A stretch of DNA of 59,978 bases, from positions 1 to 59,978 of the forward strand of contig WRPG01000070.1 of assembly GCA_009773355.1 (NCBI GenBank), in the 5' to 3' direction. Both the position numbers and the translations under genes were made by a program. Source of the DNA: Limisphaerales bacterium (GTDB taxonomy: Bacteria > Verrucomicrobiota > Verrucomicrobiia > Limisphaerales > SXTU01). This document shows, piece after piece, positions 1 through 59,978 of the stretch. The notes beneath the pieces were generated by a model. It was not told the origin of the DNA. It worked only from the letters and a program-made list of their open reading frames with translations, and made no database searches. Numbering within the stretch: the first letter of the stretch is position 1; every line of letters begins with the position of its first letter.

Positions 1-186
1 GGCGCCCGCGCGCTGGCCCGCCTCTGCCAGCAGCTCGAGTCGCTCGGCCAGTCCGGGACCACCGCCGGCGCGGCGGAACTGCTGGAGCCCCTCACCGCCG
101 AGCTGGCCCGCGCCGCCCGCGCGCTGCACGCTGAATTTCCCGCCCCCGCCGACACGTCCTCCACCCCGGCCCCCGCCACGCCATGA
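1..186 (+). CDS. C-terminal fragment of an HPt-domain (histidine phosphotransfer) protein
   Basis: The open frame enters from the left edge and stops at TGA 184-186. The 61 visible residues include CQQLESLGQSG and, after a short gap, LLEPLTAELARAARAL, which resemble the last two helices of HPt domains at the end of hybrid sensor kinases. A proline/alanine-rich tail follows. The stop overlaps the next start as ATGA, so the downstream response regulator is probably translationally coupled and may be its phosphotransfer partner. The phosphoacceptor histidine lies outside the window, so the HPt call rests on the C-terminal pattern only. Confidence 0.6.
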   Translation, partial: GARALARLCQQLESLGQSGTTAGAAELLEPLTAELARAARALHAEFPAPADTSSTPAPATP

Positions 187-785
187 AAATCCTGATCGCC
201 GAAGACGACGCCACGTCCCGCCTCCTGCTCCAAGCCACGCTGGAAATGCTCGGCCACGAGGTGACCGCCGCCGAGCACGGCGAGCAGGCCCTCACCTGCT
301 GGCTGGCCGGGGACTTCCCCGTCGTCATCTCCGACTGGCTCATGCCGCGGATGAACGGCCTGGAGCTGTGCCGCGCCATCCGCGCCACCAACCGCCCGAC
401 CTACACCCTGATCATCATGCTCACCTCGCTGGGCGGGAAGGCGAACTATCTGGAGGCCATCCACGCGGGCGCGGACGACTTCCTCACCAAGCCGTGCGAC
501 GAGGAGCAGCTCGCCGCGCGGCTGCTGGTGGCCGAGCGCATCCTCGGCCTGCGCCATCATGTGAGCCAGTTGGAGCAGCTCCTCCCCATCTGCGCCTACT
601 GCAAAAAAATCCGGGACGACCACGACCAGTGGCAGCCGGTGGAGGGCTACATTGCGGAGCACTCCGAGGCGCGGACCAAGTTCAGCCACGGCATCTGCCC
701 CGCCTGCCTGAAGAAGTTCGAGGCGGAGCTGGCCAGCTTGGACATCCCGGCCGCAGTCCCGGGCGGATCCGGCGGTCAGGGCTGA
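183..785 (+). CDS. Response regulator with C-terminal cysteine module
   Basis: A 200-residue protein. Residues 1-120 form a receiver domain with acidic pair D8/D9, phosphoacceptor D51 in SDWLMPRMNG, and K103 in FLTKP. After a short helical linker comes a Cys/His module: C137-x2-C140-KKIRDD, W150, Y156, SHGIC with H169 and C172, then C175. The spacing suggests a metal- or redox-active site. There is no DNA-binding or known enzymatic output domain. Its ATG overlaps the stop of the preceding HPt gene, so both probably belong to one phosphorelay. The same module ends the response regulator at 22108..23157. Confidence 0.9.
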   Translation: MKILIAEDDATSRLLLQATLEMLGHEVTAAEHGEQALTCWLAGDFPVVISDWLMPRMNGLELCRAIRATNRPTYTLIIMLTSLGGKANYLEAIHAGADDFLTKPCDEEQLAARLLVAERILGLRHHVSQLEQLLPICAYCKKIRDDHDQWQPVEGYIAEHSEARTKFSHGICPACLKKFEAELASLDIPAAVPGGSGGQG

Positions 786-828
786 ACCCGAATTCCAAAA
801 TCAAGCGGCCTCGTTGCCGGAGCGCGGA

Positions 829-2103
829 CTAGCCGCGCGGCGCCAGCAGCTTCTCGACCGGCGACTTCTCCAGCACGACGAACTTGGGCAGGCCGCCTTC
901 CATCGGCAGGTGCAGGTGCCCCTCCACCAGCGGCGCGGCATAGGCGATGAACTTCTCGTTGGGCAGGAAGCCGTCCTCGGTGATCCAGTCGCGCGGGAGG
1001 AAATGCTCGACGTTGGCGATGTCGTCCAGCGGCTGAAGATCGGTCGTCCAAGTGTAAGGCTCGCTGCCCGTGCGGACGATCTTGACCATGTAGCCGCTCT
1101 TGCCCCCGGCGGCGGCGCGCACGGCGGTCTCGCCGCAGGCCACGGCTTCCTCCACGTCGGTCTCGCTGGCGAAGTGCGCGGCGGCGCGCTGCGCGTAGCC
1201 GAGCTTCACGGTGCGGGTCTTCAAGTTGAGTTTGCCCTGCACGATCTCCGCCAGCCGGTCGGCGGCCCCGCCCAGCACCGCGTGGCCGAACGCGTCCACG
1301 CGCGACTTGTCCACGCCGATCTCCTCGCCCGCCGCGTTCTTCAAGCCCTCGCCCACGACGACGATGCAACACTTGAGGCTGCCGACGGTTTCCTTGACCT
1401 TCGCGAGGAACTTCTCCTCCTCGAAGGGAACTTCGGGCAGCAGGATGATGTGCGGCGCGTCCGTGGGCTTGCGTTTCGCCAGCACCGTGCCGGCGGCAAT
1501 CCAGCCGGCGGCGCGGCCCATCACCTCGATGATGCAGCACGAGCCATCGTCCGTGGCCATCGAGCTGACATCGCACGCGACCTCCATGACGGTGGTGGCG
1601 TTGTATTTGATGACGGAACCGTAGCCGTTGCAGTGGTCGGTGTGGGGCAGGTCGTTGTCAATCGTCTTGGGGATGCCGATGCAGCGCATGTCCCAGCCAC
1701 GCTTCACGGCCTCCTGGTGAATCTTGTTGGTCGTGTCCTGCGAGTCGTTGCCGCCCGCGTAGAAGAAGAACCGGATGTTGTGCGCCTGGAAAACCTCGAA
1801 GAGCCGGTCCATGTCCTGCGCGGCCTTCTCGGGCTTCTTCTTGAAATCAATCTTGTAGCGGCAGGTGCCCAGCGCGGCGGCGGGCGTGTGCTTGAGGCCC
1901 TCGATGGCCCGGGCCTTCTCCTCGTTCAGGTCAATGAGCGTCTCGTTGAGGATGCCCAGGATGCCGTTCAGCCCGCCGTAAATCTCCTCGATGCACTCGT
2001 GCCGGCCCGCCTCCTGGATGACGCCCGCGACGCTGGCGTTGATGACGGCGGTGGGGCCGCCGGACTGGGCGACGAGCAGGTTGCCGGTGAGTTGGTCAGC
2101 CAT
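829..2103 (-). CDS. pfp: Pyrophosphate--fructose 6-phosphate 1-phosphotransferase
   Basis: A 424-residue cytoplasmic PfkA-superfamily enzyme that phosphorylates fructose 6-phosphate in glycolysis, reversibly when PPi is the donor. Visible motifs are SGGPTAVINAS (14-24), GGND (117-120), PKTIDND (145-151) and MGRAAGW (195-201). Asp120 and Lys146 occupy the two positions that in this family distinguish PPi-using enzymes (GGDD and PKTIDND) from ATP-using ones (GGDG and PGTIDND). That makes PPi the likely donor, although this has not been measured. The length fits the roughly 400-420-residue PPi-PFK group. The gene is monocistronic with about 130 bp before the next minus-strand gene. Confidence 0.92.
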   Translation of the reverse strand: MADQLTGNLLVAQSGGPTAVINASVAGVIQEAGRHECIEEIYGGLNGILGILNETLIDLNEEKARAIEGLKHTPAAALGTCRYKIDFKKKPEKAAQDMDRLFEVFQAHNIRFFFYAGGNDSQDTTNKIHQEAVKRGWDMRCIGIPKTIDNDLPHTDHCNGYGSVIKYNATTVMEVACDVSSMATDDGSCCIIEVMGRAAGWIAAGTVLAKRKPTDAPHIILLPEVPFEEEKFLAKVKETVGSLKCCIVVVGEGLKNAAGEEIGVDKSRVDAFGHAVLGGAADRLAEIVQGKLNLKTRTVKLGYAQRAAAHFASETDVEEAVACGETAVRAAAGGKSGYMVKIVRTGSEPYTWTTDLQPLDDIANVEHFLPRDWITEDGFLPNEKFIAYAAPLVEGHLHLPMEGGLPKFVVLEKSPVEKLLAPRG

Positions 2104-2178
2104 AAGCAGTGGCGAGCGCGGACGTTGTTCTGCCTGGGAATTCTGGAAACGAAGGCCGCCCGGCGCAAGCGGAGCGCA

Positions 2179-2207
2179 ACCCTGCCAACCGTGCGAAAAC
2201 GTGTCAA
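2179..2207 (-). promoter_or_regulatory. Candidate sigma-70-type promoter for pfp
   Basis: Read on the minus strand, TTGACA (2202..2207) is followed after 17 bases by CAGGGT (2179..2184). The -35 is perfect but the -10 is poor. This would give a leader of about 70 nt before the pfp start. It is a pattern match only. Confidence 0.3.
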
Positions 2208-2235
2208 AGCTGGAATTCCGCGCCCGCTCAAGCGC

Positions 2236-3144
2236 TCAGGCACCGGCGAAACCAAACAGCTTCGCCGCGTTGCCGCCGAGCACTTGGGCGCGCGCGTCGG
2301 CGGGGAGGAAGGCGAGCAACTCAGCGAGCCGCTCGCGCTCGCGGCGGTAGCTGGCGGGCGTCGCCTTGTCGTCGAAGCCGCCGCCGTAGATGAGCCGGTC
2401 GGGACCGAAGGCGTTGGCGAGGCTGCGCAGCACACGCGGCAGTTCCGCCGCTTCCTTCGCGTCGGGCGCGGGGAGCGAGGAGAGCTTCATCACCACGTTT
2501 GGGTAATCAGCCCAGCGGAGAACGCGGCCGTTGTCCTCCGGCTTCGCGTCGAAGGGCCGGCCCAGATGGTCCACGATGACGCGCGTCTGCCTGAACTCAC
2601 GGATGAGCGGCTCGAACCCGGCGGCAAAGTTCGGCGTGAAGTGAAGCTGGATGGCGAGACCGTGGTCGCTCGCAAGCTGCCAGAGGCGACGCAACTCGGG
2701 TTTGCCAAACGGCGGCAGGCGGTCCGGCTGATACGCGTGGATGCGTGCGGTGACGACCGGAAGGCGCTTGGCCAGTTCGGGCAACTTCTCCATCGAGCCG
2801 GGCCGGTCGCCGAAGACCAGCAGCGTGCCCTTGAGCCGGCCTTTGCCGACGGCGAGGCAGTGTTCGAGGTAGCGATGATCGTCCTGATACGGCTCGGGAT
2901 GCACCACGACGGCGAAGTCAACGCCCGCGCCATCCATCAGCTTCAGGAGGAACTCCGGCGAGGTGGGCTGCTCCGGCTGGTAGGTGCCGCGCGGGTGATA
3001 GGGAAAGCGCGCGTCGGCCTTGCCCGCGAAGCAGTGCGTGTGCGTGTCCACGACGACCGCGCGCCCGGCCGCCGACTGGGCGGCGAGCGGCCCCAGGGAA
3101 GCCGCGCCGACACCGGCGGCCCGCAGGAAATGGCGGCGGTTCAT
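2236..3144 (-). CDS. Tat-exported amidohydrolase-2 family metal-dependent hydrolase
   Basis: A 302-residue protein. The N-terminus MNRRHFLRAAG is a twin-arginine signal followed by a short hydrophobic stretch ending near AAQSA, so it should be exported folded. The mature part has a TIM-barrel amidohydrolase layout: VVDTHTHCF (first metal ligands), IQLHFTP, VIVDHLGRP, then RLIYGGGFDD near the usual last metal-binding Asp, and NAAKLFGF at the end. Relatives hydrolyse lactones or decarboxylate aromatic acids, but the substrate cannot be read from the sequence. Its ATG overlaps the stop of the upstream IPT-repeat gene (ATGA), so the two are probably cotranslated. Confidence 0.85.
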   Translation of the reverse strand: MNRRHFLRAAGVGAASLGPLAAQSAAGRAVVVDTHTHCFAGKADARFPYHPRGTYQPEQPTSPEFLLKLMDGAGVDFAVVVHPEPYQDDHRYLEHCLAVGKGRLKGTLLVFGDRPGSMEKLPELAKRLPVVTARIHAYQPDRLPPFGKPELRRLWQLASDHGLAIQLHFTPNFAAGFEPLIREFRQTRVIVDHLGRPFDAKPEDNGRVLRWADYPNVVMKLSSLPAPDAKEAAELPRVLRSLANAFGPDRLIYGGGFDDKATPASYRRERERLAELLAFLPADARAQVLGGNAAKLFGFAGA

Positions 3145-5810
3145 GGCGCGCGCAGCCGGTAGAACTTGCGCGGCGCCGAGGTGTCGTTGGTCACGTAGTT
3201 GAACAGCACCGCGTTGTTCGTCACCGGCACGACGGCCTCGGGCACGACGGTCCAGACGTTGCCGGTCGAGACGAGGCCGGAGTTGAACTCCAGCTTGAAG
3301 TTCGCCGCGCCCGCCGGCCAGTGCAGCACGAAGAGCGGCGAGCCGGGCGTGAAGTCAAACGACAGCGTGCGCTCCGCTTCCGTGACGACGGGGATGTAGA
3401 GCGAGCCGAAGTTGTCGCCCGGATTGAAGTCGCCCTCGGTGAGCGTGAGGCTGACGCGGTTCTCCGCCAGGCCGTTGACCGCCGCCGTGGCGACGATGGT
3501 CACGGTCACAGGCTGCCCGTTCGTCACCGCGCCGATGGGACAGGTGACGACTCCGTTCGCGAAGGTGCAGATCCCCTGGCTGCTGCTCGCGGAGACAAAG
3601 GTGTGGCCAAAGGGCAGCGTGTCCGTGAGCGTGACGCCGGTGGCGATGGACGAGCGGCTGTTGGTCACGGTGACGGTGATGGTCACGTTGGAGCCAAACG
3701 AGACGATGGACGGCGAGTTGGTCTGCCGCGCTGACACATCGGGATTCGTGGTGACGGTATAGACGATGGGGCTGGCGCCGGTGCCATCCGGCGTGACCAC
3801 GGTGAGCGGCCCGGTGCTCGCGCCGAACGGCACGACCGCGACGAGCTGGGTGTCGGTCACGGAGGAGGGACTGACGTTGACGCCGTTGAAGCGCACCGCC
3901 GTCGAGTTCGTGAAGCTTTGGCCGCGCACCGTCACCGTCGTGCCCACCGGGCCGAGCAGCGGCGTGAACGAGTCCACGCGCGGCGTCACGGTGAAGTTGT
4001 TGGTGCTGGCGATGATGCCGCCCGGCGTGGTCACGGTGATCAGGCCGGAGATGGCGTTGGTGGGCACGACCACGGTCATTTGCGTGGCCGTCAGGCTGGT
4101 AACCGGGGCAGCCACGGTCGTCGAGTTCGCGCGGGCGAACGTGACCGAGCTGACGCCGGTGAAGTTCGTGCCCGTGAGCGTCACCGTCGCGCCGACCGTG
4201 CCGGTGGCCGGCGTGAAACTGGTCAGGCGCGGCGGCAGGTAAAACGGCACGCTGCTCGTGACGGAGCCACCCGGCGTGCTGACGGAGATCGGCCCGGTGG
4301 TCGCGGTGGCGGGCACCGTCGCGGTGATTTGGGAATCCGCCGTCACGTTGAAGCTGGCCGTGACGCCACCGAAGCTCACATTGGTCGCGCCGAGGAAGTT
4401 CGCGCCGTTGAGCGTGACGACGGTGGAGCCGGGCAGGCCGTTGGTGGGGGTGAAGTCGTTGATGACTGGCGCAAGGACGAAGACGGTCAGGTTGCTGCTG
4501 GTCACGTTCGTGCCGCTGGGCGAGACGACGCGAATTGGCCCGTTGGTCGCGCCGACCGGCACGGTGGCGCGGAGCTGCGTGGCCGCGACGATCTGCACCG
4601 CCGCCGCGTTGGTGAACCCGCCCGTGGCCGACGTGAACGCCACGTTGGTCACGTCAAGGAAGTTCAAGCCATCCACGACCACCTGCGACCCGACCTGCGC
4701 CGACACTGGGCTGAAACCCGTAATGAACGGGCCGATGATGAAGTTGCTGCCGGTGGTGTTCGTGCCGGCGGGGTTGACGACGCGGATGGGGCCGGTGGTC
4801 GCGCTGCCGGGAACGGTGGCGGAGATCTGCGTGTCGGAGGTGACGGAGGCGGCGGCGGTGACGCCGTTGAACGTGACATTGGTCGCCGTGGTGAAGTTGA
4901 GGCCGGTGATGACCACGGGATCGCCCGCCTTGCCGCCAAAGGGCGAGAAGCCGGTGACGATGGGCGCAAGCCCGCTCACGACAAAGTTGCTGGTCGTGGT
5001 GACGGTGCCGTTGGGCGTGGTGACGGAGATGGGGCCGGTGGTGGCGGTCGTCGGCACGGTCGCGTGAATCTGCGACGCGGAAGTGACGTTGAAGGAGGCG
5101 TTGTTTCCGTTGAACTTCACCGCCGTGGCGCTGGTGAAGTCCCCGCCCTCAATCACCACCACGGAACCCGTCGGCCCGATGGCGGGCGTGAAGCCGGTGA
5201 TGACGGCGGTGCCGGAGACGACGAAGTTCGAGGAGGTCGTGTTGGTGCCGGCGAAGGTGTAAACGGTCATGGGAGCAGTCGTCGCTCCCGCAGGCACTGA
5301 AACTGTCAATTGGTTGGCGGCTGTCACCGATGGGGAGGCGGCAGTGACGCTGCCAAAGCGCACAGTAGTTTGGCCGCTGATGAAGTTGGCACCAAAGACT
5401 GTAATGAGGGTGTTGGCCGTGCCGACGGCGGGACTAAAACTGTCCACGCGCGGCGCAACCGTGAAACTCGCGGCGCTGGATAGCGTAGTGTTGTTGCTGA
5501 AGGTGATGCTGATCGAGCCGGTCACCGCATCGGCGGGCACAATCGCCGTGACCTGATTCGCGGTAGGCGGGTCGAAGGAAGCTGGCGTTGGCGAGTTTCC
5601 AAACTTCACCTGTTTGGATGTCCCAAGACCGGTCCCCCTGATTATGACCGTTGTTCCCGGCGCGCCGAATGTCGGCGTGATGTTGGTGATCGTCTGCGCG
5701 TGCGACGGCAGCCCGGCCACCAGCCAGACGAGCGCGAGACCCCAACGAAATTGCCACTGCTGCAAGTGAAACACCGCCCAGACTGAATCAGATAATCTCC
5801 CTACAGGCAA
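3141..5810 (-). CDS. Secreted protein with eight IPT/TIG repeats and a DUF11 domain
   Basis: An 889-residue exported protein. A signal peptide (hydrophobic GLALVWLVAGLPSHAQ ending near residue 38) precedes eight consecutive IPT/TIG immunoglobulin-like repeats of about 80 residues. Each begins with a variant of ITGFTPxxGPxGxxVxIxG and ends in TGPIxVxTPxG. Residues of about 690-810 form a DUF11-type domain (NPDVSARQTNSPSIVSFG, then TLPFGHTFVS). The last 70 residues (FTPGSPLF to RKFYRLRAP) resemble C-terminal tails common on exported Verrucomicrobia proteins. It is probably a cell-surface or adhesive protein. The start may instead be a GTG about 12 codons downstream. It is coupled to the amidohydrolase gene by a 4-bp overlap. 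Confidence 0.88.
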   Translation of the reverse strand: MPVGRLSDSVWAVFHLQQWQFRWGLALVWLVAGLPSHAQTITNITPTFGAPGTTVIIRGTGLGTSKQVKFGNSPTPASFDPPTANQVTAIVPADAVTGSISITFSNNTTLSSAASFTVAPRVDSFSPAVGTANTLITVFGANFISGQTTVRFGSVTAASPSVTAANQLTVSVPAGATTAPMTVYTFAGTNTTSSNFVVSGTAVITGFTPAIGPTGSVVVIEGGDFTSATAVKFNGNNASFNVTSASQIHATVPTTATTGPISVTTPNGTVTTTSNFVVSGLAPIVTGFSPFGGKAGDPVVITGLNFTTATNVTFNGVTAAASVTSDTQISATVPGSATTGPIRVVNPAGTNTTGSNFIIGPFITGFSPVSAQVGSQVVVDGLNFLDVTNVAFTSATGGFTNAAAVQIVAATQLRATVPVGATNGPIRVVSPSGTNVTSSNLTVFVLAPVINDFTPTNGLPGSTVVTLNGANFLGATNVSFGGVTASFNVTADSQITATVPATATTGPISVSTPGGSVTSSVPFYLPPRLTSFTPATGTVGATVTLTGTNFTGVSSVTFARANSTTVAAPVTSLTATQMTVVVPTNAISGLITVTTPGGIIASTNNFTVTPRVDSFTPLLGPVGTTVTVRGQSFTNSTAVRFNGVNVSPSSVTDTQLVAVVPFGASTGPLTVVTPDGTGASPIVYTVTTNPDVSARQTNSPSIVSFGSNVTITVTVTNSRSSIATGVTLTDTLPFGHTFVSASSSQGICTFANGVVTCPIGAVTNGQPVTVTIVATAAVNGLAENRVSLTLTEGDFNPGDNFGSLYIPVVTEAERTLSFDFTPGSPLFVLHWPAGAANFKLEFNSGLVSTGNVWTVVPEAVVPVTNNAVLFNYVTNDTSAPRKFYRLRAP

Positions 5811-6145
5811 ACCGGCAGGATGCCCCGGACGCTAAGGAAAACCCCGTAGATCCGGCCTCGCACGAGGGTGGGTGACAAAGCGGTGAAATCGCGCCGCGCG
5901 TCCCCGGTTCCGGAGCGCCGGGGGGGAGCGGGCTGCGGACGGAGCGCAGGAGTCCATCCTGCGCGCTCCCGTTCAGCCCCAGCGCGCAGGTTGGACACCT
6001 GCGCTCCGCCCGGTTCATGGAGAGAACCAACGGCCCAAGTCCCGCGATTTCAGCCCCTGAACCGGAGCGCGGCGACTTGCGCCAGCTATCGTGCGAATAT
6101 CCGCAGCGCCCCCCTGGGTTGAGGTGGCCGCTGCGGGCGAGCGGG
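5811..6145. other. Gene-free stretch between IPT gene and livF
   Basis: This 335-bp stretch has no convincing coding region. It contains the palindromic repeat at 5941..6007 and, just before it, another GGAGCGC-type start at 5912. The region lies downstream of livF and upstream of the IPT gene, so it must hold the IPT promoter, but I see no clear -35/-10 pair. Confidence 0.5.
5941..6007. repeat. GGAGCGC-type palindromic repeat, copy 1
   Basis: The left arm 5941..5963 begins GGAGCGCAGG. The right arm 5985..6007 ends CCTGCGCTCC and contains GGTTGGACACC. The arms are imperfect reverse complements around a loop of about 21 nt. The same terminal word and internal word recur at 27535..27604 and 40910..40973. 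Confidence 0.85.
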
Positions 6146-6853
6146 CTACCCGCCCAGATACGCCTGCTTCACCTGCGGGTTCGAGCGCAGCTTCGCGGAC
6201 TCGTCCTGGAGGATGACCCGGCCCGTCTCCAGCACGTAGCCGAAGCGGGAGACTTCGAGGGCGAGGTTGGCGTTCTGCTCGACGAGCAGGATGGTGATGC
6301 CCTGCTGGCGGTTGATCTCCACGATCTTCTCGAAGATGGTCTTCACCAGCAGCGGCGCGATGCCGAGGGACGGCTCGTCAAGCATGAGGAATTTCGGCTT
6401 GCTCATCAGCGCGCGGCCAATGGCCAGCATCTGCTGCTCGCCGCCGGAGAGCGTGCCGGAGACCTGCCGCTCGCGCTCCTTCAAGCGCGGGAAGATGCTG
6501 AAGACGTAGTCCATGTCCGTCGCAATGCCCGCCTTGTCGCCGCGCAGGTAGGCACCCATCTGCAAATTCTCCAGCACGGTGAGGTTGGCGAAGACCATGC
6601 GGCCCTCCGGGACGTGCGCAAGCCCGAGCTTCACGATCTCGTGCGCGGGCAGCCGCGTGATGTCGCGGCCTTCGTAGCTGACTTCGCCGGACGCGGCGGT
6701 CTGGAGGCCGGAGATGGCGCGGAGCGTGGTCGTTTTCCCCGCCCCGTTGCCGCCGATGAGCGTGACAATGTCGCCCTGCTTCACGGACAGCGAGACGCCA
6801 TGGAGCGCGGCGATGGCGCCGTAGCTGACCGAAAGGTTTTTGACTTCCAACAT
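6146..6853 (-). CDS. livF: Branched-chain amino acid type ABC transporter ATP-binding protein LivF
   Basis: A 235-residue ABC ATPase with Walker A GGNGAGKTT, signature LSGGEQQMLAIGRALM, Walker B FLMLDEPSLGIAP and H-loop region LLVEQNANLAL. The sequence closely follows the LivF subfamily, which energises uptake of branched-chain amino acids or related amides/urea. It sits 2 bp after livG, so the two form an operon. No LivH/LivM permease or LivK/LivJ binding protein is encoded here; they must be elsewhere. Confidence 0.9.
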   Translation of the reverse strand: MLEVKNLSVSYGAIAALHGVSLSVKQGDIVTLIGGNGAGKTTTLRAISGLQTAASGEVSYEGRDITRLPAHEIVKLGLAHVPEGRMVFANLTVLENLQMGAYLRGDKAGIATDMDYVFSIFPRLKERERQVSGTLSGGEQQMLAIGRALMSKPKFLMLDEPSLGIAPLLVKTIFEKIVEINRQQGITILLVEQNANLALEVSRFGYVLETGRVILQDESAKLRSNPQVKQAYLGG

Positions 6854-6855
6854 GG

Positions 6856-7647
6856 TCAGGCTTCCTTCAAGTGCTCCTCGCCCAAGTAGGCCTCAATCAC
6901 CTTCGGGTCCTTCCGCACCTCCGCCGGAGTTCCCTCCGCGATCTTCACGCCGTAGTCGAGGACCGCGATGCGCTCGCAGATGCCCATGACCACCTGCATG
7001 TCGTGCTCCACCAACAGGACGGCGAGGCGATACTTGTCCTTGAGGAAGCGGATGAGTTGCATCAGCTCGACCTTCTCGGTCGGGTTCATGCCGGCGGCGG
7101 GTTCGTCGAGGAGCAGGAGCTTGGGGCGCGTGGCGAGGGCGCGGACGATTTCGAGACGGCGCTGGTCGCCGTAGGGAAGGCTCTTGGCCGGTGCGTCGGC
7201 GAATTTGCCGAGCTTGAAAATCTCCAGCATGTCCATGACTTGCGCGGCGATCTCCTTCTCCTCGTTGCGAAAGACTGGTCCGCGCGTGAGCGAGTGGACG
7301 ACACCGCTGACGACGTGCAGGTGGAAGGCGACGCGGACGTTGTCGAAGACCGAGAGCGACGGGAAGAGCCGGATGTTCTGGAACGTGCGCGCGATGCCGT
7401 GCTCGGTGATCTCGTAGGGCGCCAGCCCGTGGATGTCGTGCCCGCCGAAGGCGATGGTGCCCTCGGTCGGCTCATAGACGCCGGTGATGAGGTTGAAGAC
7501 GGTGGTCTTGCCCGCGCCGTTCGGCCCGATGAGGCCGAAGAGCTGGTCCGGCTGAATCTGGAGGTCCAGCGCGTTGACCGCCGTGAGACCGCCGAAGCGG
7601 ATCGTGCAGTTGCGCACGTCGAGCAGCGGGGCGGTGACGGTGGGCAT
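6856..7647 (-). CDS. livG: Branched-chain amino acid type ABC transporter ATP-binding protein LivG
   Basis: A 263-residue ABC ATPase. Walker A is GPNGAGKTTVFNLITG, followed by the LivG-typical GIARTFQNIRLFPSLSV and the signature SLPYGDQRRLEIVRALA. Walker B is LLLLDEPAAGMNPTE, then LLVEHDMQVVMGICERI. The Q-loop insertion and GMNPTE are hallmarks of the LivG half of the LivFG heterodimer. It is immediately followed by livF and preceded, 28 bp upstream, by a hybrid sensor kinase on the same strand. Whether the kinase and transporter ATPases share a transcript is open. Confidence 0.9.
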   Translation of the reverse strand: MPTVTAPLLDVRNCTIRFGGLTAVNALDLQIQPDQLFGLIGPNGAGKTTVFNLITGVYEPTEGTIAFGGHDIHGLAPYEITEHGIARTFQNIRLFPSLSVFDNVRVAFHLHVVSGVVHSLTRGPVFRNEEKEIAAQVMDMLEIFKLGKFADAPAKSLPYGDQRRLEIVRALATRPKLLLLDEPAAGMNPTEKVELMQLIRFLKDKYRLAVLLVEHDMQVVMGICERIAVLDYGVKIAEGTPAEVRKDPKVIEAYLGEEHLKEA

Positions 7648-7675
7648 GGCTTCGGGCGCGGGCGGAAACCTGTGC

Positions 7676-10015
7676 CTATGGGCCGGCGGGCAGCGGCTTT
7701 TGCAGCACCTCGCGCACGAGCGTGAGCAGCTTCTCCGTGGCGAAGGGCTTGGCGAGAAACTCCACCTGCACGCCGGGGGCGGCGGTGGCGACCATCACCT
7801 TCTCCCGTTCCACCAGGCCGCTCACCGCGAGGAAGCGCACCTGCGCACCCATCTTGTGCAATGACCGGATGAGCGCCGCGCCGTCCATCACCGGCATCAC
7901 GATGTCCGTGAGCACGAGCTGGATTTCCTGCCGGTGCCGCATGTAGAGCGTCATGCCCTCCGAGCCGTCGCAGGCGGTCACGACGCGGTAGCCGTATTTT
8001 TCCAGCGTGACCTGCGTGATCTCGCGGAAGCCCGCCTCGTCGTCCACGAGCAGGATGCACTCGCCGTTGCCGCGCGGGAAGGAGCGGCGCGGCTGCGGCT
8101 TGTCCGGCGCGGGTGAGCCGCTGGTGGCGGGCAGGTAAATGCGGAATCGGCTGCCGCGCCCGACCTCGCTGTCCACGGTCACAAAGCCGCCGTGCGCCCG
8201 CGCGATGGCCTGCACCGCCGTCAGGCCCACGCCCACGGACTGCCCGTGGTCTTTCGTGGTGAAGAACGGCGTGAAGACGCGCTCCAAGCTCTGCGGCGGG
8301 ATGCCGCAGCCAGTGTCGGCCACCGTGATGACGACGTGCAGGCCGGGCCGTCCACCGCCGCGCAGCCGCGGGTCGCCGTCCTTGAGCAGGAGATTTTCCG
8401 CAATGACCTCGAGTTTGCCGCCACCGGGCATGGCCTCGCGCGCGTTGACGCACAGGTTCATCACGGCCTGGCGCAGCGATTCGGGGTCGCCCGTCACGGC
8501 CCACAAGTCCTCCGGCGCGGACGTGCTGACTGCGACCCCGGGCGAGACCGACTGACGGAAATGCCGGCCGACCTCCGCGATGATGGCACTCACGGCGACT
8601 TCCATCCGCTCCGCGCGGGCGGGTCGGGCGAGCGCCTCGACCTGCTGCATCATCTCGGCGACGCGCCGGGGCTGCGCGTCGGGCGATTCCGGCCAGTGCG
8701 GCGTGCCGGCCTGCGTGCGCACGCGGAGCAACTGCGAGGCGAGCAGCACCGGCTCGACCGCCGCGCGCAGCTCGCGGGCCATCACGTCGGCGAGCGTGGC
8801 GAGGCTCGCGGCCTGCTGCGTGCGGAGGAACTGCGCCTCGTTGAGCTGGAGGTTGCGGGCGTCGGTGTTGACCACGAGCAGCGACTGCGGCCGGTCAGCG
8901 GCGTCGCGGAACAACGTCCAACGGCTCTGCACCACCACCGCGCTGCCGTCCTTGGCGGACTGCCGCAACTCGCCCTGCCACTCGCCGCGCTGTTGCACCA
9001 TGTGGCGCGCTTCGGCCAGTTGCGGCGGCGGGGCAGGATGCAGCAGCGTGTGGACGCTGCGTCCGTGCGCCTCGGCGGCGGTCCAGCCGTAGAGCCGTTC
9101 CGCGCTCTTGTTCCAGTAGATGATTTCCTCCTCCGGCCCGCAGACGATGATGGCGTCGGTCGCCTTGTCCAGCACGGCCGCCTGCGCGCGCAACTGCTCC
9201 TCCGAATGCCGGCGTTCAGTGATGTCGCGGCAGACCAAGACGATGCCGGTGCGGGCGCCCCGCTCGTCGCAGACCAGGTTGATCTGCGACTCGATGCTCC
9301 GGTGCGTCCCGCCCGTGCGCAGGCGGAACTCGACGCGCCGCACAATGCCCGTGCGCGTGGCCTGCGTGAACTCCTCGCGGACGCGCGCCGCCTCGTCGCC
9401 GTCCAGGTGATTCCAAAAATCCGGGCACGGCCCGCTGGGCGGCGCGTCACAGGCCGCCTTGCACGCGGGATTCGCGTAGGTGCAGCGGCCCTCGGCATCG
9501 AAGACCAGAATCCAGTCGCTGACGTTCTCGGTGATCTGCCGCAACTGCTCCTCGCTCTGCCGCAGGCGCGTCTCCGTCTCGCGGAGCTGCTCGCGCTCGA
9601 CGACCTCGCGCAAGGCCCGGCGCACGGAGGGCACGAGCCGTTCGATGCGCTGCTTCAGCACGTAATCAGTCGCACCGTTCTTGAGGCTCTCGATGGCGCG
9701 CTCCTCGCCCATCACGCCGGAGATGAAGACGAAAGGGACTTGGGGCCGCCGCTGCTGCGCGAGGGCCAGCGCGGTCATGCCGTCGAAGCCCGGCAGCGAG
9801 TAGTCGGAAAGGATCAGATCGAACTCCCCCTGGGCCAGCGCGGCCTCGAAGGCCACGCGCGTCTCAACCGGCCTGAACTGGCAGGCCAGCCCCTCCGCGC
9901 GGAACAGCTCCTGCACCAGTTCGCGGTCGGTGGGGCTGTCCTCGAGATGCAGGATGCAGAGCGCGTGCTTGGGCGGAACGTGGCTCATTGCGATTGGTTT
10001 GGTGCCGGTTGTCAT
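7676..10015 (-). CDS. Hybrid sensor protein REC-PAS-PAS-HATPase-REC lacking the usual phosphoacceptor His
   Basis: A 779-residue soluble protein. Domains: receiver at about 15-130 (D71 in LSDYSLPGFDG), PAS at about 165-280, PAS at about 285-400, a dimerisation-like helix, HATPase_c at about 490-625 (NLCVNAREAM, DTGCGIP, FFTTKDHG, GVGLTAV), and a C-terminal receiver at about 655-770 (LTDIVMPVMDG). In relatives the dimerisation helix reads GIAHDLNN. Here the aligned stretch is VMARELRA, so the histidine is replaced by arginine. The ATP site looks intact. An internal ATG at 9988 is an alternative start (MSHVPPKHALC). It may act as a scaffold, or as an allosteric or trans-phosphorylating partner; this is inference. 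Confidence 0.85.
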   Translation of the reverse strand: MTTGTKPIAMSHVPPKHALCILHLEDSPTDRELVQELFRAEGLACQFRPVETRVAFEAALAQGEFDLILSDYSLPGFDGMTALALAQQRRPQVPFVFISGVMGEERAIESLKNGATDYVLKQRIERLVPSVRRALREVVEREQLRETETRLRQSEEQLRQITENVSDWILVFDAEGRCTYANPACKAACDAPPSGPCPDFWNHLDGDEAARVREEFTQATRTGIVRRVEFRLRTGGTHRSIESQINLVCDERGARTGIVLVCRDITERRHSEEQLRAQAAVLDKATDAIIVCGPEEEIIYWNKSAERLYGWTAAEAHGRSVHTLLHPAPPPQLAEARHMVQQRGEWQGELRQSAKDGSAVVVQSRWTLFRDAADRPQSLLVVNTDARNLQLNEAQFLRTQQAASLATLADVMARELRAAVEPVLLASQLLRVRTQAGTPHWPESPDAQPRRVAEMMQQVEALARPARAERMEVAVSAIIAEVGRHFRQSVSPGVAVSTSAPEDLWAVTGDPESLRQAVMNLCVNAREAMPGGGKLEVIAENLLLKDGDPRLRGGGRPGLHVVITVADTGCGIPPQSLERVFTPFFTTKDHGQSVGVGLTAVQAIARAHGGFVTVDSEVGRGSRFRIYLPATSGSPAPDKPQPRRSFPRGNGECILLVDDEAGFREITQVTLEKYGYRVVTACDGSEGMTLYMRHRQEIQLVLTDIVMPVMDGAALIRSLHKMGAQVRFLAVSGLVEREKVMVATAAPGVQVEFLAKPFATEKLLTLVREVLQKPLPAGP

Positions 10016-10057
10016 CGCAGAACCGCGCCGGGATTGGCAACACTATTTGCCCCGGCG

Positions 10058-10164
10058 GGAGCGCGGCCCTCCGGGCCGCAGCGGCAGCTTGCGCAACCTG
10101 GCGCACGGGTGCGCGGAGCGGCTCGGTGCCGAAGTTGCCGCTGCGGGCGGGACGCCCGCGCTCC
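10058..10164. repeat. GGAGCGC-type palindromic repeat, copy 2
   Basis: Left arm 10058..10086 (GGAGCGCGG to CAGCGGCA) and right arm 10136..10164 (TGCCGCTG to GCGCTCC) are near-perfect reverse complements, with a 49-nt centre holding smaller inverted words. It lies between the hybrid sensor gene start and the end of the PIG-L gene. Confidence 0.8.
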
Positions 10165-10168
10165 GCCA

Positions 10169-10879
10169 TCACCACGCCCGCGCCCGCTTGAACGTGTCAT
10201 GGATGCGGAACGCCTCGGCGGCGGCCACCCCCGCCTGCACGCCACGCGCCCGGAACTGGAGCCGCATCAAGTCCAGCAGCGGGGAGAAGTTCGCGTCGTC
10301 CGCGCGCGCGAGCTGGCTGCGATGGCACGCGAGCATTTGCTCCTTCAATTCTGTGTGCGCCGAGATGTCCACGTAGAAGCCGGGCGCGAAGCCGCTCATG
10401 TTGATGGTGTCCATGAACCACAGCGCGGGCGGCTCCGCCAGCGGCGCGGACGCCGTGCGATGCCCGCGCGACGCGGCGAACCACGTCGCGGCCTCCGCCA
10501 GCGCGGACGCGGCGCGATGGTCGGGATGATAATCCGAAACGTCGTGCGCCAGCACGAGCGTCGGGCGGAACTGACGGAAAAGTTCGATGACCCGGCGGCG
10601 GGTGGCGGCGGCGTCCGTGAGTTCGCCGTCAGAGAAGTTGCCGAAGAACAACTCTGCGCCGAGCAGCTTCGCGGCGGCCTGCATTTCCTTCCGGCGGACG
10701 GCGGGCAGGTTCTGGATGGGGCGGTTCGGCTGGCCCTTGTCGCCTTTGGTCAGCACACAGACGCCGATGACCGCGCCCTCGGCCCGCGCGCGGGCGAGCG
10801 TGCCGGCGCAGAGCAGTTCCGCGTCGTCGGGATGCGCGACGACGGCGAGGACGCGCTCGTGATCAAAAGAGAGTTTCAT
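10169..10879 (-). CDS. PIG-L/LmbE family N-acetylglucosaminyl-type deacetylase
   Basis: A 236-residue protein of the PIG-L family, zinc-dependent amidases that remove acetyl groups from GlcNAc-containing substrates. Visible motifs are VVAHPDDAELLCAG near residues 13-26 (His-Pro-Asp-Asp, two metal ligands and the catalytic Asp) and HDVSDYHPDHRAAS, which supplies further ligands. Length is typical. No signal peptide is evident, so it is cytoplasmic. It is divergent from the secreted ceramidase-like gene, with 108 bp between starts. The substrate is unknown; such genes are numerous in PVC genomes and not all act on GlcNAc. Confidence 0.85.
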   Translation of the reverse strand: MKLSFDHERVLAVVAHPDDAELLCAGTLARARAEGAVIGVCVLTKGDKGQPNRPIQNLPAVRRKEMQAAAKLLGAELFFGNFSDGELTDAAATRRRVIELFRQFRPTLVLAHDVSDYHPDHRAASALAEAATWFAASRGHRTASAPLAEPPALWFMDTINMSGFAPGFYVDISAHTELKEQMLACHRSQLARADDANFSPLLDLMRLQFRARGVQAGVAAAEAFRIHDTFKRARAW

Positions 10880-10987
10880 GCGTGTGGTGCGAGGCTACTG
10901 CCGCACCGCGCGTTGCCAAACCATTTTCAGCCGTGCTCGACTTTGCTCGAACGGCTCGCCAGCCTCGCGGCGTCCAACTCGCGTGCC

Positions 10988-12424
10988 ATGAAACTTTCCG
11001 CCTTCCGCTGCTTTGCGCTCCTCTGTGTCCTCTGCGCCTTTGCGTTGAGTAGTGTTGCCGCGGACAAACCGCGCGTCTTCCGCGCCGGGGCCGCCACCAG
11101 CAACATCACGCCCAAGCTCGGCACCTCCATCAACGGCAACATGGCCGATGGCAAGGCCACGCACGTCCACGACGAGCTGCATTCCCGCGCCCTCGTCCTC
11201 GACGACGGCGCGACCAAGCTCGCCATTGTGATCAACGACTCCTGCCTCATCCCGCGCGAGGTCTTCGACGAGGCCAAGCGCCTCGCCAGCGCGGCCACGG
11301 GCATCCCCGCCAGCCACCTGCTCATGTCCGCCACGCACACGCACTCGGCGGCCAGCTCCGCGTCCGCCTTCCAGAGCGAGGCGGACATGGAATACCGCGC
11401 CTTCCTCGCCGGGCGCATTGCCGACGCCGTGCGCCGCGCGCACAACAACCTCGCGCCCGCGCGCATTGGCTGGGGCCGGGCCAGCGTGCCCGACCAGGTC
11501 CACAACCGCCGCTGGCACATGCAGCCCGGCACCAAGCTCATCAACCCCTTCGGCACCGAGGACCAGGTGAAGATGAACCCCGGCATGAAGAACCCCGCGC
11601 TCCTCAAGCCCGCCGGCCCGACCGACCCCGAGGTCATGTTCCTCACGCTCCAGCGCACCAACGGCCAGCACCTCGCCCTCCTCGCCAACTACTCCCTCCA
11701 CTACGTCGGCGGCGCGGGCGGCGTCTCGGCGGATTACTTCGGCGCGTTCGCCGACCGCATCCAGGAGCTGCTCCGCGCCGACCGGCAGGACCCGCCCTTC
11801 GTCGGTTTCATGGCCAACGGCACCAGCGGCGACATCAACAACATCCCGTGGCGCGACGGCGACACGAACAAATACGCCCCCGTCGAGAAAATGCGGAAAG
11901 TCGCCGACCGCGTCGCCACCGAGGTCGCGAAAGCTCTGCCCGTCGTGAAGCTCCACGACTGGGTGCCGCTCGCCGCCGCGCAGAAGGAAATCTCGCTCGG
12001 CGTGCGCAAGCCCGACGACGCCGCGCTCGCCCGCGCGAAGGACATTCTGGCGAAGGCCCCGAACCAGTTCCCGCGCCTCAAGGGCATGGACGAGATTTAT
12101 GCCCGCGAGACCGTGCAGATGGCCGACTACCCCGACCGCGTGGAGGTCATCCTCCAAGCCCTGCGCCTCGGCGACCTCGCCATCACCGCCATCCCCTGCG
12201 AGGTCTTCGTCGAGATCGGGCTGGAACTGAAGGCGCGGAACCCGTTCCCCGCCAGCTTCACCATCTCGCTGGCCAACGGCTACAACGGCTACCTCCCCAC
12301 GCCGCAGCACCACACGCTGGGCGGCTACGAGACGTGGCGCGCGAAATCCAGCTATCTGGAGGCGAATGCCTCCCCGCAAATCACCGCCGTGCTGTTCGAC
12401 CTGCTCGGGCAGTTGAAGAAATAA
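10988..12424 (+). CDS. Secreted neutral/alkaline ceramidase-like protein
   Basis: A 478-residue exported protein related to the N-terminal catalytic domain of neutral ceramidases. The signal peptide (MKLSAFRCFALLCVLCAFAL, cleavage near VAA) precedes AGAATSNITPKLGTSING, the usual opening of this family. Then come VINDSCLIP, SATHTHSA (zinc ligands), NYSLHYVGG and FMANGTSGDINN, a region matching the ceramidase active site. The family hydrolyses the amide bond of ceramide, but many bacterial members are uncharacterised. The ATG at 10988 is chosen because it starts directly before the signal peptide. The signal peptide codons resemble an intergenic repeat (11010..11049). Confidence 0.85.
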   Translation: MKLSAFRCFALLCVLCAFALSSVAADKPRVFRAGAATSNITPKLGTSINGNMADGKATHVHDELHSRALVLDDGATKLAIVINDSCLIPREVFDEAKRLASAATGIPASHLLMSATHTHSAASSASAFQSEADMEYRAFLAGRIADAVRRAHNNLAPARIGWGRASVPDQVHNRRWHMQPGTKLINPFGTEDQVKMNPGMKNPALLKPAGPTDPEVMFLTLQRTNGQHLALLANYSLHYVGGAGGVSADYFGAFADRIQELLRADRQDPPFVGFMANGTSGDINNIPWRDGDTNKYAPVEKMRKVADRVATEVAKALPVVKLHDWVPLAAAQKEISLGVRKPDDAALARAKDILAKAPNQFPRLKGMDEIYARETVQMADYPDRVEVILQALRLGDLAITAIPCEVFVEIGLELKARNPFPASFTISLANGYNGYLPTPQHHTLGGYETWRAKSSYLEANASPQITAVLFDLLGQLKK

Positions 12425-12617
12425 CCCTGCGGAACCGTGGAAGGAGAACCCAGCGCCGGTCTCCGCCTGACGGTGGGTGGGTTGCCGGATCGAGGCTGAC
12501 AGCCGCGGCGATTTGTGTTTGCAGGCTGGCCCGCGCTCGTTCACAGCTGCGGGGCCGAAGGAAAAAATCATCGTTGCAATTCCGGTGCCTGCCCGGCATT
12601 TTGCGTGCCCTTTGGTT

Positions 12618-12695
12618 CGGGGCGTAGCGTAGCCTGGCTAGCGCGCGTGGTTCGGGTCCACGAGGTCGTGAGTTCAAATCTCACCGCCCCGACCA
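12618..12695 (+). tRNA. tRNA-Pro (CGG)
   Basis: Acceptor stem CGGGGCG pairs with CGCCCCG. The D-arm is GCGT...GCGC and the anticodon stem CGTGG/CCACG encloses TTCGGGT, giving anticodon CGG. The T-arm GTGAG-TTCAAAT-CTCAC is perfect and CCA is encoded at 12693..12695. The cloverleaf is complete. Confidence 0.95.
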
Positions 12696-12699
12696 TCTC

Positions 12700-14478
12700 G
12701 TGGCAGTGATCGTGCAGCCGGCTCCATCCACCACCAGCCCCGCGCCTCCGGCCGCCTCGGTCGCCGCCGTTTCCCCCCTGCTCCTCCTGCTGCGGGTCAA
12801 TCTCCTCCAGTCCTGGCGGCGGCTTTGCTCGGTGCGCGAGCAGTCCAGTCTGCTCACGGCCATCATCGTGCTGTTCATCGGCGGCTACATCGTGATGGCG
12901 TTCGGGCTGTTCCATCGCGGCCTCAAGTTCATCGGCGTGTTCCCTGGCATCGGCGAGCTGCTCATCGAGCGGCTGCTGTTCCTCCTGTTCGCGTTCCTCT
13001 TCGTGCTGCTGCTGTTCAGCAACCTCGTCATCGGCTACTCAAACTTCTTTCGCAACCGCGAGACGGCCGCGCTGCTCACGCTGCCGGTGCCGGCGCAGAC
13101 GGTGTTCCGCTGGAAATTTCTGGAGTCCACGCTGCTGGCCTCGTGGGCGTTCCTCTTTCTCATCGCGCCGCTGCTGGGCGCCTACGGGATGTGGCGCAAC
13201 GTGCCGTGGCATTTCTACGGGCTTACCGTGGTGCTGGTCGGCTTGTTCATCGTGCTGCCGGCGGTGTTTGGCGCGTGGTCGGCGGTGAACCTCGCGCGGT
13301 TCCTCGACCGCCGCGCGTTCCAGGTCGCCGCCCTCGTGGCCGCCGGCGTCTTCTTCTTCGTGGTGAAGTATTACCTGCGGCCCGAGCAGGTGGACGAGGA
13401 ATCGCTGGAGACGCGCGTGCTCGCCGTGCTGGACCGCCTGCTGGCCAAGACCCGCTTCGCCCAGTTCCCCTTCCTGCCGAGCTACTGGCTGTCCGCGAGC
13501 GTGCAGCAATGGGCCGAGGGCGCGCGCGCGGCGGCGGGGTTCTTCGTGCTGGTGCTGTTGAGCCATGTGCTCTTCTTTGGCGCGCTGGCGTTCACGCGGA
13601 TGGGCAACCTGTTTTACGACGCGACCTCCGTGGTGCACAGCCGCGCCAGCGTGTTCGGCCAGTGGGAATGGTTCCGCCACTGGCAGGACCGCCGCCGCCA
13701 GTTCCACTACCGCGCGGGCGTTCTGGAAGTGCTCTTCCGCCTGCTGCCGCTGCGCGCGGACGTGCGCGCGCTGATGGTCAAGGACGTGCGGATGTTCTGG
13801 CGCGACACCACGCAATGGGGCCAGTCGCTCGTGCTCTTCGGCCTGCTAGGCGTTTACATTCTCAACCTCCGGCACTTCACCTCGCAGATCAGCAGCGACT
13901 TCTGGCTGCACCTGATCTCCTACCTCAACCTCGCCGCCTGCTCGCTCAACCTCGCCACGCTCACCACGCGCTTCGTCTTCCCGCAGTTCTCGCTCGAAGG
14001 CAAACGCCTCTGGATCGTGGGCCGCGCGCCGCTCGGGCTGCCGCGCGTGGTGCGGACCAAGTTCCTCCTCGTCACCGGCGCGTCGCTCGTCGTGACGCTC
14101 GGCATGATCGCGCTCTCCTGCCACATGTTGCGGATGCCCTTCGAGCGCACCGCCTACTTCGCCGGGGCGATCACCGTGATGACGCTCACGCTCAACGCGC
14201 TGGCGCTGGGCATCGGCGTGCTTTACCCGAACCTGCGCGAGGACAACCCGAGCAAGATCGTCAGCGGCTTCGGCGGCACGTTCGCGCTGGTGATGAGCTT
14301 CCTCTACATCGTCGCCAGCGTGCTGCTGCTGGCGTGGGGCTCGCCGTGGCGCTGGAACCGCGACCTGCGCGACCCGCCGGTGCTGACGTGCTTCGCCGGC
14401 TTTGTCGCGCTGTCCATCGCGCTGGGCTACGTGCCGCTCAAGCTCGCCCTGCGCCGGCTGCGGAACTACGAGCACTGA
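12700..14478 (+). CDS. Polytopic membrane protein, putative ABC-2-type exporter permease
   Basis: A 592-residue integral membrane protein with about 12 or more hydrophobic segments, beginning with LTAIIVLFIGGYIVMAFGLF and ending with LSIALGYVPLKLALRRL. The stretch FRNRETAALLTLPVPAQTVF resembles large bacterial ABC-exporter permeases, where an Asn-Arg-Glu motif follows the second or third helix. A cytosolic region (MVKDVRMFWRDTTQWGQS) divides two membrane halves. No ATPase gene is adjacent. The GTG at 12700 lies 5 nt after the tRNA; GTG 12706 is an alternative. The exporter role is inference from topology and resemblance. Confidence 0.7.
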   Translation: MAVIVQPAPSTTSPAPPAASVAAVSPLLLLLRVNLLQSWRRLCSVREQSSLLTAIIVLFIGGYIVMAFGLFHRGLKFIGVFPGIGELLIERLLFLLFAFLFVLLLFSNLVIGYSNFFRNRETAALLTLPVPAQTVFRWKFLESTLLASWAFLFLIAPLLGAYGMWRNVPWHFYGLTVVLVGLFIVLPAVFGAWSAVNLARFLDRRAFQVAALVAAGVFFFVVKYYLRPEQVDEESLETRVLAVLDRLLAKTRFAQFPFLPSYWLSASVQQWAEGARAAAGFFVLVLLSHVLFFGALAFTRMGNLFYDATSVVHSRASVFGQWEWFRHWQDRRRQFHYRAGVLEVLFRLLPLRADVRALMVKDVRMFWRDTTQWGQSLVLFGLLGVYILNLRHFTSQISSDFWLHLISYLNLAACSLNLATLTTRFVFPQFSLEGKRLWIVGRAPLGLPRVVRTKFLLVTGASLVVTLGMIALSCHMLRMPFERTAYFAGAITVMTLTLNALALGIGVLYPNLREDNPSKIVSGFGGTFALVMSFLYIVASVLLLAWGSPWRWNRDLRDPPVLTCFAGFVALSIALGYVPLKLALRRLRNYEH

Positions 14479-17400
14479 TCAAGCCGCAGCGGACGGCGCG
14501 GCTGCGGGGCGCGCGAAAGCAAAGTAGAGCGCCGGCAGCAGGAACAAGTTCAGCACCGTCGAAGTCACCAGCCCACCGAGGATGACCCACGCCATCGGAT
14601 ACTCGATTTCGTGGCCGGGGATGTTGCCGGCGATGATGAGCGGCAGCAGCGCGAGGCCGGCGCAGGCGGCGGTCATCAGGATGGGCGAGAGCCGCTCTTC
14701 CGCGCCGCGCAGGATGAGGTTGAGGCCGAACGGCTCGCCCTCGTGTTCCTCCAAGTGCCGGTAGTGGCTCACGAGCATGATGCCGTTGCGCGCGGCGATG
14801 CCGAGCACGGTGACGAAGCCTACGAGCGACCCGAGCGACAGCACGCCGCCGCTGAAGAACGCCGCCGCCACGCCGCCAATCAGCGCGAAGGGCAGCGTCA
14901 CCGCCACGATGAGCGTCGGGCGCAGCGCACCGAAGTCCGTGTGCAGCAGCACGAGGATGCCGAAGAGCGCGAGGCCGGACAGCGCGAGCAAACGGTGTTG
15001 CGCAGCCTGACGCGCGGCGTATTCGCCGAGGAACTCCGGGTGATAGCCGCGCTCGAAACTCAGCTTCTTCACGCGCTCCTCGACTTCGCGCGCCACCGTG
15101 CCGAGGTCTCGGCCCGAGACGTTGCACGTCACGTCAATGCGTCGGGACGCGCCCTCACGTTTGATTTCGTTCGGCGCGGGGACGATTTGCACATCGGCCA
15201 CGTCCGCGAGAGGCACGAGCGCGCCGCCGGGCGTCTCGATGCGCAGCTCGCGCACGGCCTGCACGTCGCCGCGCAACCGCTCCACGCCCCACACGGTCAC
15301 GTCATGGATTTTCTGCGCGTCGTAGATTTCGCCGACCTTGCGCCCCTTGAGCAACGTGAGCGCGGCCTGTCGCACCTGGCCGGGCGTGAGGCCGAGCGTC
15401 GCTGCGGCCTCGGCGCGCAGGCGCACCTGCACCTGTGGCACGAGCGATTGCGGCTCGACCTTGAGCGCGGTGACGCCGCTCACGTCCTTGATGGCGTCGC
15501 TGACTTCCTGCGCCTTGCTGCGAAGCTGGTCGAGGTCCGGCCCGTAAATCCGCACGACCACGCTCGCGCTCGCGCCGGTGAGAACTTCTTTGATGCGCTC
15601 CTTCAAGTAGGTCTGCACGTCGCGATAGAGGCCGGGGTAGCCGTTCACGACCTCCTCAATCTTCGCGTGCGTCGTGTCGTAGTCCATGTCGGGCGAGACG
15701 CTGATCCACAGCTCGGTGAAGTTCGGCCCCACGACCTCGTCGGCCACCTCCGCGCGCCCGATGTGCGAGCCGAGGTTCCGCACGCCAGGGATGGCGCGCA
15801 GCTCCTTGCTGACCGCGACGGTGATGCGGCTCATCGCTTCGAGCGACGTGCCGGGCTTCTCGACCCAGTGCATGAGGAAGTCACGCTCCTTGAAGTTGGG
15901 CAAAAATTCCTCGCCCAATTTCCCCCACGCGAAGCCGGTCGCGATGAAAGCGACGAGCAGGAAAATCACCGCCGCCGTCGGCCTCGACACGATGGCCGGA
16001 AGCAATCGCCGGTAAAGTCCTTTGAGCCACACTGCGAGCGGTGACTCGGCGAAGCGCGGATGCTCGTTCGGCAACAGCAGCAAACACAGCGCGGGCGTGA
16101 CCGTGAGCGCGACCAGCAGCGACGCGCTGATGGCCGTGATGTAAGCCAGTGCGAGCGGACGGAAAAACACTCCCGACAAACCCGGCAGGAAGAACACCGG
16201 CAGGAACACCAGCACGACGATGAGGCTCGCGAAGACGACGGCGCTGCGGACTTCGAGCGAAGCATTGAGCACGACTTGGAATGGCGCAAGCGGCGCGGCG
16301 GCGGCGCGGTTGAGTTGCAGGCGGCGGCGGATGTTCTCCACGTCAATGATGGCGTCGTCCACCACTTCGCCCACCGCGATGACCAGGCCGGCGAGCACCA
16401 TCACGTTCAGCGTGCCGCCCTGCCAGTAGAGCGCCAGCCCGGCGGCCACGATGGAGAGCGGAATCGCCGTGAGGCTGATGCACGCCGCGCGCCAGTCGAA
16501 TAGGAACGCCCCGAGCACCAGCACGACCATCGCGCAGCCCAGCAGCATCGCGTGCGCGAGGTTCTTGATGGACAGTTCGATGAACGTCGCCGGGCGGAAG
16601 ATGGTGGAGTCCATCTCCACGCCCTTGAGGCCGGGACGCAGCGCGTCTAGCGCTTTCTCGACCTCGCGCGTCACGTCGAGCGTGTTCCCCCACGGCTGCT
16701 TCTCGACAATGAGCAGCAGGCCCGGGCCGTCGTTGATGATGGCGTCGCCAATCATCGGCGGCGAGCCGACGACTACCTCCGTCACGTCGCCGAGCCGCAG
16801 AGAAAAACCATCACGGAAGACCACGACCGTGCGCGCCAAATCTCCCGGTGTTTGCACGGGCGAAAGGTGCCGCACCGCCATGCGCTGGTTCGGCGTGTCC
16901 ACGAAGCCGCCCGCGCCGACGACCACGGCGTCCCCGGCGGCGCGCACGACGGCGTCGAGCGAAACGCCGTGGGCATTGAGGCGGTCGGGGTCCACGAGCA
17001 CCTGAAGCTGCCGGTCGCGCTGGCCCCAGATGGCGACGTTCGCCACGCCGGGCACGGCCATGAGGCGCGGGCGCATGGTCCAGAGCGCGAGGTCGGTCAG
17101 CTCCATCTGGTTCAGCGTCTTCGAGCTGACGCCGATCTTCAGCGCCCTGCTGAGGGACGAGAGCGGCGGCAAGATGTGCGGCACCTTGGCCACTGCCGGC
17201 AGGTTCGGCGCGACCGCCAGCAACCGCTCCTGCACCAGTTGCCGCGCTTGCATCAAGTCGGTCCCTTCCTCGAACAACAGCACGACGGACGAGAGTCCGA
17301 GCACGGATTTCGACCGGATGTTTTGCAGCCACGAGGTTCCGTTCAGCGCCTGCTCCAGCGGCAGCGTGATGAGGCTCTCGACCTCCTCGGTGGATAGCCC

Positions 17401-17562
17401 CGGTGCCTCGGTCTGAATCTCCACGCGCGGCGGCGCGAACTCGGGGAACACATCCAGCGGCGCGCGCCGCACCTGTCGGTAGCCCACGGCGAGCAGCACC
17501 AGCGCGAGCGCGATGACGAACACGCGCGCGCGGAGGGAAGATTCGACCAGCCAGCGAAGCAT
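14479..17562 (-). CDS. Heavy-metal-efflux RND transporter permease (CusA/CzcA family)
   Basis: A 1027-residue inner-membrane proton-driven pump, typical RND length. It starts [20 protein letters not shown] (TM1), followed by [20 protein letters not shown] and [20 protein letters not shown], both hallmarks of HME-RND proteins. TM4 carries [18 protein letters not shown] with the proton-relay Asp residues. The second half repeats the fold, with [20 protein letters not shown] near the C-terminus. The HME class exports Cu/Ag or Zn/Co/Cd; the metal cannot be assigned here. It is the last gene of a minus-strand operon, 9 bp after the adaptor gene, and converges with the ABC-2 gene with no spacer. 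Confidence 0.93.
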
Positions 17563-17571
17563 GAGTGTCTC

Positions 17572-18759
17572 CTATTTGCCCGTGCCCAGCTCGGTGCCGA
17601 ACAATTCCACAGCGCCGTCTGTGACTATCTTCGCGTCCACGCCCGGTCCGGCCGCGAGCACCGCGTCCTTGGCGGCGACGCGCTCCACGGTCACGCGGCG
17701 GCGGACGAAGGTCTGCGGTGCGGTCTGCTCGTAAACCCACTGGCCACCGTGGATGTCGTGCAACACCGCCGTCCACGGCACGACGAGGTTGTTCTCCGCC
17801 GTGGTCAACGGGAGTGACACCGACACGCGCTCGCCGGGGCGGAAGCGTCCGTCGGCGTTCGCCAGCTCGAAGTAGAAATCCACCGTGTTCGCAAGCGCGT
17901 TGGCGGAAGGCGGCGCGGCGGCGGGCTTCGCTTGAGCACCCACGTCGCCAGGCCTCGCCCCAAGGCGCGTGACTTGCACGGTGGCATTGGGCTGAAGCGT
18001 GTTCACCTCGCCTGCATAGACGGGCACGCGGACCCAGAGCGGGTCGAGCGCGGTGATTTCCAGCAGCACCGCACCGGACGCGACCTGCTGCGCGCCACTG
18101 GTGCGGACGGCCATGACGAGGCCGTCCAGCGGCGCGGTCACGGGCAGGGCGGTGACGCTGCCGGCCTCGAAGTCCTTCAGGACGGCTGCGAACGTGACGA
18201 CGCGCGTCTCGGCGGCTTTCAAGTTCGCTTCTCCGACGGCGACGGCAGCGCGGGCGTCGTCAACGGCGCGTTGGCTGCCGGCCTCGGCTTTCACGAGCCG
18301 CTCGGCACGGGCCAGCGTGACGCGCGCGGCTTCGAGCAAGGCCTTGGCCCCGGCGACGCTGCTCTGCGCGTCAGAGAGAGCCGTGGCGACGTTGACACGC
18401 TCGGTCGGAGAGAGAATGGGGAGGAGTTGGAAGAGTGCCTGCCCGCGCTTCACTTGGACGCCGGGCTGCGGGAGCGTGCCTGAGACGGTGGCGGCGATGG
18501 GCGCGGTGACGGTGAGAGCGCTGCCCGCGCGAATCATCACATCGCCGCCGAAGCTCCGCGTGCGTGGCACGGACTTGCGCTCGACGGCGACGGTCACGAT
18601 GCCGAGCCGCTTCTCCGCCTGCGGCGTGAGCTTGATGATGTTGAGGTCGGTTTCCTTGACGAGCGTCCCGACGTGCGCGGGGCTGGCGGCTTTCGGCGCG
18701 TCAGCGGCGGGCAGCGATGCCGCGGCCAACGCAAACAACAAGGCTGGGAGCGGCTTCAT
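17572..18759 (-). CDS. RND efflux periplasmic adaptor subunit (CusB/CzcB-like)
   Basis: A 395-residue membrane-fusion protein with signal peptide MKPLPALLFALAAASLPAADA. A lipoyl-like/barrel-sandwich region (SALTVTAPIAATVSGTLPQP and later GSVTALPVTAPLDGLVMAV) flanks an alpha-helical hairpin rich in Ala/Glu (SDAQSSVAGAKALLEAA). Beta-barrel and membrane-proximal domains follow. It links the inner-membrane pump to the outer-membrane channel. The start overlaps the stop of the outer-membrane factor gene by 4 bp. I see no obvious His- or Met-rich metal-binding tail that would indicate the metal. Confidence 0.9.
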   Translation of the reverse strand: MKPLPALLFALAAASLPAADAPKAASPAHVGTLVKETDLNIIKLTPQAEKRLGIVTVAVERKSVPRTRSFGGDVMIRAGSALTVTAPIAATVSGTLPQPGVQVKRGQALFQLLPILSPTERVNVATALSDAQSSVAGAKALLEAARVTLARAERLVKAEAGSQRAVDDARAAVAVGEANLKAAETRVVTFAAVLKDFEAGSVTALPVTAPLDGLVMAVRTSGAQQVASGAVLLEITALDPLWVRVPVYAGEVNTLQPNATVQVTRLGARPGDVGAQAKPAAAPPSANALANTVDFYFELANADGRFRPGERVSVSLPLTTAENNLVVPWTAVLHDIHGGQWVYEQTAPQTFVRRRVTVERVAAKDAVLAAGPGVDAKIVTDGAVELFGTELGTGK

Positions 18760-20222
18760 GGCTTGGAGGCAGTGGCGGTGGCGGGGAGCAGGCTGTTCGG
18801 CGGAGCGGGTGCGCTGCCGTCGGGGGGCTTGAGGAGCTGCTGCTGCAACGCGTCTTCGAGTGCGTTCTCAGCGAGCCAGTGGCGGTGCGTCACTTCGGCT
18901 GACAGGCGCTCGACGTCGAGGCTTTCGAGCTGCGCGCGGAGAACCTCGATGCGCGTGCCCTCGCCGTCCTTGAGCAGCGCCAGCGCCGCGTCTGTGTTTT
19001 TCATGACGGCGTCGAACATCGCCGACTGCGAGGTGACGCGGGCATTTGCGGCCTGGAAGTTGGCGATGGCGCTGTCGAGGTTGGCGGCGGCCCTGGCTTG
19101 CAGCGCATTGAAGTGGGCGGCGGCCGCCTCGCGACGCGCGCGGGCCTCGGCGATGGGGCCTTGGTTCTGGTTCAGCACGGGGAGCTCGACGGCGAGGCTG
19201 AAGAGCTGCCACTTGTTCGCGCCCTGGTCCCACTCGTAACCGGTGCCGAGCCGCACGTCGGGATATTGCTTGGCGACTTCAAGCTGGAGCGCGAGTTGCG
19301 CGGCTTCATAGCTCGCGAGCGCGGCGCGGAGGTCGGGGCGGCCCAGAAGCGCAGCCTCGCGGAGCTTCGCCAACTCAGCCGCCGACAAGAGCGGCGTCCA
19401 GTGGTTGAAAGCAATCTGCAGTTCCGCGAACTCGCGCGCCGGCACGCCGACGGCCTCAGCGAGCCGGGCCTTCGCGGTCGCGCTGCGCTCGCGGGCGAGG
19501 TCGTGCTCCAACTTGGCCTTCTCATGCGTGAGGCGGGCGGCGGTGACTGCTGCGGGGGAAACTTCGCCCGCGCGCTGGCGTTGCTCGGTGAGCTCGAGCA
19601 GTTGCTTGAGAGACGTGGCTCGCCGGTCGGCGTTGCTGGCGAGCTGGCCGGCGAAATGCAGTTCCTCCAGCGCCGCGCCGACACCCGAGCGCACGCGCCA
19701 GGCGGCGACGAAGAACTCATGGCGCGCGGCCTCGGTCTGCTGTTTGGCACGCGCGAGACGCAGGCCGCGCTTGCCGGCGGTCTCGATGGGCAGGTCAAGG
19801 TTAGCGACAGGCTTCCATGGCGAGACGGCGGACGCGGCATCGAAGTTGAAAGTAGGCGACGCGCTGAGGATTGGGTTCAGGCGCGCCCCGGCGGTGAGTT
19901 CAGCAGCTTGCGTTGCCTGCCAGCGGGCGCGGGCGACTGGTAGTTCGGGGTGGTGGAAGTAGGCGGCGAGCGTGAGGGTTTCCAGCGACCACGCGTCGGC
20001 GTGCTTCAGGGGCCAGGTCTTCAGTTCACGGCCAAGCTGTAGTTCGAGGAATTGACGCAGCTCCGGGGCGTCGAGCCGGCGCGCATCGTAAGCGGCGGCA
20101 GATTTTTCAGGGGCGAGCGGCTTCGGCTCGTAGGTCGCGCAGCCCGTGAATCCGATGGCGAGCACTAGGTCAAGCAATCGCCGTGTGTGGCGGAAGGGCT
20201 TCGCAGACTGCTTGGGTTGCAC
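18756..20222 (-). CDS. TolC-family outer-membrane factor, lipoprotein
   Basis: A 488-residue protein (start chosen at GTG 20222) with two TolC/OEP repeats of long helices and beta segments. Examples are ETLTLAAYFHHPELPVARAR and GRPDLRAALASYEAAQLALQ, typical of CusC/CzcC outer-membrane channels. The N-terminal hydrophobic stretch LLDLVLAIGFTGC ends in a lipobox, so the mature protein is probably lipid-anchored at Cys. The start is uncertain: an open frame continues upstream, but its codons do not look coding, and TTG nearer the lipobox is also possible. It is the first gene of the RND operon and overlaps the adaptor start. Confidence 0.85.
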   Translation of the reverse strand: MQPKQSAKPFRHTRRLLDLVLAIGFTGCATYEPKPLAPEKSAAAYDARRLDAPELRQFLELQLGRELKTWPLKHADAWSLETLTLAAYFHHPELPVARARWQATQAAELTAGARLNPILSASPTFNFDAASAVSPWKPVANLDLPIETAGKRGLRLARAKQQTEAARHEFFVAAWRVRSGVGAALEELHFAGQLASNADRRATSLKQLLELTEQRQRAGEVSPAAVTAARLTHEKAKLEHDLARERSATAKARLAEAVGVPAREFAELQIAFNHWTPLLSAAELAKLREAALLGRPDLRAALASYEAAQLALQLEVAKQYPDVRLGTGYEWDQGANKWQLFSLAVELPVLNQNQGPIAEARARREAAAAHFNALQARAAANLDSAIANFQAANARVTSQSAMFDAVMKNTDAALALLKDGEGTRIEVLRAQLESLDVERLSAEVTHRHWLAENALEDALQQQLLKPPDGSAPAPPNSLLPATATASKP

Positions 20223-20355
20223 GGGCGAGGAGTGTTTCAGATGCCAGCAGCACTCACAAGCGTCCGCCGATGGGGAGGGAACCTTGGTGCGCGGAGAAAG
20301 TTTTTGCTGTTTCAATTTTCCCTTTCCACCCCGCGCGCCGGGACTACAGTTCCCC

Positions 20356-21045
20356 ATGCCTTCGGACTTTGACCAATCCGAGTTTGTGGACAGCGACGTT
20401 CTCACCGCCGCCCGGCCCGCCGTCCGCGCCAACACCATGAGCGATTCCACTTCCGGCTCCGCCAGCCGTCCGCCCAGCCGCGAGGAGCTTGACCTCCGGG
20501 TTTCCGACGCGCAGCAGCAACTCGCGGAGCTGAAGCGCAAGCAGGACGAGCTGGAGCGCGAGCGCGCCGCGCTGGAGGAGGCCCGCCGCCGCCGCGTCGA
20601 GTTGCAGACGGGCCGCGAGGAAATGCTCCACCACCTCGCGCGTGGACTCGTGCTGCTGGAGGAGGCGGAACTCAAGTCCCGCCGCGACGCCGAGCAGATG
20701 GCGAAGTCGCTCACCGGCCTCCGCGAGTCGCTCGACAAGATTCGCACCATCAACGAGGAGGGCTGGAGTGCCGAGGCTTACAATGTCGAACTCACCCGCG
20801 CACTCACGGCCATCGAGAACGCCCGCATGGAGTGGAACGGCGCGCGGCTCAAGTGGCCCGTGCTCGACGGCGCGCTGCCCTCGGCCACCGGCGAGAGCGC
20901 GGCGTCCGGCCCCGCGAAGATTCAAGGCCATTTCCTCGGCGCGCAAAGCTTCGGGGAACTGTGCCGGCTCGGCTTTGCGCTCACCTGGCCCGTGGCGGTG
21001 GCGGTGCTGCTGGGCGCGGTGCTGATGGTTCTGCTGCGCCGCTGA
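20356..21045 (+). CDS. Tail-anchored coiled-coil membrane protein of unknown function
   Basis: A 229-residue protein that I do not recognise. An acidic and Ser/Pro-rich N-terminus (1-50) is followed by a long coiled coil of about 90 residues (REELDLRVSDAQQQLAELKR onward), a further helical region, and one C-terminal transmembrane segment (FALTWPVAVAVLLGAVLMVL) ending in RR. There is no signal peptide, so most of it should face the cytoplasm. An internal ATG at 20437 (MSDSTSG) is an alternative start. The next gene, 11 bp downstream, has the same architecture, which suggests a functional pair. Confidence 0.7.
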   Translation: MPSDFDQSEFVDSDVLTAARPAVRANTMSDSTSGSASRPPSREELDLRVSDAQQQLAELKRKQDELERERAALEEARRRRVELQTGREEMLHHLARGLVLLEEAELKSRRDAEQMAKSLTGLRESLDKIRTINEEGWSAEAYNVELTRALTAIENARMEWNGARLKWPVLDGALPSATGESAASGPAKIQGHFLGAQSFGELCRLGFALTWPVAVAVLLGAVLMVLLRR

Positions 21046-21056
21046 CGGCTCCGGCC

Positions 21057-21560
21057 ATGGCCTTGTTCCGAAAAAAGTCCGACCCGCTTTCGGAACGCGC
21101 CCGCGCGCTCGAAGCCGAGATTGCCTCGCTGCAGGAGCAGATCAAACAGGCGGAGTCCGGCCAGCCGCTGTGGCCCGGCACGCCCAAACTCCGCTCGACC
21201 ACGCTGCCCGGCGGCCAGAAGGCCGAGACCGTCGCCGCCCCCGCCGCGCCGGTCTTCGAGGACGTGGACCAGAAGCGGCTCAAAGCGTCCACGCCGGCCC
21301 CCGCCCCCGCCGGCCCGCACCCGGAGCTTGGCCCCCGCCCGCGCGACCTTTCCGCCACCGTCCAGAATCTCAAACGTCGCTGGGGCCTCACGCCGGCCAG
21401 CAACTCCAAGCTCGTGAAGCTCCTCGACTCCGGCCAGATTCAGGGTCTGCGCCCGCTGCGCTACGAGCGGCGCGTCGCCCGCAACCGGTTCTTCCTCCTT
21501 TCCGCGTTGCTGCTGGCGGTGCTCTACGGGCTGTTCAAGGCCATCATGGGCAGCCGATGA
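21057..21560 (+). CDS. Small tail-anchored coiled-coil protein of unknown function
   Basis: A 167-residue protein, not recognised. It starts MALFRKKSDPLSERARALEA with a short coiled coil to about residue 38, then a low-complexity Pro/Ala linker (about 60-105). A conserved-looking block NLKRRWGLTPASNSKLVKLL follows, and a single C-terminal transmembrane helix (FFLLSALLLAVLYGLFKAIM). It parallels the preceding gene in design (cytoplasmic coiled coil plus C-terminal anchor). The alkyltransferase gene follows 3 bp later, so the three form a probable operon without an obvious functional link. Confidence 0.7.
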   Translation: MALFRKKSDPLSERARALEAEIASLQEQIKQAESGQPLWPGTPKLRSTTLPGGQKAETVAAPAAPVFEDVDQKRLKASTPAPAPAGPHPELGPRPRDLSATVQNLKRRWGLTPASNSKLVKLLDSGQIQGLRPLRYERRVARNRFFLLSALLLAVLYGLFKAIMGSR

Positions 21561-21563
21561 ACC

Positions 21564-22085
21564 ATGCCGCGTCCGCCTGAAATCCTTCACCGCGCGCTGC
21601 TGCCGACGCCGCTCGGCACTTTCCTCGGGCACTTCTCGGCGGAAGGGCTGGCGCAACTCGACTTCCCGGTGAAGAGCCTGGCCGACGAGGCCAGGGCCGC
21701 CGCTGAACTTCCCGCTCCCTTCCGCGCGTGGGCGGAGCAAACCCAGACCGCCCTGCACGCCGCGCTGGCTGGCTCATCCCGTCGCGCCGCGAAGATCACG
21801 CTCCCGCCGCTGGATCTCTCGCGGGGCACCAAGTTCCGCCTGCGCGTCTGGGCGGAACTGCTCCGCATCCCGCGCGGCGAGACGCGCAGCTATGGGGAAG
21901 TCGCCGACGAACTCGGCAAACGCCGCGCCGCCCGGGCGGTCGGCGGGGCCTGCGGCGCGAACCCGATTCCCGTGCTCATTCCCTGTCACCGGGTGCTCGC
22001 GGCGAACGGCGGCCTGGGCGGCTTCTCCGGCGGGCTGGAATGGAAGCGCCGCCTGTTGGCACTTGAAGGCGCGCTGTTGACCTGA
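21564..22085 (+). CDS. ogt: Methylated-DNA--protein-cysteine methyltransferase
   Basis: A 173-residue DNA repair protein that removes alkyl groups from O6-alkylguanine by irreversible transfer to its own cysteine. The C-terminal domain contains IPRGETRSYGEVADELG (winged-helix region), RAVGGACGANP (helix carrying the arginine finger) and the active-site motif IPCHRV with Cys141, ending GGFSGGLEWKRRLLALEG. The N-terminal domain is short and divergent. It is the last gene of a three-gene plus-strand cluster and converges with the response regulator at 22108. Confidence 0.93.
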   Translation: MPRPPEILHRALLPTPLGTFLGHFSAEGLAQLDFPVKSLADEARAAAELPAPFRAWAEQTQTALHAALAGSSRRAAKITLPPLDLSRGTKFRLRVWAELLRIPRGETRSYGEVADELGKRRAARAVGGACGANPIPVLIPCHRVLAANGGLGGFSGGLEWKRRLLALEGALLT

Positions 22086-22107
22086 GCCATGCCCGCAGGA
22101 CGGGTCA

Positions 22108-23157
22108 TCAACTCCCCGCCGGGGGCGGAACTGGGTTTTCCGCCTTGGCGACTTCAGCGAGGATTTCGTCGGCGAAGCTGGGATAAAGCTGCCGGATGCA
22201 GTCGGGGCAGATGCTGTGCGAGACGTTGCCCAAGCCTTGCTTGACGATGTAGGCGTCCACCGCGGCCCAGTAGCCTTGGTCGTCGCGGATTTTTTTGCAG
22301 GAGGCGCAGACGGGCAGCAGGGCGCGCAGGGTCTTCACATTCTCCAACGCGCCCCGAAGCTGGCGGATCAGGCGCTCGCGATCCTCCTCCATCTCGCGGC
22401 GCGGCGTGATGTCGCGGAAGACGACGACCACGCCGGCCGTCGCACCGTCCTCCTCGCGGATGCGCGCGGCGGTGTAGTCAATGGGCGTGCTCGGCCCTTT
22501 GCGCGGCCAGAGCCAGGTGTTGCTGCCCCAGTCAATGACCAGCCCCTTGCGCACCGCCTCCGCAAACGGTCCGTGGCTGCCGGTGGACGCGACCTCGGCG
22601 GAGAGCACCATGACGTTGTCAATGTGCTGGCCCACGGCTTCGAGCTGCGGCCAGCCGGTGATGCTCTCGGCCAGCGGATTCATGAAACGGATCTCGCCCC
22701 GCGCGTCGGTCGCGATGACGGCCTCGCCCACGCTGGTGAGCGTGGACGCGAACCATTGCTGCTGTTCGGCCTGCCGGCGCTCCATCGCGTGCTTTTGCAG
22801 GGCCATCTCGACGCCGATGCGCAGTTCGCGCTCGACGAGCGGCTTGACGATGTAGCCGTAGGGGCCGGTGACTTTGGCGCGCTGGAGCGTGGCGTTGTCG
22901 GAGTGGGCGGTGAGGAAGATGACGGGGATGTGCAGCCGCTCGCGGATGTGCGTGGCCGCCTCCACGCCGTCCATGCCGCCCCACAGGACGATGTCCATGA
23001 GCACGAGGTCGGGCTGGAGCTCGGCGGCCTTCTCGATGGCCTCCTCGCCGACGACGGCGATGGCGGGCACCTCATAGCCGAGCTTCTCCAAGGTGGATTG
23101 GATGTCCTGGGCGATGATGCCCTCGTCCTCGACAATGAGTATGCGCGCGCGGCTCAT
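22108..23157 (-). CDS. REC-PAS response regulator with C-terminal cysteine module
   Basis: A 349-residue protein. The receiver domain at 1-120 has EDE at 10-12, D55 in LVLMDIVLWGGMDG and Lys near 105 in YIVKP. A PAS domain spans about 135-260 (AVIATDARGEIRFMNPLAES and ITGWPQLEAVGQ). A short helix (EEDRERLIRQLRGAL) leads to the C-terminal Cys/His module C284-x2-C287-KKIRDD, SHSIC with H314 and C317, and C320. There is no kinase core and no DNA-binding domain. Its ATG overlaps the stop of the ethylene-receptor-like kinase by 4 bp, so it is probably that kinase's partner. It may be a redox/metal-responsive relay; this is inference. Confidence 0.88.
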   Translation of the reverse strand: MSRARILIVEDEGIIAQDIQSTLEKLGYEVPAIAVVGEEAIEKAAELQPDLVLMDIVLWGGMDGVEAATHIRERLHIPVIFLTAHSDNATLQRAKVTGPYGYIVKPLVERELRIGVEMALQKHAMERRQAEQQQWFASTLTSVGEAVIATDARGEIRFMNPLAESITGWPQLEAVGQHIDNVMVLSAEVASTGSHGPFAEAVRKGLVIDWGSNTWLWPRKGPSTPIDYTAARIREEDGATAGVVVVFRDITPRREMEEDRERLIRQLRGALENVKTLRALLPVCASCKKIRDDQGYWAAVDAYIVKQGLGNVSHSICPDCIRQLYPSFADEILAEVAKAENPVPPPAGS

Positions 23158-25103
23158 GGCGGGTTCGCGGTTGAGAGGTTTCCCGGTTTCGCAGCCATGA
23201 AAACAAGGGCATATCCCGTGCCATGAGTGCGGCGGATTTCCAGGCTCGCACGCAGTTGAGTCACGAGGGTGGCCACCAGTTGCAAGCCGAGGGTCCGGGC
23301 GTTGCGCGGATCCAAGTCCGCCGGAAGGCCGACGCCATTGTCGCCGACCATCAGGCAGACGGAACGCTCCGCATCGGCCCGCAGCCGGATGCGAATCTCG
23401 CCGGCCCGGCCGTCGGGAAAGGCGTATTTGAGCGTGTTGGACACCAGCTCGTTGAGAATCAGCGCGCACGGGATGGCCTGGTTGATGTCGAGATGGACCT
23501 TGTCCATGTCGAGGTGGAGGCGGATGACGGAGGCGTCGGTGCCAAACGCGCGCAGCAAACTGTCAGTGAGGCTCTGCGCGTAGGCGGCGAAGTCCAGCTC
23601 CGAAAGGCTGCTGGACTGGTAGAGCTTCTCGTGGACGAGGGCCATGGACTGCACGCGCGTGCCGCTCTCCTCGAAGGCCGCGATGGTTTCGGGGTGCTTC
23701 AGGTTCCGCGCCTGGAGCCGCAGCAGACTGGAGACGACCTGGAGGTTGTTCTTCACGCGGTGGTGGATTTCCTTGAGCATGACCTCCTTCTCCCGCAGCG
23801 AGGCCCGGATGCGCTCCTCCGCCAGCTTGTTGGCCGTGATGTCCGTGCGGATGGCGATGTATTGGCAGGGCTTCCCGTCCGGCTGGAGGAACGGGACGAT
23901 GGTCGTGTCCACCCAGTAGAACGAGCCGTCCTTGGCGCGGTTCTTGATCTCCCCCTTCCACACCCGCCCCCGCCCGATGGTCGCCCACAACTCGCGGATG
24001 AACTCCTTGGGGTGATGGCCGGAGTTGATGATGCGGTGGTCCCGCCCCAGCAGCTCCGCGCGCGGATACTGCGAGATCGCGCAGAACTTGTCGTTCACGT
24101 AGGTGATCTTCCCCTGGGCATCGGTGATGGCGACGATGGAGTGCTCGTCCAGCGCCACCTTCACGTCCTTCAGCTCCTTCAAGGCCGCCGCGAGGTGCGA
24201 CTCCGCCTGCTTGCTGGCGGTGATGTCGCGGATGAACGCGGTGAACGCCGGCGGCTTTTCCATTCCGGGAACCCGGGTGACGGCCAGCTCCACCGGAAAC
24301 TCCCCGCCGTCCGCGCGCAGGGCGGTCAGCTCGATCCGCCGGCCCAGGATGTTCGTTTCCCCGGTCGCGAGATGCCGCGCGAAGGCCTGCGAATGGCGCT
24401 CGCGCAGGGCCGGGGGAATGATCAGCTCAACCATCCGCTGCCCCACCGCCTCGGCACGGGTGCGCCCGAAGGTGCGCTCCGCCGCCGGGTTGAACTCCGT
24501 GATCCGTCCCTGATGGTCCACGTTGACGATGCAGTCCAGGGCCGATTCCAAGACGGCCTGCACTTCCTTCACGCGGCGCTCCAGGTCCGTGTTGAGCTGC
24601 CGCACCTGCTCCTCCGCGCGCTTGCGCTCGGCGACCTCGTTCTGGAGGCTGGCATTGGTGCGGGCCAGCTCGTCGGTGCGCTCGCGGACCCGGGATTCCA
24701 GTTCCGCGTTGAGCCGCGCCAGCTCCGCCGGCCCGCGCAGCAGCAGGGCCTGCGGCACCAGCCGCACCAGCAGGATGGCCGTGGCTACCGACAACGCCGC
24801 CGTGATGGCCTTGATCGCGCCGGAGAGCCAGTAGGTGCCGTGCCAGATGGACCAGATCTCCATCAGGTGCGTCGTGCCGCACGCGACAATAAACCCGCCA
24901 AACATGAGGAACATCCACGGATAAGGCAGGTCGCGGCGCTTGCGCGTGAAATACACCAGCGTCAGCGGGATGGAGTAGTAAGCCAGCGCGATGAAGGAAT
25001 CGGAAAGGACATGGAGCCAGATGATCTCCGGCTTCCAGAAGTAGCAGTGGCCATGCGGCATGAACCCGCCGCCGGAGAACAGGCGTTGCAGAAGCTCGCT
25101 CAT
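23154..25103 (-). CDS. Sensor histidine kinase with ethylene-receptor-type membrane domain
   Basis: A 649-residue kinase. Residues 1-115 hold three transmembrane helices matching the ethylene-binding domain of plant ETR1, as recalled. D35, Y42, I45, P46, I72, C75 and H79 all lie at a constant offset of 10 from ETR1 D25, Y32, I35, P36, I62, C65 and H69; Cys/His are the copper ligands there. A coiled coil (120-195) leads to two PAS domains (about 196-320 and 330-450), then a HisKA_2-type core (LKEIHHRVKNNLQ) and HATPase (LNELVSNTLKYA, DNGVGLP). The start at ATG 25103 places the membrane domain at the N-terminus. The ligand could be ethylene, another small molecule or copper status. Confidence 0.88.
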   Translation of the reverse strand: MSELLQRLFSGGGFMPHGHCYFWKPEIIWLHVLSDSFIALAYYSIPLTLVYFTRKRRDLPYPWMFLMFGGFIVACGTTHLMEIWSIWHGTYWLSGAIKAITAALSVATAILLVRLVPQALLLRGPAELARLNAELESRVRERTDELARTNASLQNEVAERKRAEEQVRQLNTDLERRVKEVQAVLESALDCIVNVDHQGRITEFNPAAERTFGRTRAEAVGQRMVELIIPPALRERHSQAFARHLATGETNILGRRIELTALRADGGEFPVELAVTRVPGMEKPPAFTAFIRDITASKQAESHLAAALKELKDVKVALDEHSIVAITDAQGKITYVNDKFCAISQYPRAELLGRDHRIINSGHHPKEFIRELWATIGRGRVWKGEIKNRAKDGSFYWVDTTIVPFLQPDGKPCQYIAIRTDITANKLAEERIRASLREKEVMLKEIHHRVKNNLQVVSSLLRLQARNLKHPETIAAFEESGTRVQSMALVHEKLYQSSSLSELDFAAYAQSLTDSLLRAFGTDASVIRLHLDMDKVHLDINQAIPCALILNELVSNTLKYAFPDGRAGEIRIRLRADAERSVCLMVGDNGVGLPADLDPRNARTLGLQLVATLVTQLRASLEIRRTHGTGYALVFMAAKPGNLSTANPP

Positions 25104-25273
25104 AGGCACCTCGGTGGTTGTGCCTGTGAAGGTGTCCCCGGAGCGGCACGCTGACAAGCGCCGAGTCCGCTCCATGCTCGCACTTGCCGCCGACGGTGCC
25201 TCGCGCCGGCAAAGCAAAGGAAGCCTTGGGTTGCGTTCTCCCCAGCCCGGCCCAACCCGGGCCGATTTCCCCG

Positions 25274-25303
25274 TTGACGCTTCCCTTCGCCGGCCCGTAG
25301 GCT
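25274..25303 (+). promoter_or_regulatory. Candidate promoter upstream of the DUF5679 gene
   Basis: TTGACG (25274..25279) and TAGGCT (25298..25303) are separated by 18 bases. The start codon lies about 48 bp further on. The same spacing and TAGGYT -10 occur before the HNH gene (31605..31634). It is a pattern match only. Confidence 0.35.
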
Positions 25304-25351
25304 TTTTCGCATAACCGCAAAGTCGCCTGTCGCGACGCGCGGAAAGCTCTC

Positions 25352-25549
25352 ATGGCCGAAGGCTACTGCGTCAAATGCAAGGCGAAGAAGGAAATCACCG
25401 ATGGCGTTGAGGAGGTGATGAAGAACGGGCGCAAGGCCATCAAGGGCCGCTGCCCCACCTGCGCCACCGTCATGTTCAAGATTCTCGGCGGCAAGGCCAC
25501 CCCGCCCGCCGCCCCTGCCAGTCCCGGCTCCGCCACCCCGGCAGCCTAG
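25352..25549 (+). CDS. DUF5679 small zinc-ribbon-like protein
   Basis: A 65-residue protein opening MAEGYCVKCKAKKEI, with a second CxxC pair in KGRCPTCATVMFKI, so four cysteines could bind zinc. This is the DUF5679 layout, a short bacterial and archaeal domain of unknown role. A Pro/Ala-rich tail follows. It stands 21 bp before the NDK-like gene on the same strand. Confidence 0.85.
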   Translation: MAEGYCVKCKAKKEITDGVEEVMKNGRKAIKGRCPTCATVMFKILGGKATPPAAPASPGSATPAA

Positions 25550-25570
25550 TTCCCTTTCCAACCCAATTTC

Positions 25571-26749
25571 ATGGCCCAGCAACTCGCCTACGTCATCGTC
25601 ACGCCCTATACCCTGGCCAAATCCCGCACCGGCGGCATTTTGGCCCGGCTCATCAGCCGCACCGGACTGGAACTCGTCGCCGCCCGCATGTTTGGCGCGT
25701 GTCAGGAACTCGTCGAGGAATACTCCAAGGTCGTCATCTCCGCCGACGACCCCCAGGACCGCAACATCCAGCAGCTCATCCACGACTACATCGTCCACGA
25801 GCTTGGCCCCGACCCGAAGACGAGCCGTCGTCGCCGCTGCATGATGCTGCTCTTCCGGGGCGAGGACGCCGTGCGCAAGGTCCGCTCCGTCGTCGGCAAC
25901 ATCAGCCACTCCCGGCGCGGCGGCGAGACCATCCGCGACACCTTCGGCGATTACGTTCTGGATGAGCACGACCACGTCCGCTACTTCGAGCCGGCGGTGC
26001 TCGCCGCGCCGAACGCCGAGGAAGCCGGCGTGAAACTCAAGCTCTGGGCGCGCTACTCGGACAAGGACGGCGGCGTGCTCGACGACTGCGTGGAACACCC
26101 GCCCGGCGAGAAAGTCGAGCGCACCCTCGTCCTCATCAAGCCGGACAACTTCCGTTTCGCCACCGGCCGGCCCGGCAACGTCATTGACTTCTTCTCCCGC
26201 ACCGGCCTCTACATCGTCGGCATCCGCGTGCTGCACATGAGCACCGCGCAGGCGATGGAGTTCTATGGCCCGGTGAAGGACTTCCTCCGCACCAAGCTCA
26301 AGTCCGTCATCGCCGCCAAGGCCAAGGCGGTGCTGGAGAAAGACCCAGCCATTGGCTTCACCATCCCGCCCGAGGCCGAGGCCCAGCTTGCCGAAATCCT
26401 CGGCCCGGTCTTCGGCGACAGCCAGTTCGACAACATCGTCCGCTTCATGTCCGGCCGCGCGGAGAGCGAGTGCCCGAAAGACAAGCTCGCCGAACCCGGC
26501 ACCGAGAAGTGCATCGCCCTCGTCTATGAAGGCACGAATGCCGTCGCCAAAATCCGCGACGTGCTCGGCCCGACCGACCCCGCAAAGGCCCCGCCCGGCT
26601 CCATCCGCCGTGAGTTCGGCTCGAACATCATGGTCAACGCCGCGCACGCCAGCGACGCCCCCGAGAACGCGCAGCGCGAGCTGGGCATCGTCAAAGTCGA
26701 GGCCAACGACTTCAAGCGCGTGGTCGAGCAATTTTACGGCGGGGTGTGA
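25571..26749 (+). CDS. Tandem nucleoside diphosphate kinase-like protein (one degenerate domain)
   Basis: A 392-residue protein with two NDK-fold domains; ordinary NDKs are about 140 residues. The second half (about 183-392) has ERTLVLIKPDNF with the conserved Lys, GSIRREFGSNI, and the active-site motif NAAHASD with phosphoacceptor H359. It also contains an insertion of about 50 residues (KSVIAAKAKAVLEKDPAIGF region). The first half keeps the outline (YVIVTPYT, ETIRDTFGDYV) but has Thr for the catalytic Lys and VLAAPN where NxxHGSD belongs, so it is probably inactive. The expected reaction is transfer of the gamma phosphate between NTPs and NDPs. It probably forms an operon with DUF5679. Confidence 0.88.
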   Translation: MAQQLAYVIVTPYTLAKSRTGGILARLISRTGLELVAARMFGACQELVEEYSKVVISADDPQDRNIQQLIHDYIVHELGPDPKTSRRRRCMMLLFRGEDAVRKVRSVVGNISHSRRGGETIRDTFGDYVLDEHDHVRYFEPAVLAAPNAEEAGVKLKLWARYSDKDGGVLDDCVEHPPGEKVERTLVLIKPDNFRFATGRPGNVIDFFSRTGLYIVGIRVLHMSTAQAMEFYGPVKDFLRTKLKSVIAAKAKAVLEKDPAIGFTIPPEAEAQLAEILGPVFGDSQFDNIVRFMSGRAESECPKDKLAEPGTEKCIALVYEGTNAVAKIRDVLGPTDPAKAPPGSIRREFGSNIMVNAAHASDAPENAQRELGIVKVEANDFKRVVEQFYGGV

Positions 26750-26759
26750 GCGTGCGCTG

Positions 26760-27566
26760 GTGGGGCGAGGCTCCCGCCGAGCCGGGTGCGCGCCCCTCCG
26801 GCTCGGCAGCTACTGGAACACCGGCAACCTCGGCGATGTCCTCCAGACCATCGCCCTCTCTCGCCTGCTCCCGCCCGCCGTCGGCATCCCGCGCTGCCGC
26901 CTGACCGAGCAACTCCACCCGGACAAACTGTTCGTCGTGAACGGCTGGCACCGCTGGCCGCGTGAAGTGCCCACGTCCGACGCGAACTGCCTCTTTGCCG
27001 GCATCCACTGCGCTGACGCGCACGTCCCGTGGGTGCGACAGTCGCGCTTTCCAGCGGGCGCGCGTGACCCCTTTACCCACGAAGTTCTCCAACGCGCCGG
27101 CATTCCGTCCGCCATGCTCGGCTGCGCGACGCTCACGCTGCCGCGTCATGACGGCCCGCGCGATGGCGTGCTCTCCGTGGACTTGCCCGGCGGCCCCGGC
27201 ACGCAGCTTTCGCACGGCGTGAAACACGGCGCGCCCTTCGCCGCGCAATGGCAGCTCGGCCTCCAAGCCATCGCCCGTTACGCGCGCGCCGCCGAAGTCC
27301 ACACGAGCCGCCTGCACGTCGCGCTGCCGTGCCTCGCGCTGGGCACGCCCGTCGCGTTCCACCCGGCGAAGTTCCAGCGCGAGCGCTACAGCCTCCTGGA
27401 ATTCCTCGGCCTGGAGTTTGGCAAGCTCCAGCAACTCGACGTGACCCCGCTCCGCGACGGTTTCTTCGCCTTCCTCCGCCAACACCTCGGCGAGATTGCC
27501 GAGGGCGAGCCGAAGCTCCCCAACGAAGTGCCCCGGAGCGCCGGTGTCCAACCTGCGCGAAACTGA
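26760..27566 (+). CDS. Polysaccharide pyruvyl transferase-like protein
   Basis: A 268-residue protein (start at GTG 26760). LGSYWNTGNLGDVLQTIALS is typical of the start of polysaccharide pyruvyl transferases, and the C-terminal half has YARAAEVHTSRLHVALPCLA and LGTPVAFHP, matching the family's nucleotide-binding region. These enzymes move pyruvyl groups from PEP to sugars of cell-surface polymers; some members have other roles. No glycosyltransferases are adjacent. The last residues (RSAGVQPARN) are encoded by a palindromic repeat that supplies the stop codon, so the native C-terminus was probably different. Confidence 0.65.
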   Translation: MGRGSRRAGCAPLRLGSYWNTGNLGDVLQTIALSRLLPPAVGIPRCRLTEQLHPDKLFVVNGWHRWPREVPTSDANCLFAGIHCADAHVPWVRQSRFPAGARDPFTHEVLQRAGIPSAMLGCATLTLPRHDGPRDGVLSVDLPGGPGTQLSHGVKHGAPFAAQWQLGLQAIARYARAAEVHTSRLHVALPCLALGTPVAFHPAKFQRERYSLLEFLGLEFGKLQQLDVTPLRDGFFAFLRQHLGEIAEGEPKLPNEVPRSAGVQPARN

Positions 27567-27604
27567 CCCGCGTCCGCCACACGCAGGTTGGACACCTGCG
27601 CTCC
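27535..27604. repeat. GGAGCGC-type palindromic repeat, copy 3
   Basis: Left arm 27535..27557 (GGAGCGCCGGTGTCCAACC and on) and right arm 27582..27604 (to CACCTGCGCTCC) are reverse complements apart from one or two positions, around a 24-nt loop. The left arm lies inside the 3' end of the pyruvyl-transferase-like gene. The right arm ends 18 bp before the glutathione peroxidase start. Confidence 0.9.
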
Positions 27605-27622
27605 GTGCGCTACTCTTGCGCC

Positions 27623-28171
27623 ATGAAACTCGCGCTCACCCTCACCCTCGCCGTGCTCGCTCAACTTGCCGCCGCCCAGTCCAAGCCACTCGCCGACATC
27701 CCGCTCAAGGACATCAACGGCAAGGACACTTCGTTGAAAGCCTACGCCGGCAAGGCGCTGCTCATCGTCAACGTCGCCTCCCAGTGCGGGGCGACGCCGC
27801 AATACTCCGGCCTCGAAGCCTTGCACAAGGAATACGGCAAGCGGGGCCTGGTCGTCCTCGGTTTCCCGTGCAATGACTTCGGCGCGCAGGAGCCGGGCAG
27901 CGCCGCGGACATCAAGCAGTTCTGCTCGACGAACTACAGAGTGACGTTCCCGCTCTTTGAGAAGGTCCGCATCGCCGATGGCGCGGAGCAGCACCCGCTC
28001 TTCGCCGCGCTCACCGGCAAAGGCTCGCCGCTGCCCGGCCCGGTGACGTGGAACTTCAGCAAGTTCCTCGTGGGCCGCAATGGCAAGCTCGCCGCCCGCT
28101 TCGACACCGGCACCGAGCCGGACGACTCCGCCTTGGTGAAGGCCATCGAGAAGGCGCTGGCGGCGAAGTGA
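27623..28171 (+). CDS. Exported glutathione peroxidase family protein
   Basis: A 182-residue thioredoxin-fold peroxidase. It has a signal peptide (MKLALTLTLAVLAQLAAAQ, cleavage near 19), then LIVNVASQCGATPQYSGLEA with peroxidatic Cys55, GFPCNDFGAQEPG with the family Gln and a second Cys, and WNFSKFLVGRNG with the catalytic Trp/Asn. Like most bacterial members it has Cys rather than selenocysteine and probably uses thioredoxin rather than glutathione. It reduces hydroperoxides in the periplasm. The start lies immediately after the palindromic repeat, which may restrict the promoter to or before that element. Confidence 0.92.
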   Translation: MKLALTLTLAVLAQLAAAQSKPLADIPLKDINGKDTSLKAYAGKALLIVNVASQCGATPQYSGLEALHKEYGKRGLVVLGFPCNDFGAQEPGSAADIKQFCSTNYRVTFPLFEKVRIADGAEQHPLFAALTGKGSPLPGPVTWNFSKFLVGRNGKLAARFDTGTEPDDSALVKAIEKALAAK

Positions 28172-28175
28172 AGCC

Positions 28176-28353
28176 AAGCCCCAAAATCCAAATTCCAAGC
28201 TCCAAAGAAGCTCCAAGTTCCAAATCCCAATGAGGCACGGTCGCCACAACTCCCAGTCCTCGCGTTGCGCAACGCGTTTTCTCGCCCGCATCGCCGGGTG
28301 CTTGGAGCTTGGGGTTTCTTTGGAGCTTGGGACTTGGGATTTGGAGCTTCTTT
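28176..28353. repeat. Large inverted repeat of CCAAGCTCCAAA words
   Basis: The left side (about 28176..28230) is built of CCAAATTCCAAGCTCCAAAG-type words. The right side (about 28301..28353) carries the complementary CTTTGGAGCTTGG words. The central 70 bp includes CGTTGCGCAACGCG. The element fills the gap between the glutathione peroxidase and the hydrolase gene, and its right arm borders the hydrolase start. Confidence 0.8.
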
Positions 28354-29211
28354 GTGTTCCTCGCCCGCGTTAAGAAAGCCCGCCGCTGGCTCGTGCCCCT
28401 GCTGGGCCTGCTGGTCATCGCCCTGATGCTTTACCGTTTCGAGCACAGCCAGGTCTATCATCCGACCCGCGACGCGGAATACACGCCCGACGACGTGGGC
28501 CGTCCCGCCGAGGACCTCTGGCTGAAGACGCCCGACGGCCTGCGCCTCCACGCGTGGTTCTTCGCAGCGGACAAGGCCTCCCCGCGCGCGCGCTTCGTGA
28601 TGCTCTTCTGCCACGGCAACGGCGGCAACCTCACCTCGCGCCCCGGCTACTACCGCGCCATCCTCGAAACGGGCGTCAACCTCCTCACCTTCGACTATCG
28701 CGGCTACGGCCTCAGCGAGGGCGAGCCAAGCGAGGCCGGCACCTACACCGACGCCACCACCGCCTACGCCTGGCTGCGCGCGCGCGGCTTCGCGCCGGAG
28801 CACATCCTCGTGTGGGGCGAGTCGCTCGGCGGCGGTATCGCCAGCCACGTTGCCGCCACGCAGAGCGTCGGCGGCCTCGTGCTGCAAAGCTCCTTCACCA
28901 GCATTCCTGACATCGGCGCGGAAGTTTTTCCCTGGCTGCCGGTGCGGCTCCTCAGCCGCATCAAATACGACACCCACAGCCGCCTGCCGCATCTCAAGTG
29001 CCCGGTCGTGGTCATGCACAGCCGCGCGGACATGACGATCCGCTTCCACCACGGCGAGCGGAACTTCGCCGCCGCCCTCCCGCCCAAAGCCCTCATCGAA
29101 CTGGAGGGCGACCACAACGACCCGTTGCTCGCCAACCGCGCCGCCTACGTGGCCGGCGCGGAGAAGCTGGTGCAACTCGCGGAGGCGGCCACCGCCCCGG
29201 CATCCAAGTGA
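28354..29211 (+). CDS. Membrane-anchored alpha/beta hydrolase
   Basis: A 285-residue protein with start chosen at GTG 28354. An upstream ATG at 28309 is in frame, but its codons belong to the repeat. One N-terminal transmembrane segment (RRWLVPLLGLLVIALMLYRF) is followed by an alpha/beta hydrolase domain. It contains the oxyanion region FCHGNGGNLTSRPGYY, DYRGYGLSEGEPSE, nucleophile elbow GESLGGG, acid region MHSRADMTIRF, and the catalytic His in LEGDHNDPLL. It resembles the BEM46/ABHD13-like group, whose substrates are mostly unknown. Its stop overlaps the aminotransferase start (GTGA). Confidence 0.85.
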   Translation: MFLARVKKARRWLVPLLGLLVIALMLYRFEHSQVYHPTRDAEYTPDDVGRPAEDLWLKTPDGLRLHAWFFAADKASPRARFVMLFCHGNGGNLTSRPGYYRAILETGVNLLTFDYRGYGLSEGEPSEAGTYTDATTAYAWLRARGFAPEHILVWGESLGGGIASHVAATQSVGGLVLQSSFTSIPDIGAEVFPWLPVRLLSRIKYDTHSRLPHLKCPVVVMHSRADMTIRFHHGERNFAAALPPKALIELEGDHNDPLLANRAAYVAGAEKLVQLAEAATAPASK

Positions 29212-30512
29212 AGACCACCCTTTCCCAACTCGGCCAGCGCACCGCGCCGCCCGCCATTTCGTGGCTGATGAGCCTCACGCTCGGCCATCCCAAGCTGATC
29301 TCGCTCGCCGCTGGCTTCACCGACAACGCCTCGCTGCCGGTGGACGAAGCGCGCGCGTTGCTCGATGAAATTCTCTCCGCCCCGCGCACCGGCCAGCCCG
29401 CGCTGCAATACGGCTCCACTGCCGGCGAGCCGTTGTTGCGCGAGTTGACGGCGAAGCGGTTGACCGACTTGGACGCCCAGGCCGACCGGCAGGTCGGCCC
29501 TACCAAGCATGGTAGGGCCGCGTTGCCGCGCGGCCTCCATCTTTCCCCCGACCGCCTCCTCATCACGCACGGCTCGCAGCAGTTGCTCTATCTGCTCACC
29601 GAAGCGCTCTGCGACCCCGGCGACATCGTGCTCGTCGAGGACCCGACCTATTTTGTCTATCTCGGCATCGCGCAAAGCCACGGCCTGCGCTGTCGCGGCG
29701 TGCGCCTGCTGCCCGACGGCCTTGACCTCGCCCACTTGGAGCAGGTGCTGGAGGAACTCCGCCGCGCTGGCGAACTGCAGCGCGTGAAATTCCTCTACCT
29801 CGTCAGCTACTACCAAAACCCCACCGGCTACACGACGAGCTTCGCCAAGAAAGCCGCCGCGCTGAAGCTGCTGCGCCGCTACGAGAAGTTCGCCGGCCAC
29901 CCGCTCTACCTGCTCGAAGACGCGGCCTATCGCGAGCTGCGCTTCGCTGGCGACGACGTTCCCTCCGCGCTCGCCGCGCCCGGCGGACCCGAGCGCGTGC
30001 TCTACGCCGGCACGTTCAGCAAGCCCTTCGCCACCGGCGTGCGCGTGGGCTTCGGCGTGCTGCCGGAGCCGGTCTTGACCACCGCCACGCGCATCAAAGG
30101 CAACCACGACTTCGGCACCGCAAACCTGCTCCAGCAGTTGCTCACCCGTGCGCTGGCCAGCGGCGCTTACGCGCGCCACCTCGCCGAACTCCAGCGCCGC
30201 TACGCGCACAAAGCCCGCGTGATGACCGATGCCATCCGTGCGCACTTCCCGCCAGATGTGGAATGGCGCGAGCCGCAGGGCGGTCTCTACGTCTGGGCGC
30301 GCGTGCCGAAGCGCCTGCGCACCGGACCCAAGTCACACTTCTTCCAAACCGCGCTGAAGCGAAACGTCCTCTACGTCCCCGGTCTGCTCTGCTACGCGGA
30401 CGACCCCGCGCGCCGCAAGCCCGACCACGAGATGCGCCTGAGCTTTGGCGGCGCGAGCGAGCGCGACATCACCGAAGGCATCGCGCGACTGGCAAGAGCA
30501 CTGCCGCAGTGA
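29208..30512 (+). CDS. PLP-dependent aminotransferase (class I/II)
   Basis: A 434-residue fold-type I enzyme related to 2-aminoadipate/aromatic aminotransferases of the MocR-like group, without the GntR domain. Visible: SLAAGFTDNASLPVDEARAL, LQYGSTAGEPLLRELTAKRL, LITHGSQQLLYLLTEAL, YYQNPTGYTTS, LLEDAAYRELRF, and PLP-Lys in YAGTFSKPFATGVRVGF. Between the conserved ELTAKRL and SPDRLLITHGS lie about 17 extra residues (ADRQVGPTKHGRAALPR) encoded by two hairpins, a repeat inserted in frame on an exposed loop. The start is GTG 29208, overlapping the previous stop. Substrate not assigned. Confidence 0.85.
   Translation: MKTTLSQLGQRTAPPAISWLMSLTLGHPKLISLAAGFTDNASLPVDEARALLDEILSAPRTGQPALQYGSTAGEPLLRELTAKRLTDLDAQADRQVGPTKHGRAALPRGLHLSPDRLLITHGSQQLLYLLTEALCDPGDIVLVEDPTYFVYLGIAQSHGLRCRGVRLLPDGLDLAHLEQVLEELRRAGELQRVKFLYLVSYYQNPTGYTTSFAKKAAALKLLRRYEKFAGHPLYLLEDAAYRELRFAGDDVPSALAAPGGPERVLYAGTFSKPFATGVRVGFGVLPEPVLTTATRIKGNHDFGTANLLQQLLTRALASGAYARHLAELQRRYAHKARVMTDAIRAHFPPDVEWREPQGGLYVWARVPKRLRTGPKSHFFQTALKRNVLYVPGLLCYADDPARRKPDHEMRLSFGGASERDITEGIARLARALPQ
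29481..29519. repeat. Double hairpin inserted inside the aminotransferase gene
   Basis: Two adjacent overlapping inverted repeats are present. GCCGACC-GGCA-GGTCGGC spans 29481..29498. GGCCCTACC-AAGCAT-GGTAGGGCC spans 29496..29519. Both stems are perfect. The segment is in frame and adds residues absent from the usual family pattern. Confidence 0.85.
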
Positions 30513-30561
30513 ATGCGTCCGAATCCCTGCGCCGCCGTGATTCCGCCACAAGGCTGTAAGT

Positions 30562-30669
30562 CGCGAAGCGTCTGGACTACGGTCGCTTCAGCGCCGCTTT
30601 GGGGAGGCGTCCAAGTCTTCGAGCAGTTCGGATGGCGGTGCTCAAGCACCGCAGTCCAAACGCTTCGCG
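30562..30669. repeat. Inverted repeat with CGCGAAGCGT termini
   Basis: Left arm 30562..30583 and right arm 30648..30669 match at 20 of 22 positions as reverse complements (CGCGAAGCG to ACGGT). The 64-nt centre includes GGCGGTGCTCAAGCACCGC, itself a hairpin. It occupies the 230-bp gap between the aminotransferase and GDPD genes. A separate tandem-like phrase follows at about 30703..30732 (ATCCGTGTCCATCCG, then CCATCCGTGGTTA). Confidence 0.8.
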
Positions 30670-30742
30670 CGGCCTCATGCTGCGGTGAATGCCTGCATCA
30701 AATCCGTGTCCATCCGGGCCATCCGTGGTTAAGCTTCCTCAC

Positions 30743-31540
30743 ATGAAACTGACCGCTTTGCTTTTGCTTCTGCTCGGCCTGGCCGCCAAGACTTCCGCCG
30801 TGGACATCATCGCGCACCGGGGCGCTTCGCATGACGCGCCCGAGAACACGCTTGCCGCCTTCAAGCTCGGCTGGCAGCAGCGCGCCGACGGCGTCGAGCT
30901 GGACATCTGGCTCACCAAGGACGGCAAGATCGTCGTCTCGCACGACGCGGACACCAAGCGCACCACGGGCGTTGCGAAGAAAATCTCCGAGAGCACCCTG
31001 ACCGAGCTCCGCGCCCTCGACGCCGGCTCGTGGAAAGACCCGAAGTGGAAAGGCGAGCAGCTCCCGACGCTCGACGAGGCGCTCGCGCTCATCCCCGCCG
31101 GAAAGCGGCTGGTCATCGAAATCAAATGCGGCGTGGAGGTGCTGCCCGAGTTGGAACGCGTGCTGAAGGCATCCGGCAAGCCCGTGTCGCAGCTCGTCAT
31201 CATCAGCTTCAAATACGACGTGTGCATGGAGGCGAAGAAGCTCTTTCCTAAGATCCCCGTGCTCTACCTCTCCAGCTTCAAGCAGGACGAGACCACCGGT
31301 GCGTGGTCTCCGACGCCAGCGGAGTTGATTCAGAAGGCGAAGGCGGCTGGTCTGGAGGGCATCAACCTCAGCTACAAAGGCCCCCTTGACGCCGCGTTTG
31401 TGAAGCAGACCCACGCCGCCGGTTTGAAGTTCTATGTCTGGACCGTGGACGACGCGGCGGTCGCGAAGAAGCTGCTCGCCGCCGGGGCGGATGGCATCAC
31501 CACGAACCGCCCCGAGTGGTTGCGTGAGCAGTTGCGCTGA
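30743..31540 (+). CDS. Exported glycerophosphodiester phosphodiesterase
   Basis: A 265-residue GDPD/UgpQ-like enzyme that hydrolyses glycerophosphodiesters to glycerol 3-phosphate and an alcohol. Signal peptide MKLTALLLLLLGLAAKTSA (cleavage near 19). Catalytic motifs: DIIAHRGASHDAPENTLAAF (His-Arg and Glu metal site), DGVELDIWLTKDG (Glu/Asp metal ligands), VSHDADTKRTTG (second catalytic His), and VIEIKCG. The C-terminus has the expected KFYVWTVDD and GADGITTNRPEWL. Length is standard. Action is probably periplasmic, on phospholipid head groups or environmental diesters. Confidence 0.93.
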   Translation: MKLTALLLLLLGLAAKTSAVDIIAHRGASHDAPENTLAAFKLGWQQRADGVELDIWLTKDGKIVVSHDADTKRTTGVAKKISESTLTELRALDAGSWKDPKWKGEQLPTLDEALALIPAGKRLVIEIKCGVEVLPELERVLKASGKPVSQLVIISFKYDVCMEAKKLFPKIPVLYLSSFKQDETTGAWSPTPAELIQKAKAAGLEGINLSYKGPLDAAFVKQTHAAGLKFYVWTVDDAAVAKKLLAAGADGITTNRPEWLREQLR

Positions 31541-31604
31541 ACCGAGCGCGCGTTACAGGCCCGTTACAAGCGGGTTTCCCCCCCGCTGGTGGTTTGCGCG
31601 GCCA

Positions 31605-31634
31605 TTGACACGAAGTAAGCCGCATTGCTAGGTT
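31605..31634 (+). promoter_or_regulatory. Candidate promoter upstream of the HNH gene
   Basis: TTGACA (31605..31610), an 18-bp spacer and TAGGTT (31629..31634), with the start codon 22 bp further on, so the leader would be short. The -35 is a perfect match; the -10 resembles that before the DUF5679 gene. Confidence 0.45.
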
Positions 31635-31655
31635 CCGCGCGCACTTGCGGCGGTT

Positions 31656-32267
31656 ATGGCTACGCTACTCAACCAACCAGTGCTCGTTCTGAACCGTTTG
31701 TGGCAGGCAGTGAACATCTGCACCGCGCGGCGGGCGCTCTCCCTTTTGTTCCAAGGCCACGCGCAGGTCGTGCTCGGCGACCAGGACGGCGCGTTCCAGA
31801 CGTATGACTTTTCCTCGTGGGCGGACTTCTCACGCCGCGAGCCGCACCCGGAGTCCGTGCGCGGCATCTCCTTCCGCCTCCGCGTGCCGCGCGTCATCAT
31901 GCTCGCGGTGTTCGACCGCCTGCCGCGCAAGGAAGTGAAGTTCACCCGGCACAACATCTTCGAGCGCGACAAGAACACCTGCCAGTATTGCGGCCACGTC
32001 TTCGACCGGAAGGACTTGAACCTCGACCACGTCATCCCGCGCGATCGCGGTGGCCCAACGACATGGGAGAACATTGTGTGCTCGTGCGTGCCCTGCAACA
32101 CGCGCAAGAGCAACCGCACGCCCGCCGAGTGCGGCCTGCACCTCATCCGCAAGCCCAAGAAGCCCAAGTGGCGGCCGTTCGTGCAGGTGACCTTCGGCGT
32201 GGAATACCACGACAGTTGGAAGCACTTCCTCGACCTCGCCTACTGGAACGTCGAGCTGGGCGATTGA
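31656..32267 (+). CDS. HNH endonuclease family protein
   Basis: A 203-residue protein with an HNH nuclease domain at about 105-155: CQYCGHVF, then LNLDHVIPRDRGGPTTWENI (catalytic His and Asn) and CVPCNTRK. The two CxxC pairs would bind a structural zinc. The N-terminal 90 residues (LNQPVLVLNRLWQAVNICTA and RALSLLFQGHAQVV) form the conserved front part of a widespread family of stand-alone HNH proteins. There are no mobile-element genes around it, and its role (repair, restriction or RNA-related) is unknown. Confidence 0.9.
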   Translation: MATLLNQPVLVLNRLWQAVNICTARRALSLLFQGHAQVVLGDQDGAFQTYDFSSWADFSRREPHPESVRGISFRLRVPRVIMLAVFDRLPRKEVKFTRHNIFERDKNTCQYCGHVFDRKDLNLDHVIPRDRGGPTTWENIVCSCVPCNTRKSNRTPAECGLHLIRKPKKPKWRPFVQVTFGVEYHDSWKHFLDLAYWNVELGD

Positions 32268-32308
32268 GCGCGCGGTGGCGGCGGATGGTGCTTCCGCTCC
32301 CGCCTGCG

Positions 32309-32770
32309 TCACCGCAGCTCAAAGATGCACTCCACCTCAACCGCGATGTTCCCCGGCAGCGGCCCCATGCCCACGGCGCTGCGCGCGCCCACGCCCGCGT
32401 CGTCGCCGAACACCTCGCGCATCAGCTCGCTGAAGCCGTTGATGACCTTCGGGTGGTCGTAGAAGTCGGTGGCGGTGTTGACCATGCCCAGCGTCTTCAC
32501 GAGGCGCTTCACGCGGTCGAGGCTGCCCAGCTCGTGGCGCACGGTGGCGAGGATGGCGAGGCCGACCTGCCGCGCGGCGGCCTGCCCCTGCTCCAGGTTC
32601 AAGTCCCTCCCCACGACGCCGGTGATCATGGTCTTGTCCACGCGCAGCGGGCCGTGGCCGGAGACGTAGCACATGTTCCCGGCGATGACGACGGGCTTGT
32701 AGACGTGCGCGGGCTTCGGGGCGGCGGGGAGTTCGAGTTTGAGTTCGGCGAGGCGGGCTTCGGCGCTCAT
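32309..32770 (-). CDS. RidA/YjgF/Rid-family protein
   Basis: A 153-residue member of the Rid family, start at ATG 32770. It shows VVIAGNMCYVSGHGPL, GRDLNLEQGQAAARQVGLAI, FYDHPKVINGFSELMREVFG, GARSAVGMGPLPGNIAVEVE and the terminal VECIFELR. The GARSAVGMGPLPGN segment corresponds to the region where RidA has its substrate-binding Arg (R-x-A-V). Canonical RidA deaminates reactive enamines or imines from PLP enzymes. This longer variant belongs to another Rid subgroup whose activity is less clear. It converges with the HNH gene. Confidence 0.88.
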   Translation of the reverse strand: MSAEARLAELKLELPAAPKPAHVYKPVVIAGNMCYVSGHGPLRVDKTMITGVVGRDLNLEQGQAAARQVGLAILATVRHELGSLDRVKRLVKTLGMVNTATDFYDHPKVINGFSELMREVFGDDAGVGARSAVGMGPLPGNIAVEVECIFELR

Positions 32771-32878
32771 GGGCGATGGTGTTTGGTGAATGGCTGCGTT
32801 GAAACGCCCGCGAGCTTCCGGCGCGAGCTGGACTGCGGCAAGGAGTTTTTCCAGCACGGAGCAGGCGGGAATGAGGCT

Positions 32879-32947
32879 CACGCAAAGGACGCGAAGGACG
32901 CAAAGAAGCAGAACAATCCCCTTTGCGCCCTTGGCGAACTTTGCGTG
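32879..32947. repeat. CACGCAAAGGACGCG-type inverted repeat
   Basis: Left arm 32879..32905 and right arm 32921..32947 are imperfect reverse complements of 27 nt (CACGCAAAG at one end, CTTTGCGTG at the other), with a 15-nt loop. It lies in the divergent gap between the RidA and MoxR genes. Related words occur at 57863..57943 and in the ceramidase signal-peptide codons. Confidence 0.75.
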
Positions 32948-33027
32948 CGGCATTCCCCGGTTGGCCTGCCGCAGGAAAGGGATTCCCTCGCGCGCCGGTT
33001 TGCGCCAAGCTGCGCCGACATTCACCG

Positions 33028-34281
33028 ATGGACATCACCTTCAAGTGCCCGCTCTGCGAAGAGGAATTCCGTGTTGAGGCCGCGCTGGCGGGCACGGAGT
33101 TCCGGTGCCCCACCTGCCTGAAAGTCTCGCTGCTGCCGGAGGCGGAGGACGCCCAACTTGAACTGCCGCCGCCGGAAAAGCCCGCGCCGCCGCCGGTTCC
33201 CACGGTGGTGGACGCCGGCACCCTGCCCACCCCGCCGCCCGTTCCGAAGCTTGCAGCCCGCGCCACCTCGTCCGATGCCGACGACGCCCGGCTCGCGCGC
33301 CGGCTCACCGAGGCCTACCAGCGCGTCACGCAGGAGGTGGGCAAGCTCATCGTCGGCCAGGAGGAGGTCATCGAGCAGTTGCTCATCGCCATCTTCGCGC
33401 GCAGCCATTGCCTGCTCGAGGGCGTGCCCGGCCTCGCCAAGACCTACATGGTCAAGACGCTTTCCGATGCGCTGCAACTCTCCTTCCGCCGCGTGCAGTT
33501 CACGCCCGACCTCATGCCGGCGGACATCACGGGCACCGATGTGATTTCCGAAGATCCCACGACCGGCCGGCGCGAACTGACCTTCCTCAAAGGCCCGCTC
33601 TTCGCGCAGATGATCCTCGCGGACGAAATCAACCGCTCGCCGCCCAAGACACAGGCCGCGCTGCTCGAAGCGATGCAGGAGCACAGCGTCACTGTCGGCG
33701 GGCGCACCTACAAGCTGGAGCAGCCGTTCTTCGTGCTCGCCACGCAAAACCCAGTCGAGCAGGAGGGCACGTATCCGCTGCCCGAGGCGCAGAAGGACCG
33801 CTTCATGTTCCATGTGCGCGTGGATTACCCGACCCGTGAGCAGGAGCGCGAGATCATCAAGCGCACCACGAGCGCCTTCTCGGCGGACGTGGACCCGGTT
33901 GTCACCGGCGAGGAGGTCATCGCGATTCAAAGGACCGTCCGCAAAGTCCCCGTGCCCGACCATGTGACGGACTTCGTGCTCGACCTTGTGCGCCGCGCGC
34001 GGCCCACGGACGCGGACGCGCCGGCCTTCACCAAGGAACTCATCGCGTGGGGCCCCGGCCCGCGCGCGTGCCAGCAGCTCGTCGTGGGCGGGAAGGTGCG
34101 GGCGGTCCTGCGCGGGCGGTTCCATGTCACGGTGGAGGACATCGAGGCGCTTGCATATCCCGTGCTGCGGCACCGGCTCGTGCCCACGTTCAACGCCGAG
34201 GCCGAGGGCATCAAGGTGGACGAGATCATCCGCCGCGTGCTGAAGGAAACGCCCCGGCACGAGGCGAAGAAGGTGCTGTGA
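33028..34281 (+). CDS. MoxR-family AAA+ ATPase with N-terminal zinc ribbon
   Basis: A 417-residue protein. Residues 1-35 hold two CxxC pairs (C7/C10 and C27/C30) forming a likely zinc ribbon, then a Pro-rich linker to about 75. The MoxR AAA+ core follows, with Walker [31 protein letters not shown], Walker [21 protein letters not shown], sensor [20 protein letters not shown], and a C-terminal lid. MoxR proteins act as chaperone-like ATPases, usually beside DUF58 and vWA genes; none follow here, where trpS converges. The ATG at 33028 is chosen because it starts the Cys motif. Confidence 0.9.
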
Positions 34282-34300
34282 GGCCCGGGTGGCACCCGAG

Positions 34301-35281
34301 TCAGTTCAGCCCGCTCGCGGACTTTGCACGCTGCAAGACCTTCGTCGCCACCGCGCGGGCTTTCTCGGCTCCGGCACGGAGAAGCTGGCGGACGTAGTCC
34401 TGGTTCGCGGCGAGTTCCGCGCGCCTGGCGCGGGCGGCGGCAAAGTGCTGCCAATAGTGCTCGAAGAGAGCCTTCTTCAAGTCGCCGTAGCCGAGGCCGC
34501 CGGCGCGCAGGCGGTTCTCGAAGTCCGTCGCCACGTCGGCGGGCGCGACGAGCTTGAGCAGTTGCACGGCGAGGTTCTGGTCCGCGTCGGGCTTCGGTTC
34601 GGCGGGGGTGCGCGAATCCATGACGATGCCCATGATCTTCTTCCGCGTGGCCTTCTCCTCGCCAAAAATCTCGATGGTGTTGCCGTAGCTCTTGCTCATC
34701 TTCTGCCCGTCAAGACCCGGCACGGCGGCGCCTTCCTCGCGGATGCGCGGCTCGGGGATGACGAAGGTCTGGCCGTATTGCTGGTTGAACTTGCCGGCGA
34801 TGTCGCGCGTGACTTCGAGGTGCTGCTTCTGATCCTTGCCGACGGGGACGAGGTTGGAGTCGAAGGCGAGGATGTCCGCCGCCATGAGCACGGGATAGGC
34901 GAAGAGGCCGTGGTTCACGGAGCCGATTTCGCCCTCGCCGAGCTTGGCGACCTTGTCCTTGAAGCTGTGGCAGCGTTCGAGCAGGCCCATCGGCGTGACG
35001 GTGGAGAGGAGCCAGGCGAGTTCGGCAACTTCCGGCACATCGGACTGCACCCAGAAGACGCAGCGCGCGGGATCGAGGCCGCAGGCGAGGAAGTCCAGCG
35101 CCACGTCGAGCGTGTATTGGCGGCGGAGCTTCGCGTCCGTGAGCGAGGTCATCGAGTGGTAGTTCGCGATGAAGTAGAAAGCTTCGCCCTGCGCTTGCAG
35201 CTCGATGGCCGGACGCATGGCCCCGAAGTAGTTGCCGAGGTGCAACGCGCCGGAAGGCTGGATGCCCGTCAAAATTCGCAT
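34301..35281 (-). CDS. trpS: Tryptophanyl-tRNA synthetase
   Basis: A 326-residue class I aminoacyl-tRNA synthetase that charges tRNA-Trp. It has GIQPSGALHLGNYFGAMR (HIGH-type motif, here HLGN), DVALDFLACGLDP, AYPVLMAADILAFDSNLVPV with GKDQKQHLEVTRDIA, and KMSKSYGNTI (KMSKS). Length is standard for bacterial TrpRS. The start at 35281 places MRILTGIQ at the N-terminus as in homologues. It is divergent from the flavin reductase gene across a 279-bp gap in which I see no strong promoter or repeat. Confidence 0.96.
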   Translation of the reverse strand: MRILTGIQPSGALHLGNYFGAMRPAIELQAQGEAFYFIANYHSMTSLTDAKLRRQYTLDVALDFLACGLDPARCVFWVQSDVPEVAELAWLLSTVTPMGLLERCHSFKDKVAKLGEGEIGSVNHGLFAYPVLMAADILAFDSNLVPVGKDQKQHLEVTRDIAGKFNQQYGQTFVIPEPRIREEGAAVPGLDGQKMSKSYGNTIEIFGEEKATRKKIMGIVMDSRTPAEPKPDADQNLAVQLLKLVAPADVATDFENRLRAGGLGYGDLKKALFEHYWQHFAAARARRAELAANQDYVRQLLRAGAEKARAVATKVLQRAKSASGLN

Positions 35282-35560
35282 GAGCGGGACGGTAGCAAGC
35301 GCGGCGGGAAGCTCAAAGCCCAAGCTTCACGGCGCGAGCCGGCGAAGCAGGTCCGCAGGCTGGCCACCCTTCAATTGAAGAAAAACCGCTGGGCATGGGA
35401 AGTGACAGCCAGAGAAACAGGCAGGGCATTGTCGAGCCACGGACGCTCCCCCCGCGCGCGGCGGACTCGGCGATGGGCGGCGGGCGGTTTCTGATTTTGG
35501 CGCACTCCAGCAAAATGACTTTGCGCCCGCGCGCCCCGTCCTTAAACTCCGCGCGACCGT

Positions 35561-36280
35561 ATGCCGAAGCAGATTGCTGAAATGCTCATCGAGTCGGTGA
35601 CGATGGAGCTGCCCGACACCAAGACCATCCGGCTCCAGTGGCCGGCGGGCTACGACGTGGATTTCAAGACCGGGCAGTTCATCACGGTGTATTGGCCGGA
35701 TGCGCCAGCCTACAAGCGCGCTTACTCGCTGAGTTCCTGCGCGCTGGACCGGGGCTTTTACGAAATCACCGTGAAACGCGACGGCAAGATGGGCACGCGC
35801 CTCGTGGACTGGGCCAAGCCGGGTGACAAACTCTGGGTCATCGAGCCGACCGGCAGGTTCCTTCCCGTCTTCGACCCGCCGGGCAAACACCTCGTCTGCA
35901 TCGCGGGCGGCAGCGGCGTGACGCCCTTCCGCGCCTTCGCCCGCGAGGCCACGCGCCGCGAACTCGACACGCGCCTGACCATCCTCTACAGCGTTCGCAC
36001 CACGAACGACATCATCTTCCGCGAAGAGTTCCAGCAGCTCGAACAGGAGAACGAGCGCTTCGACTTCTACGTGACCTGCACACGCCTGCATCCCGATGAC
36101 CCGTGGACGGGCCGTCGCGGCCGCATCACCGCCGAATGGGTCAAGGAACACGTCCATGACCTGCCGAACACGGTCTTCTACGCCTGCGGCACGAACGAGC
36201 TGGTGGAAGCCACGGAGCGCCTCGTGCTGGACGAACTCAAGCTGCCGAAGGAGCAGATGAAGACGGAGAAGTGGGGCTGA
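35561..36280 (+). CDS. FAD/NAD(P)-binding ferredoxin reductase-like oxidoreductase
   Basis: A 239-residue protein of the ferredoxin-NADP reductase fold. Residues 1-95 form the flavin domain with YKRAYSLSSCAL (FAD phosphate binding) and EITVKRDGKMGTRLVDWA. The nucleotide domain has CIAGGSGVTPFRAF (pyrophosphate loop) and YACGTNELVEATERLVLDE at the end. There is no iron-sulfur domain, so it must pass electrons to a separate partner that is not visible here. The reading direction matches the small genes downstream, but the 42-bp gap does not settle whether they share a transcript. Confidence 0.88.
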   Translation: MPKQIAEMLIESVTMELPDTKTIRLQWPAGYDVDFKTGQFITVYWPDAPAYKRAYSLSSCALDRGFYEITVKRDGKMGTRLVDWAKPGDKLWVIEPTGRFLPVFDPPGKHLVCIAGGSGVTPFRAFAREATRRELDTRLTILYSVRTTNDIIFREEFQQLEQENERFDFYVTCTRLHPDDPWTGRRGRITAEWVKEHVHDLPNTVFYACGTNELVEATERLVLDELKLPKEQMKTEKWG

Positions 36281-36322
36281 CCGACCCGAAACTCAAAACC
36301 CAGAACCCGGAACTGCGCCAGA

Positions 36323-36670
36323 ATGCACCGCGACATCCTCTTCCTCCTCAAGCACGACTTCCCCGACGGCCCCGGCACGCCCTACTACTGCCCCGAGTGC
36401 GCGCAGCTCACCGGTGTGCTCGCCTACTACCCGCAGCTCCGCCATGTGCTGGACCTGCGCTACGTGGACTTCCCGCGCCCCCGGAAGGAAATCCTCTCGC
36501 TCATCGGCGAAGCGAACCAGAGCTGCCCCGTCCTCGTCATTGCCGACGGCCCGCCCGCGAGCGTGAAGGGCGTTGAGATTGGCACCTTCAACGGCCTGCA
36601 CTTCGTCTCCGGCGCGGCGGCGATTGGGAATTACCTGGCGCAGGTGCATGGAGTCGGAAGACCGCACTAG
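36323..36670 (+). CDS. DUF3088 family protein
   Basis: A 115-residue protein. It opens RDILFLLKHDFPDGPGTP with a Cys pair (YYCPECAQLTGVLAYYPQL), then LRYVDFPRPRKEILSLIGE, NQSCPVLVIAD, and ends YLAQVHGVGRPH. This is the pattern I associate with DUF3088, a thioredoxin-fold-like family of unknown function. The C-x2-C occupies the position of a redox site. The following gene starts 9 bp downstream. Confidence 0.75.
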   Translation: MHRDILFLLKHDFPDGPGTPYYCPECAQLTGVLAYYPQLRHVLDLRYVDFPRPRKEILSLIGEANQSCPVLVIADGPPASVKGVEIGTFNGLHFVSGAAAIGNYLAQVHGVGRPH

Positions 36671-36679
36671 CGAAGCGCG

Positions 36680-37189
36680 ATGGCCCTGTTCGTTCATTTA
36701 ACTGCGGACTCGAAAGCCAGCTTGGTAAGGCGAACTGGCATCCTGCGCTCGAAGTATCGGAACGGAGAGGAAGTATCGAAGGGAGTATTTGCCATGCCAG
36801 TCGTCCCGAACTTTCAAGTTAGTCACCAGTGGATTCGGGAACTGCGGCGTTTCCGTGGCTCCGTGGTCGGCGTGTATTTTCGCATCGCAGACGAGGAGCA
36901 AGTGCTGTGCGGACGATACAACGAAGTCCACCCGCGAATGACCGCAGCAGAAGCGCATGCGGTGATTCGAGGTCAAACGGGTATGGAGGGCTTCGAGGTG
37001 ATTATTCTCCGCAAGATTTCGGCAAAGGAAATCACTCGCATCAGTCGGTTGCCGCAATCAGTCGGCTGGCGTCATTACCCTGGTGCCCACGGCAAGCAGC
37101 CGTGGGCTTGTGAGTGCTGTCAGAAAGGCGAATTCGGCTCGCGACGAATCCGTGAACGCTTTGCCGACATTTCGGAATCAGCCTCATAA
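36680..37189 (+). CDS. Conserved hypothetical protein in a lower-GC segment
   Basis: A 169-residue protein I do not recognise by name. It starts MALFVHLTADSKASLVRRTG, then KGVFAMPVVPNFQVSHQWIR, VVGVYFRIADEEQVLCGRY, GFEVIILRKISAKEITRI, VGWRHYPGAHGKQP, and a C-x2-C pair (ACECCQKGEF). The opening HLT...RRTGI recalls proteins of the ADP-ribosyltransferase-like group (DarT, KptA) that begin with His-x-Thr and an isoleucine-rich helix, but this is only a shape resemblance. Base composition is visibly less GC-rich than neighbours, suggesting transfer. It precedes gcvT by 18 bp. Confidence 0.65.
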   Translation: MALFVHLTADSKASLVRRTGILRSKYRNGEEVSKGVFAMPVVPNFQVSHQWIRELRRFRGSVVGVYFRIADEEQVLCGRYNEVHPRMTAAEAHAVIRGQTGMEGFEVIILRKISAKEITRISRLPQSVGWRHYPGAHGKQPWACECCQKGEFGSRRIRERFADISESAS

Positions 37190-37207
37190 AGTTGCTCCTC
37201 CTGCACT

Positions 37208-38338
37208 ATGCTCAAACGCACTCCCCTCTTCTCCGCCCACCAGCGCGCGGGCGGCAAGCTCATCGAATTCGGCGGGTGGGAAATGCCCGTCCAGTATTCC
37301 ACCATCACGGACGAACATCTCTGCGTCCGCCGCGCGGCGGGCATCTTCGACATCTCGCACATGGGCGAGGTCATCGTGCGCGGACCGGCGGCGGAGGCGT
37401 TCCTCAACGCCACGCTCACCAATGACGTGCGCAAGCTCGTCGTCGGCCTCGGCCAATACACGCTCATGTGCCACGAGCACGGCGGGGTGATTGACGACCT
37501 CTACGCCTACCGTCTCGGCGCGGAGGAATATCTGCTCATCATCAACGCCTCGCGCATCGAGCCGGACGTGGCGTGGTTGCAGGAACGCCTTGGTGCCTTC
37601 CCGCAGCAAGCAGACGTGACGCTCGCGAACCTCTCCGACCACACCGCCGCCGTCGCCATCCAGGGGCCGAAGACGCCCGGTCTGCTCGACCAGCTTTTCC
37701 CTGCGGCGTCCACCGGCGGCACGCACGTCGCGAAGCCGAGCGACTTGAAGAAGAACCAGATCGCGCAGTTCGCTTTCGATGGCCAAGCCGTCTGCGTTGC
37801 CCGCACTGGCTACAGCGGCGAGGACGGCTTCGAGGTCATCACGCCCGCGTTGCTCATCGAGGCGGTCTGGGACAAGGCGCTGAACCTTGGCCACCAGTTC
37901 TGCCTCCAGCCCTGCGGTCTCGGCGCACGCGACACGTTGCGCACGGAGGTTTGCTATCCGCTCTACGGTCACGAGCTGGACGAGAACACCACGCCCATCG
38001 AGGCCGGGGTCGGCTTCTTCGTCGCGTTGGACAAGGGCGACTTCGTTGGGCGCGCGGTGCTCGCGGAGCAGAAGGCCAGCGGCACGAAGAAGAAGCTCGT
38101 GGCCTTCAAGATGACGGACAAGGCCCCGCCGCCGCGTCCGCACTACGTGATTTGGGCGGGCGGTTCAGCCGTCGGTGAAGTCGTGAGCGGCACGCAAAGC
38201 CCGTCGCTGAACAATGGCATCGGCATGGGCTATGTCCCGCCGCAGGTCGCCGTGATTGGTGGCAAGCTTGAGATTGAGATCCGCGGCCGCCGCTTCGCCG
38301 CTGAGATCGTGAAGAAGCCGATTTACAAGAAGCCCTGA
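37208..38338 (+). CDS. gcvT: Glycine cleavage system T protein (aminomethyltransferase)
   Basis: A 376-residue THF-dependent aminomethyltransferase. It takes the aminomethyl group from lipoyl-GcvH and makes methylene-THF plus ammonia. Visible: RTPLFSAHQRAGGKLIEFGG, MPVQYSTITDEHLCVRRAAG, FDISHMGEVIVRGP, NDVRKLVVGLGQYTLMCHEHGG, then ARTGYSGEDGFEVITP, LGARDTLRTEVCYPLYGHEL and the C-terminal barrel with GEVVSGTQSPSLNNGIGMGY. Length and motifs are standard. gcvH follows 153 bp later with a palindromic repeat between them; the decarboxylase gcvP is not in this window. Confidence 0.95.
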   Translation: MLKRTPLFSAHQRAGGKLIEFGGWEMPVQYSTITDEHLCVRRAAGIFDISHMGEVIVRGPAAEAFLNATLTNDVRKLVVGLGQYTLMCHEHGGVIDDLYAYRLGAEEYLLIINASRIEPDVAWLQERLGAFPQQADVTLANLSDHTAAVAIQGPKTPGLLDQLFPAASTGGTHVAKPSDLKKNQIAQFAFDGQAVCVARTGYSGEDGFEVITPALLIEAVWDKALNLGHQFCLQPCGLGARDTLRTEVCYPLYGHELDENTTPIEAGVGFFVALDKGDFVGRAVLAEQKASGTKKKLVAFKMTDKAPPPRPHYVIWAGGSAVGEVVSGTQSPSLNNGIGMGYVPPQVAVIGGKLEIEIRGRRFAAEIVKKPIYKKP

Positions 38339-38340
38339 GA

Positions 38341-38440
38341 CCGTGCCGGCGATTTGCAGTCGCCGCGTTGCGGGTGGACTGCTTGGAGCCTCTCAGTCCT
38401 GCTGAAACTCACACACGGCGATTGCAAATCGCCGGCACGG
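38341..38440. repeat. Inverted repeat between gcvT and gcvH
   Basis: Left arm 38341..38365 (CCGTGCCGGCGATTTGCAG and on) and right arm 38416..38440 (to CGCCGGCACGG) are near-perfect reverse complements, 50-nt loop. It begins 2 bp after the gcvT stop codon. Confidence 0.88.
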
Positions 38441-38491
38441 TGCAAAAGCGAATTTACAACCTGACTGACTGAACCCAAACTCCGCCCCGAC

Positions 38492-38878
38492 ATGAGCACG
38501 CAAGTTCCCGCTGATTTGAAGTATGCCAAGAGCCACGAATGGTTGCGCGTCGCCGGCGACGTGGCGACCGTGGGCATCACCGACCACGCGCAGCACGAGC
38601 TGACGGACGTGGTGTTCGTCGAGCTGCCCGCCGTGGGGCGCAAGGTGAAGGCCGGCGAGGCCTGTGCGGTGGTCGAGTCCGTGAAGACCGCCAGCGACAT
38701 CTACGCGCCCGCCAGCGGCGAGGTCATCGAGGTGAACAAGGCTGTGACCGACGATCCCGGGCTGGTGAACGGCGAGCCTTACGGCAAGGGCTGGTTCTTC
38801 AAGCTCAAGCTGTCGGACGCGGCGGAGGCGGGAGCGTTGCTCACGCCGGAGGCTTACACGGCGCAGATTGGCGGGTAG
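38492..38878 (+). CDS. gcvH: Glycine cleavage system H protein
   Basis: A 128-residue lipoyl carrier. [20 protein letters not shown] and [16 protein letters not shown] lead to the lipoylation hairpin [20 protein letters not shown] with the modified Lys in SVKTAS, then [20 protein letters not shown]. Length is typical. It shuttles the aminomethyl group between GcvP and GcvT. Its stop codon TAG (38876..38878) lies within the left end of a palindromic repeat. Confidence 0.96.
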
Positions 38879-38963
38879 TTGCAACCTTCAGGTTGCGCTT
38901 GGGGTCTTTGGAAACCCGTCCCCACTCAAGCTGCTCTGTTCGCAACCTGAAGGTTGCGACTAC
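38875..38963. repeat. GTAG-ended inverted repeat supplying two stop codons
   Basis: Left arm 38875..38897 (GTAGTTGCAACCTTCAGG and on) and right arm 38941..38963 (to GGTTGCGACTAC) match at 22 of 23 positions, with a 43-nt loop. The terminal GTAG on each strand provides TAG as stop for gcvH (plus) and for the LuxR regulator (minus). Confidence 0.9.
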
Positions 38964-39616
38964 GCGGAGACAATGTTGTTCCGCACCGCGTAGCGCACGA
39001 GTTCCCCGACGGAGTGGAAACGCAGCTTGCGCATGATGTTGGTGCGGTGCGTCTCGACAGTCTTCACGCTGATGTTCAGGGCGCTGGCGGCCTCTTTGTT
39101 GCTCTTCCCCTCGGCCAGCAGCTGCACGATTTCCTTCTCGCGCGGCGTCAGGCGGCTGCCGATGTCCTCGGCCTCGATGGCCTGCGCGCCTTCCTTGAGC
39201 GTGCTGTCGGAGACCATCTGCGAGATGCGCGAGGTGAAGTAGTTCTTGTGCGCGCTCACCGCCTTCACGGCGGCGACCAGCTCGCGCCCGGCGTCGGATT
39301 TGAGGATGTAGCCGCGCGCGCCGACCTTGAGCACCTCGCTGGCGATCTGCTCGGACTCGTGGACGGTGAGGATGAGAATCTCCGTGTGCGGCAGGAGCTT
39401 CTTGATCTGGCGCGCGGCTTCGAGGCCGTTCAACTCCGGCATCGTCACGTCGAGGATGCAGACCTCCGGCGTGGTGGCCTTGGCCTTCTCGACAGCCTGG
39501 CGGCCGGTGCCCGCCTCGGCGACGACCTGCCAGCCGGGCTGGTCGTCGAGCAGCGCCTTCATGCCGGCGCGCACAATGTCATGGTCATCGGCGATGAGTA
39601 GTTTGAGTATGCTCAT
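38960..39616 (-). CDS. NarL/LuxR-family response regulator
   Basis: A 218-residue transcription regulator. The receiver domain has ADDHDIVRAGMKALL (acidic pair), phosphorylated Asp in CILDVTMPELNGLE and Lys in GYILKSDAGRELV. The C-terminal LuxR-type helix-turn-helix reads LTPREKEIVQLLAEGKSNKE and SVKTVETHRTNIMRKL. It starts at ATG 39616, overlapping the kinase stop by 4 bp. The partner kinase upstream is of the matching HisKA_3 class, so the pair forms a standard NarL-type system. Targets are unknown. The gene ends inside a palindromic repeat. Confidence 0.94.
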   Translation of the reverse strand: MSILKLLIADDHDIVRAGMKALLDDQPGWQVVAEAGTGRQAVEKAKATTPEVCILDVTMPELNGLEAARQIKKLLPHTEILILTVHESEQIASEVLKVGARGYILKSDAGRELVAAVKAVSAHKNYFTSRISQMVSDSTLKEGAQAIEAEDIGSRLTPREKEIVQLLAEGKSNKEAASALNISVKTVETHRTNIMRKLRFHSVGELVRYAVRNNIVSA

Positions 39617-40821
39617 AGTTGTTCTCCGGGGAGCGGCACCACGACCATCACGGTGGTGCCGCGGCTGTTTGAGTTGATCTCCAGTGCTCCGCCAAATTGC
39701 CGCACGCGCTCCCACACACCTGCCACGCCGACGCCCAGCGCGGAGACGTTGCCATGCACTTTTTCCAGCTTCTCGGGCGGAATGCCGGTGCCCTCGTCGC
39801 GCACTTCGAGGACGATCTCGCCGGGCTGGCGCGTGACTTTGATGAAGGCGGTTTTGCTGCCGGAGTGTCGGGCGACGTTCGTGAGCGTCTCCTGCACGAT
39901 GCGGAAGATGGTGACCTCGATGTCGGCGGGCAGGCGGTCGAACTCGGCGGGCGCGTCCACCTCGGTCTTGATGCCGCTGCGCTGCATGAAGCCATTCGCC
40001 AGCCAGCCGATGGCCGAGAGCAGGCCCGACTCCTCCAGCAACGGCGGGTGCAGCAGATAGGAGATGGTGCGGATCTCGCGCGAGGTTTGCTCGGCCATCG
40101 CGGCAGTGTCGGCGACGAGGTTCTTCACCTTCGGCGTCGCGTCGGGCACGAGGTTCTCGATCCGGGAGAGGTTCACGGCGATGGCGGCGAGCGTCTGGCC
40201 GGAATTGTCGTGCAGCTCGCGCGCGATGCGGCGGCGCTCCTGATCCTGCGCCGTCATCAAGTGACCGGAAAGCTGGCGGAGCAATTCCTCCTTGTCCTTG
40301 CGGTCGGCGATTTCGGTCTGGAGCGAGCTGTTCGCGCGCGTCAGCTCGTCCGTGCGGTCGCGCACGCGGCGCTCCATGTCGGAGAAGGCACGTTCCAAAG
40401 TTTTCTCACGCCGCCAGCGCTGAAGGGAAAGCGCGGCGGCGAGCCAGACCATCGCGACGGAGAGAACCCGGTTCGCCATCTCGGCCTCATGCGGGCCGCT
40501 GAGGGGGCCGCGCATGAAGCCGAGGACGGAAAGCCCGGTGGCCGCGTAGGCCAGGTAGAGCGCGTGCTGGGTGTTCTGCGACCAAAGCGCCAGCAGCACC
40601 GGCGCGACGTAGAACGAGGCGATGGGAAAGTCCGCGCGCTGCCCGAGATCGAGCGTCGCGATCACGAGCAGGCTCAGGCACGCGGCGGGGATCTGCCAGT
40701 TGGTCACGAGCCACTGCGCGGCGGCGGGTGGAGCGGGGTCAGCCGGTGCGACTTGCCGACGGGCTGGGGATGCCATGCCGTTCGGAGCGGCGGGGGAGGC
40801 GGACGCGGAAGGCGGATTCAT
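39613..40821 (-). CDS. HisKA_3-type sensor histidine kinase with N-terminal membrane segments
   Basis: A 402-residue kinase, start at ATG 40821. Residues of about 40-150 contain four hydrophobic segments (IPAACLSLLVIATLDLG, FYVAPVLLALWS, YAATGLSVLGFM, LSVAMVWLAAALSL), then a coiled coil (ERAFSDMERRVRDRTDELTR). The HisKA_3 helix is QERRRIARELHDNSGQTLAA with phosphoacceptor His in ELHD. The compact HATPase has RIVQETLTNVARHSG and VRDEGTGIPPEKL. There is little periplasmic sequence, so the signal is probably sensed in or near the membrane. It is coupled to the LuxR-type regulator. Longer upstream frames were rejected as non-coding. Confidence 0.92.
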   Translation of the reverse strand: MNPPSASASPAAPNGMASPARRQVAPADPAPPAAAQWLVTNWQIPAACLSLLVIATLDLGQRADFPIASFYVAPVLLALWSQNTQHALYLAYAATGLSVLGFMRGPLSGPHEAEMANRVLSVAMVWLAAALSLQRWRREKTLERAFSDMERRVRDRTDELTRANSSLQTEIADRKDKEELLRQLSGHLMTAQDQERRRIARELHDNSGQTLAAIAVNLSRIENLVPDATPKVKNLVADTAAMAEQTSREIRTISYLLHPPLLEESGLLSAIGWLANGFMQRSGIKTEVDAPAEFDRLPADIEVTIFRIVQETLTNVARHSGSKTAFIKVTRQPGEIVLEVRDEGTGIPPEKLEKVHGNVSALGVGVAGVWERVRQFGGALEINSNSRGTTVMVVVPLPGEQL

Positions 40822-40909
40822 GCGTGCTGACGGGGCGAAGGTAGTTCCCGCGCCGGGGTGAAGCAAGCTCGGCACGGTAGGGTGATTTGCGGAGTGACAC
40901 GCGAATCCC

Positions 40910-40973
40910 GGAGCGCAGGTGTCCAACCTGCGCGTTGGCCCCACGCCGAACGCAGGTTGGACACCTGCGCTCC
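40910..40973. repeat. GGAGCGC-type palindromic repeat, copy 4 (perfect)
   Basis: Left arm 40910..40932 and right arm 40951..40973 are exact 23-bp reverse complements (GGAGCGCAGGTGTCCAACC and on), with an 18-nt loop. It lies in the divergent gap between the kinase and the D-aminoacylase. Confidence 0.93.
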
Positions 40974-41031
40974 AAGCAAGGGAGAACACGCAGGATTCGA
41001 CACGCTCCGCTCCCCCGGCTATCAAGCGGGC

Positions 41032-42603
41032 ATGAACTTCTCCTCCCTCACGGTCTTGCTGCTCTGCGCGGCGGCTGCCCTTGCCCCGGCCCAAGATTAC
41101 GACCTCCTCCTGCGCGGCGGGCGCGTGGCGGACGGCACGGGCAATCCCGCCGTCTTTGCCGACGTGGCGGTGAAGGGCGGGCGCATCGCCGCCGTCGGGC
41201 GCGTGACCGGCACGGCGAAGCGCGTGGTGGACGTGAAGGGCCTTGTCGTCGCGCCGGGCTTCGTGGACACGCACACGCACGCCGAGGGCATCGAGGACCA
41301 GCCGCTCGCCGAGAATTTCCTCCGCATGGGCGTGACGACGCTCGTGCTTGGCAACTGCGGCAGCTCGCGGCTGAACCTCGGCGAGTATTTCAAGGAACTC
41401 GAAGCCACGAACATCTCGCCCAACGTCTGCTCGCTCATCGGCCACAACACCGTGCGTCGTCAGGCGATGGGCGGCTCCTTCCTCCGCCCGCCGACCGACG
41501 CCGAGCTGGCGAAGATGAAAGGCTACGTCGAGCAGGGAATGAAGGATGGTGCGGTCGGCCTCGCCACCGGCCTCATTTACCTGCCGGGCACGTTCGCGAA
41601 GACCGAAGAGATTGTGGAACTCGCCAAGGTCGCCGGCGCGCACGGCGGCGTTTACGCCAGTCACATGAGGAGCGAGGGCGAAAACATCTTCAAGGCGCTC
41701 GACGAGCTGTTCCGCATCGCCCGGGAAGGCCACACGCGCGGCCACATCTCGCACCTCAAACTCTCCGGCAAGTCCTACTGGGGCCAGACCGCGAAGGTCA
41801 TTGCCGCCATCGAGGGCGCGCGCGCCAGCGGCCTGGACATCACGCAGGACCAGTATGTCTATCCGGCGTCCAGCACCGGTCTCTCGCAGCTCATCCCCGA
41901 CAGCGCGCGTGAAGGCGGCGCGGACAAGTTCCGCGAGCGAATCAGCGACCCGGCGCAGAAGGCGGACATCGCCAAGCGCATGAAGGAGAGCCTCCGCAAG
42001 CAGGGGCGCGACGACTACAGCTACGCCGTCATCGCCAGCTACTCGAAGGACAAATCACTCAACGGCATGAACGTGGTCGAAGCCGCGAAGAAGAAGCGCG
42101 GGAACGACTCGCTCGACGACCAGGTCGAGCTGCTGCTGGAGATTGAGAAGAGCGGCGGTGCCTCCGCCGTCTTCCACGGCATGAGCGAGGACGACCTGCG
42201 CGAGTTCGCCAAGCACCCGAACACCATGTTCGCCTCCGACAGCGGCGTGCGGAAGTTCGGCGAGGGCGTGCCGCATCCGCGCGGCTACGGCAACAACGCC
42301 CGCGTGCTCGGCGAATATGTGCGCGAGCAGAAACTCCTCCGTCTCGAAGACGCCGTCCGCCGCATGAGTTCGCTCCCCGCCACGACCTTCAAGCTCAAGG
42401 ACCGCGGCCTCGTGCGCGAAGGCGCATGGGCCGACCTCGTCGTGTTCGACCCCGCGAAGGTCACGGACAGGGCGACCTTCAAGGAGCCGCACCAATACGC
42501 CACGGGCTTCAAGCTCGTCACCGTGAACGGCGTTGTGGTGGTCGAGGACGACAAGCACCTCGGCACGCGCCCCGGGAAGGTGATTCGGATGAACCAGCAA
42601 TGA
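41032..42603 (+). CDS. Exported N-acyl-D-amino-acid deacylase (D-aminoacylase)
   Basis: A 523-residue amidohydrolase. Signal peptide MNFSSLTVLLLCAAAALAPA. The mature part starts YDLLLRGGRVADGTGNPAVF, the usual opening of D-aminoacylases/dihydroorotase-like enzymes. Then come VDTHTHAEG (metal site), VLGNCGSSRL, SLIGHNTVRRQAMG, HISHLKLSGKSYWG, and ASDSGVRKFGEGVPHPRGYG near the catalytic Asp. The C-terminal beta domain is ADLVVFDPAKVTDRATF. Family members hydrolyse N-acyl-D-amino acids or D-amino-acid-containing peptides, so a role in cell-wall or peptide salvage in the periplasm is plausible. Length is typical. Confidence 0.9.
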   Translation: MNFSSLTVLLLCAAAALAPAQDYDLLLRGGRVADGTGNPAVFADVAVKGGRIAAVGRVTGTAKRVVDVKGLVVAPGFVDTHTHAEGIEDQPLAENFLRMGVTTLVLGNCGSSRLNLGEYFKELEATNISPNVCSLIGHNTVRRQAMGGSFLRPPTDAELAKMKGYVEQGMKDGAVGLATGLIYLPGTFAKTEEIVELAKVAGAHGGVYASHMRSEGENIFKALDELFRIAREGHTRGHISHLKLSGKSYWGQTAKVIAAIEGARASGLDITQDQYVYPASSTGLSQLIPDSAREGGADKFRERISDPAQKADIAKRMKESLRKQGRDDYSYAVIASYSKDKSLNGMNVVEAAKKKRGNDSLDDQVELLLEIEKSGGASAVFHGMSEDDLREFAKHPNTMFASDSGVRKFGEGVPHPRGYGNNARVLGEYVREQKLLRLEDAVRRMSSLPATTFKLKDRGLVREGAWADLVVFDPAKVTDRATFKEPHQYATGFKLVTVNGVVVVEDDKHLGTRPGKVIRMNQQ

Positions 42604-42615
42604 GCGACACGCCCC

Positions 42616-42751
42616 GGAGCGCCGGCTTGCAGCCGGCTTTGCGCCCACGCCGACAGGACTGCGTCGCCAATTGCTGGCCTTTTCGAGGCGTGTTACCGCG
42701 AGCAACTTTCTTGGCGCACCCGACTGTAAGCCGGCTGCAAGCCGGCGCTCC
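42616..42751. repeat. GGAGCGC-type palindromic repeat, copy 5 (long)
   Basis: Left arm 42616..42640 (GGAGCGCCGGCTTGCAGCC and on) and right arm 42728..42751 (to CCGGCGCTCC) are reverse complements and also internally palindromic (CCGGCTTGCAGCCGG). The 87-nt centre is unrelated to other copies. It begins 12 bp after the D-aminoacylase stop and ends 4 bp before the next start codon. Confidence 0.88.
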
Positions 42752-42754
42752 GTC

Positions 42755-44236
42755 ATGAACGAAGCGGAAGCCAAACCAGCGCCGAGCAACCGCAAGTTCT
42801 ACCTGCTGGTCGCCGCGTTCCTGTTGGCGGCGGCGCTGACGGGCGTGTTCTCCGCGCGGCGCGGGAAGTCGTCCGTCGAGCTGTGGAAGGAGGAGATGCG
42901 GGCAAAGGGCGAGAAGTTCACCATCGCGGAGTTGCTCCCGAAGCGCACCGGGCCGGCGACCAACCGCGTGGAAGAGTTGGTGCGGTTGGGCAAGCTGCTT
43001 GGCTCGTCCAGCCGCGCACTGAGCACCATCGAACACTTTCGCTACCTGAGCAACGGCGTCGCCGAGGCGGCGTGGATGCGGCCCAAGCTGGGCTTGAGCG
43101 CGGCGGCTCCAGGAACGACCGGGCGTGGCGCGCCGTCGTCCATGGTGCCCTACGAGTGGGAGGACTTGGCAGCCGAGGTGGCGGCGATGAAAACGACCTT
43201 GGCGGAAGTCCACGCGCTGCTCGCCGTGCCGGACCGGGACACGGGGTGGGACTATCAACAACGAACGCCGATGCCGAAGTGCTTCGTCGAGAAGCGCCAC
43301 CTGGCGCAGTGGCTTGCTGCGGCGAACACGCTCGCCCTCCACGAGCGGCAGCCCGCGCAGGCGGTGGCGCACTTGACGGCGCTCGGTGACATGCTGGCCT
43401 GGCATGACGAGGATTTCACCATTATCGGGCAGATGATACGGGTCGCCATCGGCGGCATGGCGCTGCACTCCACCTGGGCCACGATGCAGGCTCCGGGCCT
43501 GACGGAGGCGCAACTCGCGGACTTGCAGGCGCGGTGGCAAGCGCTGGCCATCAAGCCGGCGTTCGCGCGGGCGCTGGAGTTTGAGCGGGCGGGCGTCGGG
43601 GAGCGCATCGCGGCGACCTGTTCAGGAGAGCATTCGTTCGTTGACATTGGCGCAGGCATGACCGGCGCTGGAAAAATCGCAGATGGCGCTTACGGGCTGG
43701 CGTGGCGGGTGTTCGCAGCGGAGGCGGATGAACTCTATTACCTCCAGCTGATGCAGGACCAAATCGGAACCGTGCGGAAGGAAGCGCGGCTGCGCTCGTG
43801 GGCGGACATCCAGTCCGACCGCGCCGCCATCCACGCGAAGGTCGCCGCGTTGGACACCGGCCGGGGCCGGATGCTGATGGTTTCGCGCATCGCGATTCCC
43901 AACCTGCTCAACGCCGGCAAGACGGGCACGCGCTACGAGACCTTCCGCGAGCTTACGGTCGCGGCGCTGGCGGTGGAGCGGTTTCGTCGCAAGCACGGGC
44001 GCGCACCCGCTTCGTTGAGTGACCTCGTGCCTGTCTTCCTCCCCGCCGTGCCGGTGGACTGGATGGATGGCAAGCCACTCCGCTACCGGCTCAACCCGGA
44101 CGGCGCCTACACACTCTGGTCCATCGGCGAGGACTTGAAGGACGACGGCGGTGACGGTTCCGACGCCGCTCCCGCCACGCGCACGACGGACATTTGGGAT
44201 CGGAAGGACGCGCTCTGGCCGCGCCCGCCGCCGTGA
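42755..44236 (+). CDS. Membrane-anchored protein of unknown function
   Basis: A 493-residue protein that I cannot assign. After 15 polar residues there is one transmembrane segment (KFYLLVAAFLLAAALTGVFS), so the rest is probably extracytoplasmic. The body is mainly helical (EELVRLGKLLGSSSRAL and similar). The C-terminal 90 residues contain AALAVERFRRKHGRAPASLS, DLVPVFLPAVPVDWMDGKPL and YTLWSIGEDLKDDGGD. I have seen a similar tail on other PVC exported proteins, where it resembles the end of type II secretion pseudopilins. The ATG is 4 bp after a palindromic repeat, so the natural start or promoter context may be affected by that element. Confidence 0.7.
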   Translation: MNEAEAKPAPSNRKFYLLVAAFLLAAALTGVFSARRGKSSVELWKEEMRAKGEKFTIAELLPKRTGPATNRVEELVRLGKLLGSSSRALSTIEHFRYLSNGVAEAAWMRPKLGLSAAAPGTTGRGAPSSMVPYEWEDLAAEVAAMKTTLAEVHALLAVPDRDTGWDYQQRTPMPKCFVEKRHLAQWLAAANTLALHERQPAQAVAHLTALGDMLAWHDEDFTIIGQMIRVAIGGMALHSTWATMQAPGLTEAQLADLQARWQALAIKPAFARALEFERAGVGERIAATCSGEHSFVDIGAGMTGAGKIADGAYGLAWRVFAAEADELYYLQLMQDQIGTVRKEARLRSWADIQSDRAAIHAKVAALDTGRGRMLMVSRIAIPNLLNAGKTGTRYETFRELTVAALAVERFRRKHGRAPASLSDLVPVFLPAVPVDWMDGKPLRYRLNPDGAYTLWSIGEDLKDDGGDGSDAAPATRTTDIWDRKDALWPRPPP

Positions 44237-44308
44237 GTAGCTCGACATTCCAATGTCGAGTCGTGGGGCTGGGTCGCTTCTGAACTCGACATTGGAATGT
44301 CGAGCTAC
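44237..44308. terminator. Perfect 25-bp inverted repeat between convergent genes
   Basis: GTAGCTCGACATTCCAATG... (44237..44261) and its exact reverse complement (44284..44308) flank a 22-nt loop. Each arm is itself nearly palindromic (CTCGACATT/AATGTCGAG). It starts right after the stop of the unknown membrane protein and ends 10 bp before the end of the Pup-ligase-family gene, so it may end transcription from both sides. No U-tract is present. It also fits the GTAG-ended repeat class. Confidence 0.65.
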
Positions 44309-44318
44309 GTGCGCCGTC

Positions 44319-45740
44319 CTACTCGGTTTCCGACTCGCGCGCTTGGACGCGTGCGCCGCGACGGAGCCAGGCGGTCGCGTCCGGTGGCTTCGGCTGGAAT
44401 GGGTCGAGCAGGTGCAGCGAGTCGGTGCCTTCCGCGTCAATCACCTCCCAGTCCACGAAGAAGCGGAAGGTCTGCTTCTCCAGCGCGTGCATGAGGCTGG
44501 AGCGCGCGGCGGCGCGGGTGTCGGCGGGCGGTGTGAGCAGGGCGGCGTGCTGTTCCTCCGGCGAGATGACCCACGGTTCCGGCGTGCGCGCGAGCGGCCA
44601 GGCGAGGTTGCGCGCGGGGTCAACAGCGTGAAACTCCAAGTCCTGCGCGCGCAGCCAAGGGTCGGTCCACGGGAGGTTCTCCGCCGCGAGGAACTGCGTG
44701 TAGAGCCAGCGCTTCGTCACCCAGTCCACGATGCCGACAAGGTTCTCGACGTTCGTGTCCAAGTCAGTCAACACACCGTTCCAGATGCCGAGCAGCGCGT
44801 CCGTCTCCGCGTCGCGCCCGCGAAACTCCTTCTCCGCCGCGATGTAAAACCACCGCAGCACTTCGACCGCCGACACTTCAACTCCATCCGCCAGCGGCAC
44901 GCGCCACGGGCCGTCCGGCTGGTGCGAGAGCGCGCGGAAGGCATACACCGCGTCGGCCAGCGCGACGGGCGGCAGCTTGTCAATCTCCAGCAAATCCAGC
45001 ACGAGCGATGCGGTGCCGCACTTGAGCGCGAGCGTGGCGGGCAGCACGCTGGTGTCGCCGTGCAGCAGGTGCAGGCGGCGGAAGCGGCGCGCGTCGGCGA
45101 GCGGTTCGTCGCGCGTGTTGATGATGGCGCGGTTGAACTGCACCCATTCGAACAGGTCGTTGTTGATGTAGTCCGCGCGCTGGCTGATTTGGAAATCGCT
45201 CTCGGAAGTCATCAGCTTGACGATGTCGCCGCGTGACTCCGCGCCCTGCGACGCCCGCACGCGGCCCGCGCCGGTGTAGAGCACCCGCAGCGTGAGGAAG
45301 GCGAGGAGCGACTGGACGTTCGCCTCGTTGAGCGGCGCGCCCCGGCGGACGAGATAGTTCTCATGACAGCCGAAGGTCGCGCCCGAGTAGTAATCCACGT
45401 TGTTCCGCACGAAGCTGACGCGCTCGGCGAGGCCGAGGTCGTGCGTGGCGGCGGTGAGCATGGCGTCGCCCGCGCGGTCGAAGCGCAGCAGGTCACGGAG
45501 GGAAAGGCACTCGGGCGTGCAGATTTCGAGATGGCCCATGTCCACGTAGCAGCGCCCGCCGTTGAAGAGGAAGCCGCCGTTGCCCGCCGGCTCGTCCCAA
45601 TCGCGCTGGTGCATGTCCGCGAGGCCGAAGCGATGCTTCTCGAAGAACCAGTTGCGCACGCGCGAGACGGCGACGGGCGGCCCGGCAGGGTCGCTGCTCA
45701 GGCACCCGTATTCCGTTTCCAGGCCGACGATGCGGTTCAT
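44319..45740 (-). CDS. Pup ligase/deamidase (PafA/Dop) family protein
   Basis: A 473-residue protein of the carboxylate-amine ligase family that attaches (PafA) or removes/deamidates (Dop) the ubiquitin-like modifier Pup. It shows MNRIVGLETEYG (the Glu residues bind Mg-ATP), NGGRCYVDMGHLE with D67 at the catalytic Asp position, FGCHENYLVRRGAPL, GAGRVRASQGAESR, SQRADYINND, INTRDEPLADARRFRRLHLL and TASLVLDLLEIDKLPP. The lack of the long Dop insertion before FNGGRCY and the PafA-like size leave the subtype open. No Pup-like gene, proteasome subunit or Mpa/ARC ATPase is in this window. The upstream neighbours are a toxin-antitoxin pair. Confidence 0.88.
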   Translation of the reverse strand: MNRIVGLETEYGCLSSDPAGPPVAVSRVRNWFFEKHRFGLADMHQRDWDEPAGNGGFLFNGGRCYVDMGHLEICTPECLSLRDLLRFDRAGDAMLTAATHDLGLAERVSFVRNNVDYYSGATFGCHENYLVRRGAPLNEANVQSLLAFLTLRVLYTGAGRVRASQGAESRGDIVKLMTSESDFQISQRADYINNDLFEWVQFNRAIINTRDEPLADARRFRRLHLLHGDTSVLPATLALKCGTASLVLDLLEIDKLPPVALADAVYAFRALSHQPDGPWRVPLADGVEVSAVEVLRWFYIAAEKEFRGRDAETDALLGIWNGVLTDLDTNVENLVGIVDWVTKRWLYTQFLAAENLPWTDPWLRAQDLEFHAVDPARNLAWPLARTPEPWVISPEEQHAALLTPPADTRAAARSSLMHALEKQTFRFFVDWEVIDAEGTDSLHLLDPFQPKPPDATAWLRRGARVQARESETE

Positions 45741-45759
45741 GGCCGTGTGTGTGGGCGAG

Positions 45760-46188
45760 TCAGACTGGCTTGGCCGTAAGGAAGGGGTTCACGACTTGGA
45801 CGGAGCCGTAGTGCTGCCCGTGGCTCAAGTCCTCCGAGTAAATCGTCTTCGCCCCGAGCCGCTGGGCGGCGGCGATGATGGCGGCGCCCCAGTAGGAGAC
45901 TTGAAAGCGCACTCGAACTGCAATCGCTTCTTGAATCAACTCGGCGTCAGTGGGAACGAAGGGACGCCGCATCAGTTTGCGGACGAACTCCGTTGCTGTC
46001 GCCGGAGAGATGAATTGTTTCATCCTCCCGGTTGCAACGACGTAGAACTCCTGGCAGACCTGTGCGGAAGTGCCGAAAGTGACCGTGGTGGCCAGTGTGT
46101 CGGCGATGCGCTGCTTGGTGGCCTCTTCCGGTATTTGAGAGATGGAATACAGCAGGACGTTGGTGTCCAGAAAGACCTCAGCGTTCAT
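45760..46188 (-). CDS. PIN-domain ribonuclease toxin (VapC-like)
   Basis: A 142-residue PIN-domain protein. FLDTNVLLYSISQIPEEATK carries the first conserved Asp. Further acidic positions lie in AQVCQEFYVVATGR (Glu) and IYSEDLSHGQ (Asp), and the chain ends VVNPFL as many PIN toxins do. These proteins cut RNA and are inhibited by their antitoxin. The start at ATG 46188 overlaps the antitoxin gene by 11 bp. It is followed 19 bp later by the Pup-ligase-family gene on the same strand. Confidence 0.85.
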   Translation of the reverse strand: MNAEVFLDTNVLLYSISQIPEEATKQRIADTLATTVTFGTSAQVCQEFYVVATGRMKQFISPATATEFVRKLMRRPFVPTDAELIQEAIAVRVRFQVSYWGAAIIAAAQRLGAKTIYSEDLSHGQHYGSVQVVNPFLTAKPV

Positions 46189-46387
46189 AGAGGTCTTCGC
46201 GCTTCCAAGTAATGGGGCCGACACCAGCGTTGGCCTTGGCGGCCAACTCACGCCATTGCCTCACCCATTCCAAGCGTTCGGCCTCGGTTTCGACCTTCTG
46301 CTGGTCCGTCAGCCAGCGCGCCAGTTCCGCCTTTTCCTCCGCCGACAGCTTGGTGGCGGCGGCCTTGATTTCCTGAACCGTGCTCAT
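46178..46387 (-). CDS. Small antitoxin paired with the PIN toxin
   Basis: A 69-residue protein: MSTVQEIKAAATKLSAEEKA and ELARWLTDQQ form a helical N-terminus of a kind seen in short antitoxins. The C-terminal part (GVGPITWKREDLYER) could wrap the toxin. There is no clear DNA-binding motif. It overlaps the PIN gene by 11 bp, as usual for type II pairs. Confidence 0.75.
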   Translation of the reverse strand: MSTVQEIKAAATKLSAEEKAELARWLTDQQKVETEAERLEWVRQWRELAAKANAGVGPITWKREDLYER

Positions 46388-46576
46388 GGCGGCAATTTAG
46401 GCGGAAGGAGGGGGAAGACAAGCGGGAGTTCGGACAACCGGATGTGCGGATTGACTCACTGGGCGGCACCGCCTGCTGCCCGTCGGCCGCGCTCAAGCTC
46501 CCTCGGGGACGGCGTCAAGCCGCACCCAGGACCGACGCGCCCCGGCCGGCGGCGGGCCAGGGCGGCCAATTGCCGA

Positions 46577-46605
46577 TTGACATTTTGTTGCCAGAAAACT
46601 GCAAT
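46577..46605 (+). promoter_or_regulatory. Candidate promoter for fabH
   Basis: TTGACA (46577..46582), a 17-bp spacer and TGCAAT (46600..46605, 4 of 6 to TATAAT). The fabH ATG is at 46620, so the transcript would have a very short leader or be leaderless. It lies in the 232-bp gap between the antitoxin and fabH. Confidence 0.5.
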
Positions 46606-46619
46606 CTCGTGACACGGCA

Positions 46620-47657
46620 ATGAGTTCACTACCCACCCGCGATTTCACCAATCCCCGCGCCAAGCACGGCTTCCAAGGGCGCACCTGCTCCGTGACCGGC
46701 GTGGGGGCCTACGTGCCGGAGCGCGTGGTGACGAACGCGGACCTGGAGAAGTTCGTCGAGACGACGGACGAGTGGATCACCAGCCGCACGGGCATCAGGG
46801 CTAGGCGCATCGCGGCGGAGAACGAGTTTTGCTCCGACCTCGCGGCGAAGGCGGCGGAGCGCGCGATGGCGCAGGCGGGCGTCACGGCGGACCAGATTGA
46901 CCTCATCATCGTCGCCACCATCACGCCGGACATGCCGTTCCCGTCCACCGCGTGCCTGGTGCAGCACAAGATCGGCGCGAAGCGCGCGGCGGCGTTTGAC
47001 CTGGAGGCGGCGTGCTCCGGCTTCATCTACGCGCTCGAAGTTGGCCAGCAGTTCATCATGTCGCGCACGAGCGAGTGCGTGCTGGTCATCGGCGCGGAGA
47101 AGCTGTCCTCGATCATTGACTGGAAGGACCGCACGACGTGCGTGCTCTTCGGCGACGGGGCGGGCGCGGCCATCTTGCAGCACCGTCCCGACTCGCACGG
47201 CCTGCTCACCGCCTGCATGGGCGCGGACGGCGGCAAAGGCGGCCTGCTCTCCCAACCGGGTGGCGGCTGCCGTTTCCCGGCCACGCACGAGAGCGTGGAC
47301 CAGCGGCTGCACTTTCTGAAAATGGACGGCAAGGAGGTTTTCAAGAGCGCGGTGAATGCCATGTGCACCGCCGCGCGCGAGGCGCTGGCGCGCTGCGAAC
47401 TCACCGTCAGCCAGATCAAGTGCGTCATTCCCCATCAGGCCAACCAGCGGATCATTGACGCGGTCGCCGAGCGGCTGGAGGCGAAGCCGGAGCAGATGTT
47501 CGTGAACCTCGACAAGTATGGGAACACATCGGCTGCCAGCGTGGCCATCGCGCTGGATGAGGCGGTGACCACCGGGAGGATTCAGCGTGGCGACCTGGTG
47601 CTGCTCGTGGTCTTTGGCGCCGGCCTGACGTGGGGCGCGGCGGTGATCGAGTGGTGA
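46620..47657 (+). CDS. fabH: 3-oxoacyl-[ACP] synthase III
   Basis: A 345-residue thiolase-fold condensing enzyme that starts fatty acid synthesis from acetyl-CoA and malonyl-ACP. The catalytic triad is visible: Cys132 in DLEAACSGFIYALE, His in IPHQANQRIIDAV and Asn in NLDKYGNTSAAS. It also has TTDEWITSRTGIRARRI, LFGDGAGAAILQ and FGAGLTWGAAVIEW. The N-terminus carries about 20 residues before the usual start; ATG 46620 is kept because it follows a good promoter candidate. Usual fab partners (acpP, fabD, plsX) are not adjacent. It converges with proS. Confidence 0.94.
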   Translation: MSSLPTRDFTNPRAKHGFQGRTCSVTGVGAYVPERVVTNADLEKFVETTDEWITSRTGIRARRIAAENEFCSDLAAKAAERAMAQAGVTADQIDLIIVATITPDMPFPSTACLVQHKIGAKRAAAFDLEAACSGFIYALEVGQQFIMSRTSECVLVIGAEKLSSIIDWKDRTTCVLFGDGAGAAILQHRPDSHGLLTACMGADGGKGGLLSQPGGGCRFPATHESVDQRLHFLKMDGKEVFKSAVNAMCTAAREALARCELTVSQIKCVIPHQANQRIIDAVAERLEAKPEQMFVNLDKYGNTSAASVAIALDEAVTTGRIQRGDLVLLVVFGAGLTWGAAVIEW

Positions 47658-47672
47658 CCCGCCCTGCCTCGG

Positions 47673-49391
47673 CTACGCCTTGCCGGCGAGGAATTCGCGG
47701 ACCTTGGCGACGGCTTCCTCGGCCTTCACAAGCGTGAGCGCGCCGCCGCGCGGCTTCAGTTCCACCTCGCCCTTCGCCAGCGATTTCTCGCCGATGCCGA
47801 TGCGCAGCGGGAAGCCCACGAGGTCGGCGTCCTTGAACTTCACGCCCGGGCGCTCGTCGCGGTCGTCAAGGATGACCTCGACGCCGGCGGCGGTCAGTTC
47901 GGCGTAAATCTTTTCCGCGAGCTGCATGACGGCGGAGTCCTTCGCGACCGCGAGCGGCGTGATGCAGACCTGAAATGGCGCGACGGCCAGCGGCCAGATG
48001 ATGCCGTCCTTGTCGTTGCACTGCTCGATGACGGCCTGCAGCGTGCGGGTGACGCCGATGCCGTAGCAGCCCATGACGCAGGGCTTGGATTTGCCGTCGG
48101 CATCGAGGAAGCAGGCGTTGAGCTTCTCGCTGTATTTGGTGCCGAGCTTGAAGACGTGGCCGACCTCGATGGCGCGCCGGATTTTCAGGGGCTTGGCGCA
48201 CTTGGCGCACGGCTCGCCGGCAGTGACGGTGCGGAGGTCAAACCAGGTCGTGACCTTAATGTCGCGCCCGAGGGAGACGCCCTTCAAGTGGAAGCCGTCC
48301 TCGTTCGCACCGGTGGTCATGTCGTTCGCGCCGCGCAAGCGCTCGTCGGCGAGCACCTTGACGTGCGCCGGGACGTTGACGACCGCGCCGAGCGAGCCGG
48401 GGTGCGCGCCGAGCAGGGCGAAGATTTCCTCGGGCGTCGCGGGCCGCGCCTGCACCGCCCCGGTGCGGGCCATGAGCTTGGTTTCGTTGAGCTGGTCGTC
48501 GCCGCGGACGAGGATGATAAGCGGCTGGCTGTCGGCGATATAGATGAGCGTCTTGACCTGGCGGTTGGCGGGGACGCTGTAGGGAGCCTTGCTCAAGGCC
48601 TCGATGGTGACGACACCGGGCGTGGCGAATTTCTCCGGGGCGGGGCCGGCCTCGCGCGCTGCGGTCGCGGGAATGCCGCTGGTGGCCTTCTCGATGTTGG
48701 CTGCGTAGCCGCAGGCCTCGCAATAGACCACGTCGTTCTCGCCGGTCTCGGCGGGCACCATGAACTCGTGCGAGTGGCTGCCACCAATGACGCCGGTGTC
48801 GGCCTCGACGGGGAAGTTTTTCAGGCCGCAGCGGTTGAAGATGCGGGTGTAGGCGTCATACATGCGGCGGTAGCTGGCCATCGCGGCCTCGTCACTGGCA
48901 TCGAAGGAGTAGGCATCCTTCATGATGAATTCCTTCGCGCGCATGAGGCCAAAGCGCGGGCGGATCTCGTCGCGGAACTTGACGCTAATCTGGTAGAAAT
49001 TGACGGGCAACTGCCGATAGGAGGCGATTTCGCCGGCCGCCAGCGTGGTGATGACTTCCTCCGCGGTGGGACTAAGCACCCACTCCTTGTTCGCCCGGTC
49101 CCTGGCCTTGTAGAGCACATCGCGCGCGGTTTCGTAGCGGCCGGACTGCTGCCAGATCTCCGGCGGCTGGAGCGCGGGCATGAGGACTTCCACCGCACCG
49201 GCGCGGTTCATTTCCTCGCGGATGATGACTTCGATCTTGCGCAGCGTGCGGAGGCCGAGCGGCAGGAAGGTGTAGAGGCCGCCGGTGAGCTTGCGCACCA
49301 GGCCGGCGCGCAGGAGGAGCTTGTGCGAGAGGATTTCCGCCTCAGCCGGCGATTCCTTGAGCGTCGGGATGAAATAGTGTGACCAGCGCAT
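47673..49391 (-). CDS. proS: Prolyl-tRNA synthetase (bacterial type with editing domain)
   Basis: A 572-residue class II synthetase. Motif 1 region: TGGLYTFLPLGLRTLRKIEV. Motif 2: FRDEIRPRFGLMRAKEFIMK with DAYSFD. The insertion domain at about 220-400, including YCEACGYAANIEKATSG and the editing block, separates motifs 2 and 3. Motif 3: GIGVTRTLQAVIEQ. The C-terminal anticodon domain has DDRDERPGVKFKDADLVGFP. The architecture and length match bacterial ProRS, which edits mischarged Ala-tRNA-Pro. It converges with fabH. Confidence 0.96.
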   Translation of the reverse strand: MRWSHYFIPTLKESPAEAEILSHKLLLRAGLVRKLTGGLYTFLPLGLRTLRKIEVIIREEMNRAGAVEVLMPALQPPEIWQQSGRYETARDVLYKARDRANKEWVLSPTAEEVITTLAAGEIASYRQLPVNFYQISVKFRDEIRPRFGLMRAKEFIMKDAYSFDASDEAAMASYRRMYDAYTRIFNRCGLKNFPVEADTGVIGGSHSHEFMVPAETGENDVVYCEACGYAANIEKATSGIPATAAREAGPAPEKFATPGVVTIEALSKAPYSVPANRQVKTLIYIADSQPLIILVRGDDQLNETKLMARTGAVQARPATPEEIFALLGAHPGSLGAVVNVPAHVKVLADERLRGANDMTTGANEDGFHLKGVSLGRDIKVTTWFDLRTVTAGEPCAKCAKPLKIRRAIEVGHVFKLGTKYSEKLNACFLDADGKSKPCVMGCYGIGVTRTLQAVIEQCNDKDGIIWPLAVAPFQVCITPLAVAKDSAVMQLAEKIYAELTAAGVEVILDDRDERPGVKFKDADLVGFPLRIGIGEKSLAKGEVELKPRGGALTLVKAEEAVAKVREFLAGKA

Positions 49392-49463
49392 GACGAGGAG
49401 ATTGTTTCAGAAAGAAGGCCGCCGAGAAAGTTCTTCCCGACGGCCCTGAGAGAAAGGGGGTGG

Positions 49464-50219
49464 CTACTTGACAGTGTTGACGAGCGGCGCGAGTCCCTGG
49501 ATGCGGACTTCGAGACGGTCGCCGGACTCGATGGGGCCAACACCGCTCGGCGTGCCGGTGAGGATGACGTCACCGGGCAGCAGCGTCATGTTGGTCGAGA
49601 CGAAGCTGACAATCTGGTAGCAGTTGAAAATGAGCTGGCTGGTGTTTGAATTTTGGCGAAGCTGGCCGTTTTGGAAGAGCTGGATGGTCAGGTCATGGGG
49701 GTCAATCTTCGTCTCCACGTAGGGGCCCAGCGGTGTGAAGGTGTCGAAAGATTTGCAGCGCGCCCACTGGCTTTCGGAGTTTTGAATGGTGCGGTCGCTG
49801 ATGTCCTCGGCGGCTGTGTAACCAAAAATGTAACGTGCCGCCGCAGCCGGGGTGACGTTTCGCACGCGGCGGCCAATGACAATGGCCAGCTCCGCCTCAA
49901 AATCAGTGCGGTGGCTCGGGAAGGGGATTTCAATTTTTGCCCCGTCCGGAATCAGTGAAGTCGGAGCCTTCAACCAGAATAAAGGCTCCTTTGGAAGCGG
50001 TTTCCCAGACTCGCGCGCATGATCAGCGTAATTCAGTCCGACGGCGATCACTTTTGAGGGCTGCACTGGGGTGAGGGTTTTGATACCCTTTACGGAAAGC
50101 GGCTTCTTGTCAAAAGACGGCGATCCAAACACGTCACCGTGAAGCCGGAACAACTCTCCGTCCACAGCTTTGGCAAAAAAAATCTCGTCGCCCTTCTGAA
50201 ATCGTCCGATGGCTGCCAT
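49464..50219 (-). CDS. Fumarylacetoacetate hydrolase family protein
   Basis: A 251-residue FAH-family enzyme, start ATG 50219. Visible: KVIAVGLNYADHARESG, FEAELAIVIGRRVRNV (metal-binding Glu pair), GYTAAEDISDRTIQ, KSFDTFTPLGPYVE and LPGDVILTGTPSGVG. These proteins cleave or isomerise beta-diketo acids, or decarboxylate oxaloacetate, with a divalent metal. Size and motifs fit the short bacterial FAHD1-like group. Codon usage is somewhat less GC-rich than upstream genes. It follows the rRNA terminator on the same strand and precedes proS. Confidence 0.9.
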   Translation of the reverse strand: MAAIGRFQKGDEIFFAKAVDGELFRLHGDVFGSPSFDKKPLSVKGIKTLTPVQPSKVIAVGLNYADHARESGKPLPKEPLFWLKAPTSLIPDGAKIEIPFPSHRTDFEAELAIVIGRRVRNVTPAAAARYIFGYTAAEDISDRTIQNSESQWARCKSFDTFTPLGPYVETKIDPHDLTIQLFQNGQLRQNSNTSQLIFNCYQIVSFVSTNMTLLPGDVILTGTPSGVGPIESGDRLEVRIQGLAPLVNTVK

Positions 50220-50320
50220 AAACGTCCTTCTTTTGTAGCAAGTTATGAGCGGACACCGCAAGTCCATTTTTCCAGAACGATGGGTAAACGCAGAGGGGGC
50301 ATCGTCAGGGTTAACGGGGA

Positions 50321-50349
50321 AAAAGAAAAAGGCCGGACATTGTCCGGCC
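50321..50349 (-). terminator. Intrinsic terminator of the rRNA operon
   Basis: On the minus strand GGCCGGACA-A-TGTCCGGCC forms a 9-bp stem (50331..50349) followed by TTTTTCTTTT (50330..50321). It lies 10 bp beyond the 5S rRNA 3' end, as expected for the operon terminator. Confidence 0.9.
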
Positions 50350-50359
50350 CTTTTAAAGA

Positions 50360-50474
50360 TTTGGCGGCAACCTACTCTCGCGGAGGCTATACAACCACTA
50401 CCATCGGCAATGCTGCGTTTGACGGCCGAGTTCGGAATGGGATCGGGTCGGGCCGCAGCTTTGTGGCCACCAAA
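50360..50474 (-). rRNA. rrf: 5S ribosomal RNA
   Basis: About 115 nt on the minus strand. It contains CGACCCGATCCCATTCCGAA (loop region) and GCGAGAGTAGGTTGCCGCCA near the 3' end; the two ends pair (TTTGGTGGCC with GGTTGCCGCCAAA). It follows 23S in the operon. Ends are estimated from the terminal stem. Confidence 0.93.
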
Positions 50475-50510
50475 AAAATTGCAAAGAACTCCCGGCTACG
50501 GGGTTCTCAA

Positions 50511-50524
50511 AAAACTACACACAA
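50511..50524 (-). other. 3' half of the 23S rRNA processing stem
   Basis: AAAACTACACACAA is the exact complement of 53429..53442 upstream of 23S. In the precursor RNA the two would pair and bring the 23S ends together for RNase III-type cleavage. It lies between 23S and 5S. Confidence 0.75.
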
Positions 50525-50565
50525 GGAGCATATACGTTACCGAAGCTGTTCTTTCTTGGGAAAGC

Positions 50566-53375
<2,810 letters not shown>

Positions 53376-53428
53376 CAAAACATGGCTCGAATAACTCGAG
53401 CATGCTCGGCGAAATGTATATGCCCTGA

Positions 53429-53450
53429 TTGTGTGTAGTTTTCAAAGAAC
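53429..53450 (-). promoter_or_regulatory. 23S processing stem and boxA-like antitermination site
   Basis: TTGTGTGTAGTTTT (53429..53442 as written on the plus strand) pairs with 50511..50524. Overlapping it, the minus strand reads GTTCTTTGAAAA (53439..53450), close to the boxA consensus. The same boxA-like word occurs in the 16S leader. Confidence 0.65.
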
Positions 53451-53487
53451 GCCGGTGATGAAGCTTGCGCAGCCATCAAACGGAAAT

Positions 53488-53564
53488 TGGTGGGCCTGAC
53501 TGGACTCGAACCAGTGACCCTGCGCTTATCAAGCGCATGCTCTAACCAACTGAGCTACAGGCCC
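53488..53564 (-). tRNA. tRNA-Ile (GAT)
   Basis: 77 nt including CCA. The minus strand reads GGGCCTGTAGCTCAGTTGGT at the 5' end. The anticodon arm TGCGC-TTGATAA-GCGCA gives GAT. The T-arm is CTGGTTCGAGTCCAG. It lies between tRNA-Ala and 23S. Confidence 0.97.
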
Positions 53565-53570
53565 TCAAAA

Positions 53571-53646
53571 TGGTGGAGCTGAGGAGGCTCGAACTCCTGA
53601 CCTGTAGCTTGCAAAGCTACCGCTCTACCAACTGAGCTACAGCCCC
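53571..53646 (-). tRNA. tRNA-Ala (TGC)
   Basis: 76 nt including CCA. The minus strand reads GGGGCTGTAGCTCAGTTGGT. The anticodon arm GTAGC-TTTGCAA-GCTAC gives TGC. The T-arm is AGGAGTTCGAGCCTCCT. It is 6 bp from tRNA-Ile and nearer to 16S. Confidence 0.97.
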
Positions 53647-53707
53647 ATTTTAACCCCAGCCGATCCGAGGATAGAACTGTTTTCGGAAAGAACATGCTCT
53701 CGAAAGC

Positions 53708-53723
53708 TGAATTGTGCGACAAG
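53708..53723 (-). other. 3' half of the 16S rRNA processing stem
   Basis: TGAATTGTGCGACAAG is the exact reverse complement of 55493..55508 in the 16S leader. The two halves would form a long stem enclosing pre-16S, as in other bacteria where RNase III cuts. Confidence 0.8.
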
Positions 53724-53788
53724 TTGTTGAGCCATGAAGACTTATTCAAGTCTTACGACCTAGCCGGATTGCAAGCAACCCGGCCGTA

Positions 53789-55383
<1,595 letters not shown>

Positions 55384-55492
55384 AAACGTTAGCTTGATCC
55401 TTCCTTGCAGGATAAAAAACCCCACAATTGTCAATTACCAATTAAAACTCTTCGAGCTTTCCGCTAACCGGATTCGCCCAAAGGGGCTCTCA

Positions 55493-55508
55493 CTTGTCGC
55501 ACAATTCA
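55493..55508 (-). other. 5' half of the 16S rRNA processing stem
   Basis: CTTGTCGCACAATTCA as written on the plus strand is the exact complement of 53708..53723 in the 16S-tRNA spacer. It lies about 110 nt upstream of the mature 16S 5' end. Confidence 0.8.
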
Positions 55509-55509
55509 A

Positions 55510-55521
55510 TTTTCAAAGAGC
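55510..55521 (-). promoter_or_regulatory. boxA-like antitermination site in the rRNA leader
   Basis: The minus strand reads GCTCTTTGAAAA, near the boxA consensus TGCTCTTTAACA. It sits next to the 16S processing half-stem and recurs as GTTCTTTGAAAA before 23S. Confidence 0.65.
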
Positions 55522-55624
55522 CTACCGACTCGTTCGCCAAACCCTTTTCCGTTTTAGTGGAAAAAAAACCTGAGCGCCGATTTTTAATGTAAACTCGGCA
55601 TCTCAGCTTTGTTTGACGCGGACA

Positions 55625-55653
55625 TTTTTAGGCGTCACCACGCGGACTGTCAA
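55625..55653 (-). promoter_or_regulatory. Candidate rRNA operon promoter
   Basis: On the minus strand TTGACA (55648..55653) is followed after exactly 17 bases by TAAAAA (55625..55630). The start point would be about 235 bp before mature 16S, which suits a processed leader with boxA. Confidence 0.6.
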
Positions 55654-55827
55654 CATTGTTTTCGACAGACCTTTCGAACTACGTCGTTCAAAAGAACACA
55701 GACAGATTACCTGCCTCCCGCATCCGTGCAACATCTTTTTTTAGAAATCTGCCACATCGGTTTTCCGCTCAATCGTTCCAGCCCGCACAGGCTCGACAAA
55801 GCCCACGCCAGAGCGCATTTTTTTCAT

Positions 55828-56721
55828 GTGCTGGACACAAAGCTCACGTTGCTCCGCGACTCACTCCGTAACCTCGGTTCAGCTTTGATTGCGTATTCCG
55901 GCGGAGTTGACTCGGTCTTTCTAGCCTTCATCGCAAACAAAGTTTTGCCAGGCCGGTGTGTGGCCGCAATTGCAGATTCCCCAAGCCTCCCGCGTCGTGA
56001 GTTGAGTGAGGCTTTGGACATCGCCGCTAGGTTCAACTTGCCAATTCGGGTCATTAAGACTGCCGAGTTCGGAAACTCAGATTACACATCCAACCCGTTG
56101 AACAGATGCTACTTCTGCAAACACGATCTGTTCACTGAGCTAATTCCTTTGGCAAAGAAGCTGAGCCTTGCCGTCATCGCTTATGGTGAAAATGCGAGCG
56201 ACATCGGGGATTTTCGTCCAGGAGCACAAGCGGCAAATGAATTCCATATTCGAGCGCCCCTGAAGGAGGCTGGCCTCACCAAGACGGAAATTCGTGCTCT
56301 GTCAGCACGCTTTGGATTGCCCACCACCGACAAACCGCAAATGGCCTGTCTTAGTTCGCGTGTCCCGCACGGCGAGCCGGTCACGGAGGAGAAACTGCGG
56401 ATGATTGAGGCCGCTGAAAACCTCCTGCGCGACCTTGGTTTTTTTGACATCCGCGTGCGGCATCACGAGCTGCCTAGCACGGTTATTCCAGCACCTGTAA
56501 AAACTCCGGCCCGCCTCAACAATCTCGCCATTACCCCGCCCCGTTCCGCACTCGCGCGCATCGAAGTTGGCGCGGTGGAATTGCCTCGTCTGCTCGACTC
56601 AAAAACCGCCGCGCGCGTTGCCGAAGAACTCAAGCGCATCGGCTACGCGCACGTGACATTGGACCTCCAAGGCTACCGGCGCGGCGGCGCAAACAACCTC
56701 GCTCAAACGCCAATCACGTAG
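55828..56721 (+). CDS. larE: ATP-dependent sacrificial sulfur transferase LarE
   Basis: A 297-residue PP-loop protein (start GTG 55828) that adds sulfur to the nickel-pincer nucleotide cofactor precursor of lactate racemase and relatives. Visible: ALIAYSGGVDSVFLAFIANK (PP-loop), SPSLPRRELSEALDIA, NRCYFCKHDLF, YGENASDIGDFRPG, RAPLKEAGLTKTEIRALSA, and KPQMACLSSRVPHG, whose Cys sits at the position of the sacrificial cysteine (C176 of Lactobacillus plantarum LarE). No larA, larB or larC is present here. The upstream extension of the frame was rejected because it overlaps the rRNA promoter region and lacks family similarity. Confidence 0.88.
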   Translation: MLDTKLTLLRDSLRNLGSALIAYSGGVDSVFLAFIANKVLPGRCVAAIADSPSLPRRELSEALDIAARFNLPIRVIKTAEFGNSDYTSNPLNRCYFCKHDLFTELIPLAKKLSLAVIAYGENASDIGDFRPGAQAANEFHIRAPLKEAGLTKTEIRALSARFGLPTTDKPQMACLSSRVPHGEPVTEEKLRMIEAAENLLRDLGFFDIRVRHHELPSTVIPAPVKTPARLNNLAITPPRSALARIEVGAVELPRLLDSKTAARVAEELKRIGYAHVTLDLQGYRRGGANNLAQTPIT

Positions 56722-56777
56722 CGCTTTTGGCCGCGCGACCGCTCGCCTTTTGCCCTGTCCACGGCTAGTTTTCGCGC

Positions 56778-57863
56778 GTGCATCTGGCTCATCTGCGACT
56801 TCGGGATTTCCGCAATTACTCGCGGCTCGACGCGGATTTCAGCCCCGGCTTCCAGCTCCTGCTGGGCAACAACGCGCAGGGAAAAACGAACATCCTCGAA
56901 GCGATTTACCTGCTCGCCACGCTACGCTCGTTTCGCGGTGTCGGCGGTGCACAGATGATTCGGCACCTGGCCAAGGGCTACTTCGTCGGGGCGACCGTGG
57001 TCGGCACCGCGAGCCATGAAATCAAAATGTATTGGTCATCCGCCGAGCGGAAAATCTCCCTCGACGGCCAGCCCGTGCGCCGGCTCACCGACTACCTCGG
57101 CACGTTGCGCGCGGTCGTGTTTTGCACGGAAGATTTGCAGCTTGTGAAGGGCACCGCGCGGACGCGTCGCCGCTTCCTCGACCTCCTGCTGGCACAAACC
57201 CAACCGAACTATCTGCCGCTCCTCCAGCGTTACGCGCAGGCACTCCGCTCCCGCAATTCACTGCTCAAGCAGCGCGTCCCCGACCCCGCGCTCCTCGACA
57301 GTTTCTCCCAAGAACTCGTCGCCATCGGCAACCAGCTCATCACCGCGCGACGCGAGCTGTTGCCGCGCATTTCGCCGCTCGCGCGACTGGCCTACCGGCG
57401 CATTTCCCACGATGCCGAGGAACTTCGCCTCGATTACCAGCCCAGTGTGAGCGCTGACTTCGCCGTGGAACTCGCGCGCTCCCGCGACCGCGAGCGCAGC
57501 TATCGCTCCACGCTCGTCGGCCCGCACCGCGACGAACTCGCGCTGCTCGTCAACGACCGGCCCGCCGCACAGTTCGGCAGCGAGGGCCAGAAGCGCACGC
57601 TCGCCATCGCCCTCAAGATGGCGCAGGCCGAATACGTCACCGGCATTCTCGGCGCGCCGCCGGTGCTGCTCATTGACGACGTGATGGGCGAACTGGACGC
57701 CAAGCGCCGCGCCGGCCTGCTGCCGCTGCTGGAGCGCGCCCACCACGCGCGCGGCCAAGTCTTCATGACCTGCACCGAGGAAAGCTGGCCGCGCGAACTG
57801 GGCCGTGAGCTGCATCGCTGGGAAATCAAGTCCGGTGCCCTCGCAGCGAAGGCCGAAGTTTGA
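56778..57863 (+). CDS. recF: DNA replication and repair protein RecF
   Basis: A 361-residue SMC-like ATPase that helps load RecA at single-strand gaps with RecO and RecR. MHLAHLRLRDFRNY, Walker A LLGNNAQGKTNILEAI, the D-loop/signature FGSEGQKRTLAIALKMAQ, and Walker B LLIDDVMGELDAKRR are intact. Length is normal. The start is GTG 56778. It is not next to dnaA/dnaN here but follows larE after 56 bp, and it converges with the alcohol dehydrogenase with a palindromic repeat between. Confidence 0.95.
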   Translation: MHLAHLRLRDFRNYSRLDADFSPGFQLLLGNNAQGKTNILEAIYLLATLRSFRGVGGAQMIRHLAKGYFVGATVVGTASHEIKMYWSSAERKISLDGQPVRRLTDYLGTLRAVVFCTEDLQLVKGTARTRRRFLDLLLAQTQPNYLPLLQRYAQALRSRNSLLKQRVPDPALLDSFSQELVAIGNQLITARRELLPRISPLARLAYRRISHDAEELRLDYQPSVSADFAVELARSRDRERSYRSTLVGPHRDELALLVNDRPAAQFGSEGQKRTLAIALKMAQAEYVTGILGAPPVLLIDDVMGELDAKRRAGLLPLLERAHHARGQVFMTCTEESWPRELGRELHRWEIKSGALAAKAEV

Positions 57864-57943
57864 GCCACAAAGAGGCGCAAGAAAGCACAAAAGGACCGAA
57901 CTCAGTCTGCTTCTCTTGTGCCTCTTTGCGCCTCTTTGTGGCT
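57863..57943. repeat. AGCCACAAAGAGGCGCAA inverted repeat between recF and the dehydrogenase
   Basis: Left arm 57863..57880 and right arm 57926..57943 are exact 18-bp reverse complements, 45-nt loop with further CTTGTGCC words. It starts on the last base of the recF stop codon and lies 13 bp before the end of the dehydrogenase gene, so it may serve as a two-way terminator. It shares words with the repeat at 32879..32947. Confidence 0.85.
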
Positions 57944-57955
57944 GAAAACCTGCGG

Positions 57956-59110
57956 CTACAGCGCTTCGGCCAACACCTGGCGTAACTCCGCTTCCGTCAA
58001 CGGCACCGGGTTCGCCTTCATGCTGCTGGCTTGCATCGCCTTTTCCACGACTGCGGCAACGTCCGATTCCGCCAGGCCCCATGCACGCAGCGGCGGGATT
58101 TGCAGCGCGCGGCAAAGCTCCCCCGTCCACGCCACGCCATCGGCGGCGACGGCTTGCGGTCGTCGTGTAAGCAGCCGCGCGATCTCGTCGTAACGGCGCA
58201 ATGCCGGGCTGCCCGGCGCGCGCTCGCGCAACGCGCGGACATTTGCGGCCATCACACCGGGCAGCAGCGCGGCGCACACGGCCCCGTGTGGCGCGGGGAA
58301 CATCCCGCCAATCGGCGCGGCGAAACCATGCACCGCGCCCAAGCCCGCGTTCGCCAGCGCCATCCCGCCGAACAAGCTCGCCAGCGCCATGTCCTCGCGG
58401 GCTGCCGCGTCCCCGCCGTGCTCGAAGGCGCGCCGCAGCGACCGCGCGGCGCGGCGGATGCCCTCGACGCAAAGCGCGTCCGTCATCGGGTTCGCGCGCG
58501 GGCAGACGTAAGGCTCGATGAGCTGCGTGAGCGCGTCCATGCCGGTGCTGGCGGTGAGCGCGGGTGGGAGGTCGAGCGTGAGTTCCGAGTCCACGAGCGC
58601 CACGCGGGGGAGCAGGTGCGGGCTGCGGAGGCTGGCCTTCACGCGATGCTCCGGCGAGGCCAGCACCGCGTTGCGCGTCACTTCCGCGCCGGTGCCTGCG
58701 GTGGTCGGAATCGCCAGCAAGGGCGCGGCGGCTTTCGTAAGCGGCTGGCCTCGGCCGATGACTTCCAAGTAATCGCTCAACTCCCCGTCGTTCGTGAGCA
58801 GCCCGGCGATGGCCTTGGCCCCGTCAATGGCGCTGCCGCCGCCGAAGGCGACGACGCAATCACACCCCGCCGCCTGCGCGCGCTCAACGCCGGCACGCAC
58901 CGCATCCGTGGTTGGCTCGCCGGTGATGGGAAAACCCTCCGCCGCCACGCCCGCAGCCGCGAGTTGCTGAACCAGCCGCTCCGCGCGCGAGGCTGACTTG
59001 CCCGTCACCACCAACGCCCGCCGGCCAAGCTGTTGCGCGATGGCTCCGGCTTGCTTGAACGTGCCCGGGCCAAAGATGACGCGGTGGGCGGTGGCGAACT
59101 CGAAGGTCAT
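57956..59110 (-). CDS. Iron-type (group III) alcohol dehydrogenase family protein
   Basis: A 384-residue dehydrogenase of the Fe-ADH/maleylacetate reductase/lactaldehyde reductase superfamily, start ATG 59110 (MTFEFATAHRVIFGPG). The NAD-binding domain has VVAFGGGSAIDGAKAIAGL and PLLAIPTTAGTGAEVTRNAV. The metal site residues lie in TASTGMDALTQLIEPYV, AVHGFAAPIGGMFPAPHGAV and GVMAAN. The family reduces aldehydes or ketones to alcohols. Which substrate it uses is not visible. No pathway partners are adjacent. Confidence 0.9.
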   Translation of the reverse strand: MTFEFATAHRVIFGPGTFKQAGAIAQQLGRRALVVTGKSASRAERLVQQLAAAGVAAEGFPITGEPTTDAVRAGVERAQAAGCDCVVAFGGGSAIDGAKAIAGLLTNDGELSDYLEVIGRGQPLTKAAAPLLAIPTTAGTGAEVTRNAVLASPEHRVKASLRSPHLLPRVALVDSELTLDLPPALTASTGMDALTQLIEPYVCPRANPMTDALCVEGIRRAARSLRRAFEHGGDAAAREDMALASLFGGMALANAGLGAVHGFAAPIGGMFPAPHGAVCAALLPGVMAANVRALRERAPGSPALRRYDEIARLLTRRPQAVAADGVAWTGELCRALQIPPLRAWGLAESDVAAVVEKAMQASSMKANPVPLTEAELRQVLAEAL

Positions 59111-59185
59111 TGGTGAGGAATCAGTTCGCGGAACTAATCCGATATTTCGGTTCAGCAAAATTTGAGGAGTTGTGCCGCACGAACC

Positions 59186-59395
59186 CTACTTGCCGAAGAC
59201 CAGCCAGGCGATGAGAAGTGAAATGCCGACTCCGAGGCTCATTGCCAGGACTTCGGGTAGCTTTTCTCCCGGCTTCAATCGCCATCGCTCACGGGTCGCC
59301 GCACGGTATTTCGGAGAAGCAAGGTAAAGCCAGCCACACAGAGCATAAAAGACGGCCTCAACCAAGTGCCATAGCCGTATCAGCAACTCGAACAT
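59186..59395 (-). CDS. Small two-helix membrane protein of unknown function
   Basis: A 69-residue protein, start ATG 59395. It has two hydrophobic segments (LLIRLWHLVEAVFYALCGWL and VLAMSLGVGISLLIAWLVF) separated by a basic loop (SPKYRAATRERWRLKPGEKL), and ends FGK. Less GC-rich than its neighbours. No function can be proposed. Confidence 0.6.
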   Translation of the reverse strand: MFELLIRLWHLVEAVFYALCGWLYLASPKYRAATRERWRLKPGEKLPEVLAMSLGVGISLLIAWLVFGK

Positions 59396-59411
59396 GGCTG
59401 CCACGAAGTAA

Positions 59412-59717
59412 TCACCACCCCGCGTCGTCAGGAAACACGTTCCCAAACTTCACGCTCGTGCGTGGCGCGGCCATCATCGGGGCGACTGTGTCACGCCACG
59501 CGGCGTAGTGCGCGGTCTCCTTGTGCTTGGCCGGCGCGTCGGCGGTGCGATAGGCCTCGACGAGCACGAAGCGCGTCGGGTCGTCCGCCTGCTGCACCAC
59601 GTCGAAACGCGCGATGCCCGGCTCCCGCACGCTGGCCTGCGCATTGGCGACCGTCGCGGCCTTGAACGCCTCGACGCACTCGGTCTTCACCTGGACATGG
59701 ACGTGGACGACGAGCAT
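59412..59717 (-). CDS. Antibiotic biosynthesis monooxygenase (ABM) domain protein, YgiN-like
   Basis: A 101-residue dimeric alpha+beta-barrel protein. It starts [20 protein letters not shown], continues [20 protein letters not shown] and [20 protein letters not shown], and ends with [18 protein letters not shown]. This is the ABM pattern of quinol monooxygenases and the LsrG-type AI-2 processing enzymes. No cofactor is needed by most members. The His and Trp positions typical of the pocket are present, but the substrate is not assigned. Confidence 0.88.
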
Positions 59718-59728
59718 GGCGGCAGCGG

Positions 59729-59978
59729 TTAGAAGCCCAGTTTCTGCAACTCCATTTGGAGCAGTTCCTGGAACTCCATGATGTCCATCTGCGAGGGACG
59801 GTAGCCCTTCTGCGCCGGCACCAGGCCGGGCCGGCCCATCTGGTCGAGATACCAGTCCGCCGTCTGGCCGTCGCTGAACGTGACCTTGCCGCTGACCACG
59901 GTGCCGGGGCGCGCCAGCGTGTCCACGGAAAGCTTCACCCCGCCAAGAGCGGGCGGCTCCGCACCGGGCGCGGGCGCG
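59729..59978 (-). CDS. C-terminal part of a gene running off the right edge
   Basis: The minus-strand frame is open from the window edge to the stop at 59729. The first visible codons read [20 protein letters not shown], then [39 protein letters not shown] and a helical end ([14 protein letters not shown]). A GTG at 59938 could start a 69-residue protein, but the open frame and Pro/Ala linker before it make a truncated larger protein more likely. I have no family name for it; it ends 11 bp before the ABM gene. Confidence 0.55.

Follow-up and report, generated by a model that had tools for sequence, protein, structure and literature searches.

A probable pafA orthologue in a verrucomicrobial UBact-proteasome system with genes at three genomic locations

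UBact is a small protein tag and a bacterial counterpart of ubiquitin. A UBact conjugation system of Gram-negative phyla was reportedly described by Lehmann and colleagues in 2017. Gene context is often used for finding systems of the Pup and UBact type. PafA homologues were found to have Pup neighbors in all the bacterial lineages that possess them, and Verrucomicrobia were already noted for such systems in the same work (Iyer et al. 2008; PMC2588565). We analyzed a pafA-type gene that stands apart from such neighbors. It lies on a stretch of 59,978 nucleotides (the window; contig C7) of a Limisphaerales-type verrucomicrobial MAG (G000; 6.16 Mb in 162 contigs, 95% complete). Below, C denotes contigs of this genome, G genomes and L loci. 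The gene is very probably the orthologue of pafA, which encodes the ligase, in a verrucomicrobial UBact-proteasome system that is scattered across three genomic locations.

The gene (44319..45740, - strand) starts with ATG and is an intact open reading frame of 473 aa. Its product matches the Pfam Pup_ligase profile PF03136 far beyond chance (350.9 bits, E 1.5e-104, against a gathering cut-off of 25 bits) and covers profile positions 1-439 of 441, which establishes its family. It scores equally with the two equivalog models and lies below the cut-off of each (249.8 bits against 551.3 for TIGR03686, the actinobacterial PafA equivalog, and 249.4 bits against 492.3 for TIGR03688, the Dop equivalog), and it is not filed under TIGR03686. 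The initial annotation had recognized PafA/Dop motifs with a catalytic Asp at D67, and this description holds. ETEYG, YVDMG, CHENYL and NTRDEP are all in the protein, and alignment with C. glutamicum PafA (CgPafA) and AcDop places D67 at D64 of CgPafA. The GhExE motif reads G6-L-E8-T-E10, with E8 and E10 aligned to E16 and E18 of CgPafA. Between the window genome and its genus orthologues, dN/dS for pafA is 0.09-0.23; purifying selection acts on the gene.

The PafA/Dop tree that had been proposed as a check places the protein within the clade of locus-encoded PafA and apart from Dop. The tree has 65 rows and was built by a quick method with SH-aLRT support and no bootstrap. The PafA clade is monophyletic (39 rows, SH-aLRT 99) and includes both locus-borne and detached copies, the Dop clade is separate (21 rows, SH-aLRT 95), and the window protein is nested with its genus orthologues with a support of 100. 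Only one actinobacterial PafA row is included and it forms a long branch, so that the tree does not resolve how this PafA clade connects to actinobacterial PafA; a divergent pair from G040 also forms long branches, whose placement we do not interpret. Among the positions known to distinguish PafA from Dop (PMC7947786), the protein is PafA-like at F33, F57, G69 and D430, and it has no Dop-loop (no WDYE...RGF stretch). It is Dop-like at P76 and in the absence of an insertion after G69, and it has an alpha-loop that matches neither the PafA nor the Dop type but is conserved within its own clade.

Several of these features count against the ligase reading: the scores below the actinobacterial PafA and Dop cut-offs, the proline at position 76, the missing insertion, and an alpha-loop unlike that of actinobacterial PafA. 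The proline and the missing insertion could instead indicate a second Dop-type hydrolase. In addition, the PDB sequence and fold matches of the protein are slightly better to Dop than to PafA. An AlphaFold2 model, made from an alignment of 35 window and locus sequences (mean pLDDT 87), has the fold of both enzymes, with Z 45.3 to solved Dop (435 aligned, 2.8 Å) and Z 41.0 to solved PafA (428 aligned, 2.6 Å), and this comparison of folds does not separate the two. We nevertheless consider a second hydrolase highly improbable. The protein belongs to a clade apart from Dop, keeps PafA-type residues and lacks the Dop-loop, and the genome has a second PF03136 gene, on contig C74, that is clearly Dop judging by its sequence (440 bits with TIGR03688 against 332 with the PafA model, and a Dop-loop region). 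Moreover, a Dop-type role for the window gene would leave the pathway without a ligase in all of these genomes. From its orthology to PafA, its PafA-type residues and the identity of the other paralogue as Dop, we infer both the ligase reaction and its assignment to the window gene rather than to the paralogue.

The initial annotation had seen no proteasome genes near the gene, which stood behind a PIN toxin-antitoxin pair, and had suggested that it might be the ligase of a scattered UBact-type system. The first statement holds, and the second is supported. A search of the window contig for proteasome subunits and UBact gave no match, and the search of the rest of the genome that had been proposed found proteasome subunits, Mpa and UBact elsewhere. 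The genes mpa, dop, ubact and prcB are on C74, a divergent prcA is on C109 and pafA is on C7, so that all parts of a UBact-proteasome system (Dop, Mpa, PrcB, PrcA, PafA and UBact) are present on three contigs. On C74, ubact and prcB are just downstream of dop, and mpa is upstream, past a J-domain gene on the opposite strand. UBact scores 54.5 bits with the profile used (NF033388) against a cut-off of 35. PrcA on C109 (243 aa, adjoining murJ) is seen only weakly by PF00227 (14.5 bits at a relaxed threshold; the default threshold misses it). It scores 48 bits (E 1e-12) with TIGR03691, which is below the cut-off, although a prcA taken from a complete locus also falls short of it, and it shares about 70% identity with prcA from complete loci. 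A proteasome made only of beta subunits had been considered and was dropped when prcA was recovered by means of the relaxed threshold and relatives.

The window protein is orthologous to the pafA product of complete UBact loci, in which the order is mpa-dop-ubact-prcB-prcA-pafA. Within the order, PF03136 genes occur in 60 of 146 genomes, nearly all with one Dop-like copy (about 480 bits) and one PafA-like copy (about 360 bits). The initial annotation had raised, as the contrary case, a complete locus at another site that would encode both a PafA and a Dop. This is not what we find: the C74 locus has the Dop paralogue only. The PafA that it lacks is encoded by the window gene, which is not an extra copy.

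The neighbors of the gene indicate how it may have come to stand alone. A PIN-domain (VapC-like) toxin gene (45760..46251, - strand; PF01850, 35.1 bits) lies next to it; the listed GTG start is the longest option and an internal ATG at about 46186 is likelier. Upstream of the PIN gene and overlapping it is an ORF of 69 aa (46178..46387, - strand) that matched nothing in Pfam or NCBIfam; it is likely the antitoxin, from its position and from an ORF at the corresponding site of locus L075 that is 86% identical to it. On the other side, an amidohydrolase gene (40858..42603, + strand; PF07969) serves as a syntenic anchor, since it also adjoins pafA in G105 and G146, with neighbors that are 90-93% identical. 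Between it and pafA is an ORF of 521 aa (42671..44236, + strand) with no Pfam or NCBIfam match, inserted in the window genome only among the genomes compared; in G146 and G105 the corresponding gap is 72-83 bp. This ORF is not thought to be part of the UBact system.

In the genus, the main locus stops after prcB. In G105, G077 and G126, prcA and pafA are on one contig a few kb apart, and locus L075 reads prcA, antitoxin-like ORF, PIN gene (with a broken frame) and pafA. In the window genome the PIN pair stayed with pafA, as did the amidohydrolase gene, and prcA retains murJ as a neighbor, as it does in G077, G145 and G026. Thus, the breakpoint lies between prcA and the PIN pair, and the window PIN pair, whose counterpart in L075 stands between prcA and pafA, is a relic of a prcA-pafA cassette. 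Very probably prcA and pafA departed from the main locus as a unit in the genus and were later split in the window genome, with pafA keeping the PIN pair, so that its lone position is the product of rearrangement. G145 suggests that pafA moved by copy and loss: a decayed start of the gene (L037:6586-6783 (+); about 44 aa, 59% identical) is beside prcA, and an intact pafA is 46 kb away on the same contig. The genus also displays closely spaced stages of operon break-up.

A lone pafA is not rare. A scan of 85,000 species gave 564 confirmed loci, of which we retained the best 80; these come from Verrucomicrobiota, Latescibacterota, Gemmatimonadota and Poribacteria. Among the 71 of these best 80 with enough flank, pafA is preceded by prcB and prcA in 50, by prcA only in 3, and by neither in 18; UBact is encoded elsewhere in 12 of the 13 searched genomes with a displaced pafA. 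In Chthoniobacterales/Spartobacteria and Methylacidiphilales-like genomes, for example, pafA is away from proteasome genes in L123, L126, L131, L133, L136, L140, L148 and L150-L153, and all but one of these genomes encode UBact elsewhere.

These relatives also bear on the residues that follow the catalytic Asp, where the initial annotation had noted HLEI in place of the usual HPEY. The replacement is real, but HPEY is the form of actinobacterial PafA and Dop, and members of this clade normally have H-[LIVMF]-E-Y. D-M-G-H-x-E is present in all 79 relatives with a readable motif among the best 80 of 564 confirmed loci, followed mostly by Tyr and otherwise by Ile, Leu, His, Phe, Met or Val. HLEI is common to all genus members with a readable motif and is also found in L084 and L090, which are intact loci, and in L101, beside prcA. 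We read HLEI as a minor side-chain variant and not as an indication of a different function. It had also been proposed that the protein might act on another substrate. Its place behind the PIN pair and far from UBact, and the presence of HLEI instead of HPEY, could suggest recruitment of this kind, for example together with the toxin-antitoxin pair. We regard this as extremely improbable. The PIN pair stands between prcA and pafA in L075, where its PIN gene is broken, other relatives have no such pair beside pafA, HLEI-type variants occur in the complete loci L084 and L090, and UBact is still encoded in genomes with a displaced pafA. We found no positive evidence for another substrate.

What condition the system is in within this strain is a separate matter from the identity of the gene. 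UBact of the window genome (L003:8979-9173 (-); G000:C74:96987-97118) ends ...KVDPAAARIT and not ...KVDPDQAKRYRQRTGQ. It lacks the conserved C-terminal RYRQRTGQ and so has no RTG[EQ] end, and its NF033388 match stops at profile position 46 of 54, at ARIT, whereas in the genomes searched every other UBact above the cut-off matches the profile to its end. Alignment of the DNA reveals a deletion of ~58 bp that extends from the tail of ubact into a palindrome lying between this gene and prcB, where it affects the left arm; a frameshift was rejected as the cause, as bases are missing rather than shifted. The same palindrome is present with an intact UBact tail in G145 and G105, and it is absent in G146, G077 and G147. 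It is a REP-like dispersed element, GCGGACGCCCACGTCCGC ... GCGGACGTGGGCGTCCGC, usually arranged in inverted pairs with a spacing of about 46 bp (for example, C74:96957-96974 and C27:20750-20813) and present in genus relatives too. In the window genome its arm occurs in 62 copies (with at most 1 mismatch) against 1 for a control pattern.

The lost tail could be either real decay or a short-read assembly error. If it was lost in the lineage, then the window gene could be a remnant of a decaying system, a ligase left with no working partner. This view would also fit the break-up of the locus across the genus, and the genus member G026, in which dop (L045) has neither ubact nor prcB on either side and a search of the assembly found neither UBact nor PrcB. 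We consider this possible but on balance unlikely: pafA, dop, prcB and mpa are all intact, pafA is also under constraint, all the closest relatives retain the UBact tail, and the deletion falls at a palindrome with copies throughout the genome, a setting in which short-read assemblies go wrong. A decaying system is in any case compatible with the window gene being pafA. It is much less likely, in our view, that the tail was truly lost while PafA, Dop and the proteasome remain under selection, with the machinery serving another tag or substrate or the tag binding its partners unconjugated. With a UBact that has no conjugation tail in this assembly, the strain may have a broken pathway, which weighs against the main reading; since the missing tail could be real or an assembly error, we do not claim a working system here.

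By homology, Dop (from C74) would deamidate the C-terminal Gln of UBact. PafA (from the window) would use ATP to phosphorylate the terminal Glu so formed and join it to lysines of target proteins, and the Mpa ring (C74) would pass the tagged proteins to a proteasome of PrcA (C109) and PrcB (C74).

A different arrangement is seen in G040, where a second, divergent module (L072:828-6220 (+)) adjoins the UBact locus of that genome. It contains genes for an Mpa-like AAA ATPase, a Dop-like enzyme, a small GGQ-ending protein (L072 4371-4568, ending ...NAAMRQEGGQ) and a PafA-like enzyme, and no proteasome gene was recognized in the 8 kb examined. In this it resembles the proteasome-free Pup neighborhoods of Plesiocystis and Rhodopirellula (PMC2588565). 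Further PF03136 matches in G062, G053, G048 and G139 may resemble this module.

Since the ligase gene is detached across the genus and in other Verrucomicrobiota (18 of 71 loci in the present sampling), surveys that look at single loci miss ligases and undercount complete systems. The window gene itself is ordinary in kind, because the rest of a known tag-and-proteasome system is elsewhere in the same genome; its relocation and the damaged-looking tag gene are most likely the only unusual points. Compared with actinobacterial PafA (PDB 4B0T/4BJR; TIGR03686), the protein shares the fold (Z 41.0), the GhExE motif, the catalytic Asp, Asp430/439 and the absence of a Dop-loop, but it is about 30% identical, reads D-M-G-H-L-E-I where the actinobacterial enzyme has D-V-G-S-H-P-E-Y, has another alpha-loop and does not reach the TIGR03686 cut-off. 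With the deamidase/depupylase Dop (PDB 4B0R/5LRT; TIGR03688) it shares the fold (Z 45.3) and catalytic residues; it differs in lacking the Dop-loop and in belonging to a separate clade, and a Dop is already encoded on C74 of this genome. Also close is the UBact system of Gram-negative phyla (NF033388), which shares its components (UBact, enzymes of the PafA and Dop types, PrcA, PrcB and Mpa) and has an orthologous PafA; here, however, the genes are in three places rather than one, and the UBact of this assembly is without its C-terminal tail.
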